The position numbers and the translations under genes are program-made. DNA of 35,135 nucleotides from Sneathiella sp. (GTDB taxonomy: Bacteria > Pseudomonadota > Alphaproteobacteria > Sneathiellales > Sneathiellaceae): assembly GCF_029233945.1 (NCBI RefSeq), contig NZ_JARGOQ010000017.1:1-35135 (forward strand), written 5' to 3'. Below are positions 1 to 35,135 of this stretch, in pieces (the stretch's first letter is position 1; each line of letters begins with the position of its first letter). The notes under the pieces were generated by a model, which searched no databases, was not told the DNA's origin, and saw nothing but the letters and a program-made list of their open reading frames with translations.

Positions 1-119
1 CGTTCTGCAAGAAGATCTTCAACATCCCGATAGCTCAGCGTAAATCGAGCATAAACCCAAACTGCATGCTGAATGATGTAAGGTGGGAATCGGTGCCGAG
101 AATATGAGAGATTTTGCAT
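1..119 (-). CDS. IS6-family transposase, N-terminal part, cut by window edge
   Basis: The minus strand from the ATG at 119-117 encodes about 39 residues beginning MQNLSYSRHRFPPYI and running off the left edge of the window. It is nearly the same as the first 39 residues of the complete IS6-family transposase at 10855-11550, differing mainly at the first few residues and one V/L. This is the N-terminal helix-turn-helix region of an IS6-type DDE transposase; the catalytic part lies outside the window, so intactness cannot be judged. Its terminal inverted repeat at 157-168 is interrupted by the IS110-family element that follows. Confidence 0.8.
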   Translation of the reverse strand, partial: MQNLSYSRHRFPPYIIQHAVWVYARFTLSYRDVEDLLAE

Positions 120-168
120 TGATTGATGTTAATCCAATCCCTGTCTCATTCCCACTAAGTTAATGTGA
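1..168 (-). mobile_element. IS6-family element, end portion (interrupted in its terminal IR)
   Basis: AAGTTAATGTGA at 157-168 is the inner part of the same terminal inverted repeat seen uninterrupted at 10737-10755. The outer part, TGACAACACC, is found at 1511-1520, beyond the IS110-family insertion. Joined at the shared TGA they rebuild the 19-bp repeat exactly. The element therefore runs leftward out of the window and originally ended at what is now position 1520. Confidence 0.75.
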
Positions 169-178
169 TGGGATGGAC

Positions 179-240
179 GCCTCCTGTTCCGGCGTTATTT
201 GCGCCATAATGGAAGTTGCAGAACTTCATCAACAGGAGGC
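179..240 (+). promoter_or_regulatory. Structured leader of the IS110 transposase, RBS inside a stem
   Basis: GCCTCCTGTT (179-188) pairs perfectly with AACAGGAGGC (231-240), and the second arm contains the AGGAGG ribosome binding site of the transposase start at 245. Two smaller hairpins lie inside: GGCG/CGCC (191-194 and 202-205) and GAAGTT/AACTTC (212-217 and 222-227). The result is a three-way-junction-like leader that would hide the ribosome binding site. A role in translational control is inferred from pairing by eye, not from a folding calculation. Confidence 0.5.
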
Positions 241-244
241 GACC

Positions 245-1264
245 ATGACAGATATTACGACAATTGGGCTGGATCTGGCAAAGACTGTGTTTCAGGTTCA
301 CGGTGCCGATAAGGATGGCAGGCCGGTGCTGCGCAAGAAGCTGCGCCGGGGCCATGTATTGGGGTTCTTCGCCGGATTGCCCGCGTGCCGGATCGGGATG
401 GAGGCCTGCGGCAGTGCGCATTACTGGGCGCGTGAGCTCCAGGCGCTTGGTCATGATGTACAACTGATCCCGCCGCAATATGTGAAACCGTTTGTAAAGA
501 CCAACAAGAACGATGCCTGTGATGCGGAGGCGATCTGTGAGGCACTCCTGCGCCCGACGATGCGCTTTGCCCCGGTCAAGAGCACCGAGCAGCAATCCGT
601 CTTGATGCTGCATCGGGCACGGGAGCTTCTGGTGCGCCAGAAGACGATGCTGGTCAATGCCTTGAGAGGTCACTGTGGCGAGTTCGGCGTTGTCGCGCCT
701 CAGGGCGCCTCCCGTGTCAATGACTTGATTGTGGTGATTGAAGATCCAAATGACCCGCAACTGCCCTCTTTGGCCCGCGAAGCTCTTGGCTCTCTCGTTG
801 AACAGGTGAAAGCAGTTCAAGCTCAAATCGGCATTCTTGAGAAGAGGCTGATGGTCTGGCATCGCACCAGTGACGCGAGCCGCCGACTGGAAACAATCCC
901 CGGTGTCGGGGTGATCACGGCCACAGCCCTTGTTGCGACGATTGGCGATGCTTCACAATTCCACTCCGGCCGCCAGCTGGCCGCCTGGCTCGGGCTGGTT
1001 CCACGACAGTATTCCAGCGGCGGCAAGGAGCGGCTTGGGCGTATATCAAAACACGGAGACGGTTACTTGAGGAAGCTGCTGGTTCATGGAGCACGAAGCG
1101 TCCTGCTCTGGTCGCGGCATAGGAAAGATAAACGGTCGGCCTGGCTGGAAGCGCTGCTGGCCCGCCGGCCCGTCAATGTGGTTCTGGTGGCCATGGCCAA
1201 TAAAACGGCACGGGTTGTCTGGGCGATGCTGAGCCGGGGCGAGACATTCCGTCCCGTCGCATAA
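245..1264 (+). CDS. IS110-family DEDD transposase/recombinase
   Basis: A 339-residue protein of normal length for IS110 recombinases. The N-terminal RuvC-like domain carries the DEDD set: D10 (GLDLAK), E53 (GMEACG), D90 and D93 (KNDACDAEA). The C-terminal Transposase_20 domain follows from about residue 210 (ETIPGVGVITA), with the conserved Ser region PRQYSSGGKERLGRISKHG giving S257/S258 as candidate nucleophile. I chose ATG 245 because AGGAGG lies at 235-239 with good spacing; an in-frame ATG at 173 would add 24 residues encoded by the structured leader and overlaps the left repeat. The gene looks intact. IS110 enzymes excise the element as a circle and insert it without target duplication, guided by an element-encoded RNA. 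Confidence 0.92.
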   Translation: MTDITTIGLDLAKTVFQVHGADKDGRPVLRKKLRRGHVLGFFAGLPACRIGMEACGSAHYWARELQALGHDVQLIPPQYVKPFVKTNKNDACDAEAICEALLRPTMRFAPVKSTEQQSVLMLHRARELLVRQKTMLVNALRGHCGEFGVVAPQGASRVNDLIVVIEDPNDPQLPSLAREALGSLVEQVKAVQAQIGILEKRLMVWHRTSDASRRLETIPGVGVITATALVATIGDASQFHSGRQLAAWLGLVPRQYSSGGKERLGRISKHGDGYLRKLLVHGARSVLLWSRHRKDKRSAWLEALLARRPVNVVLVAMANKTARVVWAMLSRGETFRPVA

Positions 1265-1324
1265 GCCAGGCGGCGGATCAAACTATAGTGCGAGGGTGAT
1301 GATGATATGATGGCAAAACAGGGA

Positions 1325-1460
1325 AACCGGGATTGATCAAACCCGAGGTGTTGTCCGTGCCCAAAGCCCGATAATGTGACAGGGCGTCGATCCATCGGAC
1401 TCCATCAGGGCCAGCGGTCAACAACACCGCATAAACAGGCCGGATAGATGACTGCAAACC
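1325..1460 (+). ncRNA. Candidate guide (seek/bridge) RNA of the IS110-family element
   Basis: The 229 bp between the transposase stop and the right repeat has no gene, as expected for IS1111-type elements whose guide RNA is encoded downstream. Four words match the recombination partners. AGGTGTTGTC (1346-1355) is the reverse complement of the right target flank GACAACACCT (1512-1521). TAATGTGACA (1372-1381) equals the top strand of the uninterrupted target (161-168 continued by CA). CCATCA (1402-1407) is the reverse complement of TGATGG at the left element end (166-171). ATAGATGA (1444-1451) equals the right element end (1506-1513). The order right-guide then left-guide is the same in both pairs. 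Hairpins CGGG/CCCG (1328-1331, 1342-1345) and GCGGT/ACCGC (1414-1418, 1426-1430) are visible. The exact RNA ends are not known. Confidence 0.7.
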
Positions 1461-1520
1461 CATACTGCCTCAGATCAAAAAACTCTTGCATTTCAGGAGG
1501 CGTCCATAGATGACAACACC

Positions 1521-1761
1521 TAGTAGGAGCACCGTTAGCCCATTTCACGCCATACAGAGACTACGTCGCATTAGTCTGACAGAACTCCATTTTCTCCATA
1601 CACAGGCGAGGCCAGATTAATCTGATAGTGCGTTAAAAAATGTGATTGGCTGTATGAATTCATGCATCGATCAGAATAGAACTTGACATCAATACAAACT
1701 GTATTTAACATAAATTCACTAAGAAAATACGTATTACCAAACTGTCGAATATGAGGGACTA
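1521..1761. other. Non-coding stretch between IS end and CoA-transferase gene
   Basis: No convincing gene is seen. The stretch holds a perfect 12-bp palindrome CAGATTAATCTG (1613-1624), a 10-bp palindrome ATGAATTCAT (1654-1663) and the promoter/operator listed at 1683-1711. The palindromes could be regulator sites for the operon that starts at 1762, but no second copy was found in the window to support this. Confidence 0.5.
1683..1711 (+). promoter_or_regulatory. Predicted promoter with inverted-repeat operator in the spacer
   Basis: A TTGACA -35 box (1683-1688) is followed after 17 bp by TAACAT (1706-1711). The spacer contains a perfect inverted repeat, AATACA-N3-TGTATT (1691-1705), placed so that a bound repressor would block RNA polymerase. 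Half-sites of this style are common for GntR-family regulators, and an FCD-type GntR gene closes this cluster at 9728-10405. The link to that regulator is inference. Confidence 0.5.
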
Positions 1762-2973
1762 GTGAACTATCACAAGCAAAAATCTACCCAGTCGCAGCAG
1801 GGCGCAGACGCGCCATTGGCAGGTGTTCGAGTGCTGGAGTTCGGGCATTATGCCGCTGGTCCTTATGCGACGATGCTGCTCGCGGACTGGGGTGCGGATG
1901 TCGTCAAGGTTGAGCCCCTTGACGGAGAGCCGATGCGGCATTGGCCGCCGCTTGTGGGTAAGGATGACGATGGGACATACGGGATGAATTTCGCAACGCT
2001 TAACCGCAATAAGCGCTGTATTGAAATAAATCTGAAGGATCCGGCGGGTCTGACAAGAGCAATAAACCTGTGTAAGAGTGCCGATATCATATTGGAGAAT
2101 TTCCGACCAGGTGTTCTTAATGGCCTGGGGCTTGGTTTTGAAGATGTGGTTAAAATCAACCCGGACATTGTCTATTGTTCTGTTACCGGTTATGGGCAGG
2201 CAGGGCCCTACAGGGATCGAGGGGCGTTCGATGTTGCCATTCAGGCGGCCAGTGGCATTATGAGTGTGACCGGAGAAGAGCAGGGGGCGCCAGCGAAATG
2301 TGGAGTTGCGCTTGCTGACTATGGGACGGGGGTTTTTGCTGCTTTGTCTTGTGTTACTGCGTTGCGCAGGGCTGAGAAAACAGGCAAGCCGGGTTATCTT
2401 GATGTGTCCATGTTTTCCTGCATGCTCTCGCTGGCAAATCTGCAAACAAGCGAATTTTGGGGGAGCGGTACCGTGCCGAAACGGCTCGGGTCCCGGCACC
2501 CCAAGGCGGCACCCTATCAAGCGTACCTCGGATCCGATGGAAAATGGTTTATTCTCGCTGCGGGGAGCGACCGTCTCTGGCACAAGGTTTGTGACGTGAT
2601 AGAGGCACCGGAACTGGTGAATGACCCGAGGTTTTTTACTCCGGGTGCCAGGGCCGACAACCAGGTAGAGCTTGAAGAGATACTTGCAAAGGTATTCTCC
2701 AACAGCCCTGCCTCGGTTTGGACGCAGAAGTTTGATGCGGCGGCTGTACCTGCGGCAGCAATCAACAACTATTCAGAGGCGCTGGGCTCAGAGCATGTCA
2801 AAGAGACAGGCTTGTTACATCAAATGGAATTGCCTGATGGCGGGCATGTGCCGACCGTTGGAAATCCGGTTGCTTTAAGTGGCTATGATTTCAAGGTTTT
2901 TCATCATCCCGCAGATTCTGGTACTCACAATGATGAGGTGGATGCCGAATGGATCGATGGGGCAAATCAATGA
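1762..2973 (+). CDS. CaiB/BaiF family (class III) CoA-transferase
   Basis: A 403-residue protein of the usual length for class III CoA-transferases, which move CoA between acyl-CoA and a free carboxylate through an aspartyl-CoA thioester. The N-terminal LAGVRVLEFGHYAAGPYA, the NFRPGVL segment (113-119) and GYGQAGPY (143-150) are family hallmarks. D186 in ALADYGTG fits the catalytic Asp (D169 of formyl-CoA transferase). The start is a GTG at 1762 with GAGGG at 1753-1757; no upstream ATG is in frame. It overlaps the next gene by ATGA, so the two are translationally coupled. It resembles the CoA-transferase at 28726. Likely role: activation of the acid imported by the TRAP system of this operon; substrate not predictable. 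Confidence 0.85.
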   Translation: MNYHKQKSTQSQQGADAPLAGVRVLEFGHYAAGPYATMLLADWGADVVKVEPLDGEPMRHWPPLVGKDDDGTYGMNFATLNRNKRCIEINLKDPAGLTRAINLCKSADIILENFRPGVLNGLGLGFEDVVKINPDIVYCSVTGYGQAGPYRDRGAFDVAIQAASGIMSVTGEEQGAPAKCGVALADYGTGVFAALSCVTALRRAEKTGKPGYLDVSMFSCMLSLANLQTSEFWGSGTVPKRLGSRHPKAAPYQAYLGSDGKWFILAAGSDRLWHKVCDVIEAPELVNDPRFFTPGARADNQVELEEILAKVFSNSPASVWTQKFDAAAVPAAAINNYSEALGSEHVKETGLLHQMELPDGGHVPTVGNPVALSGYDFKVFHHPADSGTHNDEVDAEWIDGANQ

Positions 2974-3680
2974 GCAAGTTGTTCGTAGACATCTTGAAAG
3001 TTGAAATGCGCGGTAAATATACGAAAACCCTCTTTCTAAATCGGCCAGACAAGGCAAATGCCATGAATAGTGAGTTGGTTCGGCGACTAACAGAAGAAAT
3101 TGTCAAATGCTATTCCGATCAGACAAAGCTCTTGATTATTCGAGGTGAAGGAAAACATTTTTGTTCCGGGTTCGACCGGGATCCTGAGGCGTTTAAAAGC
3201 GCTGCCAGCAGAGGTTTGCTGGGTGTTGAAATTGAATCGATGCTGCAAATCCTGGCCGGGGCTCCATGCGTTACCTTGGCGCACATACATGGCGCGGCAG
3301 TGGGTGGTGGAGCAGATATGGTAGTTGCATGTGATTATCGCTGTGCAACGGCAGATGCATCAATGGCGTTTCCGGGGTTTAATTTAATTGGTGTATCGCT
3401 TGGGAACAGCAGATTGTCACAGCGAATTGGCCCGGATCAGGCAATGAAACTAATCTTGCAGGCGAGGCGTGTCGGCGCACACGAAGCGTTTAAATTGGGC
3501 ATGGTGACAAATGTAATTGAGATGGATGCAATTGAGAAGTTCACAGCCGAGCTGGAAGTTGTTCTTGAAGAGACGCCCAAGGAAGCGGTGACATCATTAA
3601 AGCAGTCCGTGCGACAAGTGGCCAATCGAGCGTTCGGTTCCGATATTTTTACCGAACATGCTTTGAGTGCATCTAGTTAG
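2970..3680 (+). CDS. Divergent enoyl-CoA hydratase/isomerase (crotonase) family protein
   Basis: A 236-residue crotonase-fold protein. The two oxyanion-hole segments are present: GKHFCSGFD (61-69) and HIHGAAVGGGADM (105-117). The two catalytic Glu positions of enoyl-CoA hydratase are not: the first is D116 and the second is G136 in AFPGFNLIG, where hydratases have LPE. Hydration of an enoyl-CoA is therefore doubtful; isomerase, hydrolase or C-C cleavage chemistry are alternatives known in the superfamily. The start at 2970 overlaps the upstream CoA-transferase stop (ATGA), preferred over an in-frame ATG at 2949 inside that gene. The next gene, the Rieske oxygenase, follows after 40 bp. Confidence 0.8.
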   Translation: MSKLFVDILKVEMRGKYTKTLFLNRPDKANAMNSELVRRLTEEIVKCYSDQTKLLIIRGEGKHFCSGFDRDPEAFKSAASRGLLGVEIESMLQILAGAPCVTLAHIHGAAVGGGADMVVACDYRCATADASMAFPGFNLIGVSLGNSRLSQRIGPDQAMKLILQARRVGAHEAFKLGMVTNVIEMDAIEKFTAELEVVLEETPKEAVTSLKQSVRQVANRAFGSDIFTEHALSASS

Positions 3681-3720
3681 GACTCGAGAGCAAAAAAAGC
3701 CAAAGGAGGAGGCATTTCCA

Positions 3721-4794
3721 ATGAGCAGTAGCGAGCCAAAAGCGGTGGATATTATGATCCTGAACGCTTGGTACAAAGTGGGTTTTTCAGACGAATTTGA
3801 AACAGAAGAGCTCAAGCGACATGTCGTTTGCGAAAAGGTACTTGTATTCTGGCGAACAGCGGAAGGCGAAGTTGTCGGATTTGACGATCGCTGCTGTCAC
3901 AAGCGTATGCCAATCTCTGCAGGGCGTTTTCTTGAGGGCGGTGTTGTCGAATGTCCCTATCATGGCCTTGCTTTTAATTCCGAGGGACAATGTGTGAAAA
4001 TTCCTTCTGCGCCCGGGGCACCAATTCCAAAGCGGGCGCGTCTCCTGTCCTATAAAGTTATAGAGCAGGATGGTGTCGTGTGGGTCTGGCCTGGCGATGC
4101 CGAGAAAATTGGCAATGTCAGACCCCCCGCGACACCTGAGATCGTTTCCCCGGATTGGGAACATATAATTGGAGAGCTTCATATCAAGGGCAACTCGGTT
4201 CTGATGATTGAAAACGGGCTCGATATCACGCATTTCTATCCGCTACATGGAAATACAATTGGTCAAGCTGCTGATAGTGTTATTGAGTTCGATCTCACAA
4301 CCGGAGAGACGAATGGCTGCGATAGCGTAACAGTTACGCGCCAGGCTGATAACTATCCGCAGTCTGACGACTTCGCAGATCTTCTCACCCATCAGCAGGC
4401 TGATAGTTACAGTATTCAAACAATGGTGGGGCCGGGCACGATCATCGCGGGCCGTACACTTTGGCCAGCTGGCGGGCGTAAGGAAAACAAGGATCCGAAA
4501 TGTCTCAAGAATTATCACTTTCTGACGCCAATTGATCGGAAGTCTCACAAGTATACCTACGTCGTCAATATGCCAAAGGGGCAGATGAGTGGCAGAGATC
4601 CATCTGTCCGCGCGGTCGATCGGGCGAAAGAACTTTTCAAGGATGTGTTCGCTGAAGATATCTGGGCAATCGAAAAGCAACAGGAAATGTGCGAGCTGCC
4701 TGATGGAGAATATCGCGAAGTTCTATTGAAATCCGACATGGCGCTCGCTCGCGGCAGAAAAGTTCTCGACGATTTATACAAAAAGGAACTCTAG
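3721..4794 (+). CDS. Rieske non-haem iron oxygenase, catalytic subunit (VanA/phenoxybenzoate type)
   Basis: A 357-residue oxygenase. The Rieske [2Fe-2S] ligands are C58, H60, C78 and H81 (CCHKR ... CPYHG). The mononuclear iron motif N-x2-D-x2-H-x4-H is complete: N165, D168, H171 and H176. Length and layout match single-component alpha subunits of the VanA class, which hydroxylate or O-/N-demethylate aromatic or other carboxylic substrates using electrons from a flavin/ferredoxin reductase. That reductase is probably the gene at 8041. The start at 3721 has a strong AGGAGGAGG (3704-3712) eight bases upstream; an in-frame ATG at 3667 lies inside the previous gene. Substrate is unknown; the adjoining TRAP transporter suggests an imported organic acid. 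Confidence 0.9.
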   Translation: MSSSEPKAVDIMILNAWYKVGFSDEFETEELKRHVVCEKVLVFWRTAEGEVVGFDDRCCHKRMPISAGRFLEGGVVECPYHGLAFNSEGQCVKIPSAPGAPIPKRARLLSYKVIEQDGVVWVWPGDAEKIGNVRPPATPEIVSPDWEHIIGELHIKGNSVLMIENGLDITHFYPLHGNTIGQAADSVIEFDLTTGETNGCDSVTVTRQADNYPQSDDFADLLTHQQADSYSIQTMVGPGTIIAGRTLWPAGGRKENKDPKCLKNYHFLTPIDRKSHKYTYVVNMPKGQMSGRDPSVRAVDRAKELFKDVFAEDIWAIEKQQEMCELPDGEYREVLLKSDMALARGRKVLDDLYKKEL

Positions 4795-4977
4795 AAGGAA
4801 ATATTTGGCCGACTTAGAGGCAGGTCAAAATTTATCCATAATCATACCAAAACGAACCATCTGAACCGATTTGATAGTGGCAGACTTTTCTTTGTCCGAA
4901 GGTTCTTAATTAACGCCGGAAATGCTCAATCGCGAACAAACTGGCGCAACATCTAAAAACAGGGTTGGGAGATCATT
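4795..4977. other. Gap between oxygenase and TRAP binding-protein genes
   Basis: Non-coding on both strands. A TTAATTAA palindrome is present near 4907-4914, but I see no convincing promoter pair or terminator, so the TRAP genes may be read from the upstream promoter or from an unrecognised one here. Confidence 0.4.
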
Positions 4978-6039
4978 ATGAAAAACAAAGGAATAACAAA
5001 GCTAGGTTTCGTTGCAGGGGCTGTGGCCATCTCGATGATGATGTCACCGGTATCTTTGGCAGAAAGCTATCCGGAGACCAAGATGAAGGTGGCGCATGCT
5101 CTACCGGAAACATATGTCTGGTCAGAGCAGGTCGATAAATGGTTCTTCAGTGAACTTGAGCGACGCAGTGATGGAAAGATTACATCCCAGATATTCTGGA
5201 ATGGGTCCCTTGTTGGCCCAAAACAGGTTTTTGATGCTGTCGGTAGCGGAGCGGTTCCAGCAGGTGCGGACGCCCAAGGTTATTATCCTGCGACACTTCC
5301 TCTAAATACGATGCCGAATTCCTTACTCGGGACTTTGACTTTTGGAAGTTCAAAGCAGGCATCAATTCTCACGCGAGAAGTTTTTGAGAAGTTTCCGGAA
5401 GTGCGGGAGGAATGGAAAGCGCTTGGTGTTTGGCCACTTTACTTTAACGCTGTTCCGAATTTCCGGGTAGCCTGTACAGAGCCAGTCGCCACTGTCGATG
5501 ATCTCAAGGGTAAAAAGATCCGACAGTTCAGTGCCTATCATCCCAAAGTATGGGAGGCCGTTGATGCTGTTGGTGTGACGGTGCTTCCAGCAGAAATCTA
5601 TGAGGGCCTACAGCGTGGCAGATTGGATTGTGTCTTCTATACTTATTCAGCCATTCTTAGCCAGAAAATGCACGAACAGGCAAAATATGTCAGTAAGGCA
5701 AGTTTCGGCGCGGGGGCGACCTGGCCGATTGTCGTGAACTATGACATGTTCTTTAACCAGTGGCCGGAAAGCATGAGAAAACTCTTTATTGAGGTCGCGC
5801 AAGAGGCGGAGCAGCGGAGCGTTGAAGTCGCGGAAGCTGAAGAGACAAAAGCGCAGAAAACCTTGGAGGAACTGGGCGTGACTCTAGTCGAATTCCCGGC
5901 GGAAGAGCAGAAGAAGCTCGCAGAAAAATTACCGGATTTCATCGATATCTGGGTTGAGCAGCAAAAGGGAACCGATCGTTATGATGTTGCTCAGCGAATT
6001 GGCGATTATGTGAAGAAACGCTCTACGGAACTGAACTGA
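4978..6039 (+). CDS. dctP: TRAP transporter solute-binding protein, DctP family (system 1)
   Basis: A 353-residue periplasmic binding protein. Residues 1-29 form a signal peptide (basic MKNKGITK, hydrophobic core, cleavage likely after SLA). The mature protein shows the DctP fold signature DDLKGKKIRQ with R182 in the position of the conserved Arg that binds the ligand carboxylate, and EIYEGLQRGRLDC following. GGGAG at 4967-4971 supports the start. It delivers an organic acid, driven by an ion gradient, to the DctQ/DctM membrane proteins encoded next. A strong hairpin separates it from dctQ. Its place between an oxygenase and its probable reductase suggests it imports their substrate. Confidence 0.93.
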   Translation: MKNKGITKLGFVAGAVAISMMMSPVSLAESYPETKMKVAHALPETYVWSEQVDKWFFSELERRSDGKITSQIFWNGSLVGPKQVFDAVGSGAVPAGADAQGYYPATLPLNTMPNSLLGTLTFGSSKQASILTREVFEKFPEVREEWKALGVWPLYFNAVPNFRVACTEPVATVDDLKGKKIRQFSAYHPKVWEAVDAVGVTVLPAEIYEGLQRGRLDCVFYTYSAILSQKMHEQAKYVSKASFGAGATWPIVVNYDMFFNQWPESMRKLFIEVAQEAEQRSVEVAEAEETKAQKTLEELGVTLVEFPAEEQKKLAEKLPDFIDIWVEQQKGTDRYDVAQRIGDYVKKRSTELN

Positions 6040-6077
6040 GGTTTCATAGGTCAGCTTGATCGAGAAAACCAACATGC

Positions 6078-6120
6078 TGCTGGCGTTGTAAAATCTCCTC
6101 CCGGATTTTCTCCGCCAGCA
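6078..6120 (+). promoter_or_regulatory. Intercistronic hairpin between dctP and dctQ (system 1)
   Basis: TGCTGGCG (6078-6085) pairs with CGCCAGCA (6113-6120), and AAAATC (6090-6095) pairs with GATTTT (6104-6109) inside it. There is no U-tract, so it is unlikely to be a full terminator. A likely role is stabilising or partly attenuating the transcript so that the binding protein is made in excess over the membrane subunits. A similar hairpin lies at 32057-32100 in the third TRAP operon. Confidence 0.6.
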
Positions 6121-6138
6121 AATGAGTGGACATAATAA

Positions 6139-6663
6139 ATGAGAAAATTTTACAGTAATTTTTTATGGATAGCGCTTTCGATATCGGGAGTGTGCATGTT
6201 TTTAATGCTATCCATAAGTACCGCCGATGTTCTTGCATATTTGCTTTTGGGGACACCGTTTTCCGGCTCAAATGAAATTGTGGAAATTGCCTTAGCCGTT
6301 TGCATTGCCATGGCTATTGTCTACGCACATTATGAACAGAGCCACGTGAAAGTGGATATTGTTTCAGAAAATTTTCCAATTAGAACGAAAAGAGGGGTGG
6401 AGATTATAGGCCTCTTTCTCGGCACCGCCTGTACAACATTACTAGCATATGGCGCGTGGGATTTATCGATTGCCAGCACTATGGAACGTGAATCAGCCAT
6501 AACACTTCACAGCTTTCCCATTTATCCCTGGAAAATTCTTTTCGCAATCGGCTTTAGCATTGCCGCCCTTGAATCCTTTCGGCAGTTGGTTATGACGTGC
6601 CTTGGACGACCACACAAGCTGAATGGGCGGCTTGATATCCCCTCGCAGTCAATGAAAGACTGA
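6139..6663 (+). CDS. dctQ: TRAP transporter small membrane subunit, DctQ family (system 1)
   Basis: A 174-residue integral membrane protein of normal DctQ size with four predicted hydrophobic segments (about 7-29, 44-63, 88-110 and 125-145). The pattern NEIVEIALAVCIAMAIVYAHY followed by VKVDIVSE is typical of the family. DctQ forms a complex with the DctM permease and is thought to help dock the loaded binding protein. The stop codon is two bases before the dctM start, so the two are coupled. No strong ribosome binding site is visible before ATG 6139, which follows the dctP-dctQ hairpin closely. Confidence 0.9.
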   Translation: MRKFYSNFLWIALSISGVCMFLMLSISTADVLAYLLLGTPFSGSNEIVEIALAVCIAMAIVYAHYEQSHVKVDIVSENFPIRTKRGVEIIGLFLGTACTTLLAYGAWDLSIASTMERESAITLHSFPIYPWKILFAIGFSIAALESFRQLVMTCLGRPHKLNGRLDIPSQSMKD

Positions 6664-6665
6664 CT

Positions 6666-7979
6666 ATGACAGAACCAATTTTTCTGGGCATTGCGGGTAT
6701 TGTATCTGTCCTAGCAATCGGCGCCGCAGGAATTCCGGTTGCCTATGCTCTTATGACAGTCGGCATCGTAGGGATGTGGTATGTCGGGGGTGTGAGCTTT
6801 CTGGGAACGACGATCAAAATGCTCCCTTATGCCGTGATGAGCAATTATTCGTTTGCCGTTATCCCGATGTTCCTGTTGATGGGAGCGCTGGCCTCCACCG
6901 CGGATATAACGACGGAACTTTATTCATTTGCAAACAGGTTACTGGCCCGGGTACGGGGCGGACTACTTATGGCGACGGTCGTTGCCTCTGCTATTTTCGC
7001 GGCTATCTCAGGTTCGACCATCGTCAATGCAAGTGTGTTTACACGTATTGCTTTACCGGAAATGAAGAAGTTCGGCTATGACCTTGGCATCAGTGCAGGC
7101 TGCATTGCGGCGGCTGGAACATTCGCCGCGTTGATCCCTCCTTCCATCAGTCTGGTCATTGTTGGTCTTTTGACGGAAGCCTCTATTGGTGCCTTGCTGA
7201 TTGCGGGGATTGTGCCGGGTATTTTAACAGCCGTGATGTATATTCTGGGCATTGCCGTTTTTGTTCGCCTCAAGCCATCTCTTGTCCCATCGGGTGTTCC
7301 GGATATTCCGCAGGTGTCTATGTTTAAGGCAATGTTGAGTATTGGCCCAGCTCTCTTGCTTATGTTCATTGTGCTTGGCGGTATTTATACCGGGGTGATG
7401 TTTCCGTCTTCCGCAGGGGCTGTCGGTGCGGCCGGTGCTTTGCTGATTGCAGTGGCCCGTCGGAAAATGAATTTTGAAAAATTATGGATGGTTGTGCGGT
7501 CATCGGCCGGTTCAACTGCGACATTATTCTTTATCGTCATCGGAGGCCTGTTCTTTTCACGCTTTCTGACATTTGGGGGCTTTATTCACGAGATAACAGG
7601 TCTTGTCTCGACATGGCAGCTATCGCAAACACAATTTCTTATTGCTCTATCCCTTCTGTATCTTTTGCTTGGAATGTTCCTCGATACGCTTTCGATCCTG
7701 CTGGTTACAATTCCCTTCCTGTTTCCAATTGCGCTCAGCCTGGGCATTAATGAAATCTGGTTTGGCATCCTCGTGGTGAAGCTCATAGAGATTGCCGCCA
7801 TCACGCCACCGGTTGGTTTGAATCTGTTTGCGGTGATGGGAGCGTCGGAGAAAAGAATATCCTCTAAAGTGATAATGACCGGGGTTATCCCTTTTATAAT
7901 TATCGAGTTAATGACTTTGGGTCTGATAATTTATTTCCCGGCTATAGCTACATGGCTTCCGTCTGAAATGATGAAGTAA
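6666..7979 (+). CDS. dctM: TRAP transporter large permease, DctM family (system 1)
   Basis: A 437-residue polytopic permease with about 12 membrane segments, standard DctM length. Family features include GIPVAYALMTVG near the start, the segment AISGSTIVNASVFTRIALPEM, the reentrant-type AALIPPSISLVIVG and, near the C-terminus, AITPPVGLNLFAVMG. It belongs to the ion-transporter superfamily and couples sodium entry to solute uptake. The downstream reductase gene starts 61 bp later on the same strand, so the operon probably continues. Confidence 0.93.
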   Translation: MTEPIFLGIAGIVSVLAIGAAGIPVAYALMTVGIVGMWYVGGVSFLGTTIKMLPYAVMSNYSFAVIPMFLLMGALASTADITTELYSFANRLLARVRGGLLMATVVASAIFAAISGSTIVNASVFTRIALPEMKKFGYDLGISAGCIAAAGTFAALIPPSISLVIVGLLTEASIGALLIAGIVPGILTAVMYILGIAVFVRLKPSLVPSGVPDIPQVSMFKAMLSIGPALLLMFIVLGGIYTGVMFPSSAGAVGAAGALLIAVARRKMNFEKLWMVVRSSAGSTATLFFIVIGGLFFSRFLTFGGFIHEITGLVSTWQLSQTQFLIALSLLYLLLGMFLDTLSILLVTIPFLFPIALSLGINEIWFGILVVKLIEIAAITPPVGLNLFAVMGASEKRISSKVIMTGVIPFIIIELMTLGLIIYFPAIATWLPSEMMK

Positions 7980-8040
7980 GCTTATGCAATTCAGCTACTT
8001 GCAAGAACCAATAAACAAACAGAGATTTAGAGAGCAATAG

Positions 8041-8997
8041 ATGTCAATCACCATGCGGGACGTGTTCATATATTCTATGACGTTTGAAGCAGTGGATATT
8101 CTTCGAATTGAACTACGGTTACCTGATGGCGGGGATTTGCCAGCATTCACCTCCGGGTCACATATTAATCTGAAGCTGAATGACAAGCTAACCCGGTCCT
8201 ATTCCTTGATTAATGATGCCAGTGAGCGGCATCGGTACTTGATCGCTGTACATAAGGATGAGCACGGACGGGGTGGATCGCGCTATCTGCATGAAACAGC
8301 ACGGGTTGGACAAAAATTGCAATGCAGTGAACCTGTAAACGCCTTTCCATTGAATGAAGACGCGAACATGTCGGTGCTTATTGCCGGAGGGATCGGAATT
8401 ACTCCGATCTGGAGCATGATCCAGAGGTTGGAGGTTCTGGGCAAGAAATGGGAGCTGCATTACAGAGCGCGCTCCCGCGAAAAGGCGGCGTTGCTAACGG
8501 AATTGGAGGCCTTGGGCCGCACAAGGAATATCAATATTAGCTATAGCAACGAAACCATGCGTGATATGTGTGATGTTAGAGCGATTATCGCAAATGCACC
8601 AGATGATGCCGATTTATACTGCTGCGGCCCATTGGAAATGCTGGAGGTTTTTGACGAAGTATGCGCGCCTTTAGATGTGTCCCGCGTGCATACAGAGCGC
8701 TTCCAGGCGGATGGTGAGATTGCTGTTCAAGGTGGTTTCATATTGAAGGCCGTCAAAAGCAATATGGAATTGGAGGTTAAGGAAGGGCAAACAATTCTGC
8801 AGGTTCTTCGTGATGCAGGCCTTGATCCGGCATATTCATGTGAGTCCGGTCTCTGCGGCGAATGTCAGACGCGTGTGATTTCTGGCGAACCGGATCATCA
8901 GGATCTTTATCTGACCGAAGAAGAAAAAGAGTCCGGAGAGAGTATCATGATCTGCTGCTCCGGCTCCCTCACGCCTATCCTCGAAATAGATCAATAG
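8041..8997 (+). CDS. Rieske oxygenase reductase, phthalate-dioxygenase-reductase type (VanB-like)
   Basis: A 318-residue electron transfer protein with the order flavin domain, NAD domain and plant-type ferredoxin domain. R52-S53-Y54-S55 (RSYSL) binds the flavin, AGGIGITP (115-122) binds NAD(P)H, and CCGP (194-197) is the usual end of the NAD domain. The C-terminal [2Fe-2S] ligands are C267, C272, C275 and C305 in C-x4-C-x2-C-x29-C spacing. It would pass electrons from NADH straight to the Rieske oxygenase at 3721, making a two-component system, although the pair is separated by the TRAP genes. The next gene begins at or just after its stop codon. Confidence 0.92.
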   Translation: MSITMRDVFIYSMTFEAVDILRIELRLPDGGDLPAFTSGSHINLKLNDKLTRSYSLINDASERHRYLIAVHKDEHGRGGSRYLHETARVGQKLQCSEPVNAFPLNEDANMSVLIAGGIGITPIWSMIQRLEVLGKKWELHYRARSREKAALLTELEALGRTRNINISYSNETMRDMCDVRAIIANAPDDADLYCCGPLEMLEVFDEVCAPLDVSRVHTERFQADGEIAVQGGFILKAVKSNMELEVKEGQTILQVLRDAGLDPAYSCESGLCGECQTRVISGEPDHQDLYLTEEEKESGESIMICCSGSLTPILEIDQ

Positions 8998-9014
8998 TGG
9001 GCGAGGTATCTGAA

Positions 9015-9710
9015 GTGGATAAAAGTAAGCAGCTCCACAATTTGATAGAGCATGAGTTCGTCCGTGATGAAGTCTGCGTTATCTCGATCAAGGGCACAGT
9101 GTCAGTTGAAAGTCAGGCAAACTTGAACAGGGACTTATGCAAGTTGCTGAGTGATATGTATGAAGGGCCTGTAAAGTTTGTTGTATTCCAAGGAAATTTA
9201 AGCAGAGATTATCCTGATGACTTCGTGGCAGGAACACCGGCGCCAGGAAATTTTTTTGCCAACCAAATGCAGGCGGATATGATGCAAGACTTAATATCTA
9301 GAGCGCCATATTTCTCCTTATACAGGGTGGCAGGCTTTATTGAGGATCTGTGTGCCGATATCGCGGTTTCATGCGATTGGCGGTTGATGTCGGATGCTAG
9401 CCAAATATGTTTCGCGGCGCAACGAAGCTTGAACGAAGTAAAAATCGCTTCACGCCTTGCCGAGCTGGTCGGGAATTTCAGGGCCTTTGACATGATCCTG
9501 CGCCGCCGCATCATCTCCGCAAGAGAGGCCTTAGAGATAAGTTTAGCGCTTCCGGAAGCTCAATTCGAAGATGACATTGCCGGCTTGGAGATGCAGGCTT
9601 TGACTGTAAGAAAAGAGTCGATTGCCATCATGCGTCGGGCCGTCAGGGGCCCTTTGCCAAATGATATCAGCGTTGAACGGATTGTGAGCTCGGTCGCAGC
9701 GGCGAGTTAG
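9015..9710 (+). CDS. Degenerate crotonase-like protein, probably non-catalytic as a hydratase
   Basis: About 231 residues. The segment YRVAGFIEDLCADIAVSCDW matches the place of the crotonase signature (small residue-GxxxGGG-x-E/D...CD) but lacks the triple-Gly oxyanion hole and the catalytic Glu. The rest follows the crotonase length and helical C-terminus only loosely. GTG 9015 is preferred because GAGG lies at 9002-9005; a GTG at 8997 overlapping the reductase stop is the alternative, and any start further upstream would lie inside the reductase gene. It may be a scaffold or accessory partner of the other crotonase (2970), or have a new activity. It ends 17 bp from the convergent GntR gene. 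Confidence 0.65.
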   Translation: MDKSKQLHNLIEHEFVRDEVCVISIKGTVSVESQANLNRDLCKLLSDMYEGPVKFVVFQGNLSRDYPDDFVAGTPAPGNFFANQMQADMMQDLISRAPYFSLYRVAGFIEDLCADIAVSCDWRLMSDASQICFAAQRSLNEVKIASRLAELVGNFRAFDMILRRRIISAREALEISLALPEAQFEDDIAGLEMQALTVRKESIAIMRRAVRGPLPNDISVERIVSSVAAAS

Positions 9711-9727
9711 AGTTTGACGATAAGAGC

Positions 9728-10405
9728 TTACTGATACGGACTATTCATAAACTTTAAAAAATCCTCTGTTGCGCGAACGATATGTGTTCTTGCGGCCCGT
9801 TCTGCGCGCTCCGGATCCCGTTTTTCAAGCGCATCGAGGATTTCCAGGTGTTCGTTCAGGCGTCTTAGCGAGATTTCCCTTTTCTCTTCCGAGTTGCGCC
9901 AGACTTCCCAGCCTTTTTGCTTAAGCCTTAAAAAGGCCGTATCCAGATGCCGCCACTGAGCTTGCACAACCCAGTTTCCACATGAGTCTGTGATGGTTTT
10001 GTGCAATTCGTGACTCAACTGGCTGTGAGCCTCGGATTCAGCCATTTCCGGGTTATCAAGCATGCTTTCGAATTTTTCCTTGAGTTCTGCGATGAGATTG
10101 CCCGGCATTAGCTTTGCCGAAAGCCTCGCGGCGAGACCGTCAACGATTTCCCGAAGCTGATTGATGTTTCTTACCTCATCAATATTGAGCGGCCGGATTA
10201 TGGCACCACGCCCGTCAATTAGATCCACAAGGAAGTCACGCTCAATGGCGCTAAGGGCTTCTCGTACAGGTGTTCGGCTAACACCTAGATCTCTTGCAAA
10301 TTCGGAAATTTGCACAAGCTCTCCGGGAGCATATTTGCCTGTTATAATAGCCTTTTTAAGCCGCTCGTATGTATCCATTCGAACAGCGCCATACTTGTTC
10401 TTCAT
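9728..10405 (-). CDS. GntR-family transcriptional regulator, FadR/FCD subfamily
   Basis: A 225-residue regulator. The winged helix-turn-helix spans about residues 8-75 (DTYERLKKAI ... ARDLGVSRTPVREAL). The C-terminal all-helical FCD domain runs from about 80 to 215, with H135, H186 and H208 as candidate metal or ligand-binding residues. Such proteins usually repress a neighbouring catabolic operon until an organic acid or acyl-CoA is bound. The gene is convergent to the oxygenase/TRAP operon, and an inverted repeat sits in that operon's promoter (1691-1705), a plausible target. An inverted repeat CATTG-N7-CAATG at 10448-10464 lies upstream of its own start and could serve autoregulation. Confidence 0.9.
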   Translation of the reverse strand: MKNKYGAVRMDTYERLKKAIITGKYAPGELVQISEFARDLGVSRTPVREALSAIERDFLVDLIDGRGAIIRPLNIDEVRNINQLREIVDGLAARLSAKLMPGNLIAELKEKFESMLDNPEMAESEAHSQLSHELHKTITDSCGNWVVQAQWRHLDTAFLRLKQKGWEVWRNSEEKREISLRRLNEHLEILDALEKRDPERAERAARTHIVRATEDFLKFMNSPYQ

Positions 10406-10656
10406 ATGAAATTCTCAAAGTTCATGTAATTCAGCGTGGTACTATGCCATTGCTTATGACAATGTTTTGAAACCCTTAGTCAATTGTCGTCTGACCATAT
10501 CTGAAAGTTGAAGCAGCCATGCATTTGATTGCAGGTCGCAGATCACTAGAAACAGCCTGAACTCACCCTGAATTGGAAGTTATAGGCAAACCGAATTCAT
10601 GTAAAGTATAGGCATTGTCGGCAGAAACTTGTTTGATGGCCATTTGCTTGTTGATT
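10406..10656. other. Upstream region of the GntR gene, no gene seen
   Basis: No coding region is supported. On the minus strand a TTGACT (10483-10478) could be a -35 box for the GntR gene, but the -10 is poor. The 11-bp word TAGGCATTGTC occurs at 10609-10619 and again at 10656-10666, where it abuts an IS110-type right end. Confidence 0.4.
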
Positions 10657-10666
10657 AGGCATTGTC

Positions 10667-10713
10667 ATCTATGGACACCTCCTGAAATGCAAGAGTTTTT
10701 TGATCTGAAGCAG
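10667..10713 (-). mobile_element. IS110-family right-end remnant
   Basis: In reverse orientation this stretch repeats the right end of the IS110-family element at 1477-1511: the subterminal repeat GGACACCTCCTG (10673-10684, one change from the intact copy) and the following 30 or so bases ending near TGATCTGAAGCAG. It then loses similarity. No transposase or guide-RNA part remains. The outer flank is GGCATTGTC (10658-10666), close to the GGTGTTGTC that flanks the intact element. Confidence 0.7.
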
Positions 10714-10736
10714 GGCTGGTTCTAAGGCAATACTCC

Positions 10737-10801
10737 GGTGTTGTCACATTAACTTACGGTAGGCGCGGAGAAACCGAAGTAACAATACTCAGGCAGCGGT
10801 A
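10737..10801 (-). mobile_element. IS6-family end remnant
   Basis: The terminal repeat GGTGTTGTCACATTAACTT (10737-10755) is followed by about 45 bp that align with the same end of the complete element at 10803-10866 (shared TAGGCGC, GAAACC, AGGCAGC). In the reverse direction the last codons and stop of a transposase gene are visible (GCTGCCTGA). The rest of this copy is missing, replaced by the complete IS6 element. It lies in the same orientation as the copy at the left edge of the window. Confidence 0.7.
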
Positions 10802-10802
10802 G

Positions 10803-11606
10803 GGTGTTGTTACATTAACTTCCTTTAGGCGCAATGAAACCCTAGTGCTGATATTTAGGCAGCTTTGCTTGCAGATACCCAAGCACCAAATGCTTCAGCG
10901 CGATAATGTTTGAGGTGAGATCGACTGATTAAGTGACGTTGAAAGTAAAAGCTATTGTAAGTCGCGGATTGGATATTGAGAAATCTTTGGGCGGATCCCG
11001 GTGACTTAAATCTCAGCATCTTTCGTTCTCTTCCTCTGACAGGAAGATGTGAATTTTCAGCTCGGTTGTTCGATCGCTTGGAGTCGATATGCTCAGCAGT
11101 TAAGCCTAAGATTCGAAATGCCTTGTGATAGGATTTCAGCTTATCTGTGACGACTTGTGTTGGCGCGAAACCCTGCTTCTTCAATAATTTTCTCATCAGT
11201 TTTAAGGCAGCTTTGGCGTTTCGCCCTGGTTGTATAAGGAAATCCAGGACTTCACCTTTGCTGTCGACAGCACGCCATAGCCAATGTCGTTTACCACGAA
11301 TAACAATGACCATTTCATCCAGATGCCAGATATCGTTGGGAGAAGGGCGGTTGGATCTCAGATTTCTGGCTATTGGGTCGTCAAACTTTAGAAACCATCT
11401 TCGAATTGTTTCGTATGAAATATCTAGGCCTCGCTCGGCCAATAGATCTTCTACATCTCGATAGCTCAGCGTAAATCGAGCATAAAGCCAAACTGCATGC
11501 TGTATAATGTAAGGCGGAAAACGGTGGCGCCGATAGGAGATCTTTTTCATCGAAGAAGATTAATCCAGCGTTGGATCATTTTCTACGAAGTTAATGTGAC
11601 GATACC
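10803..11606 (-). mobile_element. Complete IS6-family insertion sequence, 804 bp
   Basis: Terminal inverted repeats GGTGTTGTTACATTAACTTC (10803-10822) and, on the other strand, GGTATCGTCACATTAACTTC (11606-11587) agree at 17 of 20 positions and enclose a single transposase gene. Length is typical for IS6. The 8 bases on either side (AGCGGTAG and AGTATGCT) are not a duplication, so it arrived by recombination or cointegrate resolution, or flanks were rearranged later. Confidence 0.85.
10855..11550 (-). CDS. IS6-family DDE transposase
   Basis: A 231-residue transposase. An N-terminal helix-turn-helix region (FTLSYRDVEDLLAERGLDIS, about 26-45) precedes an rve/DDE catalytic domain with D78 in DIWHLDEM, D136 in QVVTDKLKSY and E165 in NNRAENSH as candidate catalytic residues. 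The ERKMLRFKS segment after the Glu is typical of the family. The reading frame is intact with both terminal repeats present, so the element may be active. IS6 elements move by cointegrate formation and often assemble direct-repeat transposons, which fits the second same-orientation copy at the left edge. Confidence 0.92.
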   Translation of the reverse strand: MKKISYRRHRFPPYIIQHAVWLYARFTLSYRDVEDLLAERGLDISYETIRRWFLKFDDPIARNLRSNRPSPNDIWHLDEMVIVIRGKRHWLWRAVDSKGEVLDFLIQPGRNAKAALKLMRKLLKKQGFAPTQVVTDKLKSYHKAFRILGLTAEHIDSKRSNNRAENSHLPVRGRERKMLRFKSPGSAQRFLNIQSATYNSFYFQRHLISRSHLKHYRAEAFGAWVSASKAA

Positions 11607-11614
11607 AGTATGCT

Positions 11615-11628
11615 TCCATAGATGACAA
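11615..11628 (+). repeat. IS110 right-junction-like word
   Basis: TCCATAGATGACAA is identical to 1503-1516, the point where the intact IS110-family element leaves off and its target begins. Only 14 bp are shared, so this may be a scar of a third insertion or a chance match; the nearby IS pile-up favours a scar. Confidence 0.4.
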
Positions 11629-11645
11629 AAACCAAGATTGAATTT

Positions 11646-13195
11646 TTAGAATGACACCGGGGGCCAATTTGCCATTCGGTGCTCACCGACACCATTTGTC
11701 AGTGACCGGCTGTGAATGGCAAGCCTAGAAATCAAATAAGATCGAGTATCTCTTGGGTCTATTATTGCATGAGCAAAATAGGGTTCCGCGAGACTATAAG
11801 GCGTGGTATCTGCCGATAATTCTGTTGCTAAATGTTCAAGTGATTTCCCATTGTCGTCAGCGTTCCCAGTAAAAATAACACTCGCAGCAATTTTGGGATC
11901 CATAAAACTGATTTCCGATGAAAACCATGCTGCTGTTTCATCAGCTTTCCCGCCACCCATGTTGATGTAAGCCTGACCAAAGCTCTTTCTGAGAACGAGT
12001 GCCAGTTTAGGAACTGTCGCCTCTTCAACAGCGGCGAGGAAATTCATGATTTTTCCTGCCATTCCACGTCGTTCCGCCTCCATTCCGATCAAAAATCCAG
12101 GAGTATCTGCCAAGAATATGAGGGGTATATTGAAGCTATCGCAAAGCACAACAAAATTGGTGATCTTTGAACAAGAACCAGCATCGAGTGCGCCGCCCTT
12201 GTATCTAGGGTTGGTTGCGATCACACCAATAGACTGGCCGTTGAGTCGCGCCAATCCCGTCACGGCTGAGCGAGCAAAGCTCCCTTTCAGTTCAAAAAAA
12301 CTACCAGGATCGACTACCGCTTCAATAGCAAGACGGATATCATAGGTTTTGCGGCGTTCATCCGGAATCAAATTTGGCAGTTCTACTGCTGCCTTATCCG
12401 CGCCAGAGGGCACAGAAATGCGCGTTGGCGCGACACGATTATGATCGGGTAGATAAGATAAGAATTTTCTGATTGCTTCTAGTGCCTCGTGATCGCTATC
12501 AACAATTTTATCGACAAGACCGGTAATTTTACCGTGGACTTGCGCACCGCCGAGCTCCTCTAGTGATCCCGCTTCCCCAATTGAGCCAGAAGTGACATTA
12601 GGGCTCGACACTGCCAAAATCGCGTCGCGACGCATTATCGTAAAATCAGACATGACGCACACGAACGCACCGCGACCATAGGTAAGGCCTAAAACGCCAG
12701 CTGCTGTTGGAACAACACGCCGACGAAAATAGTATCCTGACTCCCCACCGGCACCTATGCCCGCCGCGCCCATAACGTCTGGAAGTCGCCCGCCGCCACA
12801 CTCCATCAGATTTACCAGCGGATGACCATTGCTATTACAAAGATCCCGAATATGATTATATTTTTTATCTGAATTCTTCCTGATGAAGCAGCCGCTGTGG
12901 AAAAATCAGCAGCATTGATACCCATTACACGACCGTCAACGCGCCCAAATCCGCAAACAGCAGCGTCGCCCGGCGTACGGTTACGCATTTCCGGATTGAT
13001 GCTAGTCGCAAAAAGGCCAAACTCTTCAAAACTATCGGGCTCAACCAACTCACGGATGCGTTCGCGTGCGTTTAGAATACCCCTAGACTTTCGTTCCGAT
13101 AGATGTCGGGCAGATCCCATTCCTTCAGCTTTTTCTTTTCGTTTTTTAAATTCTGAAAAATTTCTATCAAAACTCATCCCTAGTCTCACTTTCAT
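11646..13195 (-). pseudogene. Acyl-CoA carboxylase carboxyltransferase (beta) subunit, frameshifted
   Basis: Two adjacent minus-strand frames (13195-12812 and 12866-11646) are the two parts of one carboxyltransferase of about 510 residues, normal for PccB/MccB-type subunits. The first part holds the N-terminal ARERI and FGRVDGR segments and then runs into nonsense and a stop at 12812. The second frame continues the family sequence without a break from the A6 run at 12866-12861 (HIRDLCNSNGHPLVNLMECG), then GYYFRRRVVPTAAGVLG and, in the second crotonase-like half, NPRYKGGALDAGSCSKITNF and FLADTPGFLIGMEAERRGM. A -1 shift at the run restores the whole protein. No biotin carboxylase subunit lies nearby. 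ATG 13177 is an alternative start. Loss of one A, sequencing error or programmed slippage are all possible. Confidence 0.75.
12860..12866 (-). other. Frameshift point / possible slippery heptamer
   Basis: Read on the minus strand the site is A AAA AAT in the zero frame, a permissible -1 slippery heptamer, and the frame needed downstream is exactly -1. The first frame ends at a stop 16 codons later. No stimulatory hairpin is obvious immediately after it, so simple base loss in a homopolymer is the more ordinary reading. Confidence 0.55.
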
Positions 13196-13684
13196 AATTG
13201 GTCATTTTTCTAACTATAGTGCCATAGATTGTTTTTGCGGGCTTTTTTCTCCCTCAACGCTCGATCCTCTAACGGGGCGTCAAACCATCGGGCGCCGTTA
13301 ATCTGGGGCGCCGCTGCCCATCCTTGACGGTATCAAAATGAGATAGAATTTTTGTATTGCCGCCGCAAAGAGGATAACGCCAGTCTCGCATCAATGCAGT
13401 CACGTGGTTTTCCTCCGGCAAAATCTAAAACTACTTGACACCTGACGAAATAATATGAATGAATAGTCAGTCATATTAGTATAAGGAGCGAATCCGACAC
13501 CAAAATCAAGCATTTTGTCTAAATATTATGGCTGATAAACATGGATATGACCACTTCCAAATATTCCGTTTATAATGAATGGATAGTCATATTTCTCAAT
13601 AGTTATGGCAGATTTGCAGAAAAGTTGGATTCAATAAAAAACGAGCCGAATTATAAGTTGCACAATAATAGGAGCAAGATTGAG
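13196..13684. other. Divergent intergenic region between carboxyltransferase and TRAP system 2
   Basis: No convincing gene. It contains two GGCGCC palindromes (13291-13296 and 13307-13312) able to form a hairpin with a 10-base loop, and the TTGACA/palindrome regulatory site at 13435-13478. An in-frame extension of the TRAP gene to 13541 exists, but the signal peptide and ribosome binding site point to 13685. Confidence 0.5.
13435..13478 (+). promoter_or_regulatory. Predicted promoter and TetR-type operator before TRAP system 2
   Basis: TTGACA (13435-13440) is followed by a 28-bp near-palindrome at 13451-13478 whose core is TGAATGA-ATAG-TCAGTCA, with outer arms TAATATGA and TCATATTA. The same core, at the same distance from a TTGACA, occurs at 27752-27796, and related cores at 30878 and 34998. 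It covers the expected -10 region and so should act as a repressor site. The TetR at 34064 is the favoured partner, by inference. Confidence 0.6.
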
Positions 13685-14782
13685 ATGATAAAATCACTGG
13701 CTAAGCGGATAGCAATTTCGCTAATAAGTTTAATGCTGGGGGGAGGGATGGCCGTCACGGCTATGGCCGATGATCCCATTACATTGCGTCTGTCGATGCA
13801 CCAGGCGACCAATTCGCCCGAAAAGAAACGAATTATCGATCCGTTGGTTGAGTTCATTGAATCCAAGAGTGACGGTAAAATTAAGGTTGAGGTTTATGCG
13901 AACGGCACCCTGCACGGTGCAGCTGAAGGGTTCAAGGCGCTTGTCACGGATATCACCGATATCGCCCCGACTTATCCGATCTACCAGTCTCGTAGTTTCG
14001 ACTTAAACCATGTCACGAACCTGCCCCTGGCGTTTCCTAATGCCTATGTTGGCGTGCGTGTTACAGAAGAATTGTACCCTGAGTATCTGGCGGCGGAATG
14101 GGAAAAGTTGGGAGTATATCCTCTGTTCTATCCGGTAACCGCAACGTATGACCTGATCACAACAAAACCCATAGTATCAATTGCCGACCTTAAAGGTATG
14201 AAGATCCGGGGCGGCGGTGCTGCTCTGAATGAAATTATCGAGCGGATGGGTGCGACGCCCGTTACCATCAAGAGCCCCGAAGTTTACGCCGCGTTTCAGC
14301 AGGGCGTTGTTGATGGGCTGTTGTTTAATACGGCGAGTATCCTGTCTTTCCGGCTCGATGAAATCGGTAAATATTACATCCCACTTGGGATTACACGGGT
14401 TGGTATCGCATGGGGTTACAGTCCAAAAACGTTCGCCAACCTTTCACCTGAGCTTCAACAAGTCATGTTTGAGGCCGGACGGGAAGCATCCATACTGTAT
14501 GCCGATTACGTCACTGAAGACACCGATGCTGCAATAGAAGCTATGAAAGAGAAAGGCGTGACGTTCGTGGAACTGCCGCCTGAAGATCTCCAGATGGTAA
14601 AGAATGCAGTTGCGCCAATGTGGGCTAAATTCATCGATGACAATGAGGCGGAAGGCCGGCCAGCAAAGGCCCTGGTTGAGGCATTGCGCGAAAAAACGGA
14701 TAAGTATGGTGCAATGACACGGGAAGAGTTTGTCGAGCTTCAGCGGACTAATCCCGTTCAAGGACTATTTCCCAACAAGTAA
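13685..14782 (+). CDS. dctP: TRAP transporter solute-binding protein, DctP family (system 2)
   Basis: A 365-residue binding protein with a signal peptide (MIKSLAKRIAISLISLMLGG and cleavage after AMA at about residue 28). DLKGMKIRGGG supplies R175 as the carboxylate-binding Arg, and EVYAAFQQGVVDGL follows as in other DctP proteins. I use ATG 13685, with AGGAG at 13670-13674, instead of the 48-codon longer frame from 13541, because the longer form would bury the signal peptide. It is the first gene of a dctPQM set plus a dehydrogenase gene; the spacing to dctQ is only 17 bp, without the hairpin seen in the other two systems. Confidence 0.92.
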   Translation: MIKSLAKRIAISLISLMLGGGMAVTAMADDPITLRLSMHQATNSPEKKRIIDPLVEFIESKSDGKIKVEVYANGTLHGAAEGFKALVTDITDIAPTYPIYQSRSFDLNHVTNLPLAFPNAYVGVRVTEELYPEYLAAEWEKLGVYPLFYPVTATYDLITTKPIVSIADLKGMKIRGGGAALNEIIERMGATPVTIKSPEVYAAFQQGVVDGLLFNTASILSFRLDEIGKYYIPLGITRVGIAWGYSPKTFANLSPELQQVMFEAGREASILYADYVTEDTDAAIEAMKEKGVTFVELPPEDLQMVKNAVAPMWAKFIDDNEAEGRPAKALVEALREKTDKYGAMTREEFVELQRTNPVQGLFPNK

Positions 14783-14799
14783 AGGAAACGAAGAACAGC

Positions 14800-15345
14800 A
14801 TGCCTAACATAGCAGGTATAAGTTTGTTGGAACGTGGCCTTGTGCGGCTTGCTGTTCTTAGTCACCTTTTGGCCGCGTTGATCGTGCTGCCGGCAATTGT
14901 CATCTTAATCGGCCTCGATGTAACGCTGCGATACGTATTTTCTGCGCCACTTTTCTGGGCGCAGGAAGTATGCGGCCTGCTGCTATTCGTATTGGTGGTT
15001 CTCGGTCTTAGCTATGCCTGGATCCAGAAAGTTCATGTACGCATGGAAATGCTTTACGATATGGCCTCTCCTCGCTTTAAAAGCATCGGCGATATTCTGG
15101 CAATACTATGCGGGCTCCTGACATTCGCCATGATTGGCTGGCAGTCCTGGAACGATATTCCCTATATGCTCGCCATCGGCGAAAGCAGCGAAGAAATAGG
15201 CGTTCTGTTGTGGCCATTCCGCTTTTTGCTCGGGACGATATCCGCGCTTCTTTGTATTCAGCTGATTTTATATCTGGCCGCCGCAATTCGCGCCTTGGCG
15301 TTGGGGCAATCTGGCAACCAGCAATCTGATTTACCTATAGAGTAG
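14800..15345 (+). CDS. dctQ: TRAP transporter small membrane subunit, DctQ family (system 2)
   Basis: A 181-residue membrane protein with four hydrophobic segments (about 16-40, 51-69, 93-112 and 135-158). The second contains FWAQEVCGLLLFVLVVLG followed by KVHVRMEMLYD, the usual DctQ pattern of an acidic helix end then a charged loop. It lies 17 bp after dctP and 7 bp before dctM, so all three are expressed together. Confidence 0.9.
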   Translation: MPNIAGISLLERGLVRLAVLSHLLAALIVLPAIVILIGLDVTLRYVFSAPLFWAQEVCGLLLFVLVVLGLSYAWIQKVHVRMEMLYDMASPRFKSIGDILAILCGLLTFAMIGWQSWNDIPYMLAIGESSEEIGVLLWPFRFLLGTISALLCIQLILYLAAAIRALALGQSGNQQSDLPIE

Positions 15346-15352
15346 AAACACT

Positions 15353-16648
15353 ATGGAACTTGGCAATATAGGGTTGATCGGGACGGCGGCGCTCTTTTTT
15401 CTGATTGCAACAGGCGTTCCGATTGCCTTCGCCCTAATGACCGTGGGGTTGGTGGGGCTTTGGTCGATTGCCGGTTTGACGCCCGCGCTATCGCAGGCGA
15501 CTCTTATCTTTTGGCACCAGGGCACGAATTTTATTCTGCTAGCCATTCCGATGTTCGTTTTGATGGGGAATATAGTTCGCCATACCGGAATTGCGTCTGA
15601 GTTGTTTACCTGTACGGCGAACTGGCTTGGCCGATTGCCGGGCGGACTTGCGATTGCGTCTGTTTTTGGCTGTGCAGGTTTTGGTGCGGTCACAGGATCA
15701 AGCACAGCAACGGTCCTGACCATGGGCCGCCTTATCATTCCCGAGATGAAGCGTTACAAATTCGATATGGAGCTCGGGGCAGGGGCTTTGGCGGCATCCG
15801 GAACCCTGGGCATACTGATACCGCCTAGCATCATCTTTATCTTTTACGGATTCATGACAGAGAATTCTATCGGCCAGCTTTTTGTCGCTGGAATTATTCC
15901 TGGTATTTTGACGGCTTTTGTCTTCTCTGCAGTTCTTTTCGTCCGTTGCCTGATCAATCCGAAACTGGGGCCGCCTATCCCAAGTCCCGGTTGGGGTGTC
16001 CGGTTTCGTTCGTTGGCATCCATTGGGCCGATCGCAGGGCTTTTTGCGTTGATAATCGGGGGCCTTTATTTTGGCGTCTTCACCCCGACAGAGGGCTCAG
16101 GAATAGGTGTAATAGGCGTTCTCATATATGGTTGTCTGACAAAACGTATTACCTGGACAGCAATGCGAGATGCCTTGGAGGATACAGTTCTGACGACTGT
16201 GATGATCTTTGCTATCGTCATAGGCGGACATTTGATAGCGCGTTTCTTTGCCCTGACGGGAATTACCGAACTGACGATTGATTTTGTCGCAGCAATGGGC
16301 CTTGGTCCGTATACCTTTATCTTCGTTCTTTCCCTGATATATATCCTGCTGGGATGCGTACTGGATGTTTTCGGAATGATGCTTTTGACCATTCCATTTG
16401 TTTATCCGGTCATCATCAGCATGGGGTTTGACCCGATCTGGTTCGGCGTCTATGTGGTTGTCATGGCGGAACTGGCGCTGATCACGCCGCCGATTGGCGT
16501 GAATGTCTTTATTATGAACTCGATAACGCCGGACACGTCCTCCGGCCGCATTTTCCGGGGTGTCCTACCGTTCTTCTTCGCAGAACTTGTGATTGTTGCT
16601 TTGCTGGTCGCCTTTCCGTCGATCGCCCTGTACCTCACAGGGAGGTAA
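15353..16648 (+). CDS. dctM: TRAP transporter large permease, DctM family (system 2)
   Basis: A 431-residue permease with about 12 membrane segments. Family marks include GVPIAFALMTVGLVG (21-35), GAVTGSSTATVLTMGRLIIPEM, GILIPPSIIFIFYG and ALITPPIGVNVFIMN near the C-terminus. It is the same type as the DctM proteins at 6666 and 32706 but clearly diverged from them, so the three systems are not recent duplicates. The dehydrogenase gene follows after 42 bp. Confidence 0.93.
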   Translation: MELGNIGLIGTAALFFLIATGVPIAFALMTVGLVGLWSIAGLTPALSQATLIFWHQGTNFILLAIPMFVLMGNIVRHTGIASELFTCTANWLGRLPGGLAIASVFGCAGFGAVTGSSTATVLTMGRLIIPEMKRYKFDMELGAGALAASGTLGILIPPSIIFIFYGFMTENSIGQLFVAGIIPGILTAFVFSAVLFVRCLINPKLGPPIPSPGWGVRFRSLASIGPIAGLFALIIGGLYFGVFTPTEGSGIGVIGVLIYGCLTKRITWTAMRDALEDTVLTTVMIFAIVIGGHLIARFFALTGITELTIDFVAAMGLGPYTFIFVLSLIYILLGCVLDVFGMMLLTIPFVYPVIISMGFDPIWFGVYVVVMAELALITPPIGVNVFIMNSITPDTSSGRIFRGVLPFFFAELVIVALLVAFPSIALYLTGR

Positions 16649-16690
16649 TCAAAACCAGCGTGCATATGAAAGGCCCATACGGGGAGAGGG

Positions 16691-17596
16691 ATGATGAAAT
16701 TTGGCTTTGTTGGGTTAGGTGCACTTGGTATGCCCATAGCCCTGAGAATAATGCAGATGGGTTTACCACTTTCTGTTTGGGCGCGTCGAAAAGAGCAGTT
16801 AGCGCCCGCCATTGAGGCAGGAGCTATCGAAAGCGTCTCCCTTATTAATATTGCCGCTTCATGTGATATCATCTGCTTGTGCGTTTCGGATACTGACGCG
16901 GTTGCAGAGGTAGTCTTTGGACCTCGCGGCCTGGCTGACGGGATGAAAGACGCTGGAACGGACAAACTCCTGGTTGATCTGTCAACAATTCATCCACAGC
17001 GCACACGGGAAATGGCTAAGCGGTTACGGAAAATTTCAGGCGCAGGATGGGTTGATGCGCCGGTATCCGGTGGTCCTGTTGGCGCGCGTGCAGGAACCTT
17101 AGCCGTTATGGCTGGCGGTGAGGTCGAGGATCTCAGGCGCGCGCGAGGCCTACTCTCCACATTTGCCGGGCAAATTACTCATATGGGACCGTCAGGATGC
17201 GGGCAGGCGACAAAAGCCTGCAACCAGATGATATCTGCCAGCGCCATTGCCGGGATTGCCGAGGCTTTATCTCTTGGCTCTCGATTTGGACTGGATATCA
17301 GGTTATTGCCCGAGGCAGTGCGCGGTGGATGGGCAGACTCAGCGTTATTGCAGCACTATATGCCTCGGATGGCGTCAGGAGAATTATCCGGATCAACCAA
17401 GACAATTATCAAAGATCTGGGGATTGCTTGTGATCTCGCCAAAAAAAATAGTGCCGCTCTTCCCATTGCCGAACAACTTCTTGCTACTTATCGTCTGGTG
17501 CTGGAACAAGGGCATCCGGATGTAGGGATAGGTAGTTTGATTTATGCGCTGGAAGATGTGCCAATCGCCAATGCAAAGCAGGACCAGAAGAAGTAG
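16691..17596 (+). CDS. NAD(P)-dependent beta-hydroxyacid dehydrogenase (3-hydroxyisobutyrate dehydrogenase family)
   Basis: A 301-residue protein of family length. The N-terminal Rossmann motif GFVGLGALGMPIA (5-17) binds the cofactor. DAPVSGGPVGARAGTL (122-137) is the substrate-binding signature with S126-G127-G128, and K175 in GQATKACNQM is the catalytic lysine position. Members oxidise 3-hydroxyisobutyrate, tartronate semialdehyde (reversibly) or related small hydroxyacids. Its place at the end of the second TRAP operon suggests the imported acid is, or is broken down to, a short hydroxyacid. GGGGAGAGGG directly precedes the start; ATG 16694 is an equally possible start. It is convergent with the DUF35 gene. 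Confidence 0.88.
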   Translation: MMKFGFVGLGALGMPIALRIMQMGLPLSVWARRKEQLAPAIEAGAIESVSLINIAASCDIICLCVSDTDAVAEVVFGPRGLADGMKDAGTDKLLVDLSTIHPQRTREMAKRLRKISGAGWVDAPVSGGPVGARAGTLAVMAGGEVEDLRRARGLLSTFAGQITHMGPSGCGQATKACNQMISASAIAGIAEALSLGSRFGLDIRLLPEAVRGGWADSALLQHYMPRMASGELSGSTKTIIKDLGIACDLAKKNSAALPIAEQLLATYRLVLEQGHPDVGIGSLIYALEDVPIANAKQDQKK

Positions 17597-17597
17597 T

Positions 17598-17620
17598 CCG
17601 ACAATTTGATATCCTGTCGG
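17598..17620. terminator. Weak bidirectional terminator-like hairpin
   Basis: CCGACA (17598-17603) pairs with TGTCGG (17615-17620) in the 39-bp gap between two convergent genes. On the plus strand a T-rich but interrupted run follows. Position favours a terminator; the short stem keeps confidence low. Confidence 0.45.
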
Positions 17621-17635
17621 TTCTATCCTGGTTTT

Positions 17636-18055
17636 CTATTTCGGTTTTCGCGCCCCATAGAGCGGCCCATCTGAATAAAGAATTGCTACGATCTCGACGG
17701 CGCTGTCGATGGGAATGGGGTCATCCTCAAGAAGTTGTGTGGCAATGCGAATACCTTCCTCCAGATCAATAATCCCGGCATGTATCGGGGTTTCGTTCTT
17801 GAAGGTTGCCGGGGCGGCATAAATTGTTGTCCGGGAATAGAGCGTTCCCTTGCCCGACAGCTCTTTCCAGCTTACCGAGCTTGACCAGCAGTGGGGGCAG
17901 ACAGGCTTCGGCGGAAAGGTAAAGCTGTTACAATCATTGCATTTGGTTGTCTGGAATTTGCCTTTTGTAAGTGCTTCCCAAAAAATCACCGTACATTCCG
18001 TTGGTCGCGGCGGGTAGGCACGTGGGCGGCCCTTTTTAATAACTTCAATACTCAT
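17636..18055 (-). CDS. DUF35 Zn-ribbon/OB-fold acyl-CoA-associated protein
   Basis: A 139-residue protein with an N-terminal helical hook, a rubredoxin-like zinc ribbon (C39, C42, C53 and C56 in CNDC ... CPHC) and an OB-fold from about residue 60. DUF35 proteins partner thiolase-like or aldolase subunits (for example with Ltp2 in steroid side-chain degradation) and help hold the acyl-CoA. The start codon overlaps the stop of the thiolase-like gene by ATGA, giving strong evidence for a complex made in fixed ratio. Confidence 0.88.
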   Translation of the reverse strand: MSIEVIKKGRPRAYPPRPTECTVIFWEALTKGKFQTTKCNDCNSFTFPPKPVCPHCWSSSVSWKELSGKGTLYSRTTIYAAPATFKNETPIHAGIIDLEEGIRIATQLLEDDPIPIDSAVEIVAILYSDGPLYGARKPK

Positions 18056-19245
18056 CTTACTGCCTCCAAAATTTGCACCATCGCGGCGTTGTAATTTCCA
18101 AGCTCGCAGCTTGTTGCGCCGAGCCGGGCGTCTGCCACCTGCCGTTTGCCCGCATCCCCCCTTAATTGTTCCACCGCCTCATACATATTGTAAAGCGGTG
18201 TCACATAGGCGGGGTGACCGCGTGACAATAATCCACCGGATGTCGAAATCGGGATGCGCCCGCCGAGCGTGGTTTCTCCATCCGCTGCTGCGCGCGCGCC
18301 CCTGCCGCGCGGCGCAAGTTCCATCGCTTCACTCGCCAGCACTTCTACGATTGTACAAGGAGCGTAAATTTCTGCGAAATCGAGATCTTGCGCTGTAATT
18401 CCTGCATTCTCATACGCGTTTTTGCTTGCGCGCTGAAGGGAATTGAAGGCAATCATGTCGTTGGGAATTTCACTGATTTGGTGGACGCCCTCATGATAGA
18501 AACCACGGCCCCGCACGAGGACATAGGGTTTACCGGAAGCCTTCGCGATATCTTCCGAGCAGAGCAGGATGCAAACAGCACCATCGCCGCGGGGCGGCAC
18601 TTCATAGAGCCCGAGCGGTTCGACGATTTCACGCTGAGCCATCACTTCATCTAAAGTTATTGTTTTCTGATATTGGGCAATCGGGTTGAGGGAGGCATGG
18701 TAGCGATCCTTGACGGCAACCGTTGCCAGTTCCCGCCGAGAAGAGCCATGCTCGTGAATATACCGGTTGGCATCCATCGCATACCAGGCAATCGGGGTAA
18801 GGCCAAAGGGTGTATGGAAATCGACATCTCCGGTCGCGCGCATGCTGCTGTTCATATGTTCCGCAGATGGCGTCGCGCTTTCGAAATTGGCACCCATGGC
18901 AAGGGCTGCACGGGCGCGTCCGCTCTCAATGTCGCGGATCGCCTGCTCAAGGGCGATGCCGCCGGTCATGCCGTTACCGAGCACTTCCATGACAGATGCC
19001 GCACAAGGCATGCGCAGATAATTGGCCATAAAGGTCGCGAAGTACTTCTGCTGGGTGTAGGGGCGGCATTGCGCAAGGATAAGACTATCAATCTCTTCCT
19101 TCGGCAGTCCCCCATCCTTCATCGCCTCAATCACTAGTTTTGCCAGCACTTCATGTTCAAGTGTGTGTATGTCCGCAGAGGCATCGCTCTGGTATTTACC
19201 GACAGGCGTCGCCGCGATGCCAAGAACTGCTACATTCCGATTCAT
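18052..19245 (-). CDS. Thiolase-fold protein (SCP-x/Ltp2-like), nucleophilic Cys missing
   Basis: A 397-residue thiolase-superfamily protein. The segment that normally carries the acyl-accepting Cys reads SVMEVLGNGMTGGIAL; aligned with SCP-x-type VNxxCxxG the Cys is Leu89. The C-terminal SRGHP motif is kept, while the last thiolase motif is altered (SCELGNYNAAM). True thiolysis is therefore unlikely. Ltp2-type aldolases are thiolase-fold proteins without that chemistry; they work with a DUF35 partner in retro-aldol cleavage of beta-hydroxyacyl-CoA, releasing short acyl-CoA. The coupled DUF35 gene makes this the favoured role, but it is inference. A promoter with TTGACA (19336-19331) and a TetR-type palindrome precedes it. 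Confidence 0.82.
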   Translation of the reverse strand: MNRNVAVLGIAATPVGKYQSDASADIHTLEHEVLAKLVIEAMKDGGLPKEEIDSLILAQCRPYTQQKYFATFMANYLRMPCAASVMEVLGNGMTGGIALEQAIRDIESGRARAALAMGANFESATPSAEHMNSSMRATGDVDFHTPFGLTPIAWYAMDANRYIHEHGSSRRELATVAVKDRYHASLNPIAQYQKTITLDEVMAQREIVEPLGLYEVPPRGDGAVCILLCSEDIAKASGKPYVLVRGRGFYHEGVHQISEIPNDMIAFNSLQRASKNAYENAGITAQDLDFAEIYAPCTIVEVLASEAMELAPRGRGARAAADGETTLGGRIPISTSGGLLSRGHPAYVTPLYNMYEAVEQLRGDAGKRQVADARLGATSCELGNYNAAMVQILEAVR

Positions 19246-19300
19246 TCTTTCCCTCGCTTTTCCCCGAATTCATACGATCGAGAAATTGGTTTTATTGTTT

Positions 19301-19336
19301 AAACTGAATGATGGTTCAGTTTAGTACTGGTGTCAA
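19301..19336 (-). promoter_or_regulatory. Predicted promoter and TetR operator before the thiolase-like gene
   Basis: On the minus strand TTGACA (19336-19331) is followed by the perfect 8-bp-arm palindrome AAACTGAA-N6-TTCAGTTT (19301-19322). Its core TGAATGATGGTTCA differs by one base from the core at 20243-20256 before the CoA ligase gene, and both stand 18 bp from the start of a TTGACA. Both flank the TetR gene at 19494, which is their likely regulator. Confidence 0.6.
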
Positions 19337-19351
19337 TAGATGTTCGATGGT

Positions 19352-19376
19352 ATTGTTCGGCCAAAGACGGAACAAT
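19352..19376. repeat. Inverted repeat upstream of the TetR gene
   Basis: ATTGTTC (19352-19358) and GAACAAT (19370-19376) form a 7-bp inverted repeat with an 11-base spacer, about 120 bp before the TetR start. It may be a second operator or a hairpin in the leader; nothing else identifies its role. Confidence 0.35.
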
Positions 19377-19493
19377 CAAGATATCAGGCAATCTCGCGCT
19401 TGCAGATCCTTGGTTTCAGAATTGGCTGTTTCAACATAATTGTGCAGAGAGATGAATTTTAGCCAAGGACATTTGATAGGAAGGACAGGGTGA

Positions 19494-20171
19494 ATGGACA
19501 ACTCCCAGTCAATCAAGCAACGTACTAGTTCAGCGGGAAATAGTCCTGCAGCCCGACGCCGAAGAAAGTTTGTCATTGCGGCGACGGACTTGTTCTCGAA
19601 TAACGGCTTTCACGAAACAACTGTTAAGGAAATAGCGGAGAAGGCGGGAGCGAGCCCAGGCCTTATTTACAACTATGTTCGCGATAAGGAAGAGCTGCTG
19701 TCGCTTGCAATCATAGCTGTGCTCGAAAGTTACAAAACCGAGGTTCCAAAAGCAGTCATAAAATATGACGATCCCGTGAAACGCTTCGCCGCAGCGTTGG
19801 CGGCCTATATAAAAGTGGTCGCGGACAAACCAAAAGCGACTCTTCTTGCCTATCGTTATACCGCCATTCTACCGTCCCCCATGCGGGATCAAATTAAAGA
19901 GATGGAAATCGAAACAAATCAGATAATTTCCGATTGTATTACTACCTGTATAGATGCGGGCTATTTTAGGGAGGCAAATGTTGAATTTGTTTCTTATCGC
20001 GCCGTTTTGCTTGCTCATGGATGGGCCCTCAAAAGCTGGCGATTGGGTAAGCTCCACAATGTAGAAGAATATATCGAGGGTAATTTGGATTTGTTTCTGA
20101 CGGCGCTTTTTACTGAAAAGGGCCGGCGACACTATTCCAAGCTCTGCAATGAAGCGCCATTGGGTGGATAA
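19494..20171 (+). CDS. TetR-family transcriptional regulator
   Basis: A 225-residue regulator. The DNA-binding domain spans about residues 20-70, with the helix-turn-helix at TTVKEIAEKAGASPGLIYNYV (42-62). The C-terminal ligand domain ends in AHGWALKSWRLGKLHNVEEY. The same C-terminal pattern occurs in the TetR at 34064, so they are paralogues. The gene lies between the divergent thiolase/DUF35 pair and the long acyl-CoA operon starting at 20352, both of which carry the same palindromic operator. It probably represses both until an acyl-CoA ligand binds. AGGAAGGA lies about 15 bp before the start. Confidence 0.9.
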   Translation: MDNSQSIKQRTSSAGNSPAARRRRKFVIAATDLFSNNGFHETTVKEIAEKAGASPGLIYNYVRDKEELLSLAIIAVLESYKTEVPKAVIKYDDPVKRFAAALAAYIKVVADKPKATLLAYRYTAILPSPMRDQIKEMEIETNQIISDCITTCIDAGYFREANVEFVSYRAVLLAHGWALKSWRLGKLHNVEEYIEGNLDLFLTALFTEKGRRHYSKLCNEAPLGG

Positions 20172-20224
20172 GAGCCGCACATTTAAGATATGCGTTACAG
20201 TGTCATTCGATGATGAAAAGGTGC

Positions 20225-20258
20225 TTGACATATTTTCTGTAATGAATGATTGTTCATT
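20225..20258 (+). promoter_or_regulatory. Predicted promoter and TetR operator before the acyl-CoA ligase operon
   Basis: TTGACA (20225-20230) is followed by the palindrome AATGAA-N6-TTCATT (20241-20258), core TGAATGATTGTTCA (20243-20256). Spacing to TTGACA is the same 18 bp as at the thiolase-like gene promoter. It precedes the ligase start by about 95 bp. Confidence 0.6.
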
Positions 20259-20351
20259 TAATTTACTTATTCGTCGCACGCGTAAAGTCTATTGAGTTGA
20301 CTTGACAGGTCGCCTTGAACCGATAAGCCGGCGAAGAGGTTTGCGAGATGC

Positions 20352-22568
20352 ATGAAAACAAAAAGCAACAAGGGAAATGCACCAATGCATAATGCAGAAA
20401 AGCGTTCAGTTTACGACTATGACGATCTACGTCGTTTGATCGCCCCTGAAGTGGTTGCGGTTGTTGGGGCATCCTCAACGCCAGGCTCTTTTGGGGAACG
20501 AACACTATCTAATATGCGGGGCTTTTCTGGCAAGGTGTTCGGAGTTAATCCGAAATATTCGGAGACAGCCGGCTTTCGCTGCTTTCCTTCAATATCGGAA
20601 CTTCCTGCGACGCCGGATTGTGTAATTATTGCACTGGCGGCGCCTTATGTTGAGGATGTCATTCGGGAGTGCGCTGCCTGCAACGTTGGTGGGGTGATTG
20701 TCTTTGCGTCTGGTTTTGCGGAAACCGGAACGGATGAGAATAAGGCCGCGCAGCAGCGGATTATCGATCTTGGCCGCGAAACCGGTGTACGGATCGTCGG
20801 GCCAAATTGCGTTGGGCTTGTCAATACAACACTGGGAGCCGGGCTAAATTTTATGCCCAATTTTTACAAGACTAAACTCATCGACGGGCCGGTATCCGTT
20901 ATCTCGCAAAGCGGTGGGCTTGGATACACTTTGTTCCAGGGGATGGAGCGGGGTATCGGCATCAGTAAATATCTCGCGTCTGGCAATTCCTGTGATGTAG
21001 ATGTATGCGACTACATCTCCTTCTTGGCAGATGATCCGGCAACCAAGGTGATTGTCTGCCTGCTGGAAGGCGTGAAGGATGGGAATCGCTTCGTCGAGGC
21101 GGCCCAGAAAGCCTATGATCGAGGCAAGCCCCTGCTGGTGTATAAAATGGGCGTCGGTGAACTCAGCAGTAAAACCGCCATGTCGCATACGGGAACGATG
21201 GTCGGCTCCCGCGAGGCATTCGATGCCGCAATCGCCCGGACTGGTGCCATTGCGATTAACCGGCTCGACGGTCTGCTGGAAGCAGCTAACTTTTTCGCCC
21301 GCGCCGGTGTGCCGCGCTCGGGCAAGGGGGTCGGTGTTTTGGCCACCTCCGGCGGGGCGGCAGTTGTAACGGCGGACAAGGCGGAGGAGCATGGAGTCGT
21401 ACTTCCGCCGCTGGCAAAACAGACCGCTGAGAAACTAGGGCAAATCGTGCCGGGTTTCGGCTCCGTCGCCAATCCGTCGGACCTGACGGCGGAAGTCTTG
21501 AAGAGCAAGGAAAGCTTTGTTGGCTGTTTTGACGCCTTTGCCGAAGATCCGTCTTTTGATGCGATTATCGTGCCGCTCGTCTTCGCAAGTCCCGAAAGCT
21601 CCGGTGCCAGAACGCCGCTGATGTGTGATATGGCACGGCAGACGGGCTTGCCGATTGTCGGGATCTGGATGAATGACTGGCTGGAAGGCCCAGGCAGTGA
21701 GGTGCTGGATGCGGATACACGCGCCTGTATTTTCCGTTCTTCTGATCGTTGTTTCGAGACGATTGCTCTGTGGCAGGAATGGCATCGCCGCCGAAACCTG
21801 CCAAAGGAAAAAAAGGCAGTGTCACGTCTCAGCCCTGCAAACGCAGCCGTGAAGGCAAGGCAAATATTCGAGGCAATGGAGCCGGGCGCAAAAAGCCTAG
21901 ATGAAACCAAGGCAAAACAGCTTTTGGCCGAATATGGTATTGCTCCGTTGAAAGAAGCCTTCGCCGCAACGGCGGAGGAGGCGGTTCAGGAAGCGGGGAA
22001 TATCGGTTATCCGATTGCCGTGAAAATTGTCTCCCCGGATATTCTTCACAAGACGGAGGTCGGTGGTGTGAAACTGGGGTTGCCAGATGAAACATCGCTG
22101 CGCGTGGCTGTTCAAGAGATGTACAAATCAGTATCCGCCAAACTTCCGGACGCAAAGATTGAAGGAGTTGTCGTACAGGAAATGGCGCCGGATGGCGTTG
22201 AACTGGTTGTCGGCGCAACGATTGATGAACAATTTGGTCCTTTGATCGCCGTTGGTCTGGGTGGGGTTATGGTCGAGCTTCTGAAGGATACGGCCGTCCG
22301 GCTCGCACCACTAACGCCGGCTGATGTTGGTGAAATGCTTAAAGGACTGAAATGCTACCCGCTGCTCACCGGTTTCCGAGGCAGCGAACCAGTTAATCTG
22401 GAAGCCTTGACTGACTTAATAGTCCGCTTTTCGGAGTTTGTTTCAGATTTTTCAGACAAAGTAACAGAGGTGGATGTTAATCCGGTTATTGTGACGCCGG
22501 AACGGGCGGTCTGTGTCGATGCGCTGATTGCCGTTAATAACAAGAAACAGGAGGGGGTAAATGGGTAA
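20352..22568 (+). CDS. NDP-forming acyl-CoA synthetase (acetate--CoA ligase family, fused alpha-beta)
   Basis: A 738-residue fused enzyme. The N-terminal CoA-binding Rossmann domain begins near residue 26 (PEVVAVVGASSTPGSFG). The succinyl-CoA-ligase-like domains follow, with SVISQSGGLGYTLF (182-195) and the phospho-histidine H279 in AMSHTGTMVG. The ATP-grasp domain spans about 510-735, with GYPIAVKIVSPDILHKTEVGG. Such enzymes make acyl-CoA plus ADP and phosphate from acid, ATP and CoA; in proteobacteria they often activate unusual organic or aromatic acids. It is the first gene of a long operon and so probably supplies its CoA substrate. ATG 20385 is an alternative start with AAGGG upstream. 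The stop overlaps the next gene by 8 bp. Confidence 0.9.
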   Translation: MKTKSNKGNAPMHNAEKRSVYDYDDLRRLIAPEVVAVVGASSTPGSFGERTLSNMRGFSGKVFGVNPKYSETAGFRCFPSISELPATPDCVIIALAAPYVEDVIRECAACNVGGVIVFASGFAETGTDENKAAQQRIIDLGRETGVRIVGPNCVGLVNTTLGAGLNFMPNFYKTKLIDGPVSVISQSGGLGYTLFQGMERGIGISKYLASGNSCDVDVCDYISFLADDPATKVIVCLLEGVKDGNRFVEAAQKAYDRGKPLLVYKMGVGELSSKTAMSHTGTMVGSREAFDAAIARTGAIAINRLDGLLEAANFFARAGVPRSGKGVGVLATSGGAAVVTADKAEEHGVVLPPLAKQTAEKLGQIVPGFGSVANPSDLTAEVLKSKESFVGCFDAFAEDPSFDAIIVPLVFASPESSGARTPLMCDMARQTGLPIVGIWMNDWLEGPGSEVLDADTRACIFRSSDRCFETIALWQEWHRRRNLPKEKKAVSRLSPANAAVKARQIFEAMEPGAKSLDETKAKQLLAEYGIAPLKEAFAATAEEAVQEAGNIGYPIAVKIVSPDILHKTEVGGVKLGLPDETSLRVAVQEMYKSVSAKLPDAKIEGVVVQEMAPDGVELVVGATIDEQFGPLIAVGLGGVMVELLKDTAVRLAPLTPADVGEMLKGLKCYPLLTGFRGSEPVNLEALTDLIVRFSEFVSDFSDKVTEVDVNPVIVTPERAVCVDALIAVNNKKQEGVNG

Positions 22569-23031
22569 GGCTATTGAAGAATTTAATGTTGGCGATGTGG
22601 CGCTGAGCCCGGGCCGAACCGTTACCGAGACCGATGTCGTTATGTTCTCCGGCCTTTCCGGGGATACGAACCCGGCCCATACGGATGCGGTGCATTCGTC
22701 AAAAAGCCCCTTCGGCGAGCGGATCGCCCATGGCGCGCTTGTCCTCTCTATCGCAACTGGCCTCAGTGCCCGGATCGGCGACCTTGATGGTACGGCGTTG
22801 GCGGCCCTCGGGATTGATGAGTGGCGGTTTCATGCGCCGGTGAAGTTCGGCGACACCGTCTATCTTCGCAGCACCGTGTTAGAGGCGCGCCCTACATCGA
22901 AGCCTGATCGCGGCGTTCTGCGCCGGAAAATGGAGATACTCAATCAAGATGGTACGGTCGTCCAGAGCGGCATCCACAGTACCATGGTCATGACACTGGC
23001 CGCTAAAAAAGCCAGCCAATCGGAGAAATAA
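22561..23031 (+). CDS. MaoC-like hot-dog hydratase
   Basis: A 156-residue single hot-dog domain protein. FSGLSGDTNPAHTD (29-42) carries the hydratase pair D35 and H40, and FGERIAHGALVLS follows as in (R)-specific enoyl-CoA hydratases. It would add water to a 2-enoyl-CoA. It overlaps the ligase gene by 8 bp and lies 2 bp from the acyl-CoA dehydrogenase, whose product is the natural substrate. A second, double-hot-dog hydratase and a crotonase are encoded further on, so hydration steps of different intermediates are probably divided among them. Confidence 0.88.
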   Translation: MGKAIEEFNVGDVALSPGRTVTETDVVMFSGLSGDTNPAHTDAVHSSKSPFGERIAHGALVLSIATGLSARIGDLDGTALAALGIDEWRFHAPVKFGDTVYLRSTVLEARPTSKPDRGVLRRKMEILNQDGTVVQSGIHSTMVMTLAAKKASQSEK

Positions 23032-23033
23032 TA

Positions 23034-24188
23034 ATGATGCAGACGACCAACTTCTTCGGCCTGTCCGAAGAGCAAATGATGATCCGTGAGAATGTTCTTG
23101 AACTGCTGGAACGGGTTATGCCGCGGGAAAAGATCAAGGAGCTGGACAAGGCTGGTGAATTTCCCTTTGAAGCCTATCAGGCGCTTGCCGATGCGGGCTG
23201 GATGGGACTTGCCTATCCGGAGGAATTCGGTGGTGCCGGCGGCAGCAACAAGGATCTCGCTGTCCTCATCGAAGCAATGGCCTATCATTACGGGGGTATC
23301 GCTACGGCCTATAATACGACAATTGTCTATGCCGGCATGCATATTTGCCGCCATGCATCAAAGGAAGTTCGTGAAGAACTGATGCCGAAGATTATTGACG
23401 GATCGGCGAAACTCGCCCTCGGCCTGACCGAGCCGGGCGCGGGATCCGATGCCGCCTCGATCCAGACGAAGGCGGTTCGTGACGGGGACGAGTTCGTCAT
23501 TAACGGACAGAAACTCTACACGACCTGTGCCCATGTGGCGGATTACTTGATTGTGGTAACCAAGACGAAGCCAGGTTCCGGCCACAAGGGAATGACGATC
23601 TTCCTTGTCGATGCGAAACAGCCCGGCGTCACTATTCGCCCGCTTGATATGCTGGGCCGGCATACGACGCACGCTAACGAAGTGTTTCTCGACAATGTCC
23701 GGACACCGGCCAGTTGGATGATCGGCGAGGAGAATGAAGGCTGGAAAAACCTGATGGACTGCCTGAATGTTGAACGGATGTGTATTGCCGCCGTCGGCGC
23801 CGGGAACACGTTCAAAATTCTCGACTACACGCTGGACTATGCGAAGCAGCGCGAACAGTTTGGGCGCTCCATCGGTAAATTCCAGGTCATCCAGCATAAA
23901 TTTGCCGATATGCGCATGAAGGCGGAGACCAACCGTCTGTTCCTCTACCGGGTGGCAGACCTGCTCGACAATGGCCAGAATGCGGTTATGGAAACCTCCA
24001 TGGCGAAGGTTGTCGCGACCGAAAATAATTTTGAAGTCGCGAATATGGGGCTGCAGATTTTCGGCGGCGCCGGTTACACCACAGCCTATGACATTGAGAT
24101 GATGCTGCGCGACGCCCGTATCGGTCCCATCGGTGCAGGCACAAGTGAGATTCAGCGCAATATCATCGCTAAGCTGATGGAACTCTAA
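23034..24188 (+). CDS. Acyl-CoA dehydrogenase with isovaleryl-type catalytic Glu
   Basis: A 384-residue flavoprotein with the family order: N-terminal helices, ALGLTEPGAGSDA (128-140) FAD-binding segment, and C-terminal IFGGAGYTTAYDIEMML. At the end, where medium-chain enzymes have the catalytic Glu (YEGT), this one has IGAGTSEIQR. Instead E247 in LNVERM fits the helix-G Glu of isovaleryl-CoA dehydrogenase (E254). That class acts on 2- or 3-methyl-branched acyl-CoAs. GGAG at 23022-23025 supports ATG 23034. Together with the racemase encoded next it points to a methyl-branched substrate. Confidence 0.92.
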   Translation: MMQTTNFFGLSEEQMMIRENVLELLERVMPREKIKELDKAGEFPFEAYQALADAGWMGLAYPEEFGGAGGSNKDLAVLIEAMAYHYGGIATAYNTTIVYAGMHICRHASKEVREELMPKIIDGSAKLALGLTEPGAGSDAASIQTKAVRDGDEFVINGQKLYTTCAHVADYLIVVTKTKPGSGHKGMTIFLVDAKQPGVTIRPLDMLGRHTTHANEVFLDNVRTPASWMIGEENEGWKNLMDCLNVERMCIAAVGAGNTFKILDYTLDYAKQREQFGRSIGKFQVIQHKFADMRMKAETNRLFLYRVADLLDNGQNAVMETSMAKVVATENNFEVANMGLQIFGGAGYTTAYDIEMMLRDARIGPIGAGTSEIQRNIIAKLMEL

Positions 24189-24237
24189 ACCTTTCAGACC
24201 AGGTTGACATCAAATCCAGAAATAAAAAGGAATAAGA

Positions 24238-25380
24238 ATGGGACCGTTGGCAGATGTGAAAATTATTGAGTTTGGCGGTGTTGGCCCCGGTCCCTTTTGC
24301 GCAATGCTGCTCTCGGATATGGGCGCGGAAGTCCTCCGCGTGGATCGCACATCTCCAAGTGGGCTGGGCGTGAAAAAAGAGGTCCGCTTTGATACGACAC
24401 GCCGCGGCCGCCGGTCCGTTGCGATTGATATGAAGAGCGAGGGCGGCCGGGAAGTTGTCAGGGAGCTGATTTCGCAAGCGGACGGCCTGATCGAAGGATT
24501 CCGGCCGGGCGTGATGGAACGTCTCGGCTTCGGTCCGGATGAATGCCTGACTGACAACCCGAAGCTGGTATACGGCCGAATGACGGGGTGGGGGCAGGAC
24601 GGCCCGCTTGCCAATCATGTTGGCCATGACATAAACTATCTTGCCATTAGCGGGGCGCTTGGCATGATCGGGCGGCAGGGGCAGGCGCCGTCGATCCCTC
24701 TTAATCTCGTAGCTGATCTTGGCGGTGGCGGTATGTATCTTGCGCTTGGCATGCTCGCTGCCCTGTTCGAGGCGAAAAGCAGCGGCAAGGGGCAGGTGGT
24801 CGATGCCGCCATTCTCGATGGTGTGGCCTCCTTGCTGACAACTTTCTATGGATACACAAGCGGCGGTCTCTGGAACGAGGAACGGGAGCGCAACCTGATT
24901 GACGGCGGCGCTCCATGGTATAATGTGTATGAGACCAGCGACGGAAAATTCGTGTCGGTCGGTGCGGTGGAGGCGAAATTCTACCAGCAACTCCTGAAAG
25001 CTATGGGACTGGAGAATACGGATTTGCCTGAGCAGTTTGATCGCGAGAAATGGCCGGAAATGAAGAAAATATTCGCGGATGTCTTTAGCCAAAAAACCCG
25101 GGATGAATGGGACGCGGCGATGGCCGGATATGATGCCTGTTACGCCCCGGTTCTGACCCTGAAGGAAGCCAGCCAGCATCCGCAATATACCGAACGACAG
25201 GCATTTACGGAAATTGACGGTGCCACCCATCCGGCACCAGCGCCACGGTTCAGCCGTACTGTCTCGGAAATTCAGGGCCCTCCCCATGCGGACGGAGCCG
25301 ATACGGACGCCGCCTTGACAGATTGGGGCTTTTCCGGCGGAAAGCTGGCGGAGCTGCGCAAATCCGGCGCCATTGCGTGA
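24238..25380 (+). CDS. Alpha-methylacyl-CoA racemase (CaiB/BaiF family)
   Basis: A 380-residue member of the class III CoA-transferase fold with the racemase residues rather than transferase ones: H130 in VGHDINY, D160 in NLVADLGGGG and E245 in VGAVEAKFY. Their spacing (30 and 85) equals that of mycobacterial MCR (H126, D156, E241). It interconverts (2R)- and (2S)-2-methylacyl-CoA, needed because acyl-CoA dehydrogenases of branched-chain oxidation take only the S form. It lies between a branched-type dehydrogenase and hydratases, supporting breakdown of isoprenoid or side-chain acids. The start follows AAAAGGAATAAG. Confidence 0.9.
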   Translation: MGPLADVKIIEFGGVGPGPFCAMLLSDMGAEVLRVDRTSPSGLGVKKEVRFDTTRRGRRSVAIDMKSEGGREVVRELISQADGLIEGFRPGVMERLGFGPDECLTDNPKLVYGRMTGWGQDGPLANHVGHDINYLAISGALGMIGRQGQAPSIPLNLVADLGGGGMYLALGMLAALFEAKSSGKGQVVDAAILDGVASLLTTFYGYTSGGLWNEERERNLIDGGAPWYNVYETSDGKFVSVGAVEAKFYQQLLKAMGLENTDLPEQFDREKWPEMKKIFADVFSQKTRDEWDAAMAGYDACYAPVLTLKEASQHPQYTERQAFTEIDGATHPAPAPRFSRTVSEIQGPPHADGADTDAALTDWGFSGGKLAELRKSGAIA

Positions 25381-25401
25381 GCAGCGCGGGGAGCCCGGTT
25401 A

Positions 25402-26901
25402 ATGGCAACCTCGCCCGACAATCCCGGTGATCCAACCCTAAACACAGGCTTTTTGCGATATCTCCCCGAGAAATTCTCGCGGGGGATATTGTCGCTTCAG
25501 GGCATTCTCCTGATCAGCGTATCCATTGCCTCGGGCTTTCAGGGCATTTTCGGCATGACATGGCTGAAGTTTCCTATTCTGGCGGGTATGATTCTGTTCA
25601 GCCTGCTGGTCGCGATATCCGGCAGCCGGGTGATCCGGGTTTTTCTGGTGCTCGGCCTTTTATGCTTTCCGCTGACTTTTCAATATGCCGAGGATGCGTG
25701 GCACACTCTCAATGAGGGGGCGGTCCGGGCGCAACTGTTTCTGTCCTTCATCACCGCAATCATGGTGTTGAGGGAACCTGCTTTCCGCTCCCAACTCCTG
25801 CAGGCGGCAGGTAATATCATTGTCCGGCAGCGGCAGGGACGCCGCGTTCTCATGCTTCTGTTGGGCAGCCATCTCTTCGGCCTGATGATGAATATGGGAT
25901 CGGTCGTCCTGCTGGGCTCGATCGCCTCCTCGCGGGACCGGGAGAAGGCGACAGCCGGTCACCGCTATTCGCAGCAGCAATCCGCACTGGCAATCATTCA
26001 GGGATTCGTGACGACCATGTTATGGTCACCTTTGTCGCTCGCGCTTGTCGTTGTGCTGTCCCAGGTGCCGGGCGTTACATCATCGATGATTACGCCATTC
26101 GGATTGCTGGGCGTCTTACTCCTCTTCACTCTCAGTTTTGCGGTTAGTCAATTGGAAGTCTGGCTGCGACACAATAGTCCTGAACTGGTTTCCGAGAGAA
26201 CAGAAGGAGCAGACGTACGGGGAAGCAGATATTTTCTTAAAATACTGATGCGCGTGATCCTGCTTGTTGTGGCGATATTTTCCGTCATCACAGTACTGTC
26301 ATTGGTGGCGTCCGTCCCGGTGCCGGTCGCGGTGACACTGGCGATCCCGGTTATTACGCTTGTCTGGCTCATGATCCAGTCCCATGGCGATATTGCCGTT
26401 TGCTTTCGCGGGCCGGTGGCCAATGCGATTTTCAGAACGCTACCCTCGCAGTCGTCGGAAGTCGGGATATTATTGGTGGCGGGCTTTATGGGGCCGGTTC
26501 TCGTCGCTCTGATGCCGTCCGCGGATATAAACGCCTTTTTACAAAGCCATCATACCTCTCCGGGGATGATTGTTCTGGCGGCATTCTTCGCGATTGTTGC
26601 CGGAGGGGTGCTGGCGGTCAATCCGCTGATTTCCGTCACCATCGCGCTGGGCGTGCTTGCTGATCCACTCGCGCTTGGTATTAATCCGCTTTTACTCGCC
26701 TTGTCCATTCTTGTGGCCTGGGCCATCGCTTCTGCGTTGTCGCCCTACACTGGCGTTACCATCGTCACGGCAAGCATGTTCGGGGTGAAGTCAACGACCC
26801 TTGCGCTTGTCTGGAACCGCTTGTTCGGCATCATCGCGCTGACGGTTTGCGCAGGCGTCATTCTCATCTTCGGTGAGCTCACGGCAATCCCGATTCCCTG
26901 A
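25402..26901 (+). CDS. Polytopic membrane protein, possible ion-transporter-superfamily permease
   Basis: A 499-residue protein with about 12 hydrophobic segments. I do not recognise the family with certainty. The C-terminal part has two features typical of ion-transporter superfamily carriers: a helix break with NPLISVTIALGVLADP and a later SALSPYTGVTIVTASMFG. An earlier segment GLMMNMGSVVLLGS could be the matching first half. It lies 21 bp after the racemase gene and 19 bp before the next start, so it belongs to the operon and may move the substrate or a product across the membrane. GGGGAG about 9 bp upstream supports ATG 25402. The hydratase reading frame can be extended back into its end, but that start is not used. 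Confidence 0.65.
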   Translation: MATSPDNPGDPTLNTGFLRYLPEKFSRGILSLQGILLISVSIASGFQGIFGMTWLKFPILAGMILFSLLVAISGSRVIRVFLVLGLLCFPLTFQYAEDAWHTLNEGAVRAQLFLSFITAIMVLREPAFRSQLLQAAGNIIVRQRQGRRVLMLLLGSHLFGLMMNMGSVVLLGSIASSRDREKATAGHRYSQQQSALAIIQGFVTTMLWSPLSLALVVVLSQVPGVTSSMITPFGLLGVLLLFTLSFAVSQLEVWLRHNSPELVSERTEGADVRGSRYFLKILMRVILLVVAIFSVITVLSLVASVPVPVAVTLAIPVITLVWLMIQSHGDIAVCFRGPVANAIFRTLPSQSSEVGILLVAGFMGPVLVALMPSADINAFLQSHHTSPGMIVLAAFFAIVAGGVLAVNPLISVTIALGVLADPLALGINPLLLALSILVAWAIASALSPYTGVTIVTASMFGVKSTTLALVWNRLFGIIALTVCAGVILIFGELTAIPIP

Positions 26902-26920
26902 CCAAAAGAAGGAAAATTCG

Positions 26921-27691
26921 ATGCAGGACCTATTGATTGATCATCCGGCGGAGGGCGTTGTTCGCCTTCGCATTAACCGGCCGAAGGCGCGCAATTCCCT
27001 GTCCGTGGAATTGCGCAAGGAGCTCGTTGCCGAGCTTGCGCGGCTCGATGCGGACAAGTCCGTCCGCGCGGTTATCCTGGCAGGCGGGGAGAAGGTTTTT
27101 GCAGCGGGCGCAGATATATCCGAACTCAAGGGCACATCCCCCATCGGAATGATGCAGCGGGCGACGAACAAGATGTGGTCGGCTATCGCCGGATTCAGCA
27201 AGCCCCTGATCGCGGCCGTGCGCGGTGCGGCCTTCGGCGGCGGGTTCGAACTGGCAATGAGCACCGACATTATCGTTGCCGGAAATAAAGCCCGGTTTGC
27301 TCTGCCCGAAGTGACGCTGGGGCTTATTCCCGGCGGCGGTGGAACCCAGCGCCTGATCCGCCTTGCCGGCAAACATGTGGCAATGGATATCCTGATGTCG
27401 GGCCGGGTTCTGAGTGCCGAAGAGGCGCTTGGTTTCGGCATCATCAGCCGCTGCGTCGATGATGACGGCCTGGAGAATGCGGCGGTCGAGCTTGCCACGA
27501 CGATTGCCGTTAAGGCCCCGCTGGCCATACAGCTCGCCAAGGAGGTGGCGCTCCTCGGCGCGGATGCGCCGCTCGCAAGCGGGCTCGCCCTTGAAACCCG
27601 GGCCATTCAGGTACTGTTTGACAGTGATGACGTGGATGAAGGGACAGCGGCCTTCTTCGAAAAGAGGGCGCCAAACTTCACCGGTCGGTGA
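26921..27691 (+). CDS. Enoyl-CoA hydratase (classical crotonase)
   Basis: A 256-residue enoyl-CoA hydratase with a complete active site. VFAAGADISEL (59-69) and AAVRGAAFGGGFELAM (98-113) form the oxyanion hole, and the two catalytic glutamates are E110 and E130 (ALPEVTLGLIPGGGGTQRL), 20 residues apart as in rat mitochondrial hydratase. It forms (S)-3-hydroxyacyl-CoA. ATG 26921 follows AGAAGGAAAA closely; an upstream in-frame ATG at 26873 lies inside the membrane-protein gene. It is the last gene before the operator at 27767, which begins a new transcription unit. Confidence 0.95.
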   Translation: MQDLLIDHPAEGVVRLRINRPKARNSLSVELRKELVAELARLDADKSVRAVILAGGEKVFAAGADISELKGTSPIGMMQRATNKMWSAIAGFSKPLIAAVRGAAFGGGFELAMSTDIIVAGNKARFALPEVTLGLIPGGGGTQRLIRLAGKHVAMDILMSGRVLSAEEALGFGIISRCVDDDGLENAAVELATTIAVKAPLAIQLAKEVALLGADAPLASGLALETRAIQVLFDSDDVDEGTAAFFEKRAPNFTGR

Positions 27692-27751
27692 CGATATTCC
27701 GAAAATGAAAGGATCGTGCCGTCAAATAGCGGCAGGAGTGTATTCCGGCGC

Positions 27752-27796
27752 TTGACATTACGGCCCATTTAATGAATGAATAATCAGTCATTAAAT
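27752..27796 (+). promoter_or_regulatory. Predicted promoter and TetR-type operator before the MaoC/CoA-transferase/SDR unit
   Basis: TTGACA (27752-27757) precedes a 30-bp near-palindrome at 27767-27796 with outer arms ATTTAATGA / TCATTAAAT and core TGAATGA-ATAA-TCAGTCA. The start of the core lies 21 bp from the TTGACA start, exactly as at 13435-13478. Only two mismatched pairs are seen over the full 30 bp. Confidence 0.65.
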
Positions 27797-27828
27797 AAAA
27801 ACAATACAGATGACCGATAGGGAAAAGC

Positions 27829-28695
27829 ATGGCGTTTAATCATGATGTTGTGGCGAATTGGAAATTTGCGCCGGTGGTTCAGACCATAGAGCCGTCGGAT
27901 TGCTTCCTCTATGCCCTGTCGGTCGGGGTGGGGCGGAATCCGCTGGACCGGGAGGAGCTCCCGTTTGTCTATGGGCCCGAGATAAAGGTGTTGCCGACGA
28001 TGGCGGCTGTGGTCTGCACGCCCGGCTTCTGGGCGGAGGATCCGCGTTTGGGGATCGATATCACCCGTATATTCCATGGTGAACAGAGCGTGACGTTGCA
28101 TAAGCCCATCCCGCCGGGAGAGAAACTGACCGGCCACAGCCGCATTTCCGATCTCATTGACAAAGGGCCCGGTGGCGGCGCCATCATTGAGGTGGAATGC
28201 GTCGTCAGGGATTCGACGGGTCAGCCCGTCTGGACCGTCAACCGTACCGCCTTCCTGAAGGGGGAAGGGGGCTTCGGCGGAACAAATCGGTCCATTGCGG
28301 CACCTGCGAAGATTCCTGCGAGTGAACCGGATCAACAGGTTGATATTCCGACCACCGGGAACCAGGCGCTTCTCTATCGGTTGAACGGAGATTTCAATCC
28401 GCTGCATGCCGATCCGGATGTGGCGGAGCAGGCCGGCTTTTCGCAGCCGATCCTGCACGGGCTCTGTACTTATGGTATCACGGGCCATGCCCTGCTGAAG
28501 GCAGTATGCGGCTATGATGTCGAGAAATTCGGCCGGTTAAGCGTTCGCTTCTCGGCACCGACACTGCCGGGCGATACCTTGCGGATCGAGATTTGGCGAA
28601 ACGGCGAGGCGGGCGCCTTTTTTCGCTGCCGCGCGGTGGAGCGCGACGTTACGGTCATTGCCAGCGGGCGGTTCGATTTTGCACAATCATTATAA
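27829..28695 (+). CDS. Double hot-dog MaoC-type enoyl-CoA hydratase (hydratase-2-like)
   Basis: A 288-residue protein with two hot-dog halves. The N-terminal half (about 1-145) lacks catalytic residues; the C-terminal half has the hydratase-2 motif LNGDFNPLHADPDVAEQAGF (185-204) with D188, N190 and H193, followed by ILHGLCTYG. This is the layout of hydratase 2 domains that form (R)-3-hydroxyacyl-CoA in side-chain oxidation of branched or steroid-type acids. It is the first gene after the operator at 27767-27796 and is followed within 30 bp by a CoA-transferase. Confidence 0.9.
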   Translation: MAFNHDVVANWKFAPVVQTIEPSDCFLYALSVGVGRNPLDREELPFVYGPEIKVLPTMAAVVCTPGFWAEDPRLGIDITRIFHGEQSVTLHKPIPPGEKLTGHSRISDLIDKGPGGGAIIEVECVVRDSTGQPVWTVNRTAFLKGEGGFGGTNRSIAAPAKIPASEPDQQVDIPTTGNQALLYRLNGDFNPLHADPDVAEQAGFSQPILHGLCTYGITGHALLKAVCGYDVEKFGRLSVRFSAPTLPGDTLRIEIWRNGEAGAFFRCRAVERDVTVIASGRFDFAQSL

Positions 28696-28725
28696 ATGAA
28701 CTGATTGAACAAGAGGAAAAGTTGG

Positions 28726-29925
28726 ATGAGTAATAACAGTCAGAAATCTGGTCAGAAGGATGCTCTTGCGGGCGTTCGTGTTCTTGACTTCACGTCCATG
28801 ATGGCCGGGCCGTACTGTACGCGTCTGCTCGCGGACCTCGGGGCGGAAGTTATCAAGATTGAGCCGCCCAAAGGCGATTATATGCGGTTTCAGCCGCCGC
28901 TGCGCGGGGAGTGCAGCCGCTATTTTGGGCATCTTAACGCCGGCAAGAAAAGCATCGCGATCGACCTTAAGAGCGAGGCCGGAATTGAGGTCATCCGCTC
29001 GCTTGTTGCGTCTTCCGATGTCGTTGTCGAGAATTTCCGTCCTGGTGTAATGGCGCGGCTGGGGCTGGATTATGAAAGCTTGGACAAGATCAATCCGAGG
29101 ATTATTTATTGTTCGATCTCCGGCTATGGACAGAACGGACCGAAATCGAAGAAGCCGGCCTACGCCCCCATGATACACGCGGCGAGCGGATATGACCTGA
29201 CGCTGCTTCAGTATCAGGAGGAACAGGAAAAACCGGCGATTACCGGTGTTTTTGTCGCTGATATCCTCGGTGGCCTGTACAGCACGTCCGCCATTCAGAC
29301 GGCGCTCTATCAGCGCGAGCGCAGCGGCATCGGTCAGGAGATCGACACGACGCTGCTGGAATGCATGCTGAACCTGCTGATCTATGAAATCCAGTTCGAG
29401 CAGCAACCTTCCACGGCGCGGCGTCCCCGATATGGCCCGCTGCCGACTCGGGACGGCAATATCATCGTCGTGCCCATCAATGCCAATAATTTCAAGAATC
29501 TGTGTGAGGTGACGGGCCATCCGGAATGGATGGAGGATCCGCTTTTCCTGACAGCGGGAGACCGTGTCAGGAACTGGGACGAATTGATGGCGCGGGTCGG
29601 TGCCTGGACGGCGAAGCGGACGGCGCTTGAATGCGAGGACATCCTACTTGACGCCGGGGTTCCGGCCTCCCGCTATCTCACGGTCGGAGAAGCCATGCAG
29701 GACCCGCAGGCCGAGCACCGGGGCAGTTTTGTCGAGGTTGAGGACACGGAAGGCAGCTTCCGCGTCGTCAATCCGCCCTACAAGATGAGCGGTACAGGCA
29801 CTCATGTCCGACCGAACGTTCCGGGGCTGGGGCAGCATACCGAAGAGGTTCTGAAGACTGTCGCGGGATATGACGCCGATAAGATCTCGGCGCTGCGGGA
29901 TGCGAAAACCCTGATTTTCGGATAA
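28726..29925 (+). CDS. CaiB/BaiF family (class III) CoA-transferase
   Basis: A 399-residue transferase. DALAGVRVLDFTSMMAGPY, NFRPGVM (103-109) and SGYGQNGPK are family marks, and D179 in GVFVADILGG is the candidate catalytic Asp. The racemase His/Asp/Glu set is absent, so a CoA transfer role is more likely. AAGAGG at 28711-28716 supports ATG 28726 over the in-frame ATG at 28705. It resembles the transferase at 1762 in length and motifs. The SDR gene follows after 42 bp. Confidence 0.87.
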   Translation: MSNNSQKSGQKDALAGVRVLDFTSMMAGPYCTRLLADLGAEVIKIEPPKGDYMRFQPPLRGECSRYFGHLNAGKKSIAIDLKSEAGIEVIRSLVASSDVVVENFRPGVMARLGLDYESLDKINPRIIYCSISGYGQNGPKSKKPAYAPMIHAASGYDLTLLQYQEEQEKPAITGVFVADILGGLYSTSAIQTALYQRERSGIGQEIDTTLLECMLNLLIYEIQFEQQPSTARRPRYGPLPTRDGNIIVVPINANNFKNLCEVTGHPEWMEDPLFLTAGDRVRNWDELMARVGAWTAKRTALECEDILLDAGVPASRYLTVGEAMQDPQAEHRGSFVEVEDTEGSFRVVNPPYKMSGTGTHVRPNVPGLGQHTEEVLKTVAGYDADKISALRDAKTLIFG

Positions 29926-29967
29926 CGGTAAAATACAGAAATCAATGAACTGAAGTAAGGAAACAAG

Positions 29968-30753
29968 ATGAAGGTTCGACAACTAAGTGAATGCACGGCC
30001 ATGCTGACGGGCTCTACCTCAAGCATCGGCTTCGAGATTGGTGCGCAGCTGGCGGAGGCAGGGGTGCCACGTGTCATGCTGAACGGGCGCGATGAAAAGC
30101 GTGGGGCCGATGCGGTGGCGCGGTTGAAAGAGCGGGCACCAGAGACGGATGTCCGTTTTGTGGCGGCGGATTCGACGAAATATGAAGGCGCAAAGCGAAT
30201 TGTGGATGCCACAATCGAAGCCTTTGGCGAACTGGATATCGTGGTGACCAGCATTCCCGGCCCGAGCAATCATATGCCGATGCCGTTTCACAAGAACAGC
30301 CCGGAGGGGCTCGATGCCCTCGTGGATGCCCATTTCATGAGTGTGATTTACACCTGTCACGCGGCACTGCCGCATCTGATCGAGCGTGAGGGCGGGGCGA
30401 TCATCAATCTGTCCTCTGATGCCGCAAAAATCGCGACACCGGGCGAAGCGGTGATCGGGGGAAGCAAAGCAGGCACGCTGATGTTCACCCGCACAATGGC
30501 GCTTGAACAGTCCCGGCATGGCATTCGGGTCAATGCCCTGACGCCATCGATCGTCGCGGGAACCGATGCCTATGACCGCTTGATGGGGAACGAGTTTACC
30601 AAGCGGCTTTTCAAAAAGGCGGAGGAGAAAGCCAAGCTCGGCGTAGTGACGCCGGCTGATATCGCACCGCTTGCTGTCTTCCTTGCCGGCCCCGGCGGTG
30701 CGAAGATCACGGGGCAGGGGATCAGCGTGAACGGCGGAATTTCCGCGGCATAA
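29968..30753 (+). CDS. Short-chain dehydrogenase/reductase family protein lacking the catalytic Tyr
   Basis: A 261-residue SDR-fold protein. The cofactor motif is MLTGSTSSIGFEIG (12-25), and S149/S150 in INLSSDAAK are at the catalytic Ser position. In the Tyr-x3-Lys motif the Tyr is replaced by Ile: AVIGGSKAG has I163 and K167. The usual NNAG motif is also altered (TSIPGP). Hydride transfer without the Tyr is uncommon, so the protein may be a degraded dehydrogenase, bind a ligand only, or use another residue. It is the last gene of its unit; a small inverted repeat CAAGC/GCTTG follows its stop. Confidence 0.85.
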   Translation: MKVRQLSECTAMLTGSTSSIGFEIGAQLAEAGVPRVMLNGRDEKRGADAVARLKERAPETDVRFVAADSTKYEGAKRIVDATIEAFGELDIVVTSIPGPSNHMPMPFHKNSPEGLDALVDAHFMSVIYTCHAALPHLIEREGGAIINLSSDAAKIATPGEAVIGGSKAGTLMFTRTMALEQSRHGIRVNALTPSIVAGTDAYDRLMGNEFTKRLFKKAEEKAKLGVVTPADIAPLAVFLAGPGGAKITGQGISVNGGISAA

Positions 30754-30946
30754 CAAGCCATTAGCTTGGCAACGCCTGATTTATGGTCTCCAGGGTGGTG
30801 ACGGTCGGCGATTGGCAGGCGAACGTAAGACAAAGAAACATAAAAACGTTTGTCCCGAGATTGATAATATAGTAATATGAATGAATAATCAGTCAGTACT
30901 CAAAAATACATGTAAAAACAAGCTAATCTAAAAGGGAGATAGCGCG
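30754..30946 (+). promoter_or_regulatory. Intergenic region with TetR-type operator before TRAP system 3
   Basis: Core palindrome ATGAATGAAT-AATCAGTCAG (30877-30896) contains the same TGAATGA-ATAA-TCAGTCA as the site at 27773-27790. A TTGATA (30861-30866) with an AATAAT 17 bp later (30884-30889) makes a reasonable promoter that the operator overlaps. The transcript would start just before the dctP gene at 30947. Confidence 0.6.
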
Positions 30947-32020
30947 ATGAAAGTTAGAAGTATGGCGGCTCTGGTGGCCTGTAGTATGGTGACGGTGATA
31001 ACGCTGGGCTTTGTTGCCGGTGGCGTGACGGTATCAACCGTTCAGGCGGCGGAGGTCGACGGGCCAAAAGTCAAATGGCTGCTGTCAACTTGGGGTAAAC
31101 GTCGCGGGATTATGGAGGGGATGGAATCCTTCTCTGAGCAGATATCCAAGGCGACGGATGGGAACTTTGAAGTCTCGCTCCAATACGGCGGTGTGCTGTC
31201 TGACCCTAAAGAAAATTTGGATGGGCTCAAGCTTGGCGCGTTTGAGGCAGCGATGTTCTGCCCCGTATATCATCCTTCGAAAACCCCGGCGATTACCGGA
31301 CTGGATCTACCATTTCTTCCTGTTACTGATCTGGAGGCACGCGTGAAAGTGCACGAAGGGTATCTACATAATCCTGTTGTGCTCGACGAACTCGCACGCT
31401 GGAATGCTTATCCTCTTATGACAGCATTGATGCCGAACTATGAAGTAATGGGTAAGGGAAATGCACCAAAAACCATCGATGACTGGAAGGGGCTACGGTT
31501 AAGTGCGTCAGGCGGTATTGGAGACTTAATGAAATCCATCGGGGCAATCCCAACCACTGTGCCAGCACCGGAAATGTATCAGTCCTTGGAGCGTGGTGTT
31601 ATGGATGGGGTGGCGTTCCCTTACACTTATGCTTTTGCAGCTTATAAGTTGCACGAACTATCAGATTGGAGAACGGAAAAATCTTCTTTGGGTTCGCTGA
31701 CATGCGTTCTCGTTGCCAACAAACAGGCATATGAGGCGCTTCCTCCACAATATAAGGAACTAATCGATCGTGTGAAGCCTGCTGCTTACCAGCACCAAGT
31801 GGACACCTATGTTACAATCGACGAGAAAAATGAAAAACTTTTTGAAGAGCGTGGTCTCGAAAAAGTTCGGTTCTCTGAAGAAGACGTCGAGAAAATTATG
31901 GATCAGGCTGTGCAACCAAGCTGGGATGCCTGGGTTGCTGCACGCAACTCGGAAGGTTTGGATGGTCAGGCATTACTTGACGAAATTCTCGCCCTCGCGA
32001 AAGACGCGAATTCCAACTAA
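30947..32020 (+). CDS. dctP: TRAP transporter solute-binding protein, DctP family (system 3), atypical ligand site
   Basis: A 357-residue binding protein with a signal peptide (about 1-35, cleavage after VQAA or nearby). The family segment reads DDWKGLRLSASG, so the position of the conserved carboxylate-binding Arg is S186; the other two DctP proteins of the window have R182 and R175 there. EMYQSLERGVMDGVAF follows normally. The ligand may bind in a different way or not be a simple monocarboxylate. GGGAG about 10 bp upstream supports the start. Two hairpins follow the gene before dctQ. Confidence 0.9.
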   Translation: MKVRSMAALVACSMVTVITLGFVAGGVTVSTVQAAEVDGPKVKWLLSTWGKRRGIMEGMESFSEQISKATDGNFEVSLQYGGVLSDPKENLDGLKLGAFEAAMFCPVYHPSKTPAITGLDLPFLPVTDLEARVKVHEGYLHNPVVLDELARWNAYPLMTALMPNYEVMGKGNAPKTIDDWKGLRLSASGGIGDLMKSIGAIPTTVPAPEMYQSLERGVMDGVAFPYTYAFAAYKLHELSDWRTEKSSLGSLTCVLVANKQAYEALPPQYKELIDRVKPAAYQHQVDTYVTIDEKNEKLFEERGLEKVRFSEEDVEKIMDQAVQPSWDAWVAARNSEGLDGQALLDEILALAKDANSN

Positions 32021-32056
32021 CAGTCTCACGTTAAAAATGAGAGACGTTAAGCTACA

Positions 32057-32100
32057 GAAAAATGTGGTCGGCAAAGTTCTGAATGTCGGGCACATTTTTC
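32057..32100 (+). promoter_or_regulatory. Intercistronic hairpin between dctP and dctQ (system 3)
   Basis: GAAAAATGTG (32057-32066) pairs perfectly with CACATTTTTC (32091-32100) around a 24-base loop. A smaller GTCTC/GAGAC hairpin lies just before it, after the dctP stop. No clean U-tract follows, so reduced read-through or message protection is more likely than full termination. It is analogous in place to the hairpin at 6078-6120. Confidence 0.6.
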
Positions 32101-32128
32101 CACTAACAGGCAGAGTTGGAGGTAACAA

Positions 32129-32674
32129 ATGGGGCGGTTTATTAGGCTGACTCATAGCATTTTAAGGCAAATTGAAAACCTGTTTGCCATATTCGCTGGC
32201 ATGGTAGTTCTTATCATCTTGGCGCTCGGGGTTGTAGAGGTTATCGGCCGAAGCGCTTTCAGGGCTCCTATTCATGGAAGTCTCGATATAGTAGAACAGC
32301 TTATGGTCGTTGTGGCGGCTTTTGGTATAGCCTATTGCCAGGCAAATTGGGGCAACGTTCGGATGACCCTTCTCGTTTCCCGAATGTCAGGTCGATCTCG
32401 CTGGGTATTGGAGGCATTTTCCCTTCTTATCGCTGGCTGCGTCGTGGCGGCATTGGTAAAGGGTAGTTGGGACAATTTTATGCGCACATGGGAGATCGGT
32501 GGGAATACACCGAATATTTATCTTCCTTTATGGCCCGGTACGCTGGCTGTTTTTGTCGCGCTCAGTCTGCTCCTTGCCCGACTTCTATTGCAACTAATTG
32601 AGGCTCTCCGGCTCGTGACCTATCCGGACGCGCCGACAATCACTGTTACGCAAGTCGAGCTGGCGCAAGAATAG
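32129..32674 (+). CDS. dctQ: TRAP transporter small membrane subunit, DctQ family (system 3)
   Basis: A 181-residue membrane protein with four hydrophobic stretches (about 21-42, 53-71, 90-111 and 131-155). GSLDIVEQLMVVVAAFGIAY followed by VRMTLLVSRMSG is the usual DctQ arrangement. GGAGG lies about 8 bp before ATG 32129. It is separated from dctP by the hairpin region and from dctM by 31 bp. Confidence 0.9.
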   Translation: MGRFIRLTHSILRQIENLFAIFAGMVVLIILALGVVEVIGRSAFRAPIHGSLDIVEQLMVVVAAFGIAYCQANWGNVRMTLLVSRMSGRSRWVLEAFSLLIAGCVVAALVKGSWDNFMRTWEIGGNTPNIYLPLWPGTLAVFVALSLLLARLLLQLIEALRLVTYPDAPTITVTQVELAQE

Positions 32675-32705
32675 CAACTGTCATTTTACAGTTAGGAAAA
32701 GAATT

Positions 32706-34007
32706 ATGGACCCCTTAACACTTGGTATTGTCGGGATTATTCTTCTGGTGGTGCTGATATTCATGGGCGTACCAGTGGCCTATGCATCAGCATTTGTCGG
32801 AATTAGCGGGCTATTTATGATGCGCGGGTCTCTCACAGCATTCGGTCTTGCCGGTATTATTCCCTATGCAAATTCGGCGTCTTATTCGTTTAGTGTCTTG
32901 CCACTTTTTATCGCAATCGGGTTCCTTGCGCTTTATGCCGGAATAACTAGCGGCGCGTATGAGGCTGCCCGAATATGGGTTGGGCGTGCGCCCGGAGGAT
33001 TGGCAACGGCAACAATTTTTGCTAGCGCTAGCTTTGCTGCCGTTTCCGGCGCCAGCACTGCCAGCACCTCGGTTTTTACCCGCCTTGCGATCCCCGAGAT
33101 GGAAGAGCGTGGCTATAGCCGCACGCTTGCCGCGGGTGTGGTGGCGGTTGGCGGAACGCTAGCGGCTCTTATACCACCCAGTGCTATCTTGGTTATTTAC
33201 GGGATCATTGTTGAGGAATCGATTGGCCGGCTCCTACTCGCAGGACTGGTGCCAGGCCTTATTTCCATTGTTGTCTATATTGCCGTCATCACAATTGTGG
33301 TGAAGGTAAATCCATCGCTAGCGCCGCGTCTGGAGCCCACATCCATGCTGCGGAAGTTGAAAGCTCTGACGCAGATTTGGGGAGTGCTTGCAGTTGTAGG
33401 TATTATTCTTGGCGGGATTTATCTTGGCTGGATGACGCCAACGGAATCTGCGGCAATCGGTGCGGCTATCATCTTGGGCTTGGCAATGTTCAAGAGAATG
33501 AGTTTAAACAACCTGAAGGAGGGCATGCTGGAAACGATTAAAACCACTGCCATGATATTCATGGTTATCTGGGGCGTGATGGTTTTCGTCCGGTTTCTTG
33601 CCTTTACTGGACTGCCCGCTGAAATTACCGCTGTTGTCACCGGCCTGGACGTGCCGCCGATTGTCATTCTGTTTGGCGTTATCGTCATGTATATCCTGAT
33701 GGGGATGATCCTTGATGGATTAGGAATGATGATGCTCACCCTTCCGGTTATTTATCCGGCGATAATCGGTCTTGGATACGATCCAATCTGGTTTGGAGTT
33801 TTGCTCGTGAAGCTGATTGAAGTTGGAATGATTACGCCTCCCGTAGGTCTTAACTGCTATGTCGTGCACGGCGTCCGACCGGATATTCCATTGGGAGAAG
33901 TTTTTAAGGGTGTTACGCCGTTCTTGTTCGGCGAAGCGGTTATTATTGGTATTCTGGTGGCATTCCCTGAGGTGGTGCTTTTCTTGCCCAACAATATGAT
34001 GAATTAG
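32706..34007 (+). CDS. dctM: TRAP transporter large permease, DctM family (system 3)
   Basis: A 433-residue permease with about 12 membrane segments. Marks include GVPVAYASAFVGISG near the start, AVSGASTASTSVFTRLAIPEM, AALIPPSAILVIYG and MITPPVGLNCYVVHG near the end. Family length is normal and no frame damage is seen. It is the last gene of its unit and faces the TetR gene at 34064 with a 56-bp gap holding a terminator-like hairpin. Confidence 0.93.
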   Translation: MDPLTLGIVGIILLVVLIFMGVPVAYASAFVGISGLFMMRGSLTAFGLAGIIPYANSASYSFSVLPLFIAIGFLALYAGITSGAYEAARIWVGRAPGGLATATIFASASFAAVSGASTASTSVFTRLAIPEMEERGYSRTLAAGVVAVGGTLAALIPPSAILVIYGIIVEESIGRLLLAGLVPGLISIVVYIAVITIVVKVNPSLAPRLEPTSMLRKLKALTQIWGVLAVVGIILGGIYLGWMTPTESAAIGAAIILGLAMFKRMSLNNLKEGMLETIKTTAMIFMVIWGVMVFVRFLAFTGLPAEITAVVTGLDVPPIVILFGVIVMYILMGMILDGLGMMMLTLPVIYPAIIGLGYDPIWFGVLLVKLIEVGMITPPVGLNCYVVHGVRPDIPLGEVFKGVTPFLFGEAVIIGILVAFPEVVLFLPNNMMN

Positions 34008-34028
34008 TTCAACCTATTATGTTGTTGC

Positions 34029-34048
34029 TTGTTTGGATAAGCGAACAA
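34029..34048. terminator. Short bidirectional terminator-like hairpin
   Basis: TTGTTTG (34029-34035) pairs with CGAACAA (34042-34048) with one G-U pair and a 6-base loop, between convergent dctM and TetR genes. The stem is weak and the T-run poor. Confidence 0.4.
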
Positions 34049-34063
34049 AAGTTCAATACCGGC

Positions 34064-34723
34064 TCAGTAGTATTTAGACCAGAATTCTGCGCCTTTTGGT
34101 GTAAGGAGGGGGCGGACTAGTATTTTCAGACCTTCCTGGATATATTCATCAATCGTAAATTTATCCTTGTAAACCCAGCTTTTGAGGGCCCAGCTATGGG
34201 CATACATCAGGTATTGATACACCATTATGTCACGATTGACCTCAATCATGTATCCCTCGTCAAAACACACATCCAAAGCCTCTCTGAGATGCCGGTTAGT
34301 TCGGGTCTCGTCGGCCATCAATAATTTCTGCATCTCTGGTTTTAGCGATTTCGAGCTACGATATGCGAGTACCGTTGCAGCCCTATGGGCATCGACAGAG
34401 GAGCAAAACGCAGCAATTGTTGCACAGAGGCGGTCAACAGGATGGTGAATGCCACGCAAGCGAGGGGGGATGTCATTCTCATACGCATCCAGAACCACCC
34501 GTAGCGAATAAAGAAGTAGTTCTTCTTTGCTGTTAAAATACTGATAGATAAACCCTTGGGAAAAACCGGCCTCACGGGCGATATCCTGAATGGTCGTTTT
34601 GTAGAAGCCCTGATGAGAGAATAGCTTTATCGCTGTCTTGACGATCTGGCCACGTCTTTCCTCTACAAGTTCTGTGTTCGTAATTTTTGCTTGAAGCCCG
34701 TCTGAGAGTTTCGATCCGGTCAT
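34064..34723 (-). CDS. TetR-family transcriptional regulator (paralogue of the one at 19494)
   Basis: A 219-residue regulator with the helix-turn-helix at TTIQDIAREAGFSQGFIYQY (43-62). The ligand domain ends in AHSWALKSWVYKDKFTIDEY, matching the C-terminal pattern of the TetR at 19494. I start it at ATG 34723, which has AAGGG about 9 bp upstream; the longer frame to GTG 34762 has no visible ribosome binding site. It is convergent to TRAP system 3, and a palindrome of the TGAATGA-N4-TCA class lies upstream at 34998-35015. It is the favoured regulator of the sites at 13456, 27773, 30878 and 34998, by inference. Confidence 0.88.
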   Translation of the reverse strand: MTGSKLSDGLQAKITNTELVEERRGQIVKTAIKLFSHQGFYKTTIQDIAREAGFSQGFIYQYFNSKEELLLYSLRVVLDAYENDIPPRLRGIHHPVDRLCATIAAFCSSVDAHRAATVLAYRSSKSLKPEMQKLLMADETRTNRHLREALDVCFDEGYMIEVNRDIMVYQYLMYAHSWALKSWVYKDKFTIDEYIQEGLKILVRPLLTPKGAEFWSKYY

Positions 34724-34762
34724 CCTGTTTACCCTTGTCCTCTTTATAGGCACCACTATCAC

Positions 34763-35135
34763 TAATATTGAGGCGCATCACTGTATTTCTGAATGAAGAG
34801 CATTTCATTGGTATGGTGGATTTTACAGTCACCTGAAAATAAACACCAATTCATTTTTAAAAAAGATAACCTGCCAAGGGTTTTAGCGCCGGCGTTCTTT
34901 TTGCGAGTAAACATCTGGCAAGCGCTGCTTCTTTCTCCCTAATTCCCGTTTCGGCATTAGGCGGCTAAAATTTAAAAAATGAATTGACAAAAATTATTGA
35001 ATGACTAATCATTCATTTATAATAAATGACAAACACAAGCCATCTAAAATCGTGTAGTGAAAGCTTGCTTCGGAACTGAAGAACAATCAGCCGTAGCATC
35101 GAGTCGTTGAGGGATAATACAGATTCAGCAGGACA
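34763..35135. other. Intergenic end of window, no gene seen
   Basis: No coding region is supported up to the window edge. It holds the TetR-type operator and promoter signals listed at 34984-35023 and a small CTTC/GAAG hairpin near 35070. A plus-strand gene beyond 35135 is probable. Confidence 0.5.
34984..35023 (+). promoter_or_regulatory. TetR-type operator with promoter elements near the right edge
   Basis: TTGACA (34984-34989) is followed by TGAATGA-CTAA-TCATTCA (34998-35015), the most symmetric copy of the motif with perfect 7-bp arms, then TATAAT (35018-35023). The TTGACA and TATAAT are too far apart to form one promoter, so the operator probably lies just upstream of the TATAAT box. 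It could serve the TetR gene on the minus strand, a gene beyond the window, or both. Confidence 0.55.

Follow-up and report, generated by a model that had tools for sequence, protein, structure and literature searches.

The window analysed here is the whole stretch of 35,135 nucleotides from Sneathiella sp. (contig NZ_JARGOQ010000017.1), which forms the first part of contig C62 of genome G000. Near its start, an insertion sequence interrupts an IS6-type terminal repeat. The following features were located:

3 to 119, minus strand: fragment of an IS6-type transposase (first 39 aa), truncated by the contig start; host element of the insertion
159 to 165, plus strand: left half of the target, GTTAATG, an inner stretch of the IS6-type terminal repeat
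166 to 1510, plus strand: complete IS1111-group insertion sequence with subterminal inverted repeats (sTIRs), 7/3-bp extensions, DEDD transposase and downstream non-coding region (NCR); its rejoined flanks equal an intact IS6-type end elsewhere
166 to 172, plus strand: left extension of 7 bp, TGATGGG, the right-donor side of the circle junction
173 to 186, plus strand: left sTIR ATGGACGCCTCCTG
245 to 1264, plus strand: IS110/IS1111 transposase of 339 aa (PF02371 and PF01548; DEDD residues D10, E53, D90 and D93; motif GLVPRQYSSG)
1265 to 1493, plus strand: downstream NCR
1486 to 1491, plus strand: TTGCAT, candidate -35 of a circle promoter, whose candidate -10 is GA/TGAT (1509-1510 joined to 166-169)
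1494 to 1507, plus strand: right sTIR CAGGAGGCGTCCAT
1508 to 1510, plus strand: right extension of 3 bp, AGA
1511 to 1520, plus strand: right half of the target, TGACAACACC, formed by the 10 outermost bp of that IS6-type repeat; intact copy at 10737-10752 on the minus strand
10737 to 10752, minus strand: uninterrupted target TTAATGTGACAACACC at another IS6-type end of the same window

The element agrees with the published definition of IS1111. In the parts of PMC11187229 drawn on here, members of this group possess sTIRs of usually 11-13 bp, extensions of 7 bp on the left and 3 bp on the right, a long NCR downstream of tnp and a DEDD transposase of 330-350 aa with the motif GL-P----S(t)G. The sTIR pair at 173-186 and 1494-1507 is perfect over 14 bp, and the NCR starts after the stop codon that ends at 1264. 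The transposase frame is open, and its 339-aa product matches the domains Transposase_20 and DEDD_Tnp_IS110, carries the DEDD residues as well as GLVPRQYSSG at residue 250, and resembles the solved recombinases of ISCro4 and IS621. Extensions of 7 and 3 bp without target duplication are compatible with the site but are not proven by it, since TGA is ambiguous there. Traits of the IS621-like IS110 group, namely an RNA upstream of tnp, a left target guide ahead of the right one and short or missing sTIRs, were not found in the element. In the circular intermediate of IS1111 elements the abutted ends form a promoter (same parts of PMC11187229), and TTGCAT together with GA/TGAT might, as far as can be inferred from the letters, be such a circle-junction promoter. 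The hexamer CTTGCA near the right end showed no variation across ten close sequences. The bases TTGCA at 1486-1491 are a possible -35 and also belong to a predicted outer helix of the RNA.

The flanks point to the kind of site that was used. The fragment at 3-119 shares 87% identity with the IS6-type transposase at 10858-11550 (PF13610), and an IS6/IS240-type DDE transposase adjoining the terminal repeat places the target element in the IS6 family. If the insertion is removed by the published 7/3-bp rule, the flanks read GTTAATG followed directly by TGACAACACC, and the rejoined IS6-type end is GTTAATGTGACAACACC. The word TTAATGTGACAAYRCC was found with at most one mismatch at seven sites in the genome, two of which are exact. 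The IS6 fragment on the left and the intact end elsewhere show that the IS1111 element interrupts a terminal repeat of IS6 type, with 10 bp of the repeat left on the outer side; since both junctions share TGA, the cut can be placed only to within 3 bp. An earlier reading of this DNA, made from the sequence only, had predicted IS6-type terminal repeats as the programmed target, and this is supported by the IS6 fragment, the intact end and the relatives found at IS6 ends (see below).

The IS6-type copy with end repeats at 10803-10818 and 11591-11606 is itself flanked on both sides by right-end remnants of IS1111 elements (window 10660-11632). One remnant (10662-10713, minus strand) is followed by TGACAATGCC, the other (about 11611-11632, plus strand) by sequence that is only loosely IS6-end-like. 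Perhaps an older IS6 was struck here at both ends and was later invaded by a younger IS6.

In and around the NCR, the guide RNA and its words were assigned as follows:

1326 to 1457, plus strand: guide RNA scaffold, covariance model R1
1346 to 1355, plus strand: right target guide (RTG) AGGTGTTGTC, reverse complement of 1512-1521
1357 to 1369, plus strand: hairpin that sets RTG apart from LTG within the target loop; of its four pairs, one is disrupted in this copy
1372 to 1378, plus strand: left target guide (LTG), made up of five left-target and two core nt
1401 to 1407, plus strand: right donor guide (RDG), complementary to the left element end; covaries at its 5' bases only
1444 to 1452, plus strand: left donor guide (LDG), identical to the right element end plus core

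The words named in the sequence-only reading were recovered at these places, some of them with a narrower meaning. AGGTGTTGTC (1346-1355) is indeed complementary to the right flank (1512-1521), and the left end (166-171), read in reverse complement, gives CCATCA (1402-1407). TAATGTGACA (1372-1381) does equal the rejoined target, but only its first seven to eight bases or so guide: in 44 held-out relatives the last two columns of this 10-nt word matched the flank no better than permuted ones (13 vs 11.0 and 12 vs 9.4, near chance). ATAGATGA (1444-1451) likewise equals 1506-1513, but this word includes the ambiguous TGA, and by the 7/3-bp rule the element ends at 1510.

The same reading had called the common order of the two pairs hard to get by chance. 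Of 20,000 dinucleotide shuffles of 1265-1493, 15 contained some 10-nt stretch of the joined target in reverse complement, 53 contained one on the same strand, and none contained both kinds (0/20,000). The donor words are weak in the window alone, with the 6-nt left-end word present in 6,158/20,000 and the 8-nt right-end word in 540/20,000 shuffles. By these counts the target pair stands alone, whereas the donor pair needs comparative evidence. The claimed order of right guide before left guide in both pairs recurs in relatives as RTG, LTG, RDG, LDG. With the top-strand complement word (RTG, from 1346) lying 5' of the bottom-strand word (LTG, from 1372), the target words also follow the order published for IS1111 seekRNAs (PMC11187229, in the parts used).

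For the comparison, the best 80 of 131 relatives from named genomes were taken together with loci from further genomes. Before any counting, tnp-bearing loci were discarded if they lacked an exact inverted repeat with the expected start and a length of 9 bp or more; 82 elements passed the end finder, of which 79 had flanks and 73 were distinct. Two loci of the genus, L090 (G012) and L066 (Sneathiella sp.), represent the same relative with the same flanks. When the NCRs of the 73 elements were searched for words, a 10-nt RTG matched its own right flank at 7.97 positions (permuted 6.76; 0/5000), and a 9-nt LTG matched its own left flank plus core at 7.40 (permuted 6.28; 0/5000). The same-strand control of this search was not significant in the same 73 elements (940/5000). 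Both words matched well in 38 elements, and in 30 of these the LTG followed the RTG at a distance of 24-34 nt. Mismatches of the RTG, counted in 42 elements that had been chosen because both words could be placed, fell on right-flank base 1 (21) and base 10 (19), with 36 on bases 2-9 together; since they pile up at both outer positions, the RTG is taken to be about 8 nt long.

In an alignment of ten NCRs from close relatives the words vary within a conserved frame. Read by alignment column, the RTG agreed with its own flank at 7.8 of 9 positions (permuted 5.9; 0/20,000) and the LTG at 4.1 of 6 (permuted 2.6; 2/20,000). These values include the row of the remnant L002, which is offset by one base and gives a wrong 2/9, while a reading by hand gives 7/9 and two wobble pairs. 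The transposases of L010 and L011 are 96% identical, and their left guides are TGGTC and TAGAC at left flanks TGGTC and TAGGC, respectively.

A covariance model was built from these ten sequences, by which guides are read by column without use of the flanks. It was run against 77 chosen sources; those left out were mostly relatives from beta- and gammaproteobacteria, near-duplicates and IS6 loci. From 78 matches, 20 without ends and one duplicate were removed, and of the resulting 57, nine training sequences and one with an N in its flank were set aside, which left 47 held-out elements. Three of these (L105, L025 and L173) have mis-called ends; they were counted as misses in the tests with 47 elements and excluded from those with 44. 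The LTG matched 4.36 of 5 bases (permuted 1.48; 0/20,000), and the RTG 5.36 of 8 (permuted 3.47; 0/20,000), own and permuted flanks each being tried in four registers for the RTG. A perfect LTG was present in 31/47 elements, and with 30 distinct words among them the matches cannot be put down to one guide inherited along with one site. The own site was the single best among all 47 also in 31/47; the remaining 16 include the three elements with mis-called ends. By column, the five left-flank bases agreed in 38, 39, 41, 43 and 42 of 44 elements and the first two core bases in 39 and 42, while the third was weak (20 vs 13.2 permuted). Homologues with other insertion sites thus carry other words that match their flanks, and the guide assignment of the sequence-only reading withstood the comparison by which it had proposed to be judged.

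The donor guides were read in the 44 held-out elements in the same way. Over a span that comprises the last two sTIR bases, the 3-bp extension and two core bases, the LDG agreed with the right end at 302/308 positions (permuted 232.7). Its three clearly variable positions agreed in 44/44, 44/44 and 40/44 elements (permuted 22.1, 19.0 and 23.4). In a whole-word search the reverse-complement control of the LDG exceeded the permutations as well (5.37 vs 5.06; 0/5000), and it is therefore the fixed-column test which carries the claim for this guide. For the RDG, 224/308 positions agreed by column (permuted 196.6; 0/20,000). The two 5' bases covary with the left end (23 vs 13.4 and 33 vs 15.8 permuted), whereas no covariation was detected at the two core-facing bases (21 vs 22.9 and 24 vs 24.1). 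Matching the RDG as a whole word was rejected as a measure, with 5.43 vs 5.16 permuted being barely above the same-strand control (5.33 vs 5.12), itself reached by just 1/5000 permutations. The RDG was retained because its outer bases covary in the fixed-column reading. The right donor word, not significant in the window alone, is thus upheld by the relatives in its outer part. Covariation of donor guides with element ends, by which a bridge RNA is recognized, was seen in the LDG and in the outer bases of the RDG. The RDG of IS621 also pairs discontiguously (PMC11208160 and PMC11208158, in part).

The core bases were further compared between the left element end and the right flank of the 73 elements. 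Base 1 is shared in 63/73 (permuted 45.6) and base 3 in 39 (permuted 22.3), and both count as common, while base 2 after the insertion is not (27 vs 26.5 permuted). Sharing of bases 1 and 3 without base 2 fits poorly with a simple two-base core at the chosen boundary.

It might be argued that the RNA selects the target only, that the transposase reads the element ends through the sTIRs, and that the donor-like words are protein sites or byproducts. An 82-nt seekRNA was sufficient for ISEc11, and end recognition was left open there (PMC11187229, in the parts used); the RDG, moreover, is supported only in part. Since the LDG and the right end read in one and the same sense, covariation alone cannot separate pairing of an RNA from a copied protein site. 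On the other side stand the three variable positions of the LDG, which follow the right end almost without exception, and a layout of RDG and LDG that repeats the layout of the target pair. Furthermore, donor-binding nucleotides of IS1111 members have been predicted by inspection (PMC11208160, in part), and donor guides are seen in the structures of IS621. A guide for the target alone is hence regarded as rather unlikely, and the bispecific RNA is preferred.

In the consensus fold of ten sequences, RTG and LTG occupy the two sides, 12 nt each, of an internal loop and flank a small hairpin; this target loop is closed by a stem with two-sided changes, and RDG and LDG flank a second stem-loop. 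The words therefore fall within loops and not within conserved stems unrelated to them. In the consensus fold 95.0% of 483 cells were paired, and 10 of 49 pairs had changed on both sides (3.7 in shuffles; 0/500), values which are favoured by the derivation of the structure from the same alignment that scores it. By a second measure of covariation, the number of further pair types, the alignment was not above the shuffles (464/500). A predicted helix that joins two guides, RDG and LDG, was not included in the model. Folding the window's sequence by itself gave a minimum-energy structure that was discarded; its stability was unremarkable (z -1.30), and because it was unlike the consensus, the alignment was relied on. 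An Rfam search of positions 1-3000 gave no match.

With a profile made from the IS6-type proteins in the fetched loci, an IS6-like transposase was detected within 1.5 kb of 13/73 elements (one of the matches, in L066, is weak with 18 residues), and in 10 of these 13 it lay within 120 bp of the insertion. None was present within 1.5 kb of the other 60/73, though some contigs end sooner. IS6 ends are consequently one target among many in this group, and elements without the IS6 label may still have an IS6 target where contigs end nearby. A scan of nine plasmid loci, one with mis-called ends, added two cases, L179 and L180. In L179 (Pseudosulfitobacter plasmid, 1-3300), one annotated IS6 carries an IS1111 transposase in each of its ends, the two being mirror-image copies of the same gene.

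These neighbours could also be explained if an IS6-type element had carried the IS1111 element along, so that the IS6 neighbourhood was inherited and not chosen by a guide. Several remnants in the genus have the same type of junction, and on a transposase tree of 78 sequences, which omits L148 as well as L066 and L080 (more than two stops in the straight reading), the IS6 label is clustered (3/500 shuffles as low). The label nevertheless requires seven changes on this tree, at least five of them forced by starred branches. Relatives occupy different IS6 ends with guides that match each of them, and the IS6 lies to the left of some elements and to the right of others (L032, L035 and L080). The mirror-image strike at both ends of one IS6 in L179 is likewise difficult to reconcile with inheritance, and carriage by an IS6 is therefore considered very unlikely. 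The weakest explanation, a decayed insertion sequence without functional guide and with words that match by accident, could refer to the donor words, which singly are not rare in shuffles, but is hardly credible in view of the open transposase frame, the absence of the target pair from all shuffles and the 30 distinct words with which held-out relatives match at identical columns, and it is refuted for the family by the column tests of the target guides and the LDG.

The remnant L002 (C76), which lacks tnp, contains the same guide words as the window, and its right flank differs at two bases. This mismatch could be reconciled only by rG:dT and rU:dG pairs. The remnant (G000:C76, 600-905) has its start roughly 25 bp away from an IS6-type end that is intact (610-625), a layout that might be the leftover of an IS6-mediated deletion. 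At 11 of 18 right-end-like places listed in the window, L002, L005, L006 and L090-L106, the sequence that comes next is TGACAA-Y-R-CC, a hint that IS6-type ends have been hit many times in this genus. The variable positions after TGACAA are CA, TG, CG or TA, followed by CC, and the guide GGUGUUGUC pairs with all four variants if G:T and U:G are counted. This guide was found only in the window (CA) and in L002 (TG). A general tolerance of wobble pairs is not supported, as 16/76 RTG mismatches are G:T or U:G, close to the 2/12 expected if all types were equal. The reading of several repeat variants by one guide through wobble is thus a lead and not a result. It would fit into a wider picture, tentative and on balance doubtful, in which this IS1111 lineage consists of RNA-guided parasites of insertion sequences, whose guides track diverging IS6 repeats with G/U wobble opposite Y/R and whose bridge RNA, with its reversed right-left order, reads the own ends of the element.

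Taken together, we assign a probability of roughly 0.93 to the reading that 166-1510 is a complete IS1111 element with a putative bispecific guide RNA programmed for an IS6-type terminal repeat. Its basis in the sequence consists of the anatomy, the word matches and their covariation among relatives, the conserved fold and an empty site that is still intact. The downstream NCR of the element would yield a bispecific seekRNA/bridge RNA, whose RDG and then LDG would pair with the ends of the element once these are joined in the circle. With both the target and the donor set of words, the DEDD recombinase would insert the circle without target duplication into the IS6-type terminal repeat, cut 10 bp from its outer end. 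By analogy, the RNA would be made, bound by the transposase and would direct circle formation and insertion; very probably, the known mechanism of related elements is at work here.

The relatives provide a natural experiment, in which dozens of elements carry guide words at fixed positions of a scaffold and the LDG covaries almost perfectly with the right end. This bears on the recognition of IS1111 ends, which was left open by Siddiquee et al. (PMC11187229, as far as used here), and makes it testable. A limited search of open-licence literature, by titles and the beginnings of abstracts, yielded no report of IS1111 elements that target IS6 ends with guides following them, and covariation evidence for IS1111 donor guides was also not found in the open-licence literature of this limited search. 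IS6-family terminal repeats as a recurrent target are relevant to elements that limit or fix one another, and the relatives are a source of natural pairs of recombinase and guide.

Within the IS1111 family, IS4321 and IS5075 reportedly target the terminal repeats of Tn21-family transposons. As far as these accounts go, they likewise choose the terminal repeat of another mobile element, Tn21-family there and IS6-type here.

That the system is the published IS1111 seekRNA/bridge RNA system, with added evidence on donor guides and on target choice, is well supported. According to the parts of PMC11187229 used here, the IS1111 seekRNA derives from the NCR, is 70-100 nt long, is purified together with the transposase and is required for movement. 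The present element resembles ISEc11, ISPa11, ISKpn4 and ISPst6 in its downstream NCR, 7/3-bp extensions and DEDD transposase, and it shares with the seekRNA elements the leading position of the top-strand complement word and the natural re-direction between relatives (PMC11187229). It differs from them in its target, an IS6-type terminal repeat, and in sTIRs of 14 bp; the donor words seen here are absent from the seekRNA description in the same parts of that paper. With IS621 and the bridge RNAs of the IS110 group, as described in the parts of PMC11208160 and PMC11208158 used, the predicted RNA has in common its bispecificity, the set of LTG/RTG and LDG/RDG and the inclusion of the core in the pairing. 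Unlike in IS621, the RNA is located 3' of the transposase gene, the order of the guides is reversed in both loops, the sTIRs are long and the core is not CT.
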